DNA from: Paracoccus lichenicola
GTDB taxonomy: Bacteria > Pseudomonadota > Alphaproteobacteria > Rhodobacterales > Rhodobacteraceae
DNA: 64,000 nucleotides
NCBI RefSeq assembly: GCF_009708075.1
Contig: NZ_WMBT01000002.1
Span: 186,001-250,000, forward strand
Direction of reading: 5' to 3'
Shown here: one piece after another, positions 1-64,000 of the stretch
Layout: every line of letters begins with the position of its first letter
How positions within the stretch are numbered: position 1 is the stretch's first letter
Made by a program: the position numbers and the translations under genes
Notes under the pieces: model-generated
The model's input: the letters and a program-made list of their open reading frames with translations, nothing else
Told to the model about the DNA's origin: nothing
Databases searched by the model: none

Positions 1-417
1 GTCTTTCGCCTGCTGCCCTGGACCTATGTCGCGCTGAAGGTGCTGGGCGGGACCTATCTGGTCTGGATCGCCTGGAAGATGTGGCGCCACGCCCCCGACC
101 CCCTGCCCGATCCGGGGACGGACAGCCGGGGCATGGGATTCACGGGCGGCATGATGCTGAACCTGTCGAACCCCAAGCCCGCGCTGTTCTATTCGGCGGT
201 GCTGCTGTCGGTCTTTCCCGTCCTGCTGACGGCAGGCGACAAGCTGGCGATTTACGCCACGGCAGCCGGGGTGGAACTGGCATTTTATACCGCGCTGGCA
301 TCCTTGATGGCTTTGCCTTGGCTGCGGCGCAGGTATTATGCCGCGAAATTCTGGATCGACCGCGCGGCGGGGCTGGCCATCGGGTTGCTGGGCCTGTCGC
401 TGATCCTGCGCCACTGA
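1..417 (+). CDS. LysE/RhtB-family amino-acid exporter, C-terminal part (5' end outside window)
   Basis: The reading frame is open from the first base, so the gene begins upstream of the window. The visible 138 residues contain the [18 protein letters not shown] stretch that is characteristic of LysE/RhtB exporters (start of the third membrane helix), then at least three further hydrophobic helices ending at [10 protein letters not shown]. Such proteins export amino acids or their derivatives across the inner membrane. The substrate cannot be told. The gene ends 11 bases before the phosphoribosyltransferase gene, so the two may be co-transcribed. Confidence 0.85.
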
Positions 418-428
418 AAGGGACTTCG

Positions 429-929
429 ATGATCGACCGCTTGCCCCACGAAAAGGGTTTCCACGTCAGCTGGGACCAGTTGCACCGCGACGCCCGCGCC
501 CTGGCCTGGCGGCTGGACGGGACCGACTGGCGCGCGGTGGTGGCCGTCACGCGCGGCGGGCTGGTGCCCGCGATGATCGTGGCGCGCGAGCTGGACATCC
601 GCGTGATCGACACGATCTCGATCCGGTCCTACAAGGGCGTCGGATCTGATGCGGGCCAGGGCCAGCTCGAGGTGCTGAACCGGCCTGACCCCGCGCTGAT
701 GGGCGATGGCGAGGGGATCCTGGTCATCGACGACCTGGTCGATTCGGGCCGCACGCTGGAGCTGATCCGCGAGATGTATCCCCGGGCGCATTTCGGCACC
801 GTCTATGCCAAGCCCAAGGGCAAGCCGATGGTCCAGACCTATGTGACCGAGGTCAGCCAGGACACCTGGATCTTCTTTCCCTGGGACATGGCGCTGCAAT
901 ACGTCCAGCCTTATCGCGGCGAGGACTGA
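429..929 (+). CDS. gpt: Xanthine phosphoribosyltransferase
   Basis: The 166-residue protein is a type I phosphoribosyltransferase of the Gpt type, which salvages xanthine and guanine to XMP and GMP using PRPP. The PRPP-binding loop is clear at residues 98-109 ([12 protein letters not shown]), and the early TRGGLVPA segment near residues 41-48 is the usual Gpt motif. The C-terminal segment WIFFPWD fits the purine-recognition region. Length equals that of enterobacterial Gpt with a short extension. The ATG at 429 is the only sensible start for the family N-terminus; longer upstream frames run through the preceding gene. Confidence 0.92.
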
Positions 930-1029
930 TCCCCGGATTCGGGACTGCCTGCGGAACCGGCAGGCAGGTCAGGCATTGTTTCCTCAATCGCGCATCGCAC
1001 GCCATGCGCGCCATCTTAGGAGGAAAGAC

Positions 1030-1821
1030 ATGCGCCAGTTGATGTTGAGCACCGCCCTGGTCCTGCCGTTGGTGATGGGACCGGCGATGGCCCAGGACAC
1101 TGCCACCACGCCTGCCCCCGCCGACCCCGCGACCAATACAACTATGGGTGCCGACACCGCGCCCGCCGCCGAGGTTCCGGCCTCCGAGAACGCCGAAGCC
1201 GCGGCGGATGCCGCCGACGCGGCCCAGGTCGCGGCCAGCGGCAAGGTGGAACAGCAGCAGGCCGAGAACGAATTGCGCATCGACTGGATCACCGATGCGA
1301 CCGTCAATTCCCCCGACGGCAATGCCATCGGCGAGATCAACGACGTGATCGTCGATGCCGAGGCGGGCACGATGAAGGCCGCCGTGATCGGCGTGGGCGG
1401 TTTCCTGGGGATCGGCGAAAAGCAGATCGCGGTTCCGTGGGACCAGCTGACGATCAACTATGACGCCCAGCAGATCACCAGCGACCTGACCCAGGAGGAA
1501 GCCGAGGCCGCGCCGGAATACGTCTTCCGCGAACAGGAACAGGCCCCGGATGCGGCAGGCGCCACGGGCGCGGACAACAGCGGCATGACCGCGGGCGGCA
1601 CAGCGTCAGAGGGCACCATGACCACGGCGCCCATGCCCGGCGCGCCGGTCGCAACCCCTGATTCGGCGGCGGCCACGACGACCGATCCGGCAATGCCGGC
1701 TGATGCCGCCGCGACGGGCGCCCCTGCCCCGGCGGACACGGCCGAAACGCCCGCGACCCCGCCGATGGGATCCGACGCGGCCGCCCCGGCGGCGGGTGGC
1801 ACGACGGCCCCGGCCAACTGA
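1030..1821 (+). CDS. Secreted PRC-barrel domain protein with Ala/Pro/Thr-rich tail
   Basis: This 263-residue protein has a signal peptide (residues 1-21, cleavage after AMA) and is expected in the periplasm. An acidic Ala/Pro-rich linker (22-78) is followed by one PRC-barrel domain (about 80-155; IGEINDVIVDAEAGTMKAAV and IAVPWDQL are typical) and a low-complexity Ala/Pro/Thr/Gly tail. PRC-barrel proteins of this layout are common in Rhodobacteraceae and have no settled function; some relatives are linked to stress or envelope. The ATG at 1030 is chosen because AGGAGG lies seven bases upstream and it starts the signal peptide. Confidence 0.8.
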   Translation: MRQLMLSTALVLPLVMGPAMAQDTATTPAPADPATNTTMGADTAPAAEVPASENAEAAADAADAAQVAASGKVEQQQAENELRIDWITDATVNSPDGNAIGEINDVIVDAEAGTMKAAVIGVGGFLGIGEKQIAVPWDQLTINYDAQQITSDLTQEEAEAAPEYVFREQEQAPDAAGATGADNSGMTAGGTASEGTMTTAPMPGAPVATPDSAAATTTDPAMPADAAATGAPAPADTAETPATPPMGSDAAAPAAGGTTAPAN

Positions 1822-1847
1822 TCCCTTGTCGCACCACGGCACGGACG

Positions 1848-1868
1848 GTCCCCGGAAACGGGGCCGTT
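1848..1868. terminator. Possible bidirectional terminator between convergent genes
   Basis: Between the convergent PRC-barrel and trpE stops there is a short hairpin, CCCCG-GAAA-CGGGG (1850-1863), with a GNRA-type loop, followed on the plus strand by GTTTG. The stem is only 5 bp and the T-run is poor, so this is a weak call. Confidence 0.35.
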
Positions 1869-1874
1869 TGCCGT

Positions 1875-3377
1875 TCAGTTGCCGCGCACGAAGCGCGCCG
1901 CGCCTTCGGCGGCCCGTTGCAGCGCGCGGCTCTTGTTCACGGTTTCCATGAATTCGGATTCCGGGTCGCTGTCATAGACGATCCCGCCCCCCGCCTGGAT
2001 ATACAGCGCGCCGTCCTTCAGAACGCCCGTGCGCAGGGCGATGCACATGTCCATCTCGCCATTGGCGGCAAAATAACCCACCGCCCCGCCATAGACGCCG
2101 CGCTTCTCGGGTTCCAGCTCGTCAATGATTTCCATCGCGCGGACCTTCGGCGCGCCCGAGACCGTGCCCGCGGGCAGGCCCGCCAGCAGCGCGGACAAGG
2201 CATCCTCGCCGTCGCGCAACTCGCCCACGACGTTTGAAACGATATGCATGACGTGGCTATAGCGTTCGATCACGAACTGCTCGGTCGGGTGGACAGTGCC
2301 GGGCTTCGCCACGCGGCCCACGTCGTTGCGGCCCAGATCCAGCAGCATCAGGTGTTCGGCCAGCTCCTTCTGGTCGGCCAACAGGTCGGCTTCCAGCGCG
2401 CGGTCCTGGGCCTCGTCCGCGCCGCGAGGGCGGGTGCCGGCGATGGGGCGGATCGTCACCTCGCCGTCGCGCAGGCGCACCAGGATCTCGGGCGAGGCGC
2501 CGACGATCTGGAAGCCGCCCAGGTTCAGGAAGAACATGAAGGGCGACGGATTGGTGCGGCGCAGGCTGCGATAAAGCGCGAACGGCGGCAGCGGGAAATC
2601 CATCCGCCAGCGTTGGCTGGGCACCACCTGGAAGATGTCGCCCGCGCGGATATAGTCCTTGGCCTTTTCCACCGCCGCCAGATAGGCATCCTTGGAAAAG
2701 TTCGACACGGGTTCCCCGATGCGCGCTTCATGGCCCAGGGCGCGGGGTTCCGAGGGCTGGCGGTCCAGCGACCGCAGCGCGTCCATCACCCGTTCGGCGG
2801 CCTGGGCATAGGCCGCGCGCGCGTTGTCCGACCCGTCGTGCCAGGCCGGCGCGCAGAGCGTGACCTCTCCCTTCACGCCGTCCAGCACCGCCACGACCGA
2901 AGGGCGCATCAGCATCGCGTCGGGCAGGCCCAGCGGGTCGGGGTTCACATGCGGCAGGCGCTCGACCAGGCGGATCATGTCGTAGCCCAGATAGCCGAAC
3001 AGGCCCGCCGCGACGGGGGGCACGCCGTCCGGCATGGCCTCGATGCGGCTTTCCGCGATCAGGGCGCGCAGGCTGTCCAGGGCGGGGCGGTCGTCTGGCT
3101 GGAAATCGTCGGAAAACCGCGCCTGACGGTTGATGCGGGCCTTGCCGTCGCGGCAATCCCAGATCAGGTCGGGCTTCATGCCGACGATGGAATAGCGGCC
3201 CCGCACCTCTCCGCCGGTCACGGATTCCAGCATGAAGGACATGGGGGCGGCTTCCGCCAGCTTCAGCATCAGGCTGACGGGCGTGTCCAGGTCGGCGGCC
3301 AGGCGGATGGTGACAAGCTGGTTCTGGCCAGCCTTCCACGCGGCCTCGAAGGCGGCGAAATCGGGCGTCAATTCCAT
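1875..3377 (-). CDS. trpE: Anthranilate synthase component I
   Basis: The 500-residue protein is the large subunit of anthranilate synthase, which turns chorismate into anthranilate in the first step of tryptophan synthesis. The tryptophan feedback site has the LLES-type motif (FMLES, residues 48-52). The C-terminal chorismate-binding half shows AGTRPRG, DLGRNDVGRV and GLPAGTVSGAPKVRAMEI. The ATG at 3377 overlaps the ppiD stop codon by one base (TGATG); a GTG one codon earlier is possible. The amidotransferase partner TrpG is not adjacent. Co-transcription with ppiD is a common arrangement in Rhodobacteraceae. No separate leader peptide or attenuator can be present given the overlap. Confidence 0.95.
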   Translation of the reverse strand: MELTPDFAAFEAAWKAGQNQLVTIRLAADLDTPVSLMLKLAEAAPMSFMLESVTGGEVRGRYSIVGMKPDLIWDCRDGKARINRQARFSDDFQPDDRPALDSLRALIAESRIEAMPDGVPPVAAGLFGYLGYDMIRLVERLPHVNPDPLGLPDAMLMRPSVVAVLDGVKGEVTLCAPAWHDGSDNARAAYAQAAERVMDALRSLDRQPSEPRALGHEARIGEPVSNFSKDAYLAAVEKAKDYIRAGDIFQVVPSQRWRMDFPLPPFALYRSLRRTNPSPFMFFLNLGGFQIVGASPEILVRLRDGEVTIRPIAGTRPRGADEAQDRALEADLLADQKELAEHLMLLDLGRNDVGRVAKPGTVHPTEQFVIERYSHVMHIVSNVVGELRDGEDALSALLAGLPAGTVSGAPKVRAMEIIDELEPEKRGVYGGAVGYFAANGEMDMCIALRTGVLKDGALYIQAGGGIVYDSDPESEFMETVNKSRALQRAAEGAARFVRGN

Positions 3378-5230
3378 CACTGGACCTGCGCGTTAATGGC
3401 GTTGATGGCCGACTGGTCCAACTGGATGCCCGCATCGCGTTGCACCGCGCGGGCGTAGTAATCGAAGATGTCCGATTGCAGCGACTGGCCCAGACGGTCG
3501 CGCACGGCCTCGTTGATGCGCAGCGCCTCCTCGGAGGCCAGATCGGCCTCGTCGATGGCGTCAAGGCGCAGCAGGATCACCCGGTTCTCGGCATCGACGA
3601 CCTCGACCTCGCCAGGCTCGGCCATGGCGAAGGCGCGGGTGACGGCTTCCGCCGGGGCGCCCTCGATCCAGCCGTCGCGGGTGATGTCCTTGACTTCGGT
3701 CCATTGCGGCGCGGGCTGGCCCTCGGGCGCGGCGGGGGACAGGCGCTGTTCCTCGGCCAGGGCCAGAAGCTGCCGGTGCGCCTCGGCCCGGCGCCAGTCG
3801 GCCTCGACTTCCTCGCGCACGTCCTCGAAGGGCTTCAGCGTCGGCGGCACGACCTGGTCCAGCCGCAGGGCAAAGACGCCGCCGTCGTCCAGGTTGGCCA
3901 GTTCCGGGAAATCGGCTTCCGAGATTTCGGCCGCCCGGTCGCGGAACGCCTGGTAACCGGCGATGCTGCCTTCGGCGGGCGCGGCATCCGCCGACCAGTC
4001 GATGGTGCCAAGCTCCAGCTCGGTTTCCTCTGCCACCTGCTCCAGCGAGGCGCCGCCGGCCAGCAGATCCTCGTACTCGGCCGAGCGTTCCTCGATGGTG
4101 CGGGCGGCGCGGTCCACGGCGGCTTCGGCGCGCAGATCCTCGCGCGCCTGCTCGAAGGGGATGTTCACCGGCTCCAGGATGGCATGGACGGAAAACAGCG
4201 CGGGTCCCAGGTCGGTCTGGACAGGACCGACGGTGCCGGGCTGCTCCAGGGCAAAGACCGCCTCGCCCGCCGCGCCCAGGTCAGCCTGCGACACCTCGCC
4301 CAGTTCGGCATCCTCGGGCTGCAAGCCGCGCTGGATCACGAAGGTCTCGAACGGGGCCGTGCCCGCGTCGATCTGCGCCTTGGCGGCCCCGGCCTCCTCG
4401 GCCGTGGGGAAGACCAGGCGGCTGACCATGCGGCGTTCGGGGCGCTGGTATTCGTCGATGTTGGCGTCATAGGCGGCGCGAAGCGCGGCCTCGTCCAGCT
4501 GGACCGAGGGGGCCAGCATCTCTGGCGTCAGCCAGGCATAGGTGATCTTGCGCAACTCGGGCGCGGTGAAGCGGTCGGCATTGGCACTGTGCCAGGCTTT
4601 CAGCGTTTCCTCGTCCGGTTGGGCGATCGGCGCGGGCAGCATGTCGGCGGTCAGTTCGCGCCAGGACACGTCGCGGCGTTCCAGGATCCACTTGGCGGTC
4701 GTCTCGACCACGGGCGCGGGCGCATTGACGCCGCCCGCCACGGCGCGCTGGATCAGCAGGCGGGCCTCGTCGGTGCGGACCTCGCGCTCGAACTCGGCTT
4801 CGGACAGGTTCTCGCGGCGCAGCACGTCGGCATAGGCCGTGCGGTCGAAGCTGCCGGTCGGGCCTTGGAAGGCGGGCGCCTCGGCGATGGTCTGGCGCAC
4901 CCGGTCGTCGCCCACCGACACGCCGATGCGACGGGCCTGCTCCTCCAGCGCGGCGGCGGTGATCAGTTGCGACTGCACCGCCTGCGGCAACCCGATGGCC
5001 TGGGCCTGCGCCATGGTCAGCGCCTGGCCGGTCTGCTGCCCATAGGCGTTCATCTGCTGGCGCAGCGCGCGGGAATAATCCTCGGCGGTGATAGTGGTGC
5101 CGCCGACCGAGCCGATGGCGGTGGATCCGCCCGAGAAGCTGGTCACGCCGAAGCCGCCCAGGCCCAGGATCATCAGGCCCAGCAGCAGCCAGACGATGGT
5201 GGATTTCCCGTGTGTCCGCAGGTTCTTCAT
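3377..5230 (-). CDS. ppiD: PpiD-like periplasmic peptidyl-prolyl isomerase / chaperone
   Basis: The 617-residue protein has a short cytoplasmic start, one membrane anchor (about residues 12-30, IVWLLLGLMILGLGGFGV) and a large periplasmic part. The N-terminal SurA/PpiD-type domain (about 45-200) begins with the VGGTTITAEDYSRAL motif; a parvulin-like segment lies near 240-370 and a second discontinuous helical region follows. PpiD assists folding of proteins leaving the Sec translocon. It is anchored as in E. coli PpiD. The gene is upstream of and overlapping trpE, and tRNA-Ser lies further upstream on the same strand. Confidence 0.88.
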   Translation of the reverse strand: MKNLRTHGKSTIVWLLLGLMILGLGGFGVTSFSGGSTAIGSVGGTTITAEDYSRALRQQMNAYGQQTGQALTMAQAQAIGLPQAVQSQLITAAALEEQARRIGVSVGDDRVRQTIAEAPAFQGPTGSFDRTAYADVLRRENLSEAEFEREVRTDEARLLIQRAVAGGVNAPAPVVETTAKWILERRDVSWRELTADMLPAPIAQPDEETLKAWHSANADRFTAPELRKITYAWLTPEMLAPSVQLDEAALRAAYDANIDEYQRPERRMVSRLVFPTAEEAGAAKAQIDAGTAPFETFVIQRGLQPEDAELGEVSQADLGAAGEAVFALEQPGTVGPVQTDLGPALFSVHAILEPVNIPFEQAREDLRAEAAVDRAARTIEERSAEYEDLLAGGASLEQVAEETELELGTIDWSADAAPAEGSIAGYQAFRDRAAEISEADFPELANLDDGGVFALRLDQVVPPTLKPFEDVREEVEADWRRAEAHRQLLALAEEQRLSPAAPEGQPAPQWTEVKDITRDGWIEGAPAEAVTRAFAMAEPGEVEVVDAENRVILLRLDAIDEADLASEEALRINEAVRDRLGQSLQSDIFDYYARAVQRDAGIQLDQSAINAINAQVQ

Positions 5231-5367
5231 GGCCCGCCCTTCCCTCGTGGTCGTGTGGGGTTTCTTTAGGGCGCGCGCGGCCCCGCCACAAGCCTGTCAG
5301 CCAGCAAAGCCGCGCAGCCGCCGGGCGGGGCGGCAATTCGGGACACGTCGATGCCGGTGAGGGAGGA

Positions 5368-5457
5368 TGGCGGACAGTGAGGGATTCGAACCCTCGAGAC
5401 GGTTCCCCGCCTACACACTTTCCAGGCGTGCGCCTTCGACCACTCGGCCAACTGTCC
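5368..5457 (-). tRNA. tRNA-Ser (anticodon GGA)
   Basis: Read on the minus strand, a 90-base type II tRNA runs from GGACAGT at the 5' end to ACTGTCC-G-CCA at the 3' end. The acceptor stem pairs 5451-5457 with 5372-5378, the CCA end is encoded (5368-5370), the T loop contains GGTTCGAATCC, and the long variable arm typical of tRNA-Ser is present. The anticodon loop CTGGAAA gives anticodon GGA, which reads UCC/UCU serine codons. Confidence 0.97.
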
Positions 5458-5495
5458 GTGGGCGCGGTCTAGCTTGTGTCCGCGGCGGGTGCAAG

Positions 5496-6107
5496 TCAGA
5501 GCTTCGAGATACGCTGCTGAAGTTCGGCCAGCTGGCGACGGATTTCGGCCATGTCCTCGCCCCCCTCGCCTTCAGGGGCGGGCCGCTGCCTGGACTTGCG
5601 GGCGGGCGCGGCCTCGCCCGCCTGTTCCGGCGTTTCCAGTTCGCCCGGCTCGGGTCCCGAGGCTCCGGTCCAGCCGCCCATCAGCGCCTTCAGGAAGGCC
5701 CGCTGCTGGCGCTGCATCGCGTCAAACCCGGGCACGCGGACCATGGGGTTGGGAATGACGGCCATGTTCTCCATCAGCTTCGACTGGCTTTCGCGCAGCA
5801 TCTCGAAACTGGCGGCCAGGAATTGCGGCACGACCGAATGGGCGCTTGTCGCGTAACTGCGCACCAGGTCGGTCAACACGTCGATGGGCAGGACGTTTTC
5901 GCCGCGCCCTTCGTGTTCGGCGATGATCTGCAGAAGATATTGCCGCGTCAGGTCGTCGCCCGACTTCAGGTCCACGATCTTGACCTCTCGCCCCGCGCGG
6001 ATGAAGGCGGCGATGTCTTCCAGGGTCACGTAGTCGCTGGTTTCGGTGTTGTAAAGCCGCCGGCTGGCATAGCGCTTGATCAGCAGCGGCGTGGATGTTC
6101 CGGCCAT
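5496..6107 (-). CDS. phaR: Polyhydroxyalkanoate synthesis regulator PhaR
   Basis: The 203-residue protein starts with the PHB/PHA accumulation regulator DNA-binding domain (LIKRYASRRLYNTETSDYVT, residues about 8-27) followed by the PHB-accumulation regulatory domain (to about residue 110) and a Pro/Glu-rich tail ending in a short coiled region. In Paracoccus, PhaR represses phasin and its own gene and is released when it binds PHA granules. The ATG at 6107 has a GAGGT upstream and gives the family N-terminus; upstream in-frame ATGs at 6137 and 6203 lack support. The phasin gene with two candidate PhaR operators is immediately upstream on the same strand. Confidence 0.93.
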   Translation of the reverse strand: MAGTSTPLLIKRYASRRLYNTETSDYVTLEDIAAFIRAGREVKIVDLKSGDDLTRQYLLQIIAEHEGRGENVLPIDVLTDLVRSYATSAHSVVPQFLAASFEMLRESQSKLMENMAVIPNPMVRVPGFDAMQRQQRAFLKALMGGWTGASGPEPGELETPEQAGEAAPARKSRQRPAPEGEGGEDMAEIRRQLAELQQRISKL

Positions 6108-6202
6108 GTCGGACCTCGGGCAAGCGGTTTCCGACATGATGGGTGCTGCACCCGCAAAAGGCAAAGAAAATCCTGCGCCCGCCAAGGGCCGCCCCTTGGG
6201 CA

Positions 6203-6231
6203 TGAAAAAAGGGGCGCACAGGCCCCTTTCT
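6203..6231 (-). terminator. Rho-independent terminator of the phasin gene
   Basis: On the minus strand an 8-bp stem, AAAGGGGC / GCCCCTTT with a 6-base loop (6208-6229), is followed by a run of T residues. It separates the abundant phasin message from phaR, which is downstream on the same strand. Confidence 0.8.
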
Positions 6232-6255
6232 TCAAATCACCTGTTCCGCGCGGGA

Positions 6256-6720
6256 TTATTTCGCGGCGACGGTGTTCGCGGCGGCTGCGGCCTTCTTCAC
6301 GGCCATCTGGTTGTCGCGCACGACGCTTTCGGTGACGGTGCGGGCTTCCGTGGCAACGTCCTTGCCGGCGGTCAGCATCAGATCGACGGTGTCCATCTGG
6401 ACCTTTTTCGCCACTTCGGCAAAGGCGGCCATATGCTCGGCCGCGACTTCGGCGGAAGCCGAGGCGAAATCGCTCAGCGACTTGGCGTAATCGGACGGCT
6501 CGCTCTTGACGACGGCCAGTTCACCCATGCGGGCGATGGTGTCCTTGGCCCAGCGGGCCGAGATGTCGGTCGAACGTTCGGCGGCGCTCAGCGCGACGCG
6601 GGTCAGTTTCTCACCCAGGGCGCCCTGCGATTTGAAGGCTTCCTGGAACGACGAGGTGTCGATCGGGAAATTGGCCATCATGTCCTGGAAGGTCTTCGCG
6701 AAATCGGGGGTCTTTGCCAT
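6256..6720 (-). CDS. Phasin family protein (PHA granule coat)
   Basis: The 154-residue, Ala-rich, almost wholly helical protein starts MAKTPDFAKTFQDMM and matches the Phasin_2 family. Phasins cover the surface of polyhydroxyalkanoate granules and control their number and size. The ATG at 6720 has AGGAG nine bases upstream. The C-terminus ends KKAAAAANTVAAK, which resembles other granule-binding helices. It lies next to phaR and phaC, it has its own strong terminator, and its promoter region carries two palindromic CTGC/GCAG sites, all fitting a PhaR-controlled phasin (called phaP in P. denitrificans). Confidence 0.9.
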   Translation of the reverse strand: MAKTPDFAKTFQDMMANFPIDTSSFQEAFKSQGALGEKLTRVALSAAERSTDISARWAKDTIARMGELAVVKSEPSDYAKSLSDFASASAEVAAEHMAAFAEVAKKVQMDTVDLMLTAGKDVATEARTVTESVVRDNQMAVKKAAAAANTVAAK

Positions 6721-6803
6721 GTCAGTCACTCCTATCAGCGCAGCGGAAGGAAGAGATTCGATGAGAGAGGTTTCCGCAGCTAAAGCCATTCTCGTGACTG
6801 CAA

Positions 6804-6852
6804 TATGAATGCTGCAGCGCAGCATTGCAAGTTTTTTGCTGCTGCGCCGCAG
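6804..6852 (-). promoter_or_regulatory. Candidate phasin promoter with two PhaR operator palindromes
   Basis: Two perfect palindromes lie 17 bases apart: TGCTGC-AGC-GCAGCA (6810-6824) and CTGC-GCC-GCAG (6842-6852). On the minus strand a possible promoter, TTGCAA-17-CATATT, brackets the first palindrome, so a bound repressor would sit between -35 and -10. Published work on Paracoccus denitrificans PhaR describes binding to TGC-rich sequence upstream of phaP; the assignment here is inferred from that and from gene order. Confidence 0.65.
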
Positions 6853-6930
6853 AAAAAAGTTCCCTCTTTGCTAGCCTGGAACCTTGCGTTTCCTGGCAAG
6901 TCCTTGCCTCGCCCCGGATTATTTCTTCGA

Positions 6931-8985
6931 TCAGGCGGCCCGTTCGTGGACATAGGTTCCGGGCGCAGGGGCAAGGCCTTGGCCCGGATCGCGCGCGGGC
7001 ACCATCGGCCCGGCCCGTTCCGCCAGCCATTCGCCCCATCGCGGCCACCAGCTTCCCTCGGCGAACGAGGATGATTCCCTCCAGGCCTGGTGGTCCTTGC
7101 TGAAATCGCGGCTGCCCATGTAGTGGCCGTATTTCTTCTTGGACGGCGGATTGACGATGCCCGCGATATGCCCCGATTCCGACAGGATGAAGGTCTTGTC
7201 GGCGGACCCCATCAGCGCGACGCCCCGCCAGCTGTCCTTCCAGGGCGCGATGTGATCGGTTTCGCAGGTGATCGCGCACAAGGGCACCGTCACGTCCGAG
7301 ATGTGCAGCTTGTGGCCCATCATCTCGAACCCGCCCTTGGCAAAGGCGTTCTGCTGGCAAAGCCTGCGCAGGTATTGCATCGTCATCTTGCCGGGCAGGT
7401 TCGTGCTGTCGCCGTTCCAGAACAGCAGGTCGAAGGCGGGCGGCGTCTCGCCCATCATGTAGCTGCGGATGGCCGGTCCCCAGACCAGATCGTTGGGACG
7501 CAGGAAGCTCATGGTGCGCGACATCAGGCGGGCGCGCAGCATCCCGTGGCGGCTGACCTCGTCGGAGATGCCGCTGACGATGTCGTCTTGCAGAAAGCTG
7601 ACGAATTCGCCCTGGTCCGAGAAATCGGTCAGCGTCGTGAACAGCGTGGCCGAATTCACGCGGTCGTCGTTGCGCTGCTTGAGCAGGGCCAGCGTCAGCG
7701 ACAGCACGGTCCCGCCGATGCAATAGCCCACGGCGTTCAGCCTGGGCTGCCCGGTCAGGTCGCGCACCTTGTCCATCGCGTCCAGATAGGCCGAGACATA
7801 GTCTTCCAGCCCGACATCGGCATAGCTGGCATCGGGGTTCTTCCAGCTGACGACGAACAGGGTATGGCCCTGCTCGGTCAGCCATTTTATCAAGCTGTTC
7901 TGGGGCTTGAGGTCCAGGATGTAGAACTTGTTGATCCAGGGCGGGAAGATCAGCAAGGGCATCTGGTGCACCTGGTCGGTCGCGGGCTTGTACTGGATCA
8001 GCTCGTACAAGGGGGTGCGGTGGACAACCATGCCCTCGCTGGTGCCGACGTTCTCGCCCACGGAAAAGGCGTCGCGGTCGGCCAGCGACACGACGATGTC
8101 GCCGCCGTTCATCTCGACATCGCGGACCAGGTTCTCCAATCCCTTGACCAGGCTTTCGCCCTCGGTCTCGATGGCGCGTTCCAGCGCGTCGGGATTGGTC
8201 GCCAGGAAGTTCGTGGGCGCCATCATGTCCACGATCTGGTTGGTCAGCCAGGTGATGCGCCGCCGCGCGGTGTCGTCGGGCAGTTGCAGGTTCTGCGTGG
8301 CGTCCTTCAGCGCCTTGGCATTGGTCAGGTATTGCCGCTTGACGAAGTTGAAATACGGATGGCTCTGCCACAGCGGATTGGCGAAACGCTTGTCGGCGGG
8401 GGCTTCGTCCTCGGGGATGCCGGCTTGCCGGCGCGCCAGCATCATCTGCGCGTTGGCATAGTTCTTCAGCGTCTCGCCCCAGTAGTTGACCTGGTTTTCC
8501 AGGATGCGGCCCGGCTGTTCCGACAGGGTCTTCATCCAGCCGTTGGCGGCGGCCATGAACAGTTCGGGACCCGGCGACTCGATGCCCGGATTGGGCAGGG
8601 GCCGCGACGACAGGGCGGCCATCAGGCGCTGGCCCAGGGCCTCGATGCGCTCGATGTTCTCGGCCAGCTTCTTCGCGGTCAAGGGAGACGAGCCGCGGGC
8701 CATCGCCTCGGCCATGGCGCCGGGCGCGCGGCCCGCGTCGGCCACGGGTTCGGATCGGGCGGACGCCGCCTGGTCCAACCGGACCTGCGGCGCGGCAGGG
8801 GGCGCGGGATCGGCCGTCGATTGTGCCGACTGGACTGATTCTGCCGGCGCGGCGTCCCCGCTGCGGGGCTTCGTTCGCTTGCTGCCTGAACGTTGGGCAG
8901 GACGTGTTCCAGGCTTTTCAGAAGCTTCCGCCTTGCCCGATGCCGAAATGTCCTTGCCGCCGTCCAATTCCGTGCGCCTTGCCAT
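6931..8985 (-). CDS. phaC: Class I poly(3-hydroxyalkanoate) synthase
   Basis: This 684-residue enzyme polymerises hydroxyacyl-CoA into polyhydroxyalkanoate on the granule surface. The lipase-like box is GYCIGGT with nucleophile Cys422. The conserved FPPWINKFYILDL, FVVSWKNPD and C-terminal SGHIAGI segments (catalytic His) are present. An Ala/Ser/Pro/Lys-rich N-terminal extension of about 80 residues makes it longer than the roughly 590-residue enzyme of Cupriavidus. The ATG at 8985 is preferred; an in-frame ATG at 9087 would add 34 residues without synthase similarity and would overlap the divergent phaZ upstream region. Confidence 0.95.
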   Translation of the reverse strand: MARRTELDGGKDISASGKAEASEKPGTRPAQRSGSKRTKPRSGDAAPAESVQSAQSTADPAPPAAPQVRLDQAASARSEPVADAGRAPGAMAEAMARGSSPLTAKKLAENIERIEALGQRLMAALSSRPLPNPGIESPGPELFMAAANGWMKTLSEQPGRILENQVNYWGETLKNYANAQMMLARRQAGIPEDEAPADKRFANPLWQSHPYFNFVKRQYLTNAKALKDATQNLQLPDDTARRRITWLTNQIVDMMAPTNFLATNPDALERAIETEGESLVKGLENLVRDVEMNGGDIVVSLADRDAFSVGENVGTSEGMVVHRTPLYELIQYKPATDQVHQMPLLIFPPWINKFYILDLKPQNSLIKWLTEQGHTLFVVSWKNPDASYADVGLEDYVSAYLDAMDKVRDLTGQPRLNAVGYCIGGTVLSLTLALLKQRNDDRVNSATLFTTLTDFSDQGEFVSFLQDDIVSGISDEVSRHGMLRARLMSRTMSFLRPNDLVWGPAIRSYMMGETPPAFDLLFWNGDSTNLPGKMTMQYLRRLCQQNAFAKGGFEMMGHKLHISDVTVPLCAITCETDHIAPWKDSWRGVALMGSADKTFILSESGHIAGIVNPPSKKKYGHYMGSRDFSKDHQAWRESSSFAEGSWWPRWGEWLAERAGPMVPARDPGQGLAPAPGTYVHERAA

Positions 8986-9140
8986 GATCCCGGTTCCCCC
9001 CTTATACCTGATCGGATGATATGCGCAGGGCAGGCATTGCGCAAACGCGGTCGGAACCCGATCTGCCGCCGTTTGCTTCCTTGTCATGCCGCAGCCGCGA
9101 AAGGACAGCCCACGTGACGATCAAGGGTATCAAGGGCATC

Positions 9141-10463
9141 GTGTCCTATGACGCGATGGAAACCATTCGGAACACGAACGAATGGATGGGCGCCTCGGCC
9201 CGCGCCATCGCGTCCTATCCGATCTTCGCGCTGAACCCCCATCCGATCTTCAAGATGATGAGCGCGTGGGGCCGCGTCACCGAACGCAGCTTCGCCCGGA
9301 TGGTGATCAAGCCCGACTGGGAAATCCCGCCGATCGCGGGCAACGAGGGCCAGGACCACATCGTCTATGTCGAACCCGTGCTGAAGCGTCCCTTCGGCGA
9401 CCTGGTCCATTTCCGCGTCGCGCGGCGGGAACCGCAGCCCCGCAAGGTCCTGCTGATCGCGCCGATGTCGGGCCATTACGCCACGCTGATGCGGTCCACC
9501 GTCACCTCGCTGCTGCCCGATTGCGAGGTTTACGTCACCGACTGGCACAATGCCCGCGACATTCCCGTCAGCGAGGGCAAGTTCGACATCGAGGATTACA
9601 CCCAGTACCTGGTCGATTTCATGCGCCATCTGGGACCGGACACCAACGTGATCGCCGTCTGCCAGCCCGCGCCCCTGGCCCTGGCCGCGACCGCCATCCT
9701 GGCCGAGGACGATCCCGCCTCGCAGCCGCGCACCCTGACGCTGATCGGCGGTCCGGTCGATCCCGACGCCGCCGCGACCGAGGTGACGGATTTCGGCAAC
9801 CGCATGACCATGGGCGAACTGGAACACACCGTGATCCAGTCCGTCGGCTTCAAGTATCGCGGCGCCGGGCGGATGGTCTATCCGGGGCTGGCGCAGCTGT
9901 CCTCGTTCATCGCCATGAACGCGGAAACCCATGCCCGCGCCTTCATCGACAAGATCTGGGCCGAGGCGCGCGGCACCGCGTCCGAGGGCGACAAGCACTA
10001 CAAGTTCTATGACGAATACCTGGCCGTCATGGACATGACGGCGGAATTCTATCTTTCCACGGTCGAGCGGATCTTCAAGAAGCTGGAAATCGCCCGCAAC
10101 GAATTCGTCGTGAACGGCCGCCGTGTCGATATCGGCAAGATCACCAAGGTCGCCATCATGACGGTGGAGGGGGCGAACGACGACATCTCGGCCCCGGGGC
10201 AATGCGTGGCGGCGCTGGATCTGTGCACGGGCGTTCCCGCCGAACGCAAGCGGCAGCACCTGGAACCGGGCGCGGGCCATTACGGCATCTTCGCCGGCAA
10301 GTCCTGGCGGCTGAACATCCGCCCGCTGGTGCTGGACTTCTTCGACGAGAACGGCTCGGTCCCGGATTCCGGCAAGCCGAGAAAGCCCCGCGTGCGCGGC
10401 GGCGAGGCTGCGGATTGCGGCGTGACCGATCCGTTCATCGACAGCAGCAAGATCGCCGTCTAG
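9141..10463 (+). CDS. phaZ: Intracellular poly(3-hydroxyalkanoate) depolymerase
   Basis: The roughly 440-residue protein is an intracellular PHA depolymerase, which mobilises stored polymer. Strong family segments are PMSGHYATLMRSTV, VYVTDWHNARD, the nucleophile box VCQPAPLAL (Cys174 with this start), FYDEYLAVMDM, MTVEGANDDISAPGQ and GAGHYGIFAGKSWR (catalytic His). The alpha/beta-hydrolase triad is Cys-Asp-His. The GTG at 9141 aligns with the N-terminus of characterised PhaZ proteins; a GTG at 9114 with AAGGA upstream would add nine residues and is nearly as likely. It is divergent from phaC, so synthesis and breakdown share a 150-base control region. Confidence 0.93.
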   Translation: MSYDAMETIRNTNEWMGASARAIASYPIFALNPHPIFKMMSAWGRVTERSFARMVIKPDWEIPPIAGNEGQDHIVYVEPVLKRPFGDLVHFRVARREPQPRKVLLIAPMSGHYATLMRSTVTSLLPDCEVYVTDWHNARDIPVSEGKFDIEDYTQYLVDFMRHLGPDTNVIAVCQPAPLALAATAILAEDDPASQPRTLTLIGGPVDPDAAATEVTDFGNRMTMGELEHTVIQSVGFKYRGAGRMVYPGLAQLSSFIAMNAETHARAFIDKIWAEARGTASEGDKHYKFYDEYLAVMDMTAEFYLSTVERIFKKLEIARNEFVVNGRRVDIGKITKVAIMTVEGANDDISAPGQCVAALDLCTGVPAERKRQHLEPGAGHYGIFAGKSWRLNIRPLVLDFFDENGSVPDSGKPRKPRVRGGEAADCGVTDPFIDSSKIAV

Positions 10464-11422
10464 GAACCCGGCCCCAGGTCCCTGATCCAACCGGCGATCG
10501 CCGGCACAAGGTCGCGGGTCAGGCCGGGCGACAGCGCCTCGCCCGCGATCACGTGGCCGTCGGGATCGTCGTTCGGACCGGGCGTCACCTTCAGGACGGT
10601 CGCGCCGCCGCCCCATCCGGCGGCGACCCGGGCGCTGGCGCGGTGGTCGATGATCCGGTCCGCATCCGACCACACGAACAGCGCAGGCACCCGCGCCGCG
10701 CGGTAATCCCCCCGGCGCGCCTGCCGCACCAGCGCCCCGACCGGCAGCACCGCCCGGGCCGGATAGCAGCTTGTCCAGCGCGCCCGGTGCAGGGCGTTGC
10801 GGGTGACGAAGCACCTCTCGGGATCACCCGTCAGCCGCAGGATGGTCCGGGCAAAGGGCAGATCCAGCCGCCACGCACCCCGCCCCCGCAGCGTGAAGTT
10901 GGGCGAGATCAGGACCACCCCGTCCATCGCCCTGCCCGTCTGCGGGTCGCGCGCGGCCAGGGCGGTCAGGGTCGCGCCCGTGGACATCCCCAGCACGACC
11001 ACGCGCCGGCCCAACTGCCGTGCAGCCGCCAGTCCCTCGGCCAGGTCGCGCCACCAGTCCTGCGCCCTGGCAGAGGCCAAGTCCGCACCCCCCTGCCCGT
11101 GCCCGGTCAACCGGATCGCCAGCAGGTTCGCGCCCAGCTGCCGCGCCAGATCCTCGGGCAAGGGGCGCAGTTCGGCCGGACTGGCGGAAAAGCCGTGGAC
11201 ATAAAGGATCGCCAGATCGGTGGCCTGCCCCGGCTGCCCCGCCCATTGCAGATAGGATGCGACCTCGGGGCGGATCCCCGCCTCTCTCGCGGCCAGCCAA
11301 GCTTGGGGATCGGCAGGCAGACCCACCGTCACCGGATCGGGCCGCAGCCTGTCGCGCGGGCCGAAGATCCACACCAGCGCCAGCCCGGCGGCCAGCGCAA
11401 GCGCCAGCCTAAGCCAGAACAT
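10460..11422 (-). CDS. Alpha/beta hydrolase with N-terminal membrane anchor
   Basis: The 320-residue protein begins with a hydrophobic helix (residues 3-20) and then an alpha/beta-hydrolase fold. Visible are the oxyanion region VHGFSASP (75-82), the nucleophile elbow GMSTGA (Ser147), an acid in WSDADRIID and the histidine in DGHVIAGE. Substrate is unknown; it resembles carboxylesterases and monoacylglycerol-lipase-like proteins. Its stop overlaps the convergent phaZ stop by four bases (CTAG), and its start overlaps the upstream hydrolase gene by 14 bases, so the two hydrolases are probably made from one message. Confidence 0.8.
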   Translation of the reverse strand: MFWLRLALALAAGLALVWIFGPRDRLRPDPVTVGLPADPQAWLAAREAGIRPEVASYLQWAGQPGQATDLAILYVHGFSASPAELRPLPEDLARQLGANLLAIRLTGHGQGGADLASARAQDWWRDLAEGLAAARQLGRRVVVLGMSTGATLTALAARDPQTGRAMDGVVLISPNFTLRGRGAWRLDLPFARTILRLTGDPERCFVTRNALHRARWTSCYPARAVLPVGALVRQARRGDYRAARVPALFVWSDADRIIDHRASARVAAGWGGGATVLKVTPGPNDDPDGHVIAGEALSPGLTRDLVPAIAGWIRDLGPGS

Positions 11423-12149
11423 CGTCGATGGACCGCGCGATCAGCGCCAGGCATTCCGACGTGGAAAAGCGGTGGTCCGCGCCCTTGAGCAGCGTCAGGC
11501 GGACATCGTCCCCGCCCGCATGATCCAGCAGCCGCACCGCCCAATCGACCGGCACATCCGTGTCCGCCGTGCCCTGCAACATGCGCACCGGAAAGGGCAG
11601 CGGCAAGGGCTGGTTCATCACCAGATGGTCGCGCCCGTCCTCGATCAGGCGGCGGGTGATGACATAGGGCTGGTCGGCATAATCGCTGGGCAGCGCCACC
11701 CGGCCCTTTGTCATCACCGCCTGCCGCTGCGCCTCGCTGAACCCCGCCCAGAACCCCTGTTCCGTGAAATCCGGCGCGGCGGCGACCGTGACAAGCCCCG
11801 CCACCCGCTGCGGCATCGCCCGCGCCACCAGCAGGCTGATCCAGCCGCCCATCGACGATCCGACCAGCACCTGCGGCCCGTCCGTCAGCGCCTCGATCAC
11901 GTGGCGGGCGTCCGCGAACCAATCACCGATGCAGCCCTCCTCGAACACGCCGCTGCTGTCGCCGTGGCCGGAATAGTCGAAGCGCAGGAAGGCGCGGTTC
12001 TGCCCCCGCGCCCAGTCGTGCAGCCAGGCGGCCTTGGTGCCCGTCATGTCGGACTTGAACCCGCCCAGGAACACCACGCCCGGCCCGCGCCCGTTGCTGC
12101 GCTGAAAGGCGATGCGCCGCCCGGCGGGGGTTTCCAGATACTCGCTCAT
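11409..12149 (-). CDS. Alpha/beta hydrolase (carboxylesterase type)
   Basis: The 246-residue soluble protein has [13 protein letters not shown] near the start, the [12 protein letters not shown] turn, a nucleophile elbow VGSSMGGW (Ser99), an acid in [12 protein letters not shown] and a histidine in GADHRFST, so the full triad is present. The combination with FKSDMTG is typical of the ABHD10-like/palmitoyl-thioesterase-related hydrolases of alphaproteobacteria. Substrate is not known. It is the first gene of a two-gene unit with the membrane-anchored hydrolase downstream. Confidence 0.82.
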
Positions 12150-12270
12150 CTCGGGCCTTTCGCTCAGGGGTCCGGCTTATCTTGACAGTTTTCCCGGCCC
12201 GGTCCAAGGACAGGCGCAGACAACCCGCAACCGGGCGTTCCGTGGGCGCCAAACCGACGAGGAGGACGTT

Positions 12271-14217
12271 ATGTCCCAGATTTCGCTAACCTTTCCCGAT
12301 GGCAATGCGCGCGACTATCCCGCCGGCATCACCGCCGCCCAGGTCGCCGAAAGCATCGCGCCCAGCCTGGCCAAGCGCGCGATCTCGGCCACCCTGGACG
12401 GGCGGCACATCGACCTGGCCTGGCCCATCGACGCCTCGGGCGCGATCAGCATCAACACGATCAAGGACGACGCCCCCGCGCTGGAACTGATCCGCCACGA
12501 CTTCGCCCATGTCATGGCCCGCGCCGTGCAGGAGATCTGGCCCGACGTGAAGGTCACCATCGGACCTGTCAGGGACTACGGCTGGTTCTATGATTTCGAC
12601 CGCGCGGAACCCTTCACCCCCGAGGATCTGGGCCGGATTGAGGCGAAGATGAAGGACATCATTGCCGCCCGCGACCCCGTCCGCACCGAGGTCTGGGACC
12701 GTGACCGCGCCATCGCCCATTACAAGGCCGCGAACGAGCCGTTCAAGCTGGAACTGATCGACCGCATCCCCGAGGGCGAGCCGCTGCGGATGTATTGGCA
12801 CGGCCCCTGGCAGGATCTGTGCCGCGGCCCGCATCTGCAGAACACCGGCCAACTGCCCGCCGACGCCTTCAAGCTGACCCATATCGCCGGGGCCTATTGG
12901 CTGGGCGACAGCACCCGCCCCATGCTGCAGCGCATCTATGGCGTGGCCTTCCGCAACCGCGACGAACTCAAGGCCCACATGACCATGCTGGAGGAGGCCG
13001 CCAAGCGCGACCACCGCAAGCTGGGCCGCGAGATGGACCTGTTCCACATGCAGGAGGAAGCGCCGGGCCAGATCTTCTGGCATCCGAACGGCTGGACCAT
13101 CTATACGGCGTTGCAGGACTACATGCGCCGCAAGCAGCGCACTGATGGCTATGTCGAGGTGAACACCCCCCAGGTCGTCAGCCGCAAGCTGTGGGAGGCC
13201 TCGGGCCACTGGGAAAACTACCAGGAAAACATGTTCATCGTCGAGGTGGACGAGGATCATGCGCGGGCCAAGACCGTCAACGCGCTGAAGCCGATGAACT
13301 GCCCTTGCCACGTGCAAATCTTCAACCACGGCCTGAAATCCTATCGCGACCTGCCGCTGCGCATGGCGGAATTCGGGTCGTGCAACCGCTATGAGCCATC
13401 CGGCGCGCTGCACGGGATCATGCGGGTGCGCGGCTTTACCCAGGACGACGCGCATATCTTCTGCACCGAGGATCAGATCGAGGCGGAAACCCGGAAATTC
13501 ATCGAATTCCTGGCAGGCATCTATGCCGACCTGGGCTTCACCGAATGGCGCATCAAGCTGTCCACCCGACCCGACAAGCGCATCGGTTCCGACGAAAGCT
13601 GGGACCGGGTCGAGGCGGCGTTGGGCAACGCCTGCAAGGCCGCCGGTTACGACTATGAACTGTTCCCCGGCGAGGGCGCGTTCTACGGTCCCAAGCTGGA
13701 ATTCGTGCTGCGCGACGCCATCGGGCGCGACTGGCAATGCGGCACGTTGCAGGTGGATCCGAACCTGCCCGAACGGCTGGACGCGGAATATGTGGGCGCG
13801 GACGGCGCGAAACACCGCCCGATCATGCTGCACCGCGCGGTCCTGGGGTCGTTCGAGCGTTTTATCGGCATCCTGATCGAGAACAGCGCGGGCAAGCTGC
13901 CCTTCTGGCTGGCGCCCCGGCAGGTGGTCGTGGCCTCGATCGTGTCGGACGCCGATCCTTACGTGGCCGAGGTGGTGGACAGCCTGCGCGCGGCGGGCAT
14001 CCGGGCCGAGGCGGATACCCGCAACGAAAAGATCAACTACAAGGTCCGCGAACATTCCGTGGCGAAAGTGCCGGCGATTCTTGCCATCGGCATGAAAGAG
14101 GTAGAGGATGGGACCGTATCGCTTCGGCGCCTGGACCAGCAAGGGTCGCGTTCGTTACCGTTAACCGAAGCCGTCGAGATGCTGAAAGACGAAGCCACCC
14201 CGCCGGACCTGCGCTGA
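12271..14217 (+). CDS. thrS: Threonyl-tRNA synthetase
   Basis: The 648-residue enzyme charges tRNA-Thr. A TGS domain (about 1-62) is followed by the editing domain with HDFAH (His76/His80) and the DLCRGPHL site that clears mischarged serine, then the class II catalytic core ([11 protein letters not shown] with a zinc cysteine, [10 protein letters not shown] for motif 2, [15 protein letters not shown] for motif 3) and the anticodon-binding domain from about residue 545. The ATG at 12271 has a strong GAGGAGG eight bases upstream. Length is normal for bacterial ThrRS. Confidence 0.97.
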
Positions 14218-14422
14218 ATCGCGTTCCATCGGCGGGTTTATACGTGCGGATCGCCGTCCGCGCGTCTTTCCGTCTTGCCTTTTTTAACGATTCGTCCATC
14301 CTCTCACCTGCGTGAGCGAAGCCTTTCTACCGCCTCCCTTTTACGGGCAGCCGGAATACCGAAAGCGGGCTGCACGGCCTGGCGCAATCCTGCGTCGGGA
14401 TGACTTGAAGGAGAGAACGGTT
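14218..14422 (+). promoter_or_regulatory. Gene-free stretch holding the long leader of the cold-shock gene
   Basis: About 205 bases separate thrS from the cold-shock gene, with no open frame of merit. It includes an AT-rich patch (about 14278-14300, CCTTTTTTAACGATTCGTCC) that may hold promoter elements. Cold-shock genes usually have long structured leaders that act as temperature sensors; a leader role here is inference. Confidence 0.4.
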
Positions 14423-14629
14423 ATGGCGACCGGAACGGTTAAATGGTTCAACGCCACCAAAGGCTATGGCTTCATCGCCCCCGATGACGGCGGCAAGGAC
14501 ATCTTCGTCCACATCTCGGCCGTGGAGCGCGCCGGGCTGACGGGCCTGAAGGACAACCAGAAGATCGCATACGAATTGCAGTCGGGCCGCGATGGCCGCG
14601 CCTCGGCCAGCGATCTGAAGCTGCTCTGA
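14423..14629 (+). CDS. Cold-shock protein (CspA family)
   Basis: The 68-residue protein is a single cold-shock domain. RNP1 (KGYGFI, residues 16-21) and RNP2 (DIFVHIS) are intact, and the start [10 protein letters not shown] is canonical. It binds single-stranded RNA and DNA and is expected to prevent RNA secondary structure. The ATG at 14423 has GAAGGAGAG upstream; an earlier in-frame ATG at 14312 has no such support. A strong terminator follows, so it is a single-gene unit. Confidence 0.95.
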
Positions 14630-14651
14630 TCCAGCTCTCGAACGGTTGCGG

Positions 14652-14680
14652 AACGGCCCGCTTGCGGGCCGTTTCCTATT
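14652..14680 (+). terminator. Rho-independent terminator of the cold-shock gene
   Basis: A 9-bp perfect stem AACGGCCCG / CGGGCCGTT with a four-base loop (14652-14673) is followed by TCCTATTT. It lies 23 bases after the cold-shock stop and 30 bases before the next start. Confidence 0.85.
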
Positions 14681-14709
14681 TGCGGCCGCCTTGCCTGAAA
14701 GAACCCGCC

Positions 14710-15336
14710 ATGATCCCGCTCGACATCTTCGCGGATCCCGTCTGCCCCTGGTGCCTGATCGGCAAGGCCGAACTGGACCGCGCCCTGGAAAGCCGCCCGT
14801 CCCATCCCTTCCAGGTCGCCTGGCATCCCTTCCGGCTGAACCCGCAGGTGCCCCCGGGCGGCATCGACCGGATCGCCCATCTGCACGCCAAGCTGGGCGA
14901 CCGGGCCGAGGACGCCTTCCGCGCCGTGGCGCAGCGGGCAGCAGCACTTGGCCTGGTCCTGAACCCCTCGCCCATCGAGCCGGACACGACCGACGCCCAC
15001 CGGCTGATGCACTGGGCCGGGCTGGAAGGTGCGCAGACGCGGGTCATGTCGGTCCTGCTGCGCGCCCATTGGCAGGAAGCCCGCGACATCGGCGACGCCG
15101 CCGAACTGGCGCGCATCGCGGGTGCTGCCGGAATGGACGCGGATCTGGTGGCCCGCCTGCTGGCCAGCGACGCCGACCGGGCCGAGGTCGCATCGCGCGA
15201 ACGGCACGCCCGGGAACGCGGCATCGCTTCGGTCCCGACCTTCATCGTGGCCAACAGCCACGCGGTCAGCGGCGCGCAACCCGCAAGCCTGTGGCAGCAG
15301 GTGATCGACGAGCTGGCGGGCGGACCTTCAAACTAA
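14710..15336 (+). CDS. DsbA-family thiol oxidoreductase (FrnE-like), cytoplasmic
   Basis: The 208-residue protein has the thioredoxin-fold active site CPWC (residues 12-15, in DPVCPWCLIGK), the helical insert of the DsbA family, and the cis-Pro loop IASVPTFIV near the C-terminus. There is no signal peptide, so it belongs to the FrnE/2-hydroxychromene-2-carboxylate isomerase-like group that works in the cytoplasm. Its precise substrate is unknown. The ATG at 14710 gives the family N-terminus MIPLDIFADP. It ends just before an operator and promoter serving the efflux gene. Confidence 0.85.
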   Translation: MIPLDIFADPVCPWCLIGKAELDRALESRPSHPFQVAWHPFRLNPQVPPGGIDRIAHLHAKLGDRAEDAFRAVAQRAAALGLVLNPSPIEPDTTDAHRLMHWAGLEGAQTRVMSVLLRAHWQEARDIGDAAELARIAGAAGMDADLVARLLASDADRAEVASRERHARERGIASVPTFIVANSHAVSGAQPASLWQQVIDELAGGPSN

Positions 15337-15337
15337 C

Positions 15338-15366
15338 TTGCACACTGTGCAATCTTCGGCTATAGG
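15338..15366 (+). promoter_or_regulatory. Promoter and palindromic operator of the efflux gene
   Basis: A perfect 15-bp palindrome TTGCACA-C-TGTGCAA (15338-15352) overlaps the -35 of a good promoter: TTGCAC (15338-15343), 17-base spacer, TATAGG (15361-15366). The MFS gene starts 26 bases downstream. A repressor bound here would block RNA polymerase directly. The regulator is not encoded next to it. Confidence 0.7.
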
Positions 15367-15391
15367 CCAGCCCTGACCGAAAGGCCTCCTC

Positions 15392-16612
15392 ATGTCCGTG
15401 ACCGTTCCCCCCGCAAGCGCATCGCAGCGTCGCTTGCCCCTGCCCGAATTCGTGGCGATGCTGGCCTTCCTGTTCGCCACCGTCGCCTTTTCCATCGACG
15501 CGATGCTGCCCGCCCTGCCCGACATCGCGGCCCAGCTGACGCCCGACAACGTCAACCGCGCGCAACTGATCCTGACCGCCTTCATGGCGGGCATGGGGCT
15601 TGGCACGCTGTTCGCCGGGCCGATTTCCGACGCCATCGGCCGCAAGCCCGCGATCTTCCTGGGCACCGCGATCTATATCGCCGCGACCATCGCCGCGATC
15701 TTCTCGCAATCCATCGAGTTCCTGCTGGCCGCCCGCTTCGTCCAGGGCCTTGGCGCATCCGCCCCGCGCATCGTCGGCATGGCGCTGATCCGCGACCTGT
15801 ATGCGGGGCGCGAGATGGCACGGATTTCCAGCTTCGTGATGATGGTCTTCATCATGATCCCGGCGCTGGCGCCCTCGATCGGCGCGGGCATCATCGTGTT
15901 TTCGGGCTGGCACGGCGTGTTCGTGGCCTTTGTCCTGTTCGCGCTGGTCGGGGCAAGCTGGCTGGGCTTCCGCCAGGCCGAAACGCTGCCGCCGTCGGAA
16001 CGCAGGCCGCTGCGCCTTGCCACCCTCAGCGCCGCCGCGCGCGAGGTGCTGTCGAACGGTCAGGTGATGCTCTGCACGCTGGTGCTGACGCTGGGCTTCG
16101 GACAGATGTTCGCGCTGCTGTCCTCGGCCCAGCAACTGTTCGGCGAAACCTACGGCAAGGGCGACAACTTCCCCGCCTGGTTCGCGCTGATGGCGATCCT
16201 GTCAGGGGCGGGCACGCTGCTAAACGCGACCTTCGTGATGCGCTTCGGGATGCGGCGGATCGCGAAATGGGCCTATGTCATGCAGACGGTCGTGTCCGCC
16301 GTCATGCTGTCGCTGGTGCTGACGGATGTCCTGCCCATGGGCCTGCGCTTCCCGGCCTTCTTCTTCTGGGCAGTCAGCGTGTTCTTCATGGCAGGCGTGA
16401 CCTTCGGCAACCTGAACGCGCTGGCGCTGCAACGCATGGGCCATATCGCGGGCATGGCGGCGTCGATCATCGCGGCGCTGTCCACCATCGCGGCCACGCT
16501 GATCGCGGCGCCGGTGGGTCTGCTTTACGACGGCACCCCCGTTCCGGCGATGACGGCCACGCTGATCTGCTCAGCCCTGGCCTGGGCCTTGATGGGCCGG
16601 CTGCGCGATTGA
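15392..16612 (+). CDS. Bcr/CflA-type multidrug efflux MFS transporter
   Basis: The 406-residue inner-membrane protein has about twelve hydrophobic helices. The drug:H+ antiporter signatures are visible: DAMLPALPDIAAQL in helix 1, the loop GPISDAIGRKP between helices 2 and 3, and the RFVQGLGASA motif in helix 4. This places it in the Bcr/CflA group that exports drugs and sometimes cysteine or sulfonamide compounds. Substrate here is unknown. It has its own promoter with a palindromic operator, which suggests substrate-induced expression. Its last 42 bases overlap the convergent end of frcK. Confidence 0.87.
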   Translation: MSVTVPPASASQRRLPLPEFVAMLAFLFATVAFSIDAMLPALPDIAAQLTPDNVNRAQLILTAFMAGMGLGTLFAGPISDAIGRKPAIFLGTAIYIAATIAAIFSQSIEFLLAARFVQGLGASAPRIVGMALIRDLYAGREMARISSFVMMVFIMIPALAPSIGAGIIVFSGWHGVFVAFVLFALVGASWLGFRQAETLPPSERRPLRLATLSAAAREVLSNGQVMLCTLVLTLGFGQMFALLSSAQQLFGETYGKGDNFPAWFALMAILSGAGTLLNATFVMRFGMRRIAKWAYVMQTVVSAVMLSLVLTDVLPMGLRFPAFFFWAVSVFFMAGVTFGNLNALALQRMGHIAGMAASIIAALSTIAATLIAAPVGLLYDGTPVPAMTATLICSALAWALMGRLRD

Positions 16613-17254
16613 CAAATCGGCCCGTTCGGACCGGCGGGCAATGAGGCGCGCATTGGCAAGGTCGTTTTCCAGATGCGCGGCAACCTGGCCCGCGTCCTTG
16701 CCATGGCCCTGCCAGCGCGCGGTCAGGCGGCGTTCCAGTTCCGCCTCGGGCACGTCCAGCCAGATCCTCAGGTCATAGCGCAGGCGGTTCCAGGGCGCGG
16801 CATCCAGCAGCAGATAGTTGCCCTCGATCACGACGATCCGGTGGCCCGGGCTGACGACCCCCGCCCCGGCCACGGCCAGTTCGCGGCTGCGGTCGAAGAC
16901 GGGAAAGATCACCTCGGTCCCCGGCACTGCCAGCCGCTGAACCAAGGCGGCAAACCCTTCGGCGTCGAAGGTTTCCACCGCCCCCTTCCTGGCCCGCAAC
17001 CCGCGCGCCTCCAGCACGCGGTCGTCCAGATGGAACCCGTCCATCGGCACCAGCACGGCATCAGGCAGCCGCGCGACCAACACCTCGGCCAGCGTGGACT
17101 TCCCCGACCCCGGCGCGCCAGCCACGGCAACCAGAACCCGCGCCCCTTCCAGCGCGCGGATCCGGGCCAGCAGCCCTTGCCCCTCTTCTTCATCCAAATA
17201 TCCTGGGGGGAGTCCGAAGGACGGGGGGCAAGGCCCCCCGTCCATGCCTGTCAT
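16571..17254 (-). CDS. frcK: FrcK-like nucleoside/nucleotide (sugar) kinase family protein
   Basis: This 227-residue P-loop protein has Walker A GAPGSGKST (residues 46-54), the VPMDGFHLDD segment and VIEGNYLLL of the pantothenate kinase/uridine kinase-related family that accompanies fructose-type ABC transporters. In Sinorhizobium meliloti the frcBCAK operon ends with such a gene; its enzyme activity is not firmly established. The ATG at 17254 overlaps the frcA stop (ATGA). Residues 1-24 are encoded by a hairpin repeat (17187-17243) that recurs elsewhere in the window, so the N-terminus may be an acquired extension. The 3' end overlaps the convergent efflux gene by 42 bases. Confidence 0.8.
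   Translation of the reverse strand: MTGMDGGPCPPSFGLPPGYLDEEEGQGLLARIRALEGARVLVAVAGAPGSGKSTLAEVLVARLPDAVLVPMDGFHLDDRVLEARGLRARKGAVETFDAEGFAALVQRLAVPGTEVIFPVFDRSRELAVAGAGVVSPGHRIVVIEGNYLLLDAAPWNRLRYDLRIWLDVPEAELERRLTARWQGHGKDAGQVAAHLENDLANARLIARRSERADLSIAQPAHQGPGQG
17187..17243 (-). repeat. Dispersed hairpin + GGATATTT repeat, copy A (inside frcK)
   Basis: Read on the minus strand: an 11-bp perfect stem GGACGGGGGGC / GCCCCCCGTCC (17219-17243), a C-rich run, AGGATATTTGG (complement of 17194-17204) and a GA-rich end. Copies B (54725-54790) and C (57985-58060) share the order hairpin, C-rich run, GGATATTT, purine-rich tail. This copy lies within the first 24 codons of frcK. Confidence 0.6.
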
Positions 17255-18024
17255 GCAGCGATCCCCTCGGGCAGGCGCGCCCCGGTCATGTAGGCCACCG
17301 CATCTGACATCGTGTGGTCCTTGGGGTTGATGACGCACAAGCGCCGCCCCAGGCGGTGGATGTGGATCCGGTCCGCCACCTCGAACACGTGGGGCATGTT
17401 GTGGCTGATCAGCACGATGGGGATCCCGCGCGACCGCACGTCCAGGATCAGGTCCAGCACCCGGCGGCTTTCCTTGACGCCAAGCGCGGCGGTCGGCTCG
17501 TCCAGGATGATGACCCGGCTGCCGAATGCCGCCGCACGCGCCACCGCGACCCCCTGGCGCTGGCCGCCCGACAGGGTCTCGACCGGCTGGGCGATGTTCT
17601 GGATCGTCATCAGCCCCAGTTCCGACAGCTTCTGGCGGGCAAAGGCGTCCATGGCGGGCTTGTCCAGCATCCCGAACCACTTGCCCAGGACGCCCGGACG
17701 GCGGATCTCGCGTCCCATGAACATGTTGTCCGAAATCGACAGGGCGGGCGACAGGGCCAAGGTCTGATACACCGTCTCGATCCCGGCGCGGCGCGCTTCC
17801 AGGGGGCTGGCAAAGCTGACAGGCTTGCCGTCCAGCCGGATCTCGCCCTCGTCGGGCTGCACCGCGCCCGAGATGGCCTTGATCAGGCTGGACTTGCCCG
17901 CCCCGTTGTCGCCGATCACGGCCAGGATCTCGCCGGGGTACAGGTCGAAGTCCGCGTGGTCCAGCGCGGTCACGCGGCCGTAACGCTTGACCAGGTTGCG
18001 GGCATACAGAAGCGGCTCAGTCAT
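17251..18024 (-). CDS. frcA: Fructose-type ABC transporter, ATP-binding subunit
   Basis: The 257-residue protein is a single ABC ATPase domain: Walker A GDNGAGKS (38-45), signature LSGGQRQ (151-157), Walker B VIILDEPTAA (171-180) and the switch histidine in LISHNMPHV. It powers uptake by FrcC. It has one nucleotide-binding domain, as in the FrcA type, rather than the two of RbsA. Start ATG 18024 overlaps the frcC stop by four bases (ATGA), and its own stop overlaps the frcK start in the same way, so translation is coupled along the operon. Confidence 0.9.
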   Translation of the reverse strand: MTEPLLYARNLVKRYGRVTALDHADFDLYPGEILAVIGDNGAGKSSLIKAISGAVQPDEGEIRLDGKPVSFASPLEARRAGIETVYQTLALSPALSISDNMFMGREIRRPGVLGKWFGMLDKPAMDAFARQKLSELGLMTIQNIAQPVETLSGGQRQGVAVARAAAFGSRVIILDEPTAALGVKESRRVLDLILDVRSRGIPIVLISHNMPHVFEVADRIHIHRLGRRLCVINPKDHTMSDAVAYMTGARLPEGIAA

Positions 18025-19076
18025 GACGAAATCTTCCTGATCCATTGGTCGATGGCGACAGCGACGATGATCAGCCAGCCGGTCGCGAACAGCTGCCACA
18101 GCACGTCCACCCCGGCGAGCCTCAGGCCCGAGTTGAAGACGCCCACGATCAAGGCGCCTATCAGCGGTCCCATGATGGATCCGCGCCCCCCGAACAGAGA
18201 GATCCCTCCGATCACCACGGCGGTGATGGATTCCAGGTTCGCCTCGAAGAACGAGGTCGGGCTGACCGATCCCACGCGCCCGATGGACGACCAGGCCGCC
18301 AGGGCGCAGATCACGCCCGAGACGACATAAACCGACATCAGCACGCGCTTGGTCTGGATGCCTGCCAGCGCCGCCGATTCCGGGTCGTCGCCCACGGCAT
18401 AGACGCGGCGTCCCCAGGCGGTCTGGTTCAGCGCATACCACAGCACCGCAAAGACGATCAGCATCAGCACGACACCATAGGTCAGCACCGCGCCGCCCAG
18501 GGTGAAGCGTTCGCCGAAGAATTTCAGCAGCGGCGCCTCGGTGTCGAGCGTCTGGCTGCGGATGGTCTCGCGGTTGGACAGGTAATAATTCAACGCCAGG
18601 AAGATATTCCACGTCCCCAGCGTCGTGATGAAGGGCGGCAGCTTCAGCCGCGTCACCAGCGTGCCGTTCAGCGCGCCCGTCGCGGCCCCGACGGCCACCC
18701 CCACCAGGATCGAGATCGGCACCGGAATGCCGAACTCCACCGACAGCCGGCCCATGATGACCGACACCATGACCATGACCGCGCCGACCGACAGGTCGAT
18801 GCCCGCCGTCAGCACCACCAGCGACTGCGCGGCGGCCAGGGTGCCGACCACGGCGACCTGTTGCAGGATCAGGGACAGGTTGAAGGCCGAAAAGAAGTTC
18901 GGCGCGATCAGCCCGAAGGCTGCCACCGACAGCACCAGCACGATGACCGGGACCATGGTCGGATAACGGTGCAGGAAATGCTGCACCCGGTCCAGCAGGC
19001 CGCGCGAATGATGATCGAAGCTCGCAACCGCCTCGGACGGGTTGCGCGCGACCACGGGGTCGGGGGTGTCGGACAT
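18021..19076 (-). CDS. frcC: Fructose-type ABC transporter, permease subunit
   Basis: The 351-residue membrane protein belongs to the BPD_transp_2 family (ribose/xylose/fructose type). After a soluble start of about 40 residues there are roughly ten hydrophobic helices; LTAGIDLSVGAVM and the cytoplasmic loop GDDPESAALAGIQTKRV are family hallmarks. It forms the sugar channel with FrcA and receives sugar from FrcB. It lies 57 bases after frcB and overlaps frcA. Confidence 0.9.
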   Translation of the reverse strand: MSDTPDPVVARNPSEAVASFDHHSRGLLDRVQHFLHRYPTMVPVIVLVLSVAAFGLIAPNFFSAFNLSLILQQVAVVGTLAAAQSLVVLTAGIDLSVGAVMVMVSVIMGRLSVEFGIPVPISILVGVAVGAATGALNGTLVTRLKLPPFITTLGTWNIFLALNYYLSNRETIRSQTLDTEAPLLKFFGERFTLGGAVLTYGVVLMLIVFAVLWYALNQTAWGRRVYAVGDDPESAALAGIQTKRVLMSVYVVSGVICALAAWSSIGRVGSVSPTSFFEANLESITAVVIGGISLFGGRGSIMGPLIGALIVGVFNSGLRLAGVDVLWQLFATGWLIIVAVAIDQWIRKISS

Positions 19077-19133
19077 CAGGCCCTCCGCTGTTCGGGAAAG
19101 GGCGGCGGCAGGGCCACCGCCCAGGGGATCAGG

Positions 19134-20162
19134 TCAGCCCCAGCACTGGGCCAGGCCATCTGCGACGCTGATCGACGGCACGCCCTCGACCGGCTGGTCC
19201 GTGACCAAGTTCACGCCGGTGTCGGTGAAATCCAGCCCCTCGGTCGTTTGCGGCTTGGTGCCGTCCTTGGCGAAGGCGGCGATCGCCTCGATCCCCATGG
19301 AGGCCATCTTCAGCGGATACTGCTGCGAGGTTGCGCCGATCACGCCCGCCTTGACGTTTTCCACGCCCGGGCAGCCGCCATCGACCGACACGATGGTCAC
19401 GTTGCCTTCCATGCCGAAGGATTTCAGCGCCTCATAGGCCCCGGCGGCGGCGGGTTCGTTGATGGTATAGACCAGGTTGATGCCCGGTTCCTTCTGCATC
19501 AAGGCCTCCATCGCCTGCCGGCCGCCTTCCTCGTTGCCCGAGGTCACGTCATGGCCCACGATGCGGGGGTCTTCCTCGTCCCCGATGACGTTGTTGTCCT
19601 TCACATCGACGCCGAAGCCTTCCAGGAACCCTTGGTCGCGCAGTACATCGACGGATGGCGCGCTGGCCGACAGATCCAGCATGGCGATCTTGGCGTCCTT
19701 TGCCGCGTCGCCCATCTTGCCCGCGGCCCATGCGCCGATCAGGCGCCCCGCTTCGCGGTTGTCGGTGGCGAAGGTCGCGTCGGCGGCGTCGATCGGGTCA
19801 AGCGGCGTGTCCAGCGCGATGACCAGGATGCCCGCGTCGCGCGCCTGCTTGACCGATTCCGTGATGGCCTTGGTGTCGGACGCGGTGATCAGGATGCCCT
19901 TGACCCCCGCCGCGATGCAGCTTTCCATTGCCTGCTGCTGGGTCTCGTGGTCGCCGTCGATCTTGCCGGCAAAGCTCATCAGCTGGATGCCCAATTCCTC
20001 GGCCTTGGCGGTCGCGCCTTCCTTCATCTTCACGAAGAACGGGTTGATGTCGGTCTTGGTGATGATGCAGGCCTTGACCGGATCCTGGGCGCTGGCGACG
20101 CCCGCCGACAGCGCCAGAACCGATGCGGCCAGCGACAGGCGCAATGAAGACGTGATGAACAT
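19134..20162 (-). CDS. frcB: Fructose-type ABC transporter, periplasmic sugar-binding protein
   Basis: The 342-residue protein has a signal peptide (residues 1-25, cleaved after ASA) and a Peripla_BP_4 sugar-binding fold. Segments such as [36 protein letters not shown] and [10 protein letters not shown], and the final CWG, match Sinorhizobium FrcB closely as I recall it. FrcB binds fructose (with ribose and mannose as competitors in S. meliloti). The ATG at 20162 has GGAGGAG upstream and starts the signal peptide. It is the first gene of frcBCAK and is divergent from a ROK regulator. Confidence 0.9.
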
Positions 20163-20231
20163 TCCTGAAACTCCTCCGAATGGCGGCACCTCCTCCGCCT
20201 TGCCGCCTCAGAAAGCATGAAGCGTTTCCGC

Positions 20232-20262
20232 TTGTCAATAAATCAATCCTGTTGACTAATGC
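20232..20262. promoter_or_regulatory. Divergent frcB / ROK-regulator control region
   Basis: The short AT-rich spacer holds an inverted repeat GTCAA-N13-TTGAC (20234-20256). On the minus strand TTGACA (20238-20233) is a perfect -35 for frcB. On the plus strand TTGTCA (20232-20237), 17 bases, ACTAAT (20255-20260) is a possible regulator promoter. The inverted repeat overlaps both, so one bound protein could control both directions. ROK proteins often bind such sites; that this one does is inference. Confidence 0.55.
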
Positions 20263-20282
20263 GGGCAGGAAGGATGAAGCCC

Positions 20283-21389
20283 ATGCTGCATGATGCCAGA
20301 AACCGGCTTGACCTCAGCCAGAACGAACGGCAGATCCTGTCGCTGGTCCGCAGGCGCGGCCCCCTTCCCCGTGCCGCCCTGGCGCAGGCGACCGGGTTGT
20401 CGCCGCAAGCGATCACCAACCTGACCAGAAAGCTGATCGAGAACGGTTTTCTTGATTCGGGCGCCGTGGTGCGGGGCAAGGTGGGCCAACCCTCGACCCC
20501 CCTGTCCCTGGCCCCCGAAGGCGCCCTGTTCCTGGGGCTGAAGCTGGGCCGCCGGCTGGTCGAGCTGGCGCTTGTCGATTTCGTCGGCCGGATAAAGGTC
20601 CACCGGCAGGAACTATACGGCCACCCTACCCCTGACGGCGTGATGACCTTTGCCCGCCACGGCATCGCGACGATCCTCGATTCGCTTTCCCCTTCGGCCC
20701 GAATCGCCGGACTTGGCATCGCCACCCCGTTCCGCCTGTGGGACTGGGGGTCCGAGATGGCGGGCTGGCACGACTTCGACCTGGCCGCCCGCCTGGCCGA
20801 GGGGCTGCCTTTCCCCGTCTTCCTGGAAAACGACGCCAGCACCGCCTGCGCGGCGGAGCTGATCTTCGGGCGGTCGGTCCTGCCGCGCGATTTCGTGCAC
20901 CTGTATATCGCGCATTTCGCGGGCGGCGGCGTGGTGCTGGATGGCCGGTTGCGCATCGGTCCCCGCCGCAATGCCGGGGCGCTCGGGTCGATGCCGATCC
21001 CGGGCGGGCGGCAGTTGCTGGACGTGGCCTCGGTCTCGACGCTCGAGGAGCGGTTGGGCCGGTCCCTGCCCCCAGACGATTCGGGCTGGCAGGGACCGGC
21101 AGAGATCGAGGCGCAGTGGATCGCCGAATCGGCGGACGCCCTGGCTTTTGTCGCGCTGTCGGCGACCGCGCTGCTGGACATTCCCGCCGTGGTCATCGAC
21201 GGCGCCATTCCGCCCGCCACCCGCCGCGCCCTGGCCGATGCCACCCGAACCGCCATGGCCCGCCTGCCCGCCGCGGGGATCGACCGCCCCCAGGTCACCG
21301 AGGGCAGCCTGGCCCGCAGCGCGCGCATCCTGGGCGCCGCCGCCCTGCCCTTGGCGCATTTCTTCGAACCGGGCGGCGCGCTGGCTTGA
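20283..21389 (+). CDS. ROK-family transcriptional regulator (probable regulator of frcBCAK)
   Basis: The 368-residue protein has an N-terminal winged helix-turn-helix (about 12-65; ALAQATGLSPQAITNLTRKL) followed by a ROK sugar-kinase-like domain (LENDASTACAAELIFG, AHFAGGGVVLDG, GALGSMPIPGG). The zinc-binding CxCGxxGC motif of NagC/Mlc and of ROK kinases is absent, fitting a regulator that senses sugar rather than phosphorylating it. The ATG at 20283 has AGGAAGG nine bases upstream and lies downstream of the putative -10; ATGs at 20259 and 20274 lack a suitable ribosome site. It is divergent from frcB. Its stop codon is embedded in the rpsD promoter. Confidence 0.85.
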   Translation: MLHDARNRLDLSQNERQILSLVRRRGPLPRAALAQATGLSPQAITNLTRKLIENGFLDSGAVVRGKVGQPSTPLSLAPEGALFLGLKLGRRLVELALVDFVGRIKVHRQELYGHPTPDGVMTFARHGIATILDSLSPSARIAGLGIATPFRLWDWGSEMAGWHDFDLAARLAEGLPFPVFLENDASTACAAELIFGRSVLPRDFVHLYIAHFAGGGVVLDGRLRIGPRRNAGALGSMPIPGGRQLLDVASVSTLEERLGRSLPPDDSGWQGPAEIEAQWIAESADALAFVALSATALLDIPAVVIDGAIPPATRRALADATRTAMARLPAAGIDRPQVTEGSLARSARILGAAALPLAHFFEPGGALA

Positions 21390-21413
21390 CACTGGCGCGC
21401 CTATCCTTATAAG
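21386..21413 (+). promoter_or_regulatory. Promoter of rpsD
   Basis: A near-consensus promoter: TTGACA (21386-21391), 16-base spacer, TATAAG (21408-21413). The -35 hexamer includes the stop codon of the ROK regulator. It leaves a leader of about 95 bases before the rpsD GTG. Confidence 0.8.
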
Positions 21414-21514
21414 CGCGCACTTCATTGGTGTTGGTGGACCCCGCAAGGGGAAGCCTGTCGGGTCGTCAGGCCAAAGGACAACGCCCTTCGATCATGCAAA
21501 GAAGGAGATCAGCG

Positions 21515-22135
21515 GTGACGAAACGCACCTCTGCCAAATACAAGCTTGACCGCCGCATGGGCGAAAACATCTGGGGCCGCGCCAAGTCCCCGGTGAACAA
21601 ACGTGAATACGGTCCCGGCCAGCACGGCCAGCGCCGCAAGAACAAGCTGTCCGACTTCGGCACCCAGCTGCGCGCCAAGCAGAAGCTGAAAGGCTATTAC
21701 GGCGACCTGACCGAAAAGCAGTTCCGCCGCATCTATGCCGAGGCCGAGCGCGTCAAGGGCGACACCGGCGAGAACCTGATCGGCCTGCTGGAGCGCCGCC
21801 TGGACGCCGTCGTCTATCGCGCCAAGTTCGTGGCGACCATCTGGGCCGCCCGCCAGTTCGTCAACCACGGCCACATCACCGTGAACGGCCAGCGCGTCAA
21901 CATCGCGTCCTATCGCGTCAAGGAAGGCGACGTGATCGCCATCCGCGAACGCTCGCGCCAGCTGGCCATCGTGCTGGAAGCCGTGGGCCTGACCGAACGC
22001 GACGTGCCCGATTACCTGGAAGTCGATCACAACAAGATGACCGCGACCTTCGTGCGCCAGCCGGCCCTGGGCGACGTGCCCTATGCCGTGGTGATGGAGC
22101 CGAACCTGGTGGTCGAATACTACGCCAAGAACTGA
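21515..22135 (+). CDS. rpsD: 30S ribosomal protein S4
   Basis: The 206-residue protein is ribosomal protein S4, a primary 16S rRNA binder that nucleates assembly of the small subunit. It has the S4 N-terminal domain ([20 protein letters not shown]) and the S4 RNA-binding domain at about 95-160 ([33 protein letters not shown]), and ends [10 protein letters not shown]. The GTG at 21515 has GAAGGAGA seven bases upstream. A strong promoter and terminator make it a single-gene unit. Confidence 0.97.
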
Positions 22136-22180
22136 TCCTTCGGTTCCTGCACCAAAAGGCTGGCTTGCGCCGGCATCAAG

Positions 22181-22214
22181 AGCCTGGCCGGGGATCCCTC
22201 GGCCAGGCTTTTTC
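22181..22214 (+). terminator. Rho-independent terminator of rpsD
   Basis: A perfect 10-bp stem AGCCTGGCCG / CGGCCAGGCT (22181-22190 with 22200-22209) with a nine-base loop is followed by TTTT and lies about 45 bases after the rpsD stop. Confidence 0.88.
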
Positions 22215-22315
22215 CGTCTTCACGCCCGCGATGGTCCGCAGGTTCGGGCGCGGACGCTTGCAGAACCGGAGCCGCTTGCCTAGAACGCCCGTGACTTGAG
22301 CAAAAGGGGCGCGTC

Positions 22316-23413
22316 ATGGGCTTTCGCATGGGAATTGTCGGCTTGCCGAACGTGGGCAAATCGACGCTGTTCAACGCGCTGACGAAAACCGCCGCCGCGC
22401 AGGCCGCGAACTTTCCGTTCTGCACCATCGAACCCAACGTGGGCGACGTGGCCGTTCCCGATCCGCGCCTGGACACGCTGGCCGCCATCGCGGGCAGCAA
22501 GCAGATCATCCCCACGCGCATCACCTTCGTGGACATCGCGGGCCTGGTGAAGGGCGCCAGCAAGGGCGAAGGCCTGGGCAACCAGTTCCTGGCCAACATC
22601 CGCGAGGTGGACGCCATCGCCCATGTCCTGCGCTGCTTCGAGGATGGCGATGTCACCCATGTCGAGGGCCGCGTCGATCCCATCGCGGACGCCGAGACCA
22701 TCGAGACCGAGCTGATGATCGCCGACCTGGAATCGGTCGAACGCCGCCTGGCCAACATTGCCCGCAAGCTGAAGGGCGGCGACAAGGACGCCGTGGCCCA
22801 GGAAAAGCTGCTGAAGGCCGCGCAGGCCGCGCTGGAATCCGGCAAGCCCGCCCGCACCGTCCCCGTCGCCGACGAGGACCGGAAGGCCTGGGCCATGCTG
22901 CAATTGCTGACCGCCAAGCCCGTCCTGTTCGTCTGCAACGTCGAGGAGGACCGCGCCGCCACCGGCAACGCCCAGTCCGACCGCGTGGCCGAAATGGCCC
23001 GCGCCCAAGGGGCGGGGCATGTGGTGATTTCCGCCCGGATCGAGGAGGAGATCAGCCAGCTTCCAGCAGACGAAGCCGCGATGTTCCTGGAGGAGATGGG
23101 CCTGCACGAGGCGGGCCTGGATCGCCTGATCCGCGAGGGCTACAAGCTCTTGGGCCTGGACACCTATTTCACGGTCGGCCCCAAGGAAGCCCGCGCCTGG
23201 ACCATCCACCGCGGCACGCTGGCCCCCCAGGCGGCGGGCGTGATCCACGGCGATTTCGAGCGCGGCTTCATCCGGGCCGAGACCATCGCCTATGACGACT
23301 ACGTCGCCTGCAAGGGCGAGGCGGGCGCGCGCGAGGCGGGCAAGTTCCGCGTCGAGGGCAAGACCTATCCCGTCAAGGACGGCGACGTGCTGCATTTCCT
23401 GTTCAACGGCTGA
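22316..23413 (+). CDS. ychF: Redox-regulated ATPase YchF (Obg-like)
   Basis: The 365-residue protein is the universally conserved YchF/OLA1. The G1 loop is GLPNVGKST (residues 9-17), FPFCTIEPNVG and FVDIAGLVKGASKGEGLGNQFL are diagnostic, and the C-terminal TGS domain includes GPKEARAWTIHRGTLAPQAA. It binds ATP rather than GTP, associates with ribosomes and is linked to oxidative stress. Length is normal. It is convergent with the sigma-factor-like gene, with a gap of only six bases. Confidence 0.96.
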   Translation: MGFRMGIVGLPNVGKSTLFNALTKTAAAQAANFPFCTIEPNVGDVAVPDPRLDTLAAIAGSKQIIPTRITFVDIAGLVKGASKGEGLGNQFLANIREVDAIAHVLRCFEDGDVTHVEGRVDPIADAETIETELMIADLESVERRLANIARKLKGGDKDAVAQEKLLKAAQAALESGKPARTVPVADEDRKAWAMLQLLTAKPVLFVCNVEEDRAATGNAQSDRVAEMARAQGAGHVVISARIEEEISQLPADEAAMFLEEMGLHEAGLDRLIREGYKLLGLDTYFTVGPKEARAWTIHRGTLAPQAAGVIHGDFERGFIRAETIAYDDYVACKGEAGAREAGKFRVEGKTYPVKDGDVLHFLFNG

Positions 23414-23419
23414 GAGGCC

Positions 23420-24169
23420 TCACCGCCCCCAGACATACCACGCCACCGCCGCGACCAGCAGGATCGCGACGATCCCGGCCGGTCCGCGCCACCAGGGCTT
23501 GCGTTCCAGCGGATCGACCGACAGGGGCGCAAGCCCGTGGCCCAGGTGTTCCCGGATCCGCTGGCGGGCGCGGGCCGGGGCCATGACCGGGGTCAGGTCG
23601 CCCGCGAAACGCGCCAGCCGTTCCTGCCAGTCGGCAAGCCGGGCCTTGTCCAGGGGTTCGCCCCCTCGCAGCCCGAGCGCCTGTTCGGCCGCGGCAAGGC
23701 TGTCGCCCTCGTCCGCGGCATGTCCGGCGAGCCGTTCCAGCCCCTCGTGCAGGGCGTGGCGGGCTTCATCGGCGGAAATGCCCTGGCGTCCGGCCAGGCG
23801 GGAATAGTCCAGCCCTTCCAGATAGGCGATGCGCACCAGTTCGACGGGATCGGCGTTGTTCCGGCCCCTCGCCTCGGCCATGGCGGGCATCGCGCCATGC
23901 GACCGGTCCATGGCCCTGTCGCGGGTTTGCGTCACCATCCAGGCCATGGACGACAAGCCGCTGCCGGGAACGCGCGCCGCCTCTTTCCAGACGGAGATAT
24001 AGACCTGTTCCAGCGTTTCCTCGGCCTCTCGCCGGTCCTTCAGGATCGACAGGCACAGCGCGTTCAGCCGCGCCGAGGTGGTTTCATACAACGTGTCGAA
24101 AGCATGACGGTCACCCTTCGCGATGCGCGCGATCAGGCTGTCCAGGGTCGTCTGGCGGGCATCCGGCAA
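23420..24169 (-). CDS. ECF sigma factor fused to an anti-sigma-K-like segment and a membrane helix
   Basis: The 249-residue protein has an ECF sigma region 2 (about 18-88; FDTLYETTSARLNALCLSIL, EETLEQVYISVWKEA) and a region 4 helix-turn-helix (about 107-148; LVRIAYLEGLDYSRLAGRQG). The rest is unlike a sigma factor: residues 156-212 (AAEQALGLRGG, LADWQERLARFAGDLTPVMAP, ARQRIREHLG) resemble the cytoplasmic part of RskA/anti-sigma-K proteins, and 229-247 form a membrane helix with almost nothing beyond it. The predicted product is thus a membrane-tethered sigma factor. The start is a TTG at 24169 with GAGGAA upstream; no ATG is available. The reading is mine and needs a profile search. Confidence 0.72.
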   Translation of the reverse strand: MPDARQTTLDSLIARIAKGDRHAFDTLYETTSARLNALCLSILKDRREAEETLEQVYISVWKEAARVPGSGLSSMAWMVTQTRDRAMDRSHGAMPAMAEARGRNNADPVELVRIAYLEGLDYSRLAGRQGISADEARHALHEGLERLAGHAADEGDSLAAAEQALGLRGGEPLDKARLADWQERLARFAGDLTPVMAPARARQRIREHLGHGLAPLSVDPLERKPWWRGPAGIVAILLVAAVAWYVWGR

Positions 24170-24294
24170 GGGGGTTCCTCTCGTGATTGCGCAGTCAACT
24201 TAGCAGCCGTCCCGCCCCCGTCAACGCAGCCCCGGCTTGCACGTGGCGGACTTATGCGCAATCAAGGCAGGCGATGTGATGAAAGGGCCTTGCG

Positions 24295-25269
24295 ATGCTG
24301 GACATGAACGCCAAACCGACTGAGGAGATCGACCTGCGCGAGGCGTTCGGTCTGGACAGCGACATGAAGGTCAAGGGCTTTGCCGAACGCACCGACCGCG
24401 TGCCGGAGGTGGACAGCACCTACAAGTTCGATCCCGACACCACCATGGCGATTCTGGCGGGATTCGCCTATAACCGCCGGGTGATGATCCAGGGCTATCA
24501 CGGCACGGGCAAATCGACGCATATCGAACAGGTGGCGGCCCGCCTGAACTGGCCCTGCGTGCGGGTGAACCTGGACAGCCATGTCAGCCGCATCGACCTG
24601 ATCGGCAAGGACGCGATCAAGCTGGTGGACGGCAAGCAGGTCACGGTGTTCCACGAAGGCATCCTGCCCTGGGCCTTGCGCAACCCGACCGCCATCGTCT
24701 TTGACGAATACGACGCGGGCCGCGCCGACGTGATGTTCGTGATCCAGCGGGTGCTGGAAACCGACGGCAAGCTGACGCTTCTGGACCAGAACGAGGTGAT
24801 CACGCCCAACCCCTATTTCCGGCTGTTCGCGACGGCCAACACCGTCGGCCTGGGTGACACGACGGGGCTTTACCACGGCACCCAGCAGATCAACCAGGGC
24901 CAGATGGACCGCTGGTCGCTGGTCAGCACCCTGAACTATCTGTCCCACGATGCCGAGGCCGCGATCGTGCTGGCCAAGAACCCCACCTACAACACCGAAA
25001 AGGGCCGCAAGATCATCGGCCAGATGGTGACGCTGGCCGACCTGACGCGCACGGCCTTCATGCAGGGCGACCTGTCCACCGTCATGTCGCCGCGCACGGT
25101 GATCACCTGGGCGCAGAACGCGCGCATCTTCGGCAACAACATCGGCTATGCCTTCCGGCTGACCTTCCTGAACAAGTGCGACGAGCTGGAACGCCAGACC
25201 GTGGCCGAATTCTATCAGCGCCTGTTCGACGAGGAACTGCCGGAAAGCGCCGCGGCGCGGGCGAAGTGA
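24295..25269 (+). CDS. cobS: Cobaltochelatase subunit CobS
   Basis: The 324-residue AAA+ ATPase is one of three subunits (CobN, CobS, CobT) of the aerobic cobaltochelatase that inserts cobalt into hydrogenobyrinic acid diamide in B12 synthesis. Walker A is GYHGTGKST (67-75), Walker B is [11 protein letters not shown], and [20 protein letters not shown] is diagnostic. Length matches characterised CobS. cobT normally follows directly; here a low-GC unrelated gene begins with a one-base overlap at the cobS stop (TGATG). The window also carries B12-dependent methylmalonyl-CoA mutase, a consumer of the product. Confidence 0.95.
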
Positions 25270-25763
25270 TGAGCGGCAAACTAGGGTTCAGTGAGGAGTT
25301 CACAGAAGCTGAATATGCGTCCATTGGACGACTCGTTCGCGCATTTACCGAGTTGGAGCATGTTCTTGCTTCCACAGTCATTTCTTTGTCTGGTGGAGGA
25401 GATGCGGCCGAAACTGATTTAGATCTGGAAAAAAAATTCAAAGATGTCGTTAGCGGAACAATGGAACGCCGTCTTGAGGTCTTTCTAAAGTTCTATCGTG
25501 AAAAATATGGAGAAAACGTAGAAGTTAACAGTTTTGAGGATACTGCAAGAGCATTGCTCGAATGGAGGAATGCAGTTTTTCATGGCAGATGGCTCCGAGC
25601 AGACACCGGATTGATGCAGAACATATTTTATCAGCGAAATTATGTCCGTAACAAGAAAGATCCACCTGCACCAAATTTATCAATCAAGGACTTAAATAGC
25701 CTCAAACAACAGACTCTTTCTTGCGTAAAATCTTTAAGAGACCTTACAGCCGATTTGAAATAA
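25269..25763 (+). CDS. Unknown low-GC protein with HEPN-like RNxxxH motif
   Basis: The 164-residue protein is not one I recognise by name. It is predicted largely helical. A central WRNAVFHGRW segment contains R100-N-A-V-F-H105, which fits the Rx4-6H motif (polar residue after Arg) of HEPN nucleases; the first helix GRLVRAFTELEHVL and the arrangement agree with that fold. HEPN proteins are often RNases in toxin-antitoxin, abortive-infection and CRISPR systems, but many are not. Base composition is far below the surroundings (about 40% G+C against two-thirds), rich in AAA and TTT codons, which indicates transfer. The ATG overlaps the cobS stop; no antitoxin-like partner is seen. Confidence 0.7.
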   Translation: MSGKLGFSEEFTEAEYASIGRLVRAFTELEHVLASTVISLSGGGDAAETDLDLEKKFKDVVSGTMERRLEVFLKFYREKYGENVEVNSFEDTARALLEWRNAVFHGRWLRADTGLMQNIFYQRNYVRNKKDPPAPNLSIKDLNSLKQQTLSCVKSLRDLTADLK

Positions 25764-25830
25764 TGGCTTAGGCAAGTCTGCGTTAATCTCCTTCAAAGAT
25801 TGTATTAAGTTACTTGATTGACGTAATGGG
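25269..25830. other. Low-GC island between cobS and the old yellow enzyme gene
   Basis: Composition drops sharply about four codons after the cobS stop (about 25281) and recovers at about 25830, where GGCGGGCC-TGAC-GGCCCGCC (25828-25847) forms a GC-rich hairpin near the nemA-like stop. The island contains one gene and no integrase, transposase or tRNA. It occupies the place where cobT usually stands. Confidence 0.75.
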
Positions 25831-25855
25831 CGGGCCTGACGGCCCGCCACACCGA

Positions 25856-26914
25856 TCAGACTTCTTCCGCCACCGGATAATCCACATAGCCCTTCGGCCC
25901 GCTGCCATAGAAGGTCTCGGGATCCTGCTGGTTCAGCGACAGGTTCTGGGCAAACCGGCGGGGCAGGTCGGGCGTGGCGATGAAATCCTTGCCGAAGGCC
26001 GCCGCGTCGGCCCGGCCCGTGCGGATCAGGTCGGCGGCGCTGTCGCGGGTCAGGCCTTCGTTGGCGATGACCACGCCGCCGAAGGCCGCCTTGATGTCGT
26101 CCAGCAGGCTGTCGGGACCGAGGTGTTCGCGCAGGCACAGGAAGGCCAGGCCCCGGTCGCGCATCTGCCGTGCGACATGCGTGAACAGCGCGCGGGGGTC
26201 GCTGTCGCCCATGTCGTGACTGTCGCCGCGCGGGGCCAGGTGCAGGCCCACGCGGTCCGCGCCCCACACGCCGATGACGGCATCGGTGACTTCCAGCAGG
26301 AACCGGACGCGGTTCTCGATGGAGCCGCCGTATCGGTCGGTGCGGCGGTTGGACTTGTCCTGCAGGAACTGGTCGATCAGATAGCCGTTGGCCGCGTGGA
26401 TCTCGACCCCGTCAAAGCCCGCGCGCCTGGCGTTCTCGGCCCCCTGGCGATAGGCCTCGACGATGCCGGGGATCTCGGCCGTGTCCAGGGCGCGGGGGGT
26501 TTCGTATTCCTTCTTGGGACGCACAAGGCTGACGGTGCCTGCGGGCTTGATGGCGCTTGGCGCGACGGGCAGTTGGCCGTCCAGGAATTGGGGGTCGGAA
26601 ATGCGCCCGACATGCCACAGTTGCAGGAAGATCAGCCCGCCCGCGTCATGAACGGCCTTGGTGACCTGCTTCCAGCCCTGAACCTGCGCCTCGTTCCAGA
26701 TGCCCGGCGTGTCGGCATAGCCCACGCCCATGGGCATCACGCTGGTGGCTTCCGACAGGATCAGCCCGGCGCCGGCACGCTGTGCGTAATATTCGGCCAT
26801 CATCGCGTTCGGGACGCGCTCGGCACCCGCACGGGCGCGGGTCAGCGGCGCCATCACGATGCGGTTCTTCAGGGTCAGGGGTCCAAGGGGAAGGGGGTCG
26901 AAAAGGGTAGGCAT
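25856..26914 (-). CDS. Old yellow enzyme family alkene reductase (NemA-like)
   Basis: The 352-residue FMN-dependent enzyme belongs to the old yellow enzyme family, which reduces activated alkenes, N-ethylmaleimide and nitro-esters with NAD(P)H. Family landmarks are LKNRIVMAPLTRARA, LQLWHVGRIS, the active-site HAAN in GVEIHAANGYLIDQFL (His and Asn bind the substrate carbonyl), RTDRYGGSIENR and the FMN-phosphate loop GRADAAAFGKDF. The ATG at 26914 has AAAGGA upstream. It is a single-gene unit facing the low-GC island. Confidence 0.93.
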   Translation of the reverse strand: MPTLFDPLPLGPLTLKNRIVMAPLTRARAGAERVPNAMMAEYYAQRAGAGLILSEATSVMPMGVGYADTPGIWNEAQVQGWKQVTKAVHDAGGLIFLQLWHVGRISDPQFLDGQLPVAPSAIKPAGTVSLVRPKKEYETPRALDTAEIPGIVEAYRQGAENARRAGFDGVEIHAANGYLIDQFLQDKSNRRTDRYGGSIENRVRFLLEVTDAVIGVWGADRVGLHLAPRGDSHDMGDSDPRALFTHVARQMRDRGLAFLCLREHLGPDSLLDDIKAAFGGVVIANEGLTRDSAADLIRTGRADAAAFGKDFIATPDLPRRFAQNLSLNQQDPETFYGSGPKGYVDYPVAEEV

Positions 26915-27047
26915 CAATCGTCCTTTCGTTTTGGCATTCCCTGCACCTGTGCATGTCGGCAGGCGGTGTCAACCTGCGCCTTGTGCATGACGGCCTTGGC
27001 CTGCGCGCCGTGCCCGGTTAGAACCATTGTCCCGACCGGAGGAACCC

Positions 27048-29336
27048 ATGGACACAGCCGCCCGCATCGCCCGCACCATTGCCGCCGAGATCGGCGCCTC
27101 TCCGTCGCAGGTCACGGCGGCCGCGGGCCTGCTGGACGGCGGCGCGACCGTGCCCTTTGTCGCGCGCTATCGGAAAGAGGCGACGGGGGGCCTGGACGAC
27201 ACGCAGCTGCGGACCCTGGCCGACCGGCTGGCCTATCTGCGCGACATGGAGGCGCGGCGGGCGGCGATCCTGTCCTCGATCAAGGACCAGGGCAAGCTGA
27301 CCGACGACCTGGCCCGCGCCATCGCCGGGGCGGAAACCAAGGCCGCGCTGGAGGACATCTATCTGCCCTTCAAGCCCAAGCGCCGCACCAAGGCGATGAT
27401 CGCCCGCGAGAACGGGCTGGAGCCGCTGCTGCGCGCGATCCAGGGCAACCGGGGGGCCGATCCGGCGGTGCTGGCGGGGGGATATGTGTCCGAGGCGGTG
27501 GCGGACACCAAGGCCGCGCTTGACGGGGCGCGCGACATCCTGGCCGAGGAACTGTCCGAAAACGCCGCCCTGCTGGGCAATCTGCGCGACTTCATGCGGG
27601 CCGAGGCCTTCATCGCCGCCCGTCTGATCGCGGGCAAGGAACAGGCGGGCGCCAAGTTCAGCGATTACTTCGACCATCGGGAAAAATGGTCGGCCATTCC
27701 GGGCCATCGCGCGCTTGCCATCCTGCGCGCGGCCAAGGAGGAGATCGTCACCATCGACATCTCGCCCGACCCCGACACCGGGGCGCAGCGGGCCGAGGGG
27801 ATCGTGGCGCAGGCGCTCGGGCCTCTGGGCCAGGGTCCGGGCGACCAGTGGCTGCGGCAGGTGGCGGGATGGACCTGGCGCGTCAGGCTGTCGAACACGA
27901 TGTATATCGACCTGCTGACGGACCTGCGCAAACGGGCGCATGACGAGGCGATCCGTGTCTTTGGCCGCAACCTGCGCGACCTGCTGCTGGCCGCCCCCGC
28001 CGGGGCGCGGGTGACGCTGGGCATCGACCCCGGGATCCGCACCGGCTGCAAGATCGCGGTGGTGGACGCCACCGGCAAGCTGCTGGACACGGCGACGATC
28101 TATCCGTTTCAACCCAAGAACGACCTGCGCGGGGCCGAGGCCACGCTGCTGGCGCTGATTGCTAGGCACGGCGTGGACCTGATCGCCATCGGCAACGGCA
28201 CCGCCAGCCGGGAAACCGAACGGCTGGTGGCCGAGGTTCTGAAGCGCCTGCCCAAGGGCGCGAAACTGCCCACCAAGGTGATCGTCAGCGAGGCCGGGGC
28301 CTCGGTCTATTCCGCATCCGAACTGGCCGCCAAGGAGTTTCCGCAGCTTGACGTGTCCCTGCGCGGCGCGGTGTCCATCGCCCGGCGCTTGCAGGATCCG
28401 CTGGCCGAACTGGTCAAGGTGCCGCCCGAATCCATCGGCGTCGGCCAATACCAGCACGACGTGGACCAGCGGCAGCTTGCGAAAACGCTGGAAGCCGTGG
28501 TCGAGGATGCGGTGAATGCCGTGGGCGTGGACCTGAACACCGCATCCGCCCCGCTGCTGGCCCATGTCGCGGGGCTTGGGCCGTCGCTGGCGCAGAACAT
28601 CGTGGCGTGGCGGGATGAAAACGGCGCCTTCCCGTCGCGCGCGGCGCTGAAGAAGGTCGCGGGCCTCGGTCCCCGCGCGTTCGAGCAATGCGCGGGCTTC
28701 CTGCGCATTCCGGGCAGCAAGGAGCCGCTGGACGCATCCGCCGTCCACCCCGAGGCTTACGGCGTCGCGCGCAGGATCGTTGCCGCCTGCGGGCGCGACA
28801 TCCGCGCGATCATGGGCGACGGGGCGGCCCTGAAGGGCATCCGCGCGGAACAGTTCGTGGACGACCATTTCGGCCTGCCCACGGTGCGCGACATCCTGTC
28901 CGAACTGGAAAAGCCCGGCCGCGACCCGCGCCCCGGCTTCGTCACCGCCAGCTTTGCCGAAGGGGTCGAGGCGATCACCGACCTCAAGCCCGGCATGACC
29001 CTGGAGGGCACCGTCACCAATGTCGCGGCCTTCGGGGCCTTTGTGGACATCGGCGTCCATCAGGACGGGCTTGTCCATGTCAGCCAGTTGGCCAACCGCT
29101 TCGTCAAGGACCCGAACGAGGTCGTGAAGGTCGGCGACGTGGTCCGCGTCCGCGTGACCGAGGTGGACGTGCCCCGCAAGCGCATCGGCCTGACGATGCG
29201 CAGCGACACTGACGCCGCCAGGCCCGCGTCGAAAGCGCCGGACAAGGCCGGGCCTCGGTCAGCCAGCGCCGCCCCGAAAACGGGCGGGCCGGGCGGCTTC
29301 GGCGCGGCATTGGCCAAGGCGATGCGCAAGAAGTAG
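27048..29336 (+). CDS. tex: Tex-family RNA-binding transcription accessory protein
   Basis: The 762-residue protein has the full Tex layout: N-terminal helical domain (VPFVARYRKEATGGLDD), a YqgF/RNase-H-like domain (TLGIDPGIRTGCKIAVVD, about 325-450), two helix-hairpin-helix segments (AHVAGLGPSLAQNIVAWR, KKVAGLGPRAFEQCAGF) and a C-terminal S1 domain (about 645-715, GMTLEGTVTNVAAFGAFVDI). It binds RNA and affects transcription and toxin expression in some bacteria. The ATG at 27048 has CGGAGGAA upstream. The tail is Lys/Pro/Ala-rich. Confidence 0.95.
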   Translation: MDTAARIARTIAAEIGASPSQVTAAAGLLDGGATVPFVARYRKEATGGLDDTQLRTLADRLAYLRDMEARRAAILSSIKDQGKLTDDLARAIAGAETKAALEDIYLPFKPKRRTKAMIARENGLEPLLRAIQGNRGADPAVLAGGYVSEAVADTKAALDGARDILAEELSENAALLGNLRDFMRAEAFIAARLIAGKEQAGAKFSDYFDHREKWSAIPGHRALAILRAAKEEIVTIDISPDPDTGAQRAEGIVAQALGPLGQGPGDQWLRQVAGWTWRVRLSNTMYIDLLTDLRKRAHDEAIRVFGRNLRDLLLAAPAGARVTLGIDPGIRTGCKIAVVDATGKLLDTATIYPFQPKNDLRGAEATLLALIARHGVDLIAIGNGTASRETERLVAEVLKRLPKGAKLPTKVIVSEAGASVYSASELAAKEFPQLDVSLRGAVSIARRLQDPLAELVKVPPESIGVGQYQHDVDQRQLAKTLEAVVEDAVNAVGVDLNTASAPLLAHVAGLGPSLAQNIVAWRDENGAFPSRAALKKVAGLGPRAFEQCAGFLRIPGSKEPLDASAVHPEAYGVARRIVAACGRDIRAIMGDGAALKGIRAEQFVDDHFGLPTVRDILSELEKPGRDPRPGFVTASFAEGVEAITDLKPGMTLEGTVTNVAAFGAFVDIGVHQDGLVHVSQLANRFVKDPNEVVKVGDVVRVRVTEVDVPRKRIGLTMRSDTDAARPASKAPDKAGPRSASAAPKTGGPGGFGAALAKAMRKK

Positions 29337-29499
29337 CGTTTTCCCGTTCGGCCTTCGCGGCGCTGGCAGGCGGCGCGTCACGCCCTGGGGCAGGGCAACA
29401 GCCTGCCAGGGTCGCGCGGGGCCAAGCCGCCTTTCGTGGCGATGCGGCACGCGGGAAAGGACACGCGATGCGCTTGCCATTCTGGCCGAGCCATGGCGG

Positions 29500-30621
29500 C
29501 TAGCGGAACAGCACCAGCGACCCGGGCGACCAGGCAAGCCGGGTCCGCGTGCCGACCTCCTGCACGTCGCGGCCGAAGACGTTGCGCATGGAAATCCGCA
29601 CCGGTCGCGCCTTGCCGTCCATCGCCGCAGCCCCGTCCAGCCGCAGGTCGTAATAGGTCATGTCGCCGTAATAGACGACCTCGTCGATGGTAGCGTTCGT
29701 TTCGCGCGGCTGGCTGTGGGTCTGGGTGGGACCGACCAGCGTCATGGTTTCCGGGCGAAAGCCGATGGTCGGGCCGTCGTCGTCCGGGTTCGCGCGGCTG
29801 ACCTGGCGGGCGGGCAGTTCGACCGGGCCCAGGCCTGGAACCTCGGCCGTCACGGTGCCGTCGGTTTCCCCCAGGATCCGCGCGGGCAGGAAGTTCATCA
29901 CCCCGATGAAGTCCGCGACCCGGCGGCTGGCGGGGCGGGCATACAGCGCCTCGGGTCCGTCAAGCTGGGCGATCTCGCCCTCGAACATGACGGCGATGCG
30001 GTCGGACATGACCAGGGCTTCCTCCTGATCGTGCGTGACCAGCACGAAGGTGATGCCGACCTGGCGTTGCAGCTTGATCAGTTCGACCTGCATCTGCTCG
30101 CGCATCTTGCGGTCAAGCGCCGACAGCGGCTCGTCCAGCAGCAGCACCTTGGGTTTCAGGATCAGCGCGCGGGCCAGGGCGACCCGTTGGCGCTGACCGC
30201 CCGACAGCGCGTGCGCGGCGCGGTTGCCGAAGCCGCGCAGGCCGACCATGGCCAGGGCGTCATCCACCAAGGCCGCCTTTTCCGCCTTGCCGCGCGGATC
30301 GCGGCGCAATCCGAAGGCCACGTTCTGGGCCACCGTCAGGTGCGGAAAGATCGCATAGGACTGGAACACCATGTTGGTGGGCCGCTTGTTCGCCGGCACC
30401 TCCTCCATGCGCCTTTCGTCGATCAGGATGGCGCCGTCGGAAATATCCTCGAACCCCGCGATCGTGCGCAGCAGCGTGGTCTTGCCGCAGCCGGACGGGC
30501 CGAGAAGCGAGAAGAACTCTCCGGCCCGGATCGTCAGGTCGATGCCGCGCAGCGCGTGGTAATCGCCGTAATGCTTGTGGACGCCGCGACACTCGATCAT
30601 CGGCTTGCGGTCGTCGGTCAC
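29500..30621 (-). CDS. Spermidine/putrescine-type ABC transporter ATP-binding protein
   Basis: The 373-residue ATPase is of the PotA type: Walker A GPSGCGKT (41-48), LSGGQRQR signature, Walker B VLLLDEPLSALD, switch His in LVTHDQEEAL, and a C-terminal TOBE domain (IGFRPETMTL and following). It would energise the two permeases encoded just upstream. The GTG at 30621 overlaps the permease stop (GTGA) by four bases. Polyamine uptake is the likely role, but the absence of a binding protein gene nearby leaves the substrate open. Confidence 0.88.
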   Translation of the reverse strand: MTDDRKPMIECRGVHKHYGDYHALRGIDLTIRAGEFFSLLGPSGCGKTTLLRTIAGFEDISDGAILIDERRMEEVPANKRPTNMVFQSYAIFPHLTVAQNVAFGLRRDPRGKAEKAALVDDALAMVGLRGFGNRAAHALSGGQRQRVALARALILKPKVLLLDEPLSALDRKMREQMQVELIKLQRQVGITFVLVTHDQEEALVMSDRIAVMFEGEIAQLDGPEALYARPASRRVADFIGVMNFLPARILGETDGTVTAEVPGLGPVELPARQVSRANPDDDGPTIGFRPETMTLVGPTQTHSQPRETNATIDEVVYYGDMTYYDLRLDGAAAMDGKARPVRISMRNVFGRDVQEVGTRTRLAWSPGSLVLFR

Positions 30622-31430
30622 AGGAACCCTCCGGTCGGATTGCCGCCCATGCGGGCATTGCCGCGGCGGCGGAAGTATTCGCCCAGCGTCAGCAGCACGA
30701 CGGACAGCGCCACCAGCACGGTGCCAAGAGCCATGACCATCGGGATCTGCTTGGGGAACCGCAACTGGCTGAAGATATAGGTGGGCAGCGTCGGCTGGTT
30801 GCCCGCGAGGAAGAAGGCGATGATGAATTCGTCCAGGCTGATGGTGAAGGAAATCAGCAGCGAACTGACGATGCCCGGCATGACCAGCGGCAGCGTCACC
30901 AGGCGAAACGCGCTCCACTTCGTTTCGCCCAGGTCGTAGGCGGCTTCCTCCAGCGACTTGTCCAAGGATGAAAACGCCGTGGACAGGATGGCGATGGCAT
31001 AGGGCATGCAGATCAGGACATGGCCCATGATCACCGTCAGGATCGACAGCTGCACGCCCGCGCCCAGCAGCACGACCAGCAGCGACATCGCCACGATGAT
31101 CTCGGGCAGCACCATCGGCAGCAGGATGAAGCCCATCATGCCGCCCTTGCCCGGAAACTCGAACCGGGTAGACGCGCGGGCGGCGAAGATGCCCAGGCAG
31201 GTCGCCAGGATCGAGGCGCTGACCGCGATGATCAGCGAATTCGTCAGCGCCGTGCGCAGCGTGGTATTGGCCCACATCTGCGCGAACCAGTTGGTGGTGA
31301 AGCCTTGCAGGGGGAATGCGATGATCGTGCCGGAGTTGAAGGCGAACAACGGCAGCAGGATGATCGGCGCATACAGGAACAGCAGATAGAGAGCCGCATA
31401 GGCCTGCAAGCCGCGCCCCTGCCCCTTCAC
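30618..31430 (-). CDS. Spermidine/putrescine-type ABC transporter permease (PotC/PotI-like)
   Basis: The 270-residue membrane protein has about six helices and the ABC permease EAA loop (LEEAAYDLGETKWSAFRLVT). LPEIIVAMSLLVVLLG and SFTISLDEFIIAFFLAG are typical of PotC/PotI. It pairs with the next permease upstream. It overlaps its neighbours by four bases on both sides, so the operon order is potB-like, potC-like, potA-like with tight coupling. Confidence 0.88.
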   Translation of the reverse strand: MKGQGRGLQAYAALYLLFLYAPIILLPLFAFNSGTIIAFPLQGFTTNWFAQMWANTTLRTALTNSLIIAVSASILATCLGIFAARASTRFEFPGKGGMMGFILLPMVLPEIIVAMSLLVVLLGAGVQLSILTVIMGHVLICMPYAIAILSTAFSSLDKSLEEAAYDLGETKWSAFRLVTLPLVMPGIVSSLLISFTISLDEFIIAFFLAGNQPTLPTYIFSQLRFPKQIPMVMALGTVLVALSVVLLTLGEYFRRRGNARMGGNPTGGFL

Positions 31431-32296
31431 GACCGCACCTTCAGGAAGCGGCGGTTGATGAGCAGGAAGACGATGCTGACAAGCGCGACGATGGCCATGG
31501 CCGTCACCGCAAGCGCCGCTCCCAGCGGGCGGTTGTCCAGCGCCAGCATCTGCACCTGGATCAGGTTGGCAATCATCGGGATCTTGCCGCCGCCGATCAG
31601 TTCGGGCGTGACGTAATCGCCGATGGTCGGGATGAACACGATCAGCACCGCCGCCAGCACGCCGGGCATGGCAAGCGGCAGCGTCACCCGCCAGAAGGTC
31701 ATGGCGCGGCTTTCGCCCAGGTCGCGGCCTGCTTCCAGCAGCGCGCGGTCGATCTTTTCCAGGGCCACGAAGATCGGCAGGATCGCGAAGGGCGCATAGG
31801 CATGGGCCAGCGTGATCACGATGGAATTCACGTTGTACAGGATGAAGGTCAACGGCTCGTCGATGATGCCAAGACCGGTCAGGGTGGAGTTGATGACGCC
31901 GTTATAGCCCAGGATCACCTTCCACAGGAACACCCGGATCAGGTAGCTGGTCCAGAAGGGAATGGTGATCAGGAACAGCCACAGGGACTTCCTTTCGGGC
32001 CGGACCAGGAAGCTGACGTAATAGGCGACCGGAAAGGCCAGCAGGACCGTGACCAGCGTCACCAGGGCCGACACCATCAGCGAGCGCAGCATGACCGTGC
32101 GCACGATGGGATCGGTCCAGACCTGGACATAGTTCGTCAGGGTGAAATCGCGCACGACCTCCAGATAGCCGTCGGTCATGAAGCTGTAGGCCAGGATGGT
32201 CAGCAAGGGCGCCGCCAGGATCAGCAGGGCATACAGGAACGGCGGCGCGATCAGGGCATAGCCCTGCCTTGCCTGTGCATCCAGTCCCTTGGCCAT
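31427..32296 (-). CDS. Spermidine/putrescine-type ABC transporter permease (PotB/PotH-like)
   Basis: The 289-residue membrane protein has six helices and the EAA loop LLEAGRDLGESRAMTFWRVTLPL split around residue 190. IPFWTSYLIRVFLWKVILG and FIPTIGDYVTPELIGG are PotB/PotH hallmarks. It is first in a three-gene unit and starts 88 bases downstream of the phytoene-synthase-like gene. No periplasmic binding protein (PotD/PotF) is encoded anywhere in the window. Confidence 0.88.
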   Translation of the reverse strand: MAKGLDAQARQGYALIAPPFLYALLILAAPLLTILAYSFMTDGYLEVVRDFTLTNYVQVWTDPIVRTVMLRSLMVSALVTLVTVLLAFPVAYYVSFLVRPERKSLWLFLITIPFWTSYLIRVFLWKVILGYNGVINSTLTGLGIIDEPLTFILYNVNSIVITLAHAYAPFAILPIFVALEKIDRALLEAGRDLGESRAMTFWRVTLPLAMPGVLAAVLIVFIPTIGDYVTPELIGGGKIPMIANLIQVQMLALDNRPLGAALAVTAMAIVALVSIVFLLINRRFLKVRS

Positions 32297-32384
32297 CCGA
32301 TCCTTCCCGCCGCGTTCGTTTCAATTCCTTTCATATCAGGGAAAGGGTGAAAAGAGGGTTTATGCGGCTGTCACTCCCCTGACC

Positions 32385-33155
32385 CTATCGCCACCACCGC
32401 CCCGTCAGCGCCAGACGCGCCAGCGAGGCACGGCGCTGGAACGGCGTCACTTCAAGGGTTTCCACGAAACAATTGATGTTTCCCTGCAAGACTGCGGCCA
32501 GGAACTGCAACACGCGCGGACCCGGATAAAGGGCCGCGGCTGCCTGCTTGGGCAGCAGCCGACGCGACCGGGCCGCGCGGTGCAGCGCATCCCGCGCGAT
32601 CCGGGCTAGGGCAACGGCATCCTCGGGGTGCTGGCGGTCCAGTCCAAGGCGCAGGGGTTGCAGGCGGGGAAGCGCGCGCAGCCAAGCGGTCAGGCCTGCC
32701 CCAAGCGCCTGGTCCGCCACAACGCCCTGTGCCTCGGCTGGCACGCCAAGGCGTTCCGCCGCCAGTCCCATCAGCCGACCTGCGGTGTCGTTCACATAGG
32801 CCACGACCTCCTCGGGCGCGGCGAAAGGCTGGCGCGCGCAGTCGTGGCGGCGCGCCTCGGCCAAGGGGGCGATACGGCCTGCGTCCTCGCCCCATGCCTC
32901 CCACAGGGGGGTCAGCACGTCATGCAGCGGGGGCGCCTTGCCTGTCCCCATCTCGGCCAGCCGGTCGATCCACCATTGCAGCCGCATCTCGGCCAAGATC
33001 GGTTCATTGGACTGGAACGGTGCCCGCGCGATTTCGAGGTTCAGCGCGTAAAACGTTAGCAGCGCAGGACGATCTTGCGGCCGTGCCACCAGGACGGTGC
33101 CGAAGCGGTCGGGATCCTGGGTCCGCACCAGGTCGGTGCAGGCTTCAAGAGTCAT
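32385..33155 (-). CDS. Squalene/phytoene synthase family protein (NDUFAF6-like)
   Basis: The 256-residue protein has the squalene/phytoene synthase fold pattern: [11 protein letters not shown] (residues 36-46), [12 protein letters not shown] (57-69) and [11 protein letters not shown]. The two Asp-rich DxxxD motifs needed for prenyl condensation are not well kept (the second reads NDTAG), as in the NDUFAF6 group, whose mitochondrial members assist complex I assembly. A carotenoid or hopanoid role is therefore doubtful. Its ATG overlaps the cysS stop by four bases (ATGA), so it is co-translated with cysteinyl-tRNA synthetase. Confidence 0.75.
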
Positions 33156-34642
33156 GGAGATGCGCTGGATTGGATTAGGGCAGCTATGGCATCGACAGAC
33201 GGCGAGCCTTTCAGCGAAACCTGTCCACCATTGACACCATTTTCGCTTCTGAACGACCGCAACTCAATCCCGAGTTCCAAAGCCTTCCTCCTAAGGTCAT
33301 CAGCTGCACTGTAATTACTTTCGCTCCGCAACTTCATCCAGTGCCTCGCTAATTTTCCCCCAGCGTTGAATAGATCATCATCAATAGGACCATATCCCAT
33401 CACCGATATTGTAGGCTGAAAATCAACACCTTGAGTCAGATCTTTGCCTTCATACGGGAGTTTATAAGGCTCACCCCAAGTTTCACGAATCTTTTTGAGG
33501 TCGAACCCCAAAAACGCACATGCCGCATGAAGACCTCTGATATTACGACTCTTAAACAGTTCGCGGCATACCTCCAGCGCTGCCCACGTATTAAGATCGT
33601 CGCTCAATTCTTGAATAAGTTCTGCTGGAATACCGTTTACAGGGTCGGCTTCGTCGACTATTTCCTCAGCCCATTCGATTAAGGTATTACGTGCTTCCTT
33701 GGCCTTTGCCTCTGTCCAGTCCATCGGCTTGCGATAATGCGTGGACAGCATGACAAACCGGATCACCTCGCCCGGGACACCCTGATCCAGCAAATCCCGC
33801 ACGGTGAAGAAGTTGCCCAGGGACTTGGACATCTTCTTGCCCTCGACCTGCAACATCTCGTTGTGCAGCCAGACATTGGCGAAACCCGCGCCGGGATGGG
33901 CGCAGCAGCTTTGCGCGACCTCGTTTTCATGGTGCGGGAATTGCAGGTCGATGCCGCCGCCATGGAGGTCGAAGCTTGGCCCCAGCAAAGCGTCGGACAT
34001 GGCGGAACATTCGATGTGCCAGCCAGGGCGGCCCCGGCCCCAGGGGCTGTCCCAACCGGGCTGGTCGGCCTCGGACGGTTTCCACAGGACGAAATCCATG
34101 GGATCGCGCTTGAAAGGGGCGACCTCGACCCGGGCGCCAGCGATCATGTCATCGACGGACCGCCCCGAGAGCCGCCCGTAGTCGGGAAAGGACCGCACGT
34201 CGAACAGGACATGGCCCTCGGCCTCGTAGGCGTTGCCGCGCGCGATCAGGGTTTCGATCATCGCGACCATGGGGACGATGTATTCGGTCGCGCGGGGTTC
34301 ATGGTCGGGGCGGGCGGCACCAAGCGCGTCCATGTCGTCGTGATACCAGGCGACGGTTTCCTCGGTGATCTCGCGGATGGTGCGGCCGGTGGCGGCGGCG
34401 CGGGCGTTGATCTTGTCGTCAACATCCGTGAAGTTGCGCACGTAAGTCACGTGACTGTCGCCATAAACGTGGCGCAGCAGGCGCACCAGCACGTCGAAGA
34501 CCAGCACGGGCCGCGCGTTACCCAGATGCGCGCGGTCATAGACGGTCGGGCCGCACAGATACAGGCGCACGTTCCGGGGGTCCAGCGGCTCGAAAGCCTC
34601 TTTCCTGCGGGTGCGGGTGTTCGTCAGCCGGATCTGGACCAT
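33152..34642 (-). CDS. cysS: Cysteinyl-tRNA synthetase, compositionally mosaic
   Basis: The 496-residue class I synthetase charges tRNA-Cys. Zinc ligand Cys30 is in [10 protein letters not shown], the HIGH motif is HLGN (39-42), C211 and the HHENE site complete the zinc set, and KMSKS is at 269-273. The first ~305 residues use normal high-GC codons. From there to the stop (33170-33725) composition falls to around half G+C, with codons like AAA, ATT and TTA. That part still encodes a plausible C-terminal domain ([22 protein letters not shown]), so the enzyme looks functional but assembled from two sources. Confidence 0.93.
33170..33725. other. Low-GC tract covering the 3' third of cysS
   Basis: Over about 555 bases the sequence is clearly richer in A+T than everything around it, with sharp edges: the change at 33725 falls inside the coding sequence near the KPMDW codons, and normal composition returns within the last codons before the cysS stop. 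No mobile-element gene or flanking repeat is visible. It is the second such patch in the window, after 25281-25830. Confidence 0.75.
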
Positions 34643-34669
34643 GATGCGCCTTTCCTTGTCGCCGCGGAT

Positions 34670-35889
34670 CTAGCCCATTGGGGCAAAGCTTTCCACCCAT
34701 GCGATCTGGCGCGGCAGGCTGTGGCGGTGCAGGTCGTATCCGTCCAGGATCGCCTGCCGCGCCGCCGCCCGCAGCCGGTCGGCGTCAGGGTCGCCCGACA
34801 GCCCCCGGATCAGCGCGGCGGACAGGGCGGGCACGTCGAAGAAGGGCACCAGCCGCCCGTTCTGCCCGTCGCGGATCAGTTCGCGCACGGGTTCGGTGTC
34901 GGACGCGACGATGTAACCGCCCGCCGCCATCGCCTCGGTCAGCGACCAGGACAGCACGAAGGGATAGGTCAGGTAGCAGTGGACCTTGGCCAGCCGGATC
35001 AGCGACAGGTAATCGTCATAGGGCACGCGGCCCAGGAAATGGACGCGGGACAGATCCAGCCGGTCGCCCAGCTCGGCCAGCATCCGGGCCTTCCAGCTGC
35101 CGCCCTCCTTGGGCGCGCTGCCATAGCTGACGCCCTCGGCCCCGACGATCACGACCTGCGCCTGCGGGCGGGCGGCCAGGACCTCGGGCAGCGCACGCAG
35201 GAAGACGTGAAAGCCGCGATAGGGTTCCAGCGAGCGGCTGACATAGGACAACACCTCGTCGCCTGCGCGCAGCACGGGGCCGCCGGGCAGGGTCAGGCTG
35301 GCCCGGGGATCCGGGCAAACGCGGGCGGTGTCGATGCCGTCATGGATGACGGTGATCTTGCCGCGCAGGTCCGGCGGAAAGCTGTCGGCCTGGTACCGGG
35401 TGGGAGAGATGGCGGCATCGGCCTGGACGATCCCCTGGATCAGATGGGCGGACCGGGCGACCGCCAGCATCCGCGCCTCGTCGCTGTCGGACTGGAATTC
35501 CGGGTCGAAGCCGACATCGTGGCCGCGCGTGCGATACAGAAGCTCGGCATAGACCAGCAGTTTTGCGTCGGGCCAGATTTCGCGCAGGAACAGCGTCTCG
35601 CCCCAGCCGGTATGGCCGATGATCAGGCCGGGGGTGAAGCCGTGACGGTCCCGCAGCGCCCGCGCGGCCCGCGCCGCCAGATAGCCGCGTTCGGCGTGGG
35701 TCGCATAGCTGCGGCCGAAGGCACTGTTTGTTTCCACCGGATCGGGCGTCTTGTAGCGGAGGGTCCGGATCGGGCTTGGCCGCTGGTTCTTCTCATCCGT
35801 CAGGGCCAGCACCTGATGGCCGCGCGCGGCAAGCGCCGGGGCCAGATGCGGGAACTGGCCGGGGAAGTTCTGGTGGACGAACAGGATCT

Positions 35890-35893
<4 letters not shown>
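34670..35893 (-). CDS. GT4-type glycosyltransferase
   Basis: The 407-residue protein has the two-domain GT-B layout of family 4 glycosyltransferases: an N-terminal FVHQNFPGQFPHLAPAL acceptor domain and a C-terminal domain with SRSLEPYRGFHVFL, VHFLGRVPYDDYLSL, and SWSLTEAMAAGGYIVAS (the E-x7-E-like nucleotide-sugar region). It probably adds a sugar to a surface polysaccharide or other acceptor; donor and acceptor are unknown. Its ATG overlaps the yejF stop (ATGA), which couples it to the peptide transporter genes, and cysS follows 27 bases later. Confidence 0.85.
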
Positions 35894-37484
<1,591 letters not shown>

Positions 37485-37488
<4 letters not shown>

Positions 37489-38588
37489 TTGAAGGTCTTT
37501 CGGGGGTCGAAGGCATCGCGCACGCCTTCGAAGACGAAGACCAGCAGCGACAGCATGATGGCGAATGTGAAGAACGCGGTGAAGGCCAGCCAGGGCGCCT
37601 GCAGGTTCTGCTTGGCCTGCAAGGCCAGTTCCCCCAGAGACGGCGCGGATGCCGGCAGGCCATAGCCCAGGTAATCCAGCGCCGCCAAGCCGCTGATCGT
37701 GCCGGTCACGACAAAGGGCAGCATGGTCAGCGTGGCGACCATGGCGTTGGGCAGGATGTGGCGGAACATGATGGTGCGGTCGCCCACCCCCAAAGCGCGG
37801 GCGGCGCGGACATATTCGAAGTTGCGCGCCCGCAGGAACTCGGCGCGCACCACGCCCACAAGCGCGGGCCAGCCGAACAGGATGGTGACGAAGACCAGCA
37901 GCCAGAAGCTGCGCCCCAGGATCGCGAACAGGATGATGATGACGTAAAGCGAGGGAGTGGAGGCCCAGATCTCCAGCACGCGCTGGAACACCAGGTCCGT
38001 GCGCCCGCCGAAATAGCCCTGAATCGCCCCCGCCGTGATGCCGACGACGGACGCCACCACCGTCACGATCAGCGTGAACAGGATCGAGATGCGGAAGCCA
38101 TAGATCACGCGGGCCAGCACGTCGCGCGCGGTATCGTCGGTTCCCAGCCAATGCGTGGCGTCCGGGGCGCTCGGGGCGCTGCCGACGTTGTTGATGGTGG
38201 AATAATGGAACGGGATCGGCGGCCAGATCATCCAGCCTTGCTCGGCCTTTGGAATGTCGCTGGTGCCCGCTTCCACGGCGGCGATCAGATCCTCGGGCGT
38301 GTCCCAGCAGTCCTGCCGCCCGCCGGTCCTGATGAGGCATTGCACGGCAGGGTCGGTGTAGATCGCCTCGGTCCCGAAATCGCCGCCGAAGGCCGTTTCG
38401 GGATAGAAGTTGTAGGCGGGGAAATAAAGCTCGCCCCGGTAGCTGGCGACGATGGGCTTGTCGTTGGCCACGATTTCCGCGCACATCGCCACCACGAACA
38501 GCACCGAAAAGACCACCAGCGACCAGAAGGCCCGGCCGTTGCGCCGGAAACTGCGCCAGCGGCGGCGGTTGAGTTCGGACAAGGCCAT
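37485..38588 (-). CDS. yejE: Microcin C / oligopeptide ABC transporter permease YejE
   Basis: The 367-residue permease has an N-terminal RRRWRSFRRNGRAFWSL start, one helix, a long periplasmic segment with PIVASYRGELYFPAYNFYPE typical of YejE, and five further helices with the EAA loop (ARNFEYVRAARALGVGDRTI). It ends FEGVRDAFDPRKTFK as in the OppC/YejE family. It overlaps yejB by one base (TGATG) and yejF by four. Confidence 0.93.
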
Positions 38589-39664
38589 CAGCCGGCCCTC
38601 GATTCAAAGTCGATGCGGGGATCGACGAAGACATACATCATGTCCGACAGGATCCCCACGACCAGGCTCAGCAGGCCGAAGACGTAAAGCGTGCCGAAGA
38701 TCACCGGATAGTCGCGCTGCACCGCGGCCTCGAACCCCAGGCGGCCCAGGCCGTCCAGCGAAAAGACCGTCTCGATCAGGATCGAGGCGCCGAAGAACAC
38801 GCCCAGGAAGACCGAGGGAAAGCCCGCGATCACGATCAGCATGGCGTTGCGGAAAACGTGGCCGTAAAGGACGCGGCCCTCGGTCAGGCCCTTGGCGCGG
38901 GCGGTGATGACGTATTGCTTGTTGATCTCGTCCAGGAAGCTGTTCTTGGTCAGCAGCGTCAGCGTGGCAAAGCTGGAAATGGTCGAGGCCACGACCGGCA
39001 GCGTGGCGTGCCAGGCATAGTCCTTGATCTTGCCCCACAGGCTCAGGTCGGCAAAGTTGTCGCTGGTCAGCCCCCGCAGCGGGAAGATCTGCCAATAACT
39101 GCCGCCCGCGAACAGCACCATCAGCAGCACCGCGAACAGGAAGGCCGGGATCGCATAGGCCATGATGATGACGGCGGATGTCCAGGTGTCGAAGCGCGTC
39201 CCGTCCCGCGTGGCCTTGCGGATCCCCAAGGGGATCGAGATCAGATAGGCCAGCAGCGTGGACCACAGGCCCAGGGTGATCGACACGGGCATCTTTTCGA
39301 CCACCAGGTCGATCACGCTGATCGAGCGGAACCAGGACGTGCCGAAGTCGAAGGTCAGGTAATTGCCCATCATCGACAGGAACCGCTGCAAGGGCGGCTT
39401 GTCGAAGCCGAATTCCTTTTCCAGTTGGGCGATGAATTCGGGTGGCAGGCCGCGCGCGCCCTCGTATCCCTCGACCACGCCGGTGTCGGCCCCCGCGCCA
39501 GCGCCGGATATGTTGCTGAAGGCGTCGCCCGATCCCTGCACTTGCGCGGCGATCTGTTCGATGGGACCGCCGGGGACGAATTGCGTCAGGGTGAAGTTCA
39601 CCACCATGATCCCGATCAGCGTCGGGATGATCAGCAGCAACCGCCGCAGGATATAGGCGCCCAT
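38588..39664 (-). CDS. yejB: Microcin C / oligopeptide ABC transporter permease YejB
   Basis: The 358-residue permease begins MGAYILRRLLLIIPTLIGIM, then the VPGGPIEQI segment of OppB-type permeases, and a periplasmic insert rich in Gly/Ala, followed by five helices with the inner loop (INKQYVITARAKGLTEGRVL). It pairs with YejE. It is separated from yejA by 91 bases that contain a stable hairpin. Confidence 0.93.
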   Translation of the reverse strand: MGAYILRRLLLIIPTLIGIMVVNFTLTQFVPGGPIEQIAAQVQGSGDAFSNISGAGAGADTGVVEGYEGARGLPPEFIAQLEKEFGFDKPPLQRFLSMMGNYLTFDFGTSWFRSISVIDLVVEKMPVSITLGLWSTLLAYLISIPLGIRKATRDGTRFDTWTSAVIIMAYAIPAFLFAVLLMVLFAGGSYWQIFPLRGLTSDNFADLSLWGKIKDYAWHATLPVVASTISSFATLTLLTKNSFLDEINKQYVITARAKGLTEGRVLYGHVFRNAMLIVIAGFPSVFLGVFFGASILIETVFSLDGLGRLGFEAAVQRDYPVIFGTLYVFGLLSLVVGILSDMMYVFVDPRIDFESRAG

Positions 39665-39711
39665 CGGATCGACCTTGCCCCTTGCGGGCCTTCGCGGCCC
39701 CGTTTCCTTTA

Positions 39712-39732
39712 TCCGGCCCTTGTCGGGCCGGA
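39712..39732 (-). other. Intercistronic hairpin between yejA and yejB
   Basis: A perfect 8-bp inverted repeat TCCGGCCC-N5-GGGCCGGA lies between the yejA stop and the yejB start on the minus strand. No T-run follows, so it is more likely an mRNA-stabilising or partial termination hairpin that raises binding-protein levels over permease levels, as found in many ABC operons. Confidence 0.5.
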
Positions 39733-39755
39733 CCGCCGGGAAATCAACCCTGCCA

Positions 39756-41618
39756 TCAGCGGATCGCGCCCGCGGCCTTCAGTTCCGCCTCGCGTGCGGT
39801 GTCCGCCCACCAGAAATCCAGCGTGCCGAGCGCATAGGGCGGCATCGCCTCGGGGTGGCGATAGATGTCGTAATAGGCCAGCGTGTATTCGGCCTTGAAC
39901 CATTTGGGCACCCAGAAGCGCAGGCTGCGCAGCGCCCGGTCCAAGGCATTGATCGCCACGATGTTGTCCTCTTGCGTTTCCGCCTGCTGGCCGACCTCCA
40001 GCAGCCTGTCGATGGCGGGGTTCGCAAGGCCCATGGGGTTGAACACGTCGTCCTTGTCCTCGGACCCGAAGACCTGGCCGGCATAGCCGCCGATGGCATA
40101 GGACTGGCCCAGCGAATCCTCGACCATGTCGAAGTCCTTGGACCGGGTGCGCAACTGCATTTCCGCGTTGTCCACGCGGCGGTTGGTGGCGTCGATGCCG
40201 ATGGCGCGCAGGTTCTGGATGAAGGGGTTGATGATGCGGTCGTTGCCCACGTCGTCGTTCAGGATCTCGATCGTCAGGGCCTCGCCCGCGGCGTTGCGGC
40301 GCATCCCGTCGCTGCCGACGGTCCACCCGGCCTCGTCCAGCAGGGCCACGGCGCGGCGCATGTTCCCCCGGTCAAGCTGGCGTTCGCCCGACACCGGCTG
40401 GACCACGGCAGGGTCGGTCAGGATGCCCGGCGGCAGGTCGCCCGCCACGGGTTCCAGCAGCGCCTTTTCCGCGTCGGACGGCGGGCCGTCGGCGCGGAAC
40501 TCGCTGTTGTCCCAAAACGAATTGACCCGGGTTTCCAAACCGTACAGCAGCGTCTGATTGGTCCATTCGAAGTTGAACATCAGCCCGATCGCCTCGCGCA
40601 CGCGGATGTCCTGGAACTTGGCGCGGCGCAGGTTGAAGACCCAGCCGTCGCCGCTGGCGATTTCGCCATTCGGCAGCGTTTCCCGCACCACCGCGCCCGA
40701 GGCCAGCGCCGGAAAGTCGTAGCGCGTGGACCAGTGCATCGAGGATGTCTCGTTGCGGAAGGTGTATTCGCCCGCCTTGAAGGATTCGAACGCGCTGTCG
40801 AAATCGCCGAACATTTCATAACGAATGCGGTCGAAGTTGAAGCGGCCCCGGTTGATGGGCAGATCCTTGCCCCAGTAATCGGGGTTGCGCTTGACGACCA
40901 GGGTGCGGCCCATGTCGGCGCGGTCGAACATGTAGGGACCGGACCCGACATAGGGGATGGTGGTGCTTTGCTCCAGGTCGCGCTTGTTGTCCTCGAAGTC
41001 CTTTTTCGAGAACACGATCTGGCTGCCCATCTGGGAAATCACGTCGCGGCGGGGATAGCCTTCGGCGAAGGTGAACTTGATGCGGTGGTCGTCCAGAACC
41101 TCGGCCTTGGCGATCATCTGCTGCATCGCCATGCGGAAGGACGACAGGCCCTTGTCGCGCAGGGTCTCGAAGCTGAACAGCACGTCATGGGCGGTCAGGG
41201 GGGTGCCGTCGCTGAAGCGCGCCTCGGGGCGCAGGTTGAAGATCACCCAGTCCTTGCTGGGGGGATATTCCAGCGTCTCGCACAGAAGGCAGTAGTCCAC
41301 GCCCAGCTCGTCCGCCGGACTATCCATCAGCCGTTCAAGCTGGATCACCGCCAGGGCGATGGCGCGGCCGCGATGCGTGAAGGGGTTGAAGCTGTCGAAG
41401 CCGCCCACCGCGCCGAACGAGATCTCGCCCCCCTTCGGCGCCTCGGGGTTCACATAGCGGTAATGGGGAAAATCGGCGGGCAGCGCCGGTTCGCCGAACA
41501 GCGCGATGGCATGGGTCTTGATGACCTGTCCGTCCCCCTTGGTCCCCGATGCCTCTTGCGACAGGGCGGCGGATGCCGGGGCAAGGGCCAGGGCGGCGAT
41601 CAGGGCAAGGCGGTGCAT
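39756..41618 (-). CDS. yejA: Microcin C / oligopeptide ABC transporter substrate-binding protein YejA
   Basis: The 620-residue periplasmic protein has a signal peptide (residues 1-20, before SQEASG) and an SBP_bac_5 fold of the YejA type. LNPDYWGK-like KRNPDYWGKDLPI, FNFDRIRYEMF, and the ending region MPPYALGTLDFWWAD match that family. It delivers peptides to YejB/YejE. It is the first gene of the yejABEF operon. No lipobox is seen, so it is free in the periplasm. Confidence 0.93.
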   Translation of the reverse strand: MHRLALIAALALAPASAALSQEASGTKGDGQVIKTHAIALFGEPALPADFPHYRYVNPEAPKGGEISFGAVGGFDSFNPFTHRGRAIALAVIQLERLMDSPADELGVDYCLLCETLEYPPSKDWVIFNLRPEARFSDGTPLTAHDVLFSFETLRDKGLSSFRMAMQQMIAKAEVLDDHRIKFTFAEGYPRRDVISQMGSQIVFSKKDFEDNKRDLEQSTTIPYVGSGPYMFDRADMGRTLVVKRNPDYWGKDLPINRGRFNFDRIRYEMFGDFDSAFESFKAGEYTFRNETSSMHWSTRYDFPALASGAVVRETLPNGEIASGDGWVFNLRRAKFQDIRVREAIGLMFNFEWTNQTLLYGLETRVNSFWDNSEFRADGPPSDAEKALLEPVAGDLPPGILTDPAVVQPVSGERQLDRGNMRRAVALLDEAGWTVGSDGMRRNAAGEALTIEILNDDVGNDRIINPFIQNLRAIGIDATNRRVDNAEMQLRTRSKDFDMVEDSLGQSYAIGGYAGQVFGSEDKDDVFNPMGLANPAIDRLLEVGQQAETQEDNIVAINALDRALRSLRFWVPKWFKAEYTLAYYDIYRHPEAMPPYALGTLDFWWADTAREAELKAAGAIR

Positions 41619-41701
41619 CGGCGAACTCCGGTTGGTGTCCGCTGCACGCTAGGCAGCGCCGGGGACACGATCAAGCCGCGATTTCGTGAGGGGCTGCAAC
41701 G

Positions 41702-41730
41702 AAAAAGGCGCATCCGGGGATGCGCCCTTT
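41702..41730 (-). terminator. Rho-independent terminator of the cytochrome gene
   Basis: On the minus strand the 9-bp stem GGCGCATCC / GGATGCGCC (41707-41726) is followed by TTTTT. It lies 22 bases after the cytochrome stop. Confidence 0.88.
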
Positions 41731-41751
41731 CGGTCAGGTCCGATGCGAACC

Positions 41752-42285
41752 TTACTGCTGGGATTGCAGATAGGTGATGATGTCGGCGCGGTCCTGCGGA
41801 TCCTTGAGACCCGCGAAGGACATCTTGGTGCCCGGCACGACGCCCTTGGGGTTGGTCAGGAATTCCTGCAATGCCTCGGGCGTCCACTGCGGCGCGTCGG
41901 CCCTGTGTTCGACCATGGCGGGGGAATAGCTGAAGCCCGCGACCGCCGCGACCTCGCGGCCCACGACGCCGTTCAGGTGGGGGCCGACGCCGTCGGTGCC
42001 GTCCAGCTTGTGGCAGGCCTTGCACTTGCCGAAATCCTTTTCGCCCGCCGCCGCATCGGCGGAGGCCAGCAGGGCCGCGAAGTCGATGGTTTCCTCGGCC
42101 GCTTCCTCGCCGCCGGCGGCTTCCTCGACGGGGATGGTATAGGCCTGCGCGACTTCCTCACCCTCGCCATGATGGGCGGCGCCGACGTGATACAACGATC
42201 CCGCCGCCCAGTTGGCCAGCATCAGAAACAGCAGCGCGCCGATCAGCGCGCCGGCGGCCTTGGTCACGGTCATGGTGTTGAACAT
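41752..42285 (-). CDS. cycM: Membrane-anchored cytochrome c552
   Basis: The 177-residue protein starts [20 protein letters not shown], an uncleaved membrane anchor (about 8-27), then an acidic Glu-rich linker and a class I cytochrome c domain with haem site CKACH (88-92) and Met ligand in GTKMSFAG. This is very close to Paracoccus denitrificans CycM, which carries electrons from the bc1 complex to the aa3 oxidase. The ATG at 42285 matches the known N-terminus; an in-frame ATG at 42303 is less likely. Divergent from pheA. Confidence 0.9.
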
Positions 42286-42401
42286 CGCGTGCGATCCCCG
42301 CATTGGTAAGCTCGTCAATTCGACGGGTATCTATCCGCTTTCGCTTTGAAGGATCAAGGTATAGTTGACCCCACGATCCTTCAAAATTCGGACAGCGGCC
42401 C

Positions 42402-43259
42402 ATGACGACCCCGACCAACCGCATCGCCTTCCAGGGCGAACCCGGCGCCTACAGCCACGAAGCCTGCCGCAAGGCGCGGCCCGGCATGGAGGCCCTGCCC
42501 TGCCGCACCTTCGAGGACGTGATCGAGGCCGTGCGCAGCCACCAGGCCGACCTGGCGATGCTGCCGGTCGAGAATTCCACCTATGGCCGGGTGGCCGACA
42601 TCCACCATCTGCTGCCCGAATCCGGCCTGCACATCATCGAGGAAGCCTTTGTCCGCGTCCATATCAGCCTGCTGGCGGTCCCCGGCACGGCGCTGTCCGA
42701 CGTGCGAGAGGCGATGAGCCACACGGTCCTGTTGGGCCAGTGCCGCGGCTTCATGCGCCGCCACGGCATCCGGCCGGTGACGGGCGCCGACACCGCCGGT
42801 TCCGCGAAGGAAGTGGCGTCCCGCGGCAATCCGTCGCTGGCGGCCCTGGCCGCACCGCTTGCGGGCGAGATCTATGGCCTGGATCGCCTGGCCGACGGGA
42901 TCGAGGATCGGCAGAACAACACCACGCGGTTCCTGATCATGTCGCGCCAGCCCGATTACAGCCGCCGGTCGGACCGGATGCTGACCTCGTTCGTGTTCCG
43001 CGTCCGCAACATTCCTGCCGCGCTTTACAAGGCGATGGGCGGGTTCGCCACGAACGGCGTCAACATGACCAAGCTGGAAAGCTACATGGTGGACGGCGTC
43101 TTCACCGCGACGCAGTTCTATGCCGACGTGGAAGGCCACCCCGAGGATCCGGCCCTGCAGCGCGCGCTGGAGGAACTGCGGTATTTCACCTCGTCGCTGG
43201 ACATACTGGGCGTCTATCCCGCCGATCCCCTGCGCGAGGCGCAGCGCCAGGCGGCCTAG
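42402..43259 (+). CDS. pheA: Prephenate dehydratase
   Basis: The 285-residue enzyme converts prephenate to phenylpyruvate in phenylalanine synthesis. It is the stand-alone form without chorismate mutase. FQGEPGAYSHEAC opens the catalytic domain, the catalytic TRF is in NNTTRFLIMSR, and a C-terminal ACT domain (about 195-275) holds the phenylalanine-sensing NMTKLESYMV segment. Its stop overlaps the stop of the convergent gene by four bases (CTAG). Confidence 0.95.
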   Translation: MTTPTNRIAFQGEPGAYSHEACRKARPGMEALPCRTFEDVIEAVRSHQADLAMLPVENSTYGRVADIHHLLPESGLHIIEEAFVRVHISLLAVPGTALSDVREAMSHTVLLGQCRGFMRRHGIRPVTGADTAGSAKEVASRGNPSLAALAAPLAGEIYGLDRLADGIEDRQNNTTRFLIMSRQPDYSRRSDRMLTSFVFRVRNIPAALYKAMGGFATNGVNMTKLESYMVDGVFTATQFYADVEGHPEDPALQRALEELRYFTSSLDILGVYPADPLREAQRQAA

Positions 43260-43708
43260 GCTGCCCGCAGGTGGGTCAGAAAATCGGCGATCCGCTGGTC
43301 ATACTTGCGGTCCAGCTGCGCCTTGCCCAGCTTGGCCGTCTGCAACAGCAGCCGCGCGCGCATGTTGCGCGGGCGGACCTCGGTCTCGAACAGCAGGCGC
43401 GACTTGACGAGGCTCAGGGCGACCACGGTCATGTTGATCGACAGGTCGAACTGGTCGGACTGCCCCTCCAGCGTGATCTGCGAAGGACGGTCGAAACGCG
43501 TCACCGCCAGCCGCATCGTCCGGCGCTGGCCGCGCCAGTTGAACTCCAGATCCCAGCCAAGCCCGATTCCCGGTTCCTCGGCCGGGTCGATCCGGCGAAC
43601 GAGAACGCCACGGGCCGTCAACGCCCTTTCGCTGCGGGAAAAATCGCCAGCGATTTCAAACAAGGTGCTTGCGGGAATGTTGGTGTCGATGCGGGTCGAG
43701 AATTTCAT
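43256..43708 (-). CDS. SRPBCC-fold protein
   Basis: The 150-residue protein begins MKFSTRIDTNIPASTLFEIAGD, the usual start of START/SRPBCC-fold proteins (lipid- or ligand-binding). The middle has alternating hydrophobic residues fitting the beta-sheet, and the C-terminus is a long helix (DRKYDQRIADFLTHL). Ligand and role are unknown. It is common next to pheA in Rhodobacteraceae as far as I can judge. It overlaps the pheA stop. Confidence 0.7.
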   Translation of the reverse strand: MKFSTRIDTNIPASTLFEIAGDFSRSERALTARGVLVRRIDPAEEPGIGLGWDLEFNWRGQRRTMRLAVTRFDRPSQITLEGQSDQFDLSINMTVVALSLVKSRLLFETEVRPRNMRARLLLQTAKLGKAQLDRKYDQRIADFLTHLRAA

Positions 43709-43988
43709 TCAGGCTGACCATCCGAGGCATGTCTGCGGCAAGAAACCGCGAACAGCGCGTTCATAATCTGATAACACCAGGAGATTCAACCGGGCAGGGA
43801 ACCATGACAGTCCATGCTTTCCGAACCAGGAACACTTGCTCTGCTTTTGCCAGGATAATGTGGCGGATTTGCATGTGCAATTCAATAAACCGTCCCGTCC
43901 TGCAATCCGAGGTTGAGAGACCGCATCGCCGCCGATAGCGTGATCTGGCCGGCGCACGAAAGCGCGGCAACCTGCGGACGGGGGGCGA
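43709..43988. other. Gene-free spacer
   Basis: This 280-base spacer separates two divergent genes and is richer in A+T than average. I see no RNA gene, no convincing palindrome and no open frame with a good ribosome site. It probably carries the two promoters, but I cannot place them firmly. Confidence 0.4.
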
Positions 43989-45863
43989 ATGCCAGACGGA
44001 ACGGGCGGGATCGAGCTTTCCGTTCGCCCGTCATCAGACCTGTGCGAGACGGTGGTGCTGCGTGTCCTGGCCACGACCGACATGCACATGAAGCTGCTGC
44101 CGCACGACTACCATGCCGACCGTCCCTGCGGCCGGGGAAGCCTGGCGCAGGTGGCATCCCTGGTGGAACGGCACCGGCGCATGGCACCGAACACCCTGCT
44201 GGTGGACAATGGCGATTTCCTGCAGGGCACGCCCTTGGGGGACCATGCCGCGCGGTCCGGCGGCAGGAACCACCCCGCGATCGCCGCGATGAACCTGATG
44301 GGCTATGACGCCGCCGCGATCGGCAACCACGACTTCGCCTTCGGCCTGGATGTCCTGCACGCGGCCGCGCGGCAGGCCCGCTTTCCCTTGCTGGCCGCGA
44401 ACCTGCGGGTCAGGGGGCGCGCGAACTTTCCGGGTTATGCGATCCTGCACCGGCAGGTCGTGACCGACAGCGGCCGCGCCGTCACGCTGCGCATCGGGCT
44501 GGTGGGCTTCCTGCCGCCGCAGACCACCGCCTGGGACCGCGACCTGGCCGGGCAGATGGAGTGCGACGACATCCTTGAAACGGCGCGCCGCGTCGTGCCG
44601 CAGATGCGCGCCGAAGGGGCGGACCTGGTGATCGCGCTGGCCCACAGCGGCATTTCCCCCCACCCCGCCGATCCGGGGTCCGAGAACGTGGCCGCCGATC
44701 TGGGCGCCCTGGACGGCATCGACGCCATCGTCGCGGGCCACACGCACGAGGTCTTTCCGGGAAAGGCCGCGGTCCTGGCGACCGGCATCGACCCGGTCCA
44801 AGGCATCCTGTGCGGCAAGCCCGCCGTCATGCCGGGCTTCGGCGGCTCTCATCTGGGGGTGATCGAACTGGCGCTGACCCGCGACAACGCGTCGGGCTGG
44901 CGCATGACCGGCGCGACGGCGCAATGCGAAACCGTGGATCCCCATCTTCCCCCCGCGCCCGCGGTCCTGCGGGCCGTGGTGCCCTCGCATCGTCGGACGC
45001 TGTCGCATCTGGGCACGCGCATCGGCGGCAGCGAACAGCGGATCAGCAGCTATTTCGCGCTGGTGGGCGTCGATCCGGCCCTGACGCTGGTGAACATGGC
45101 GCAACGCTGGTTCGTGCGCAAAAGCCTGCGCGGCACGGCCCTGGACGGGATCCCGGTGCTGTCGGCCGCCGCGCCCTTCCGCGCGGGCGGGCGGGGCGGG
45201 CCGCTGCATTATACCGACGTGGCGCCCGGGCGATTGCGGCTTGGCAACCTGACCGACATCTATTCCTTTCCGAACCGCATCTGCGCCCTGCCCCTCACCG
45301 GGGCCGAGCTTCGCGGCTGGCTGGAACGGTCGGCCAGCCTGTTCAACCGCATCCGGCCCGGCCGCCCCGACCAGCCCCTGGCCGATCCGCGCTTTCCGGC
45401 CTATCAGTTCGACGTGATCGAGGATCTGCGCTGGCACATCGACCTGTCGCAGCCCGCCGGCTTTTCGGCGGGCGGGACCGCCAGCGGCAACAGCCGCATC
45501 CGCGACCTGACCTGGCGGGGACGCCCGGTCCGCGACGGCGACACCTTCGTGCTGGCCACCAATTCCTATCGCCTTGCCGAATGCGGGTTGTTCGCGCCCC
45601 TGACCGCGGGCAAGGCATCGGTGGTGCCGCCCGGCCCGCAGACGCGCGACGTGATCCGCAACTATCTGCGCCAGCGCCGCCGGGTGTCGATCGACCCCGC
45701 CCCGGCCTGGCGGTTCGCCCCCCTGCCCGGCACCTCGGTCACGTTCGAGACCGGTCCCGGCGGCCTGTCCCTGCTGCCCTTGGTGGCCGACCGGACCACG
45801 CGGCGGATGGAGCATGTGGGCCAGACCGACGGCGGCTTTGCCCTTGTGCGGCTTCATCTGTGA
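43989..45863 (+). CDS. CpdB-like 2',3'-cyclic-nucleotide 2'-phosphodiesterase/3'-nucleotidase, no signal peptide
   Basis: The 624-residue protein is a metallophosphoesterase of the 5'-nucleotidase/CpdB family. Metal-site motifs in order are ATTDMHMKLLPHDY (about 28-41), VDNGDFLQGTPL, IGNHDFAFG, ALAHSG and VAGHTHEVF, then a C-terminal nucleotidase domain with the substrate stacking region (SFPNRICALPLTG). CpdB of E. coli is periplasmic; here the start MPDGTGGIELS has no hydrophobic segment, so the protein looks cytoplasmic, unless the true start was missed. The SRP RNA gene follows 37 bases later. Confidence 0.87.
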   Translation: MPDGTGGIELSVRPSSDLCETVVLRVLATTDMHMKLLPHDYHADRPCGRGSLAQVASLVERHRRMAPNTLLVDNGDFLQGTPLGDHAARSGGRNHPAIAAMNLMGYDAAAIGNHDFAFGLDVLHAAARQARFPLLAANLRVRGRANFPGYAILHRQVVTDSGRAVTLRIGLVGFLPPQTTAWDRDLAGQMECDDILETARRVVPQMRAEGADLVIALAHSGISPHPADPGSENVAADLGALDGIDAIVAGHTHEVFPGKAAVLATGIDPVQGILCGKPAVMPGFGGSHLGVIELALTRDNASGWRMTGATAQCETVDPHLPPAPAVLRAVVPSHRRTLSHLGTRIGGSEQRISSYFALVGVDPALTLVNMAQRWFVRKSLRGTALDGIPVLSAAAPFRAGGRGGPLHYTDVAPGRLRLGNLTDIYSFPNRICALPLTGAELRGWLERSASLFNRIRPGRPDQPLADPRFPAYQFDVIEDLRWHIDLSQPAGFSAGGTASGNSRIRDLTWRGRPVRDGDTFVLATNSYRLAECGLFAPLTAGKASVVPPGPQTRDVIRNYLRQRRRVSIDPAPAWRFAPLPGTSVTFETGPGGLSLLPLVADRTTRRMEHVGQTDGGFALVRLHL

Positions 45864-45900
45864 CGGGCTTGCATCGGCGGCGCAACCGGACTATCTAGCA

Positions 45901-46000
45901 CGCGAGAGGTTGGCGCGGGCAGGCGCCTCGCCAACCCGGTCAGGTCCGGAAGGAAGCAGCCGTAACGAGCCCCGCTTGGGTCGTTGTCCAGCCTCTCACC
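45901..46000 (+). ncRNA. ffs: Signal recognition particle RNA, small bacterial type (4.5S)
   Basis: The core GGTCAGGTCCGGAAGGAAGC (45938-45957) with the GGAA tetraloop and asymmetric loop is the universal SRP RNA signature on the plus strand. Flanks pair: GAGAGG (45904-45909) with CCTCTC (45992-45997). Length is about 100 bases. It binds Ffh and directs membrane proteins to the Sec translocon. A T/C-rich run follows. End positions are estimated to a few bases. Confidence 0.95.
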
Positions 46001-46044
46001 CTTTTCCCCTTTGCATTGGCGATGCTTGCAGCAACCCCTTGATC

Positions 46045-46104
46045 CTGCAAACGCGCTTTGCAGATTTTCAGTTTTCCTATTATCCTGACTGCATCGTTTG
46101 CAAA
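46045..46104 (+). promoter_or_regulatory. Candidate pccB promoter with TTTGC palindromes
   Basis: Upstream of pccB there is a perfect inverted repeat CTGCAAA-N5-TTTGCAG (46045-46063), a -10-like TATTAT (46078-46083) and a self-complementary TTTGCAAA (46097-46104). The ScfR family regulator PccR of Rhodobacter is reported to act through TTTGCAAA-N4-TTTGCAAA on propionyl-CoA carboxylase genes. The match here is to the half sites, not the full paired motif, so regulation by a PccR homologue is inference. Confidence 0.55.
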
Positions 46105-46174
46105 TTTTCTCGATTTCGCTTCTCTGGCTTGTGTCTCGCGATTACGCTGCCTTTGCGAAATTGGGGGCGTCGTC

Positions 46175-47707
46175 ATGAAAGACATTCTGCAGGAACTGGA
46201 AACCCGCAGGGGGCAGGCCCGGCTGGGCGGCGGCCAGCGGCGCATCGACGCGCAGCACGCCCGCGGCAAGCTGACGGCGCGCGAGCGGATCGAACTGCTG
46301 CTGGACGAAGGCAGCTTCGAGGAATTCGACATGTTCGTGGCCCACCGTTCCACCGATTTCGGGATGGAAGCCGACCGCCCCTATGGCGATGGCGTCGTGA
46401 CCGGCTGGGGCACGATCAACGGGCGCATGGTTTACGTCTTCAGCCAGGACTTCACCGTCTTCGGCGGGTCGCTGTCGGAAACCCATGCCCAGAAGATCTG
46501 CAAGATCATGGACATGGCGATGCAGAACGGCGCCCCCGTGATCGGGCTGAACGATTCGGGCGGCGCGCGCATCCAGGAGGGCGTGGCGTCCCTTGCCGGT
46601 TACGCCGACGTGTTCCAGCGCAACATCATGGCATCCGGCGTGGTGCCGCAGATCAGCGTCATCATGGGACCCTGCGCGGGCGGCGCGGTCTATTCCCCCG
46701 CCATGACCGACTTCATCTTCATGGTGAAGGACACGTCCTACATGTTCGTGACCGGTCCCGACGTGGTGAAGACCGTCACGAACGAGGTGGTGACGGCCGA
46801 ACAGCTGGGCGGGGCATCGACCCATACGAAGAAATCCTCGGTCGCCGACGGCGCGTTTGAGGACGATGTCGAGGCGCTGTCGGAAATCCGCCGCCTGTTC
46901 GACTTCCTGCCGCTGAACAACCGCGACAAGGCCCCGGTGCGGCCCTTCTTCGACGATCCCGCGCGGGTCGAGGACAGCCTGGACACGCTGATCCCCGACA
47001 ACCCGAACCAGCCCTACGACATGAAGGAGCTGATCGTGAAGGTCGCGGACGAGGGCGACTTCTACGAGATCCAGAAGGACTTCGCCGGCAACATCATCAC
47101 GGGCTTCATCCGCATCGAGGGTCGGACCGTGGGCGTCGTCGCCAACCAGCCGATGGTGCTGGCGGGATGCCTGGACATCGACAGTTCCCGCAAGGCCGCG
47201 CGCTTCGTGCGCTTCTGCGACGCGTTCGAGATCCCGATCCTGACCTTCGTGGACGTGCCGGGCTTCCTGCCGGGGACGGGGCAGGAATACGGCGGCGTCA
47301 TCAAGCACGGGGCGAAGCTGCTGTTTGCCTATGGCGAGGCGACGGTGCCCAAGGTGACGGTGATCACCCGCAAGGCCTATGGCGGGGCTTATGACGTGAT
47401 GGCCTCGAAACACCTGCGGGGCGATTTCAACTATGCCTGGCCCACGGCGGAGATCGCGGTGATGGGCGCCAAGGGCGCGGTCGAGATCCTGTATCGCAGC
47501 GAACTGGGCGACCCCGACAAGATCGCGGCCCGGACCAAGGATTACGAGGACCGCTTCGCCAATCCCTTCGTCGCCGCCGAAAAGGGCTTCATCGACGAGG
47601 TGATCCAGCCCCATTCGACCCGCAAGCGCGTGGCCCGCGCACTCGCCAGCCTGCGCACCAAGCGGCTGTCGAATCCCTGGAAGAAGCACGACAACATTCC
47701 CCTGTAA
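46175..47707 (+). CDS. pccB: Propionyl-CoA carboxylase, beta (carboxyltransferase) subunit
   Basis: The 510-residue subunit moves the carboxyl group from carboxybiotin to propionyl-CoA, giving methylmalonyl-CoA. It has the two crotonase-like halves of acyl-CoA carboxyltransferases: [20 protein letters not shown] and [16 protein letters not shown] in the first, [17 protein letters not shown] and [13 protein letters not shown] in the second. Length is typical. The ATG at 46175 gives the family start KDILQELE. It heads the propionate cluster with pccA and the mutase downstream. Confidence 0.96.
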
Positions 47708-47911
47708 GGCTCGGTTTTCCATGACGTTGCACAAAGGCGTGAATGATGCAGTCCAGCCACAGGGCCGGGGACATTTGTGCGTCCCGGCCCGGCCCGGCTG
47801 TCTGCGCCCCTGCGCCGTCGCTATCATGCCCGGCGGGGCGGTGCATGAAGACATCCCCCTGAACCCGAGCAGACGGGCGCAGGCGCGCCCGATTTACAGG
47901 AGCGAGACAAC

Positions 47912-48058
47912 ATGTCGAAGAAAATCATCCTCGGCCTCGTGCTGGTGTCGGCTTTCGCCGCGTGCCAGCGTCAGGCACCCGAACCCGAGGTCTATGTGCC
48001 CGCCGCAAACCCGGTCACGACCGAGCCGGTCTACCAGGGCAAATACGGGGCCAACTGA
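47912..48058 (+). CDS. Small lipoprotein, 48 residues
   Basis: A 48-residue frame starts MSKKIILGLVLVSAFAAC: two Lys, a hydrophobic stretch and a lipobox-like FAAC at residues 15-18, so the mature lipoprotein would have only about 31 residues (QRQAPEPEVYVPAANPVTTE onward, ending YQGKYGAN). An AGGAGCGAG lies eight bases upstream of the ATG. No function is known to me. It stands between pccB and pccA with three other small genes. Confidence 0.7.
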   Translation: MSKKIILGLVLVSAFAACQRQAPEPEVYVPAANPVTTEPVYQGKYGAN

Positions 48059-48145
48059 CCCGAACCGACTGTTATCACGCGGGCGGTCCGGCTGCCCGCG
48101 ATTTTCCGCCCCGGTCCGGCCCCGCCCCCCCATCAAGGGCGCATC

Positions 48146-48568
48146 ATGCTGAAGCACCGAGGCTTTCCGGGACGCCTTCCCGGCACCGATTTCCAGTTCG
48201 TCATCCGCCGCGAGAATCGCAAGAAGGGCGCGACGCCCATCACCCGGCGCGAACGCTTCCGCGACCGCAAGCCCGCCGACCGCCGCGCCGACGCGGGCTT
48301 CCTGGCCGCCCTGATCCAGCACTTCGGCGAGGAACCATTCGTCCGCGGCAACCTGGACGCAGGCCGCCTGGGCTGGCTGATCGGACGCGAGGTCAAGGCG
48401 GTCGGTCCCTTCGATCCCGCCGATTACGAGCAGTTGCTGCAAGTGGACATGGCCGCCGCCGAGGCGTCCTTCCCGGAACTGTTCGCCCCCGACAGCCCCC
48501 CCGATTTCGGGTGGGACGAGGACGGCTGGAACGATGGCGACGACGGCGACGACATGGACCGCCGATGA
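48146..48568 (+). CDS. Conserved hypothetical protein
   Basis: The 140-residue protein is not one I recognise. It has a basic N-terminal third (RRENRKKG, RRERFRDRK), a helical middle (FLAALIQHFG, GWLIGREVKAVG) and a very acidic C-terminus with many Asp (DEDGWNDGDDGDDMDRR). No signal peptide or membrane segment is seen. It lies inside the propionyl-CoA carboxylase cluster. Codon use matches the surroundings, so it is likely a real gene. Confidence 0.6.
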   Translation: MLKHRGFPGRLPGTDFQFVIRRENRKKGATPITRRERFRDRKPADRRADAGFLAALIQHFGEEPFVRGNLDAGRLGWLIGREVKAVGPFDPADYEQLLQVDMAAAEASFPELFAPDSPPDFGWDEDGWNDGDDGDDMDRR

Positions 48569-48695
48569 TGCGCAATTTGCTGCCTAGGGCCTTGATCTCA
48601 CAGCCATGTCAGTTTGACGTGCCCCCCGGCTATGCGATAGTCCGGCACCACCTTTCACCGGCCGTCGGAACGGCCCACCATACAGGCAAATCTTC

Positions 48696-48938
48696 ATGCA
48701 GACTTCGCTGTTCACCCGCATCGCCGGCGGCGCTTTCCTTCTTCTCGGCCTGGCCGCCTGCCAGCAGGGCTATGGCGCTGGCGGCATCTCGCCCGACGCG
48801 CAACGCGCGGCAGGCGGCGCCGTCGCGGGTGCCGTCATCGCCAAGGCCCTGGACGAGGATCTGGCGACGGGCGCGGCCATCGGCGCCGTGGGCGGCGCGC
48901 TGTGCGACGACGCCGGCGTCTGCCAGCGCCGCTACTGA
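48696..48938 (+). CDS. Small glycine-zipper lipoprotein (first of a tandem pair)
   Basis: The 80-residue protein has a signal peptide with lipobox LAAC (residues 19-22), so it should be an outer or inner membrane lipoprotein. The rest has a glycine-zipper pattern (GGAVAGAVIAKAL, GAAIGAVGGALCDD) and ends LCDDAGVCQRRY, with a Cys pair that could form a disulfide. The next gene encodes a protein with the same ending LCDDxGxCQ, so the two are paralogues. Function unknown. Confidence 0.72.
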   Translation: MQTSLFTRIAGGAFLLLGLAACQQGYGAGGISPDAQRAAGGAVAGAVIAKALDEDLATGAAIGAVGGALCDDAGVCQRRY

Positions 48939-48995
48939 ACCTGACCGGCTGGATCGGCGTTCCGGTCCAGCCAATCACCTGACAGGATCACCAGA

Positions 48996-49208
48996 ATGTC
49001 CAAGCTCCTTGCCATTGCCGCCCTTGTCGGCGCGACCGCCGTTGCGGGCTGCACCCAGGGCATCAACCCGACCGATACCGACCGCGCCCTTATCGGCGCA
49101 GGCGTCGGCGCGACCGTGGCCAGCGTCAGCGGGCGCAACGTCATCAAGGGCGCGGCCATCGGCGGCGCCGGTGGCGTCCTTTGCGACGATGTCGGCCTGT
49201 GCCAGTAA
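48996..49208 (+). CDS. Small glycine-zipper lipoprotein (second of a tandem pair)
   Basis: The 70-residue protein begins MSKLLAIAALVGATAVAGC, with lipobox VAGC at 16-19. A glycine-zipper (GAGVGATVASVSG, GAAIGGAGGVLCDD) leads to the ending VLCDDVGLCQ. It shares the GAAIG...LCDDxGxCQ tail with the gene 58 bases upstream. It lies 102 bases before pccA. Function unknown. Confidence 0.72.
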   Translation: MSKLLAIAALVGATAVAGCTQGINPTDTDRALIGAGVGATVASVSGRNVIKGAAIGGAGGVLCDDVGLCQ

Positions 49209-49310
49209 CCACCTGATCCCGGCGCGTCCGTCGCGCCGTGCAACCTTGATCGCCGCCCGGGGCCACGCGCCCTCGGGCGGCTTTTTCATGCCTGGCCGGG
49301 GGGGCCGCCC

Positions 49311-51308
<1,998 letters not shown>

Positions 51309-51327
51309 CCCTTCCGGCAGGTTCTGG

Positions 51328-51918
51328 ATGCCACCCTTTGACACCTATCTCAGCCCCCAGGCACAGCAGGCGGTCATCGCCGGGCTGTTCCTGGCCATCG
51401 GCTGGTGGGTCGTGGCGCTTCAGAACCGCAGGCGGGACGCGACCCTGCGGGCCGAACGGGTGCGCGACGTGCAGCGGGCGGTCTTTGCCGAAATCCGCGC
51501 CTATCTGGCCGTGTTGAAACGCGACAACGTGGGGGAATACGGCGCGCGGATCATGAATCGCATCCTGACCGAACCGGGTTTCTTTCCCGTCATCCCGACC
51601 GAACACAACGATGCCGTCTTCCGGGCCATCATCGGGGACATCCATGTCCTGCCGCGCGACACGGTCGATCCGGTCGTGCTTTATTACAGCCAGTTGAACG
51701 CCATCGCGGCGATCATCAACGATTTGCGGGTGCTGGATGTCGGACGGATCGGGGCCGAACGGGCGGCCGGGATGTATCAGGACTATATCTCGATGAAGAT
51801 CGAGGCCCTGGAACTGGGCGAAAAGGCCCTGGAGGCGATCCGCGCCAACCTGGACGGCCGGGGCGCGGCTTATCGGAAAAAGATCAATAGCCCGGCTTCG
51901 GGCCGGTTCGGCCAGTGA
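51328..51918 (+). CDS. Hypothetical protein with one N-terminal membrane helix
   Basis: The 196-residue protein starts MPPFDTYLSPQAQQAVIAGL, has one membrane helix (about residues 11-31, VIAGLFLAIGWWVVALQ) and then a soluble helical part (RAERVRDVQRAVFAEIRAYL, NDAVFRAIIGDIHVLP). I do not recognise the family. The ATG at 51328 is 19 bases after the pccA stop, so the gene is probably expressed with pccA. Its 3' end is overlapped on the other strand by a 21-codon frame. Confidence 0.65.
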   Translation: MPPFDTYLSPQAQQAVIAGLFLAIGWWVVALQNRRRDATLRAERVRDVQRAVFAEIRAYLAVLKRDNVGEYGARIMNRILTEPGFFPVIPTEHNDAVFRAIIGDIHVLPRDTVDPVVLYYSQLNAIAAIINDLRVLDVGRIGAERAAGMYQDYISMKIEALELGEKALEAIRANLDGRGAAYRKKINSPASGRFGQ

Positions 51919-51949
51919 TCGGGGGCGGGTTGTAGGATGTCGTGCTCAT
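51884..51949 (-). CDS. Possible 21-residue peptide with near-consensus ribosome site
   Basis: A 21-codon frame on the minus strand begins with ATG five bases after AAGGAGGT, a nearly perfect Shine-Dalgarno sequence, and ends with TGA. The peptide is Pro/Thr/Gly-rich (starts MSTTSYNPPPITG) with no membrane segment. It overlaps the 3' end of the opposite gene by 35 bases and follows the DUF4174-type gene by 58 bases on the same strand. Real translation is not proven. Confidence 0.45.
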   Translation of the reverse strand: MSTTSYNPPPITGRTGPKPGY

Positions 51950-52007
51950 GTCGAACCTCCTTGTCCTTCCCCTGCAACATAGGCGGCGGCGCCCGGATTT
52001 TCAATCC

Positions 52008-52511
52008 TCATGGCAACAGCCCCGCCCGGCCGATCTCCTGGCGGCGCAAGGGCAGCTTGTCGATGGCGCGGCTGATCTCGCGCACGTCCCAGGGCAAGGG
52101 GCGGCGCTGTTTCACCTGGCCGTCCTTGTCGATGATGACCAGTGAAAAGCCGCGCGGATGCAGTTGCTGCCGCCAGGCGCTGTTGGCCGCCGGGTCGCTG
52201 TCGGTGATGACCACCACGTCGCGTTCGACCAAGGCCGCGTCGCCTGCTTCCAGCACGCGCATCTGTTCGCGGAAGGCCGGGTCGTTCGGCGTGTCGGCAA
52301 AGACCACGACCGGCCGGGCCGTCCACAGGAATTCCCCCGGCTCCGCCTCGGTCGCAGGCAGGATGCGCAGTTCGGGCCGCGCGGGTTCCGGCTCGGGTGC
52401 GGCCAGTTCCTCGGGGCTGGCGGGCTGCGCCTCGACAACGGGCGGGGGCGCCTCGCGCGCCGGTCCCATCGCGGCAACAAGCATCGCAACGATCAGCAAT
52501 TTCAACTTCAT
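52008..52511 (-). CDS. DUF4174-type secreted protein
   Basis: The 167-residue protein has a signal peptide (about 1-18), an Ala/Pro/Glu-rich linker (20-50), and a thioredoxin-like DUF4174 domain (about 60-150) with RPVVVFADTPNDPAFREQM, VVITDSDPAAN, and LVIIDKDGQVKQRRP. It lacks a CxxC motif. Such proteins are periplasmic with no assigned function. The ATG at 52511 is chosen because AAGGGG lies five bases upstream; a GTG two codons earlier is possible. It is divergent from the mutase gene. Confidence 0.72.
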   Translation of the reverse strand: MKLKLLIVAMLVAAMGPAREAPPPVVEAQPASPEELAAPEPEPARPELRILPATEAEPGEFLWTARPVVVFADTPNDPAFREQMRVLEAGDAALVERDVVVITDSDPAANSAWRQQLHPRGFSLVIIDKDGQVKQRRPLPWDVREISRAIDKLPLRRQEIGRAGLLP

Positions 52512-52570
52512 CGGCACCCCTTCCCGTTTTTTGAATATAGGGCAGAGCGCGCCGTGCGAAAGGACAGACC

Positions 52571-54706
<2,136 letters not shown>

Positions 54707-54724
54707 GTTCTTGCGTCCCGCGAG

Positions 54725-54790
54725 CGCCGGGGGACTTCACGTCCCCCGGACCCCCCGTGGGATATTTCAGCCAAGGCAAAGGACATTGCC
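54725..54790 (+). repeat. Dispersed hairpin + GGATATTT repeat, copy B
   Basis: A perfect 9-bp stem CCGGGGGAC / GTCCCCCGG (54727-54749) is followed by a C-run, GTGGGATATTTC (about 54757-54768) and a purine-rich tail, 20 bases after the mutase stop. It may serve as the mutase terminator. Confidence 0.6.
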
Positions 54791-54838
54791 TTGGCCTGGC
54801 GGCTGTGAAACCCTGTGCGCCAGCAAGGAGACAGCCGG

Positions 54839-55654
54839 ATGGACGCGCCAGCGATCAAGCAGATCATCTGCATCAAGTGGGGCACGAAGTTCGCGCCGGA
54901 ATACGTCAACCGCCTGCACGGGATGATCCGCCGCAACATCACCCCGCCCTTCCGGATGTTCTGCTTTACCGACGACAGCGCGGGCCTGCATCCCGACATC
55001 GCGGTCAGGCCGCTGCCGGTCTTCGAATACCAGGCGCCCGTCACGAACCGCGGCCAGTGGCCCAAGTCACGTCTGTGGGGGGATCTGGGCGACGTGACAG
55101 GGGTGGTGCTGTTCCTGGATCTGGATGTGGTCATCACCGGCAACCTGGATCCGTTCTTCACTTTCGGCGATCCCGACGACACGATCCTGGGGCGCAACCC
55201 CAACACGCCGCTGGAACGGCTGGGCCAGACTTCGGTCTATCGGATGCGGGTCGGCAAGCTGCAACCGCTGCAAGAGATCTTCCGTGCCGATCCGCAGGGC
55301 ATCGCGGAGACCTACAGGTTCGAGCAGCGTTTCGTGACCCGCAACGCCCCCGGCGGAGTCAAGTTCTGGCCGCGCGGCTGGCTGGCGCATTTCAGGATGC
55401 ACTCGGTCCCGCCCTTCCCGCTGAACTATGTCCGCGAACCCAGGGTGCCGCGCAACAGCCGGATCGTGATCTTTGCGGGCAACCTCAATCCGCCCGACGC
55501 CATCGCTGGCCGCTGGAGGGATGATGGCGAGCATCGCCCGCCCCTGGATCACCTGCGCGCCACCTTCACGGGCCGCCGTCGTGAAAGCCTGTCCAGGCAC
55601 CTGCGCCATTATCTGCTGCCCGCGACATGGGTCAGGAATCTGTGGCGCGAGTAG
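54839..55654 (+). CDS. Glycosyltransferase-like protein with DxD motif
   Basis: The 271-residue protein begins with IKQIICIKWGTKFAPEYVNR and contains VVLFLDLDVVITGNLDPF, whose DLD is the DxD metal/nucleotide-sugar motif of GT-A enzymes, plus MFCFTDDSAGLHPD. It resembles GT8-like or capsule-associated transferases of Rhodobacteraceae. Donor and acceptor are unknown. The ATG at 54839 has AAGGAGA upstream. The next gene begins one base after its stop. Confidence 0.72.
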   Translation: MDAPAIKQIICIKWGTKFAPEYVNRLHGMIRRNITPPFRMFCFTDDSAGLHPDIAVRPLPVFEYQAPVTNRGQWPKSRLWGDLGDVTGVVLFLDLDVVITGNLDPFFTFGDPDDTILGRNPNTPLERLGQTSVYRMRVGKLQPLQEIFRADPQGIAETYRFEQRFVTRNAPGGVKFWPRGWLAHFRMHSVPPFPLNYVREPRVPRNSRIVIFAGNLNPPDAIAGRWRDDGEHRPPLDHLRATFTGRRRESLSRHLRHYLLPATWVRNLWRE

Positions 55655-55655
55655 C

Positions 55656-56183
55656 ATGAGCCGCCGCCCTGCCCCTGCCCCCGTCCGCCTGCCCGACGAC
55701 ATGGCCGCGGCCATCGGCCATGCGGTATCGGGTTTCGGTTTCCTGGAGGAGGCCCTGAAGCGGGCGATCTTTTCGCTGACCCGAAAGGAACTGGACGCGG
55801 ACGCCGACGACGAGGCCTGGCAACGCTGGCTGCGCCGGATGGAGGATATTGCCGACGACACGCTCGGCACGCTGATCGACAGCCTCATCGCGGCCATGAA
55901 GGATGCGGCCATCACCGATCACCCGCTGCTGGCCCGGGATCTGCGCGCCCTCCGCCTGGACCGCAACCTGCTGTGCCATGCCTCCTGGCGGCCCGGCACC
56001 AGGCCCGACCATTGGCATCCGACCTTTGTCAACACCCGGGGCGAACGCTATCCCGACGAGATGGACGCGCCCGCCGTCCTGGCCATCCATGCCAAGACCC
56101 TGAGGGCCGCGCGCGAGGTCGTGTCGATCATGCGGGCCACCGGCATCGACGGGGAATGGGCGGGCGACGGGGGGCAGGCCTGA
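55656..56183 (+). CDS. Unknown helical protein with HEPN-like RNxxxH motif
   Basis: The 175-residue helical protein has an early helix (IGHAVSGFGFLEEALKRAIF, residues 20-39) and a central LDRNLLCHASW segment with R103-N-L-L-C-H108, an Rx4H motif like that of HEPN proteins. The same layout, helix then RNxxxHxxW, appears in the low-GC gene at 25269. Unlike that gene, composition here is native. It overlaps the next gene by one base (TGATG). No function is known. Confidence 0.62.
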   Translation: MSRRPAPAPVRLPDDMAAAIGHAVSGFGFLEEALKRAIFSLTRKELDADADDEAWQRWLRRMEDIADDTLGTLIDSLIAAMKDAAITDHPLLARDLRALRLDRNLLCHASWRPGTRPDHWHPTFVNTRGERYPDEMDAPAVLAIHAKTLRAAREVVSIMRATGIDGEWAGDGGQA

Positions 56184-56626
56184 TGCGGGTGACGGCGGAT
56201 TATCCCCCCGTCTGGCTTGCCGGTTTCGTTCTGGCGGGCTGGCTTGCGGGGCGGCTGGCGCCGCATGGTCCCGGCTGGCTGGCAGGCTGGGGCTTGCCCC
56301 TGGTCCTGCTGGGGCTGGTGGTGATGCTTTGGGCCGGCGCGATGCTGGTCCGGGGGCGGACCACCGTGGACCCTTACGGTCAGCCGCGCCATCTTGTCAC
56401 CACGGGGCCGTTCCGGCTGTCGCGCAATCCGATCTATCTGGCCGATGCGCTGATCCTGGCGGGGCTTTGCCTGGCTTTCCGCGCGCCCCTTGCCGCCCCG
56501 CCGCTGGTCGCGGGCTTCGTCGCGGTCATCTCGGCCCGCTTCATCCGGGCCGAGGAAGACCGGCTGGCCCGCGCCTTTCCCGAGGCCTTCGCGGCATACC
56601 GGCAACGCACGCACCCCTGGCTGTGA
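56183..56626 (+). CDS. Isoprenylcysteine carboxyl methyltransferase (ICMT)-family membrane protein
   Basis: The 147-residue membrane protein has about four helices and the phospholipid/ICMT-type methyltransferase signature: TTGPFRLSRNPIYLADAL in the middle and ARFIRAEEDRLARAFPEAFAAYRQR at the end, where SAM binds. Bacterial members methylate unknown small or lipid substrates. It starts with a TGATG overlap on the HEPN-like gene, so the two are co-translated. Confidence 0.82.
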   Translation: MRVTADYPPVWLAGFVLAGWLAGRLAPHGPGWLAGWGLPLVLLGLVVMLWAGAMLVRGRTTVDPYGQPRHLVTTGPFRLSRNPIYLADALILAGLCLAFRAPLAAPPLVAGFVAVISARFIRAEEDRLARAFPEAFAAYRQRTHPWL

Positions 56627-56690
56627 CCGCGGCGTTGCATGACGGCGCGGCCCGCGCTAACAGCAGGCGACCTTAGGACAAGAGGCCTTC

Positions 56691-57980
56691 ATGTCGTCCC
56701 CACTCCGCCTGGGCATCGCCGGGCTTGGCACCGTCGGGATCGGTGTCGTCAAGATCGTCCAGAAACACGCCGATCTGCTGGCGCGCCGCACCGGCCGCCC
56801 CGTGTCGATCACCGCCATCTGCGCGCGCGACAGGCTGAAGAACCGCGACGCCGACCTGTCGTCCTATCGCTGGGAAGACGACCCCTTGGCCGTGGCGACC
56901 GCTGATGACGTGGATGTCTTCGTGGAACTGGTGGGCGGCGACACGGGCATCGCCAGGGACAGCATCGAGGCCGCCTTGAGGTCGGGCAAGGACGTAGTGA
57001 CCGCGAACAAGGCGCTGCTGGCCGTCCACGGGCAGGCGCTGGCCGAACTGGCCGAAGGACTGGGCCGCACCCTGCGGTTCGAGGCGGCGGTGGCGGGCGG
57101 CATCCCCGTCATCAAGGCCATGACGGAGTCGCTGGCCGGAAACGAGATCCGCCGCGTCATGGGCGTAATGAACGGCACCTGCAATTACATCCTGACCCGG
57201 ATGGACAGCGCGGGCCTGCCCTATGACGCCGTGTTCGAGGAGGCGCGGCAGCTGGGATACCTGGAGGCCGATCCGACGCTGGACGTGGGGGGCATCGACG
57301 CGGGGCACAAGCTGGCGATCCTGTCGGCCATCGCCTTCGGCACGCAGGTCAATTTCGACGCGGTCGAGATCGAGGGGATCGAGCGCGTCAGCATCGACGA
57401 CATCCGCCGCGCCGCCGACATGGGATACCGCATCAAGCTGCTGGGCGTGGCGCAGATGACGCCACGGGGCCTGGAACAGCGCATGTCGCCCTGCCTGGTG
57501 CCTGCCGACAGCCCCCTGGGGCAGTTGATGGGCGGCACGAACATGGTCGTGGTCGAAGGCGACAGTGTGGGCCAGATCGTCCTGCGCGGCGCGGGCGCGG
57601 GCGAAGGCCCGACGGCCAGCGCGGTGCTGTCGGACATCGTGGAGATCGCGCGGGGCGTGCGCCTGCCGGTCTTCGGCCAGCCTGCCGCGACGCTGAAGGC
57701 GGCACAGCCCGCGCGCACCGCGGTTCCGGCGGCCTATTACATCCGGCTGGAATTGCAGGACAAGCCGGGCGCGCTGGCCAAGGTCGCGACGGTATTGGGC
57801 GATGCGGGCATTTCCATCGACCGGATGCGGCAATACGGGCACAAGGACTCTGCCAGCGTGCCGGTGCTGGTGGTCACGCACAAGACCACGCCCGAGGCCA
57901 TCGACTTCGCCATCGAAGCCCTGCCCCGCACCGGCGTTCTGGTCAGCGAGCCGGTGGAATTGCGCATCGAGGAAGTGTGA
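56691..57980 (+). CDS. hom: Homoserine dehydrogenase
   Basis: The 429-residue enzyme reduces aspartate semialdehyde to homoserine on the route to threonine and methionine. It has the Rossmann start GIAGLGTVGIGVV, VTANKALLAVHG, MNGTCNYILTRM and LGYLEADPTLDVGGIDAGHK, which are the family signatures, and a C-terminal ACT domain (about 350-425; LELQDKPGALAKVATVL) for threonine feedback. Length is typical for alphaproteobacteria. Confidence 0.96.
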   Translation: MSSPLRLGIAGLGTVGIGVVKIVQKHADLLARRTGRPVSITAICARDRLKNRDADLSSYRWEDDPLAVATADDVDVFVELVGGDTGIARDSIEAALRSGKDVVTANKALLAVHGQALAELAEGLGRTLRFEAAVAGGIPVIKAMTESLAGNEIRRVMGVMNGTCNYILTRMDSAGLPYDAVFEEARQLGYLEADPTLDVGGIDAGHKLAILSAIAFGTQVNFDAVEIEGIERVSIDDIRRAADMGYRIKLLGVAQMTPRGLEQRMSPCLVPADSPLGQLMGGTNMVVVEGDSVGQIVLRGAGAGEGPTASAVLSDIVEIARGVRLPVFGQPAATLKAAQPARTAVPAAYYIRLELQDKPGALAKVATVLGDAGISIDRMRQYGHKDSASVPVLVVTHKTTPEAIDFAIEALPRTGVLVSEPVELRIEEV

Positions 57981-57984
57981 CGAA

Positions 57985-58060
57985 GAAGGGGGCGCTCGCG
58001 CGCCCTCTTGCGCCCCAGGGGCGCAACTCACCCACGAGGATATTTGCGCAAAGAAGCCGC
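57985..58060 (+). repeat. Dispersed hairpin + GGATATTT repeat, copy C
   Basis: Two hairpins, GGGCGC-TCGC-GCGCCC (57990-58005) and TTGCGCCCC-A-GGGGCGCAA (58008-58026), are followed by ACGAGGATATTTGCGC (58034-58049) and AAGAAG. It lies between the convergent hom and lytic transglycosylase genes and may terminate both. Confidence 0.6.
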
Positions 58061-58061
58061 C

Positions 58062-58682
58062 TCAGCTTCCCGCGATGATCCGCACATAGTTGCGGGTTTC
58101 GCGATAGGGCGGGATGCCGTTGTATTTCTGCACGGCCCCCGGACCGGCGTTATAAGCGGCAAGCGCCAGATGCCAGTTGCCGAACTGGTTGTACATCATC
58201 CGCAGGTAGCGTGCCCCGCCCTGCAGGTTCTGGGCGGGATCATGCGGGTTCACCCCCAGCTTGGCCGCCGTGCCGGGCATCAGCTGCGCCAGGCCCGTCG
58301 CCCCCTTGTGCGACCGGGCGCGCGGGTTCCAGCCCGATTCCTGCTGGACCAGGCGCAGGAACAAATCCTCGGGGATGCCGTGCTGGCGGGCGGCCTGGCG
58401 GGCCAGCGGGATGAAGTCGCTGCGCTTGCCGCGATAGGCGGGGATGTTGGCCGACAGCTGGATTTCGACCGAGCTGCTGCCGCGCCCGTTCGGCTGAAGC
58501 CGCGCCGATTGCTGGTATTGCCCTGCCAGCCGCGAATCCATCAGCCGGGTCTGGCGGGCGAACTGTTCGGCCCTCGATTTCGACGAACTGCCCGAAAGGC
58601 GCAACCCCTCGGCCCCGGCAGGCAGTGCAAGGCCTGCGACCAGCATCGCGCACAGACCCGCCTTGATGGTTGGGAAAAGCAT
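58062..58682 (-). CDS. Lytic transglycosylase (SLT domain)
   Basis: The 206-residue protein has a signal peptide (about 1-24) and a C-terminal SLT goose-lysozyme-like domain (about 90-200). The catalytic Glu is in [20 protein letters not shown] and [12 protein letters not shown] are the other family motifs. It cleaves peptidoglycan in the periplasm with 1,6-anhydro product formation. The ATG at 58682 starts the signal peptide and has AGGGA upstream; a longer in-frame start at 58805 would bury it. Confidence 0.9.
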
Positions 58683-58853
58683 CGTCCCGTCCCTCGTTGT
58701 TGTGGGTTTTGCGGGGACTATACAGAAATCCTTTCGCATCGCCAGCATGGCTTTTGGGCTAGTCGGATACCCTTCGGCAATTAAGCGCGCATTTGCATCA
58801 GCCATGGCGCTGCGCTAGACCGTCACCAAGAACACATATCAAGGAACCCGCTC

Positions 58854-59348
58854 ATGGCAGGCAGCGTCAACAAGGTCATCCTGATCGGCAATCTGGGCGC
58901 CGATCCCGAAATCCGCACCTTCCAGAACGGCGGCAAGATCGCGAACCTGCGCATCGCCACGTCCGAGTCCTGGAAGGACCGCAACACGGGCGAGCGCAAG
59001 GAACGGACCGAATGGCATTCCGTCGTCATTCATTCCGAACCCCTGATCCGCGTGGCCGAGCAGTACCTGAAGAAGGGCAGCAAGATCTATGTCGAGGGGC
59101 AACTGGAAACCCGCAAATGGCAGGACCAGTCGGGCGCCGACCGCTATTCGACCGAGGTGGCGTTGCGCCCGTTCCGCAGCGAGTTGACGATGCTGGACGG
59201 CCGGAGCGGTCCGGGCGGCGGCGGCCGGGACCAGGGCGGATCCGGCGGCTATGACGAATACGACCGGGGCGGCTCGTCGTCGGGCGGCGGCGGCAGCCAG
59301 GGCGGCGGCAGCAGCCGCAGCGACTACGACGACGAAATCCCGTTCTGA
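58854..59348 (+). CDS. ssb: Single-stranded DNA-binding protein
   Basis: The 164-residue protein has an OB-fold (about 1-110; [40 protein letters not shown]), a Gly/Ser-rich flexible linker and the acidic tip DDEIPF that recruits replication and repair enzymes. It protects single-stranded DNA. Length and layout are standard. Confidence 0.97.
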
Positions 59349-59366
59349 TCTGGCTGGCGGGGCGCC

Positions 59367-60482
59367 TTAGCGGGCGTCCCGCAGCACATCGGCCAGCAGG
59401 CCCGGCTGCACGTCGTCGCTGACGAAAGCCTCGCCGATGCCGCGCGCCAGGACAAAGCGCAGGCGGCCGTCCACCACCTTCTTGTCCTGCCCCATCAGCG
59501 CGATCAACGCCGCGTCGTCGGGCAGATCGCCCGGAATGTCGCGGATCGCGGCGGGCATCCCCATCTGCCGCAGATGGTCCAGCACGCGCGAGGGCGCCTC
59601 CTGGCTGCACAGGCCCATGCGGGCGGACAGGTCGAAGGCCAGGGCGCAGCCGATCGCCACGCCTTCGCCATGCAGCAGGCGCGCGGAATAGCCGGTGGCC
59701 GATTCCAGCGCGTGGCCGAAGGTATGGCCCAGGTTCAGCAGCGCGCGTTCCCCCTGTTCTGTCTCGTCCCGCGTGACGATCCCGGCCTTCATCGCGACGG
59801 AATGGGCCACGGCGTGCTGGCGGAGCGCCATGTCGTCGCGCAACTTCGGGGCGTTTACCTCCAGCCATTCGAAGAAATCGGCATCGCCAAGCAGCCCGTA
59901 TTTCGCGACCTCGCCATAGCCCGCCAGGAAGTCGCGCGGGGTCAGCGTGTCCAGCACGGCGATGTCGGCCAGCACCAGGGACGGCTGGTGGAACGCGCCG
60001 ATCAGGTTCTTGCCATGGCGGCTGTTGATGCCGGTCTTGCCGCCGACGCTGCTGTCCACCTGCGCCAGCAACGTCGTGGGGATCTGCACGAAGCGCACGC
60101 CCCGGCGCATGATGGCCGCGGCGAAGCCCACCAGATCGCCGATCACGCCGCCGCCGAAGGCCACCACGATGTCGCGCCGCTCGACCCGCTGGTCCAGCAG
60201 CCATTCGACGGTCGCGGTCAGGTGGGGCCAGCTTTTCGTGGACTCGCCGGGGGGCAGGACCAGGGCCTCGGACACGATGCCCTGCACCGTCAGCGCCGCT
60301 TGCAGCCGCTTCAGATGCAGCCCCGCCACGGTTTCATCCGTGACGATGGCCACGCGCGGGCGCCGCAGCAGGGGCGCGATTTCCCCGCCCGCGCGGTCGA
60401 TCAGCCCCGGCCCGATGCGCACGTCATAGGCGCGATCGCCCAGGGGGACATGAACGGTGACGGGGTCGGGATGATGGGTCAT
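59367..60482 (-). CDS. aroB: 3-dehydroquinate synthase
   Basis: The 371-residue NAD- and metal-dependent enzyme closes DAHP to 3-dehydroquinate in the shikimate pathway. FGGGVIGDLVGFAAA, IPTTLLAQVDSSVGGKTGIN and NLGHTFGHALE are the signatures, with the metal-binding Glu and His residues in place. The ATG at 60482 overlaps the aroK stop by four bases (ATGA), giving the common aroK-aroB pair. Confidence 0.96.
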   Translation of the reverse strand: MTHHPDPVTVHVPLGDRAYDVRIGPGLIDRAGGEIAPLLRRPRVAIVTDETVAGLHLKRLQAALTVQGIVSEALVLPPGESTKSWPHLTATVEWLLDQRVERRDIVVAFGGGVIGDLVGFAAAIMRRGVRFVQIPTTLLAQVDSSVGGKTGINSRHGKNLIGAFHQPSLVLADIAVLDTLTPRDFLAGYGEVAKYGLLGDADFFEWLEVNAPKLRDDMALRQHAVAHSVAMKAGIVTRDETEQGERALLNLGHTFGHALESATGYSARLLHGEGVAIGCALAFDLSARMGLCSQEAPSRVLDHLRQMGMPAAIRDIPGDLPDDAALIALMGQDKKVVDGRLRFVLARGIGEAFVSDDVQPGLLADVLRDAR

Positions 60483-61030
60483 GGCGTCTCGATCACAAGG
60501 TGGGGGTCGGCGGCGCGGATGGCCTCCAGCAGGCGGGTCGTGGCGGCATCGACGCTGTCGCCGGGGCGGGCGGGAAAGGTCAGTTCGGCCAAGGCGTAGG
60601 TCGGGTCGCGTTCGGCCAGCAGGCGGGCCAGCGTGCCCCGGGGGTCGGCGGTCTTCAGCAAGGGCCGCGTGCTGCGCTGGCGCACCCGGTGCCACAGCGT
60701 GTCCAGGTCGCAGGACAGCCAGACCGACAGGCCCGCCGCCTTGATGGCCGCGCGGTTGCGGTCCTGCATCCAGGCGCCCCCGCCGGTCGAAATCACGCGC
60801 GGCGATTCCCGCAGGATGCGCGCGATCACCTGCGCCTCGCGGTCGCGAAAGAACGCCTCGCCGTCACGGGCGAAGATCTCGGATATGGACATGGCCGCCG
60901 CCGTCTCGATCTCGACATCCGAATCGGTGAAGGGCACATGCAGCCGCCGGGCCAGTTCCGACCCGAGCGCGGTCTTGCCGGCCCCCATCATCCCGACCAG
61001 CACGATATGGCGCCTCAGGCGCTGGCGCAT
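60479..61030 (-). CDS. aroK: Shikimate kinase
   Basis: The 183-residue kinase phosphorylates shikimate. Walker A is GMMGAGKT (13-20), the shikimate-binding DSDVEIE follows at about 37-43, and STGGGAW is the other conserved loop. The lid region RPLLKTADPRGTLARLLAERD is intact. The ATG at 61030 gives the family N-terminus; an earlier in-frame start at 61396 lies across the divergent genes. It is translationally coupled to aroB. Confidence 0.95.
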   Translation of the reverse strand: MRQRLRRHIVLVGMMGAGKTALGSELARRLHVPFTDSDVEIETAAAMSISEIFARDGEAFFRDREAQVIARILRESPRVISTGGGAWMQDRNRAAIKAAGLSVWLSCDLDTLWHRVRQRSTRPLLKTADPRGTLARLLAERDPTYALAELTFPARPGDSVDAATTRLLEAIRAADPHLVIETP

Positions 61031-61156
61031 GTCATCCCCCCGTTTCCTGGGCCGACTGAATGGCGTGATCTTTCGGAAAATGCCATATACATTCCGGCCG
61101 AACCGGCGGAAGACCGGTCCGAGACACGAAAACAACGATGAACGAGGCGAAATCCG

Positions 61157-61324
61157 ATGCGGCTGCTCAAGGTTCTGGTGGTGCTGATTCTGGCGGCGGT
61201 GATCGGCCTGGCCGGCTACGCCTATTTCGGCGACATGCAGCCGGTCCGGTCCGAGGTGCGCAGCCCTGTCAGCGGCGCCCCTGCCCCGGCGGCGGCCACG
61301 GAAGACGGGACCGGGACCGAGTGA
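61157..61324 (+). CDS. Small single-pass membrane protein, 55 residues
   Basis: The 55-residue product has a positively charged start (MRLLK), one hydrophobic helix (residues 5-24, VLVVLILAAVIGLAGYAYF) and an acidic/Ala/Pro tail. The stop overlaps the GTG start of the next gene (GTGA), which supports real translation. It could be a membrane peptide or an uncleaved signal anchor. Function unknown. Confidence 0.65.
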   Translation: MRLLKVLVVLILAAVIGLAGYAYFGDMQPVRSEVRSPVSGAPAPAAATEDGTGTE

Positions 61325-62790
61325 CGGGTTCCCTCTCCCGCCTGCTGCCCTTGGCCCTTGCGCTTGGCCTGGGCTGTCCCGCTTCGGCCGAGCCACCGCT
61401 GTCGGCCAGCGACTGGCTGTCGGGCAGCGTGCGCGGGCCGGACCGCGAAAGTTCGGCCTGGCGGCCGGGCGACAAGCCGCCCCCCGGCCTGCCCGGCGCG
61501 TCCGGTCCCAAGCCGGTGGCCGCGACGGGCGAGGTGGGATCGGTCCAGGTCACACGTCTGGGCAACGGCAATCCCGATGCGGCGGGCCTGATGACGGCGC
61601 GCAAGGCGGGCCTTCCGGCGAACCTGTGGGAAGGCAGCGGCCCTGCCGCGCTGGCCGACCTGATCCTGCGCACGCCTGCGCGCCTGCCCGCGATGAACGC
61701 CCTGCTGGACCGCATCCTTGTCACGCAACTGATCCCGCCCCCTGCCGAACCCGGCGCGCCGCAGGGCACGCTGTTCCTGGCCCGCGCCGACCGGCTGCTG
61801 GATGCGGGGGCGCTGGACCGGGCGCAGGCGCTGCTGATCGCCGCCGGTCCCAGCGATCCCGAAATCTTCCGGCGCCTGTTCGACATCTCGCTGCTGAAGG
61901 GGGACGAGGGGCGGGCCTGCGACATCATGAACACCACCCCCGGCATCGCCCCCAGCTTTGCCGCACGGATCTTCTGCCTGGCGCAGACCGGTGATTGGGC
62001 CGCCGCCGCGATCAGCCTGCACGGGGCCGAAATCCTGGGCCTGCTGGACGACCGGCAGGCGGTGCTGCTGACGCATTTCCTGGACGATGCCTATGTGGAC
62101 AGCGACCAGATGCTGCCCCCGTCCGACCGCATGACCCCCCTGGATTTCCGCATCCACGAGGCGATCGGCCAGCCCTTGCCCACATCGTCCCTGCCCATCG
62201 CCTTCGCCCATTCCGACCTGCGCCCCAACAACGGCTGGAAGGCCCGGCTGGAGGCGGCGGAACGGCTGGCCCGCGCCGGTGCCATCGCGCCCGCCACCCT
62301 GCGCGCGCTTTACAGCGAACAGAAGCCCGCGGCATCGGGCGGGGTGTGGGAACGCGCGGGCGCCATGCGCACGCTGGAGGCCGCGCTGGCCGGCGGCGAC
62401 CCCTCGCCCGCGCTGCCCCGGGCCTTTGACGAGTTCCGCAAGGCGGGCATGGCCGACGTGCTGGCCGCCATGATCGCCGCCGACCTGCCCGAGGGGGGCG
62501 AGGGTCCGTCGGCCGAGATCGCGACCAGGCTGCGCCAATGGCAGGGCCTGCCGACCCCGGTGCCGCTGGTCCTGGACGCAGGCCTGAAGGCCGATCCCGT
62601 CGTGGCCCCCGCCACCCATCAGGGCGAGGCGCTGCTGAACGCCATGGCCGACATCGACGCGGGCCTGGACGGTGACCTGCCCCGCGCGGGCCGGGGCCTT
62701 GCCACCCTGCGCGCCCTTGGCCTGACGGCCGAGGCCGATGGGGCGGCGGCGCAACTGTCGCTGCTGCCGGTGATGCGGCAAGACCCATGA
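61321..62790 (+). CDS. Conserved hypothetical periplasmic protein
   Basis: The 489-residue protein begins with GTG and a signal peptide (MTGSLSRLLPLALALGLG, cleaved before EPP). The mature part is helical and Ala/Leu-rich with repeated helix pairs (ALDRAQALLIAAGPSDPEIF, GDEGRACDIMNTTPG), suggesting a tetratricopeptide-like solenoid. I do not recognise a named family. It overlaps the small membrane protein gene by four bases at its start and xerD by four at its end, so the three genes are coupled. Confidence 0.72.
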   Translation: MTGSLSRLLPLALALGLGCPASAEPPLSASDWLSGSVRGPDRESSAWRPGDKPPPGLPGASGPKPVAATGEVGSVQVTRLGNGNPDAAGLMTARKAGLPANLWEGSGPAALADLILRTPARLPAMNALLDRILVTQLIPPPAEPGAPQGTLFLARADRLLDAGALDRAQALLIAAGPSDPEIFRRLFDISLLKGDEGRACDIMNTTPGIAPSFAARIFCLAQTGDWAAAAISLHGAEILGLLDDRQAVLLTHFLDDAYVDSDQMLPPSDRMTPLDFRIHEAIGQPLPTSSLPIAFAHSDLRPNNGWKARLEAAERLARAGAIAPATLRALYSEQKPAASGGVWERAGAMRTLEAALAGGDPSPALPRAFDEFRKAGMADVLAAMIAADLPEGGEGPSAEIATRLRQWQGLPTPVPLVLDAGLKADPVVAPATHQGEALLNAMADIDAGLDGDLPRAGRGLATLRALGLTAEADGAAAQLSLLPVMRQDP

Positions 62791-63728
62791 TCGCCGATCA
62801 TCGCGCCATATCGGCCTTTCTGGACGCCAAGGCCGCCGAATCGGGATCCGCCCGCAACACGGTCCTGGCCTATGGGCGCGACCTGCGCGACCTGTCGGAC
62901 TGGCTGGCCGGGCGCGGGCTGGCGATGGCCGACCTGACCCGCGAACGGGTCGAGGATTACCTGGCCCATTGCGACGCCCAAGGCCTGTCGCGGGCGACGC
63001 GGGCGCGGCGGTTGTCGTCCATCCGGCAGTTCACGCGTTTCGCGCTGGAGGAAGGCTGGCGCGACGACGACCCCGCCATCCGCATCAGCGGGCCGGGCCG
63101 CGCCAGGCGCCTGCCCAAGATCCTGGACCGCTCCGAGATCGAGGCCCTGCTGGCCGCCGCCCCGCTTGTCGGCCGGTCCGACGCCGAGCGGGCGCGAAAC
63201 CTGTGCCTGATCGAACTGCTCTACGCCACCGGGATGCGCGTCAGCGAGCTGGTCGCCCTGCCTGCCGCCACCTGCCGGGGCGATCCGCGCGTGCTGCTGA
63301 TCCGCGGCAAGGGCGACAAGGAACGCATGGTGCCGCTGACCCCGCCGGCCCGGCGCGCGCTGGCGGCCTGGCTGGCGATCCGCGACGATGCGCCCAAGGA
63401 CAGCGCGCTTGGCCGCCTGGTCGCCGGCAAGGGCGCGCGGTGGCTGTTTCCCGCCCCCGGCGTGGCGGGCCACATGCCGCGCCAGAGCTTCGGACGGCTT
63501 CTGAACGACATGGCGGTGGCGGCGGGCGTGTCGCCGTCGCGCGTGACGCCGCATGTCATCCGCCACGCATTCGCCACGCACCTGCTGGAAGGCGGCGCCG
63601 ACCTGCGATCCATCCAGACCCTGCTGGGCCATGCCGACCTGGGCACGACCGAGATCTATACCCATGTCCTGGACAGCCGGATGCGCGACCTGGTCCTGAC
63701 CCATCACCCTCTGGCGAAGAAAGCCTGA
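62787..63728 (+). CDS. xerD: Site-specific tyrosine recombinase XerD
   Basis: The 313-residue recombinase resolves chromosome dimers at dif with XerC. The N-terminal core-binding domain (1-100) is followed by the catalytic domain with Arg151 (GMRVSEL), Lys175 (GKGDKER), His256 and Arg259 (HVIRHAFATHLLEGG), His282 (GHADLG) and nucleophile Tyr291 (EIYTHV). This is the full set. A XerC identity is not excluded but the sequence and position fit XerD. The start overlaps the previous stop (ATGA). It is a housekeeping enzyme, with no attachment site or island beside it. Confidence 0.92.
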   Translation: MIADHRAISAFLDAKAAESGSARNTVLAYGRDLRDLSDWLAGRGLAMADLTRERVEDYLAHCDAQGLSRATRARRLSSIRQFTRFALEEGWRDDDPAIRISGPGRARRLPKILDRSEIEALLAAAPLVGRSDAERARNLCLIELLYATGMRVSELVALPAATCRGDPRVLLIRGKGDKERMVPLTPPARRALAAWLAIRDDAPKDSALGRLVAGKGARWLFPAPGVAGHMPRQSFGRLLNDMAVAAGVSPSRVTPHVIRHAFATHLLEGGADLRSIQTLLGHADLGTTEIYTHVLDSRMRDLVLTHHPLAKKA

Positions 63729-63731
63729 AGG

Positions 63732-64000
63732 ATGCCGGACCTGCGCCATCCCGCGAACGCCCGGACGGCGGGGATCCTGCTGATGCTGGCCGCGATCCTG
63801 GGCTTCACCATGATGGACGCGACGGCGAAACACCTGACCCAGACCTATCACCCCGCCCAGGTCGTCTGGGCGCGCTTTGTCGGCAACCTGCTGATCTTCG
63901 CCGTCCTCTTTCGCGCCGCGATGTTTCCGCTGCTGCGCACCCGCCGTCCCGGCCTGCAATGCGCCCGCGCGCTGATGCAGCTTGGATCGGTCGGGCTGTT
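63732..64000 (+). CDS. EamA/DMT-family transporter, N-terminal part (3' end outside window)
   Basis: The visible 89 residues start MPDLRHPANARTAGILLMLA and contain FTMMDATAKHLTQTYHPAQVVWARF, the usual first repeat of drug/metabolite transporters (EamA domain), with hydrophobic helices. The gene runs off the end of the window. Substrate unknown. It starts three bases after xerD and is likely in the same transcript. Confidence 0.85.
   Translation, partial: MPDLRHPANARTAGILLMLAAILGFTMMDATAKHLTQTYHPAQVVWARFVGNLLIFAVLFRAAMFPLLRTRRPGLQCARALMQLGSVGL

Follow-up and report, generated by a model that had tools for sequence, protein, structure and literature searches.

The window analysed here (the whole stretch of 64,000 nucleotides) carries an open reading frame that encodes, in a single chain and in this order, region 2 of an ECF sigma factor, a shortened region 4, an RskA-like cytoplasmic part and one terminal membrane helix (Table 1). 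In its genome the gene is located at G000:C22, and by protein comparison its nearest named relative is found in Paracoccus shandongensis (77%).

Table 1. Features of the fused sigma/anti-sigma gene and its surroundings (positions within the window)
Feature	Position	Strand	Remarks
Fused sigma/anti-sigma gene	23420-24169	-	249 codons plus stop, TTG start; whole in 11 genomes
Sigma region 2	23894-24148	-	residues 8-92; NCBIfam and PDB matches, dN/dS; Asn70, Asn84 and Gln54 of intact relatives lost
Shortened linker	23846-23893	-	residues 93-108; nearly unconstrained (dN/dS 0.73-0.89); shorter than in intact relatives by a net 31 residues
Region 4 remnant	23720-23845	-	residues 109-150; former -35 recognition helix, basic charge gone; no Pfam region 4 match
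Anti-sigma helices 1-3, eroded	23600-23704	-	residues 156-190; aligned with split anti-sigma genes; dN/dS 0.44
Anti-sigma helix 4 and juxtamembrane segment	23486-23599	-	residues 191-228; most conserved part, dN/dS 0.15
Membrane helix and C-terminal end	23423-23485	-	residues 229-249; periplasmic domain absent
-35-like hexamer TTGACG	24219-24224	-	
-10-like hexamer TAAGTT	24197-24202	-	16-base spacer to the -35-like hexamer
Ribosome-binding-like AGAGGAA	24175-24181	-	5 bases upstream of the TTG start; read from sequence
cobS	24295-25269	+	divergent neighbour of the fusion; name read from the translation
ychF	22316-23413	+	convergent neighbour in the 11 fused genomes and G259 (within the stretches fetched); name read from the translation

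The N-terminal part of the product resembles region 2 of SigK-type ECF sigma factors. It was matched by the NCBIfam models PRK12514 (E 2.3e-28) and PRK09646, the SigK model (E 3.9e-22), in both cases below the family cut-off, and a search of solved structures returned M. tuberculosis SigK (4nqw), which matches residues 6-110 of the fusion (E 2.6e-14). In Pfam, region 2 (Sigma70_r2) reached 16.2 bits, below the cut-off of 24; no match was above cut-off, and neither region 4 (Sigma70_r4_2) nor RskA_C (PF10099) was found. In two intact orthologues, region 2 scored 55.0 and 59.6 bits and region 4 scored 45.8 and 39.1 bits. Sigma70_r2, Sigma70_r4_2 and RskA_C are all above the Pfam cut-offs in two intact relatives, RskA_C being present in G259 and G210. 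A net 31 residues are gone between regions 2 and 4 of the fusion, so that position 139 of the intact sigma factor aligns with position 108, and the missing stretch includes the beginning of Pfam region 4 (126-138 in G210). The first-pass annotation had placed ECF regions 2 and 4 at residues 18-148; region 2 was borne out by the SigK-type matches, but a complete region 4 was not.

The same annotation described an RskA-like cytoplasmic segment followed by one membrane helix with no sensor domain after it, and this agrees with what was found. Residues 156-228 can be aligned with the cytoplasmic part of RskA-like anti-sigma factors that separate genes encode in related genomes, although helices 1-3 are eroded, and NCBIfam NF052375 matched the anti-sigma part with 25 bits, below its cut-off of 100. 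The chain ends at a single hydrophobic helix near residues 229-247. An AlphaFold2 model of the fusion, built from two sequences, had a mean pLDDT of 44.8, too poor to test docking between the sigma and anti-sigma parts; it predicts, with low confidence, helices at 157-164, 175-191, 199-210 and 230-248. A PDB search with an intact anti-sigma protein gave chance-like matches only (E >= 0.2). The anti-sigma part of the fusion contains no cysteine and therefore has no usual zinc anti-sigma motif.

The genome of the fusion also carries a complete SigK/RskA pair (L002 1459-2744; G000:C33, about 121.9 kb) with Sigma70_r2, Sigma70_r4_2 and RskA_C above cut-off. This is a separate locus, and its product is a possible binding partner of the fusion.

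The distribution of the gene was examined in 125 genomes of the genus, of which 74 had a match at E <= 1e-6. The loci of 65 further genomes were fetched, giving 66 rows including the window; the 8 further matching genomes had weaker hits only (best E 1e-13 to 1e-17), which were taken to belong to the separate SigK type and left out of the rows. Classification by length and membrane helix yielded 36 intact pairs, in which the anti-sigma factor has a periplasmic domain, 11 fusions like that of the window, seven other fusions (G163, G177, G188, G217, G240, G244 and G247) and 10 pairs in which the anti-sigma gene stops shortly beyond the membrane helix; in two rows (G197 and G219) an anti-sigma gene was not found. 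The three kinds of copy bearing a change (11 fusions, seven other fusions and 10 pairs with a short anti-sigma gene) are referred to below as the 28 altered copies. The comparison of orthologues proposed by the first-pass annotation thus found the full-length fusion in 11 of the 125 genomes, the window's genome included, and the 10 other proteins are 58-77% identical to that of the window. A search of the family (149 genomes) found matches at E <= 1e-10 in 60 genomes; outside the window's genome they cover the first 113 residues only.

The sigma gene adjoins cobS in 64 of the 66 rows, the exceptions being G201, which reaches a contig end, and G219, whose match sits elsewhere. Fused and split forms share this place, which led us to reject a new paralogue existing alongside an intact orthologue. 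Among the fetched loci, ychF lies within reach beyond the fusions in G259 only. In 40 stretches upstream of cobS, from 39 of the 59 other genomes and from G219, the pair was untraceable at E <= 0.01, two of these stretches being less than 2 kb long upstream.

That two genes are the normal arrangement, as had been claimed, is confirmed by the 46 split pairs, which overlap at ATGA in 45 cases. With such an overlap a small frame change can join the genes, and an assembly or sequencing frameshift in the window could in principle have done the same on paper. However, the fusion occupies the identical place in 11 assemblies, most of which also show conserved sequence over the junction. Its presence in 10 further genomes led us to reject this artefact, which had been named as a check on the initial reading; we regard it as practically impossible.

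The TTG start had been taken as a sign of low expression, a suggestion that did not hold. By script-picked start codons, 10 of the 11 fusions begin with TTG, and 43 of 45 split pairs with GTG or TTG. A ribosome-binding-like motif precedes the start, and the promoter-like site TTGACG-N16-TAAG[TG]T is kept in all 11 fusions. A looser form of this pattern occurs in 58 of 64 intergenic stretches compared to 0.3% of letter shuffles. An autoregulatory promoter of the ECF type was considered and rejected, as the conserved site resembles a housekeeping promoter (TTGACG-N16/17-TANNNT). On the cobS side, a block CTTGATYGCGCAT...GCAAG (24236-24266 in the window) recurs in most of the intergenic stretches listed and is perhaps part of the cobS promoter.

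The ancestry of the fused gene was examined in a FastTree phylogeny of rpoB and cobS comprising 61 genomes (27 of the 28 with altered copies, 23 of the 36 with intact pairs, G197 and 10 without the pair). In this tree the 11 fusions cluster as a single clade whose sister is the intact-pair genome G259, with support of 1.0 for the group of 12 and 0.74 for the group of 11. The corresponding values in the tree of rpoB alone were 1.0 and 0.54. The tree of cobS alone pairs G259 with G214 within the fused group (bootstrap 99), and in the gene tree the pair of G259 itself falls among the intact pairs. Since G259 has two separate genes, and the split pairs overlap at ATGA in 45 of 46 cases, the intact pair is the ancestral state.

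A single origin of all 28 altered copies was rejected by the AU test (p = 0.003), performed on a quick tree with the trait columns left out and for a group known beforehand from an earlier tree. The gene tree without trait columns requires six changes, gains and losses being undistinguished, of which strongly supported branches force only two. This tree groups the 11 fusions with G157/G218 and G163/G170/G177 (SH-aLRT 89), in conflict with the rpoB and cobS tree. On the latter, if domains are not regained, there are 13 altered lineages, 10 losses of Asn84 and four fusion lineages, several nodes being weak. These reconstructions support a repeated origin of altered pairs, with two changes as the number that strong branches force.

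Some of the other altered copies differ from the fusion of the window in informative respects. In G158 (L116) and G199 (L121) the sensor and Asn70 are gone, while Asn84 and most of the sigma part, with most of region 4, are kept; these two lie near the intact G209 on several trees, and look like early stages of the series. The fusions of G188 (L117 2975-3970) and G217 (L130 3260-4087) are without region 4 but with a periplasmic RskA_C, and in G217 most of anti-sigma helices 1-3 is gone too. Having lost region 4 and kept RskA_C, they would tie region 2 more directly to the sensor. The fusions of G247, G244 and G240 (L106, L083 and L079), 263-264 residues long, have diverged strongly, and the promoter-like pattern is absent upstream of them.

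The altered copies have lost residues used for reading promoters. Asn70, which was placed in the specificity loop by its spacing from a conserved Trp, is present in 36 of 36 intact pairs and in none of the 28 altered copies. Asn84 is likewise found in all 36 intact pairs, and in 4 of the 28 altered copies (G158, G177, G196 and G199); both residues are lost in 11 of 11 fusions. The residue of M. tuberculosis SigH aligned to this second site, Asn88, has a role in unwinding and its alanine mutant is defective (PMC6411747); the same source gives other polar residues at the equivalent site of other working ECF factors, and Arg in SigK. Trp170, Arg172 and Arg173 of the -35 helix are invariant in the 36 intact pairs; of the 28 altered copies, 6, 10 and 4, respectively, retain them. 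The net charge of this stretch (164-180) is +3 to +4 in the 36 intact pairs, compared to -4 to 0 in the 11 fusions (mean -2.0; -2 in the window).

Another exchange concerns position 54, where all 36 intact pairs have Gln and all 11 fusions have Glu. In all 15 rows with Glu54, position 72 of the anti-sigma part, in helix 4 (204 in the fusion), is Arg; Arg72 also occurs in 4 of the 36 intact rows and in six altered rows without Glu54. A salt bridge between Glu54 and Arg72 may form part of a putative clasp between region 2 and helix 4.

The selection acting on the gene was estimated as pooled Nei-Gojobori dN/dS, with 55 fused pairs compared to 475 intact ones by codon bootstrap; as the pairs share branches, the intervals given here are indicative only. 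Region 2 has a dN/dS of 0.32 in the fused group and 0.16 in the intact group (ratio 2.0, 95% interval 1.38-2.97), and the retained part of region 4 has 0.44 and 0.14, respectively (ratio 3.2, 1.7-6.5). For anti-sigma helices 1-3 the fused value of Table 1 compares with 0.31 in intact pairs (ratio 1.4, 0.9-2.3). Helix 4 with the juxtamembrane segment shows the opposite tendency, its low fused value standing against 0.335 in intact pairs (ratio 0.46, 95% interval 0.21-0.77). These codon comparisons show that constraint in the 11 fusions has shifted away from promoter reading and now lies on helix 4 with the juxtamembrane segment.

Other altered lineages allowed six internal comparisons, in which helix 4 with the juxtamembrane segment gave 0.09, 0.12, 0.13, 0.22, 0.38 and 0.45, the value for G240/G244/G247 being 0.22. 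Region 2 gave 0.14, 0.15, 0.19, 0.22, 0.31 and 0.63 in the same six comparisons; its relaxation is thus not universal, and it is not seen in G240/G244/G247 (0.15) or G163/G177 (0.14). The helix 4 stretch also has the lowest synonymous divergence (0.49, compared to 0.63-0.82), so part of the constraint signal may act on DNA or RNA. The stretch at 23486-23599 (minus strand) of the window may hold such an overlapping signal, e.g. at the end of the convergent ychF.

These estimates bear on the possibility that the gene is dying, i.e. that the pair is dispensable in Paracoccus and is lost stepwise and then deleted, the fusion being one stage of this process. Such a course is consistent with the altered copies not being of one origin, with the 40 stretches upstream of cobS in which no trace of the pair is left, and with the relaxed constraint on regions 2 and 4 in the 11 fusions. 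Against it, the open frame and the promoter-like site are intact in all 11 fusions despite a mean pairwise dS of about 0.67, the whole-gene dN/dS is 0.39, and helix 4 with the juxtamembrane segment is held more tightly than in intact pairs. Slow decay towards loss is therefore less likely for the 11 fusions, and we consider the dying gene an unlikely explanation. As selection still preserves the fusion, it has probably taken on a different job.

Comparison of the sequences thus demonstrates the fusion itself, its shared ancestry with the intact pair, the loss of the sensor and of promoter-reading residues, and purifying selection. The explanation that we favour, with some reserve, is that the gene encodes a self-locked, membrane-anchored pseudo-sigma factor kept for a job other than promoter recognition. 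The gene would go back to a two-gene switch next to cobS, in which an ECF sigma factor of SigK type was paired with a membrane anti-sigma factor of RskA type. The common ancestor of the 11-genome Paracoccus clade would have lost the periplasmic sensor, and its two ATGA-overlapping frames would have been joined. Without the sensor, the sigma part could presumably no longer be released on a signal, and anti-sigma helix 4 would be expected to stay docked on region 2 within one chain, covering the contact with RNA polymerase. The promoter-reading residues would then have degenerated, while selection maintained region 2, helix 4, the juxtamembrane segment and the anchor. The end product would be a locked pseudo-sigma factor that probably no longer directs transcription.

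We infer that the chain locks itself, that it has no sigma activity and that a job other than promoter reading remains. The most likely job, though this is a guess by analogy, would be to hold another protein, an anti-sigma factor or a part of the polymerase, at the membrane. Several observations speak against the proposal. Region 4 is still constrained in the fusions, and more so in the closest eight (dN/dS 0.23), which a pure loss of DNA binding would not predict. The unrelaxed region 2 of G240/G244/G247 and G163/G177, the low synonymous divergence of the helix 4 stretch, the other polar residues that working ECF factors can have at the Asn84 site and the place of G259 in the tree of cobS alone count against it as well.

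The idea of a membrane-tethered, self-inhibited sigma factor had been put forward in the first-pass annotation. Its structural part, the fusion and the missing sensor, stands, but a sigma factor awaiting proteolysis is not the best reading of the gene, because all 11 fusions have lost Asn70, Asn84 and the basic character of the -35 helix, and the beginning of region 4 with them. Release by proteases, as known for IutY, keeps that idea alive as an alternative: the product could be a working one-component sigma factor that inhibits itself at the membrane until the site-2 protease RseP frees it (constitutively, its periplasmic tail being only a few residues long, or in a controlled manner) and that then acts at promoters of another type. 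This class of architecture is known, and IutY variants with short periplasmic parts are cleaved by RseP in an RseP-dependent but Prc-independent manner (PMC5411451), so the sigma domain of the fusion might be freed likewise. The genome has one Peptidase_M50 match, and some constraint acts on region 2 and on what remains of region 4. Moreover, a partly truncated RskA can activate SigK in the experiments cited below, and loss of the sensor need not mean a sigma factor that is off. The absence of Asn70, Asn84 and the basic -35 helix in every one of the 11 fusions, the absence of Asn70 in all 28 altered copies, the missing start of region 4 and the lack of a Pfam region 4 match all weigh against a working factor, and we judge this alternative to be quite improbable.

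For the locked pseudo-sigma factor, a broader proposal can be advanced only tentatively: that it is a new kind of membrane protein derived from a permanently broken switch, that region 2 is permanently clasped by its own helix 4 and reads no promoters, that the protein has been retained for a new role, perhaps as a membrane holdfast for another anti-sigma factor or for part of RNA polymerase, and that, as the transformation has been repeated within one genus, loss of the sensor leads predictably to a pseudo-sigma factor. One genus displays a series comprising the intact pair, a sensorless pair, a fused pair, a fused pair without promoter-reading parts, and no pair at all, which looks like the breakdown or change of task of a common bacterial signal switch. 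Our claim is that, once the sensor is lost, the sigma part may become locked and selection may turn to the docking surface and the anchor. It follows for annotation that such genes may be named sigma factors though they probably direct no transcription.

The proposed lock can be compared with solved complexes, in which anti-sigma helix 4 lies on regions 2.1 and 2.2, the surface that meets the polymerase clamp helices, and anti-sigma helix 1 is in contact with region 4 (PMC7406223). For inhibition of SigK in M. tuberculosis the cytoplasmic part of RskA is sufficient, and the activating phenotype obtained with RskA 1-193 was not seen with 1-121 or 1-86 (PMC7509140). According to the same source, RskA lacking the last part only (1-193 or, in Yersinia, 1-179) switches SigK fully on, whereas Yersinia RskA 1-85 inhibits. 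On these data, a pair that loses the whole sensor should stay off, while partial loss may do the opposite.

Among the closest known systems is SigK/RskA of M. tuberculosis, SigK (4nqw) being nearest to region 2 of the fusion among solved structures. Two intact Paracoccus relatives have RskA_C, and the order, sigma factor then anti-sigma factor, is the same. The fusion differs in being one protein, in having no RskA_C sensor and a short region 4, and in the loss of promoter-reading residues.

A sigma factor and a membrane anti-sigma factor in one chain are already known from IutY and from ECF48, ECF52 and ECF53. IutY of Pseudomonas putida likewise joins a cytosolic sigma domain to a membrane anti-sigma part (PMC5411451). 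In contrast to the fusion, IutY has an anti-sigma domain in the periplasm and works with an iron-carrier receptor, and Prc and RseP release its functional sigma domain, whereas the Paracoccus chain stops at the membrane helix and its promoter-reading parts are incomplete. ECF48, ECF52 and ECF53 of Actinobacteria (e.g. SCO4117) share a fused C-terminal membrane anti-sigma-like extension but have a zinc-finger domain and extensions of up to 400 residues (PMC8999054); the anti-sigma part of the fusion is without cysteine. The fusion thus has the sigma-like and membrane anti-sigma parts in one chain that characterise one-component ECF factors, and lacks their periplasmic sensing or interaction domain. 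It also lacks two features of working ECF factors, a region 2 above the Pfam cut-off and a complete region 4 with a basic recognition helix.

A search of the open-access literature by titles and abstract starts returned no paper on such a Paracoccus fusion. As far as literature searches show, the new elements are the sensorless fusion of SigK/RskA type, its loss of promoter reading, the recurrence in one genus and the shift in constraint.

A further parallel is PhyR, which is a soluble protein. In this alphaproteobacterial regulator a sigma-like domain antagonises an anti-sigma factor (PMC4814048 and PMC5830050). PhyR differs in having a response regulator domain, and a receiver domain was not among the Pfam matches of the fusion. 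It nevertheless serves as a model of how a dead sigma domain can be useful.
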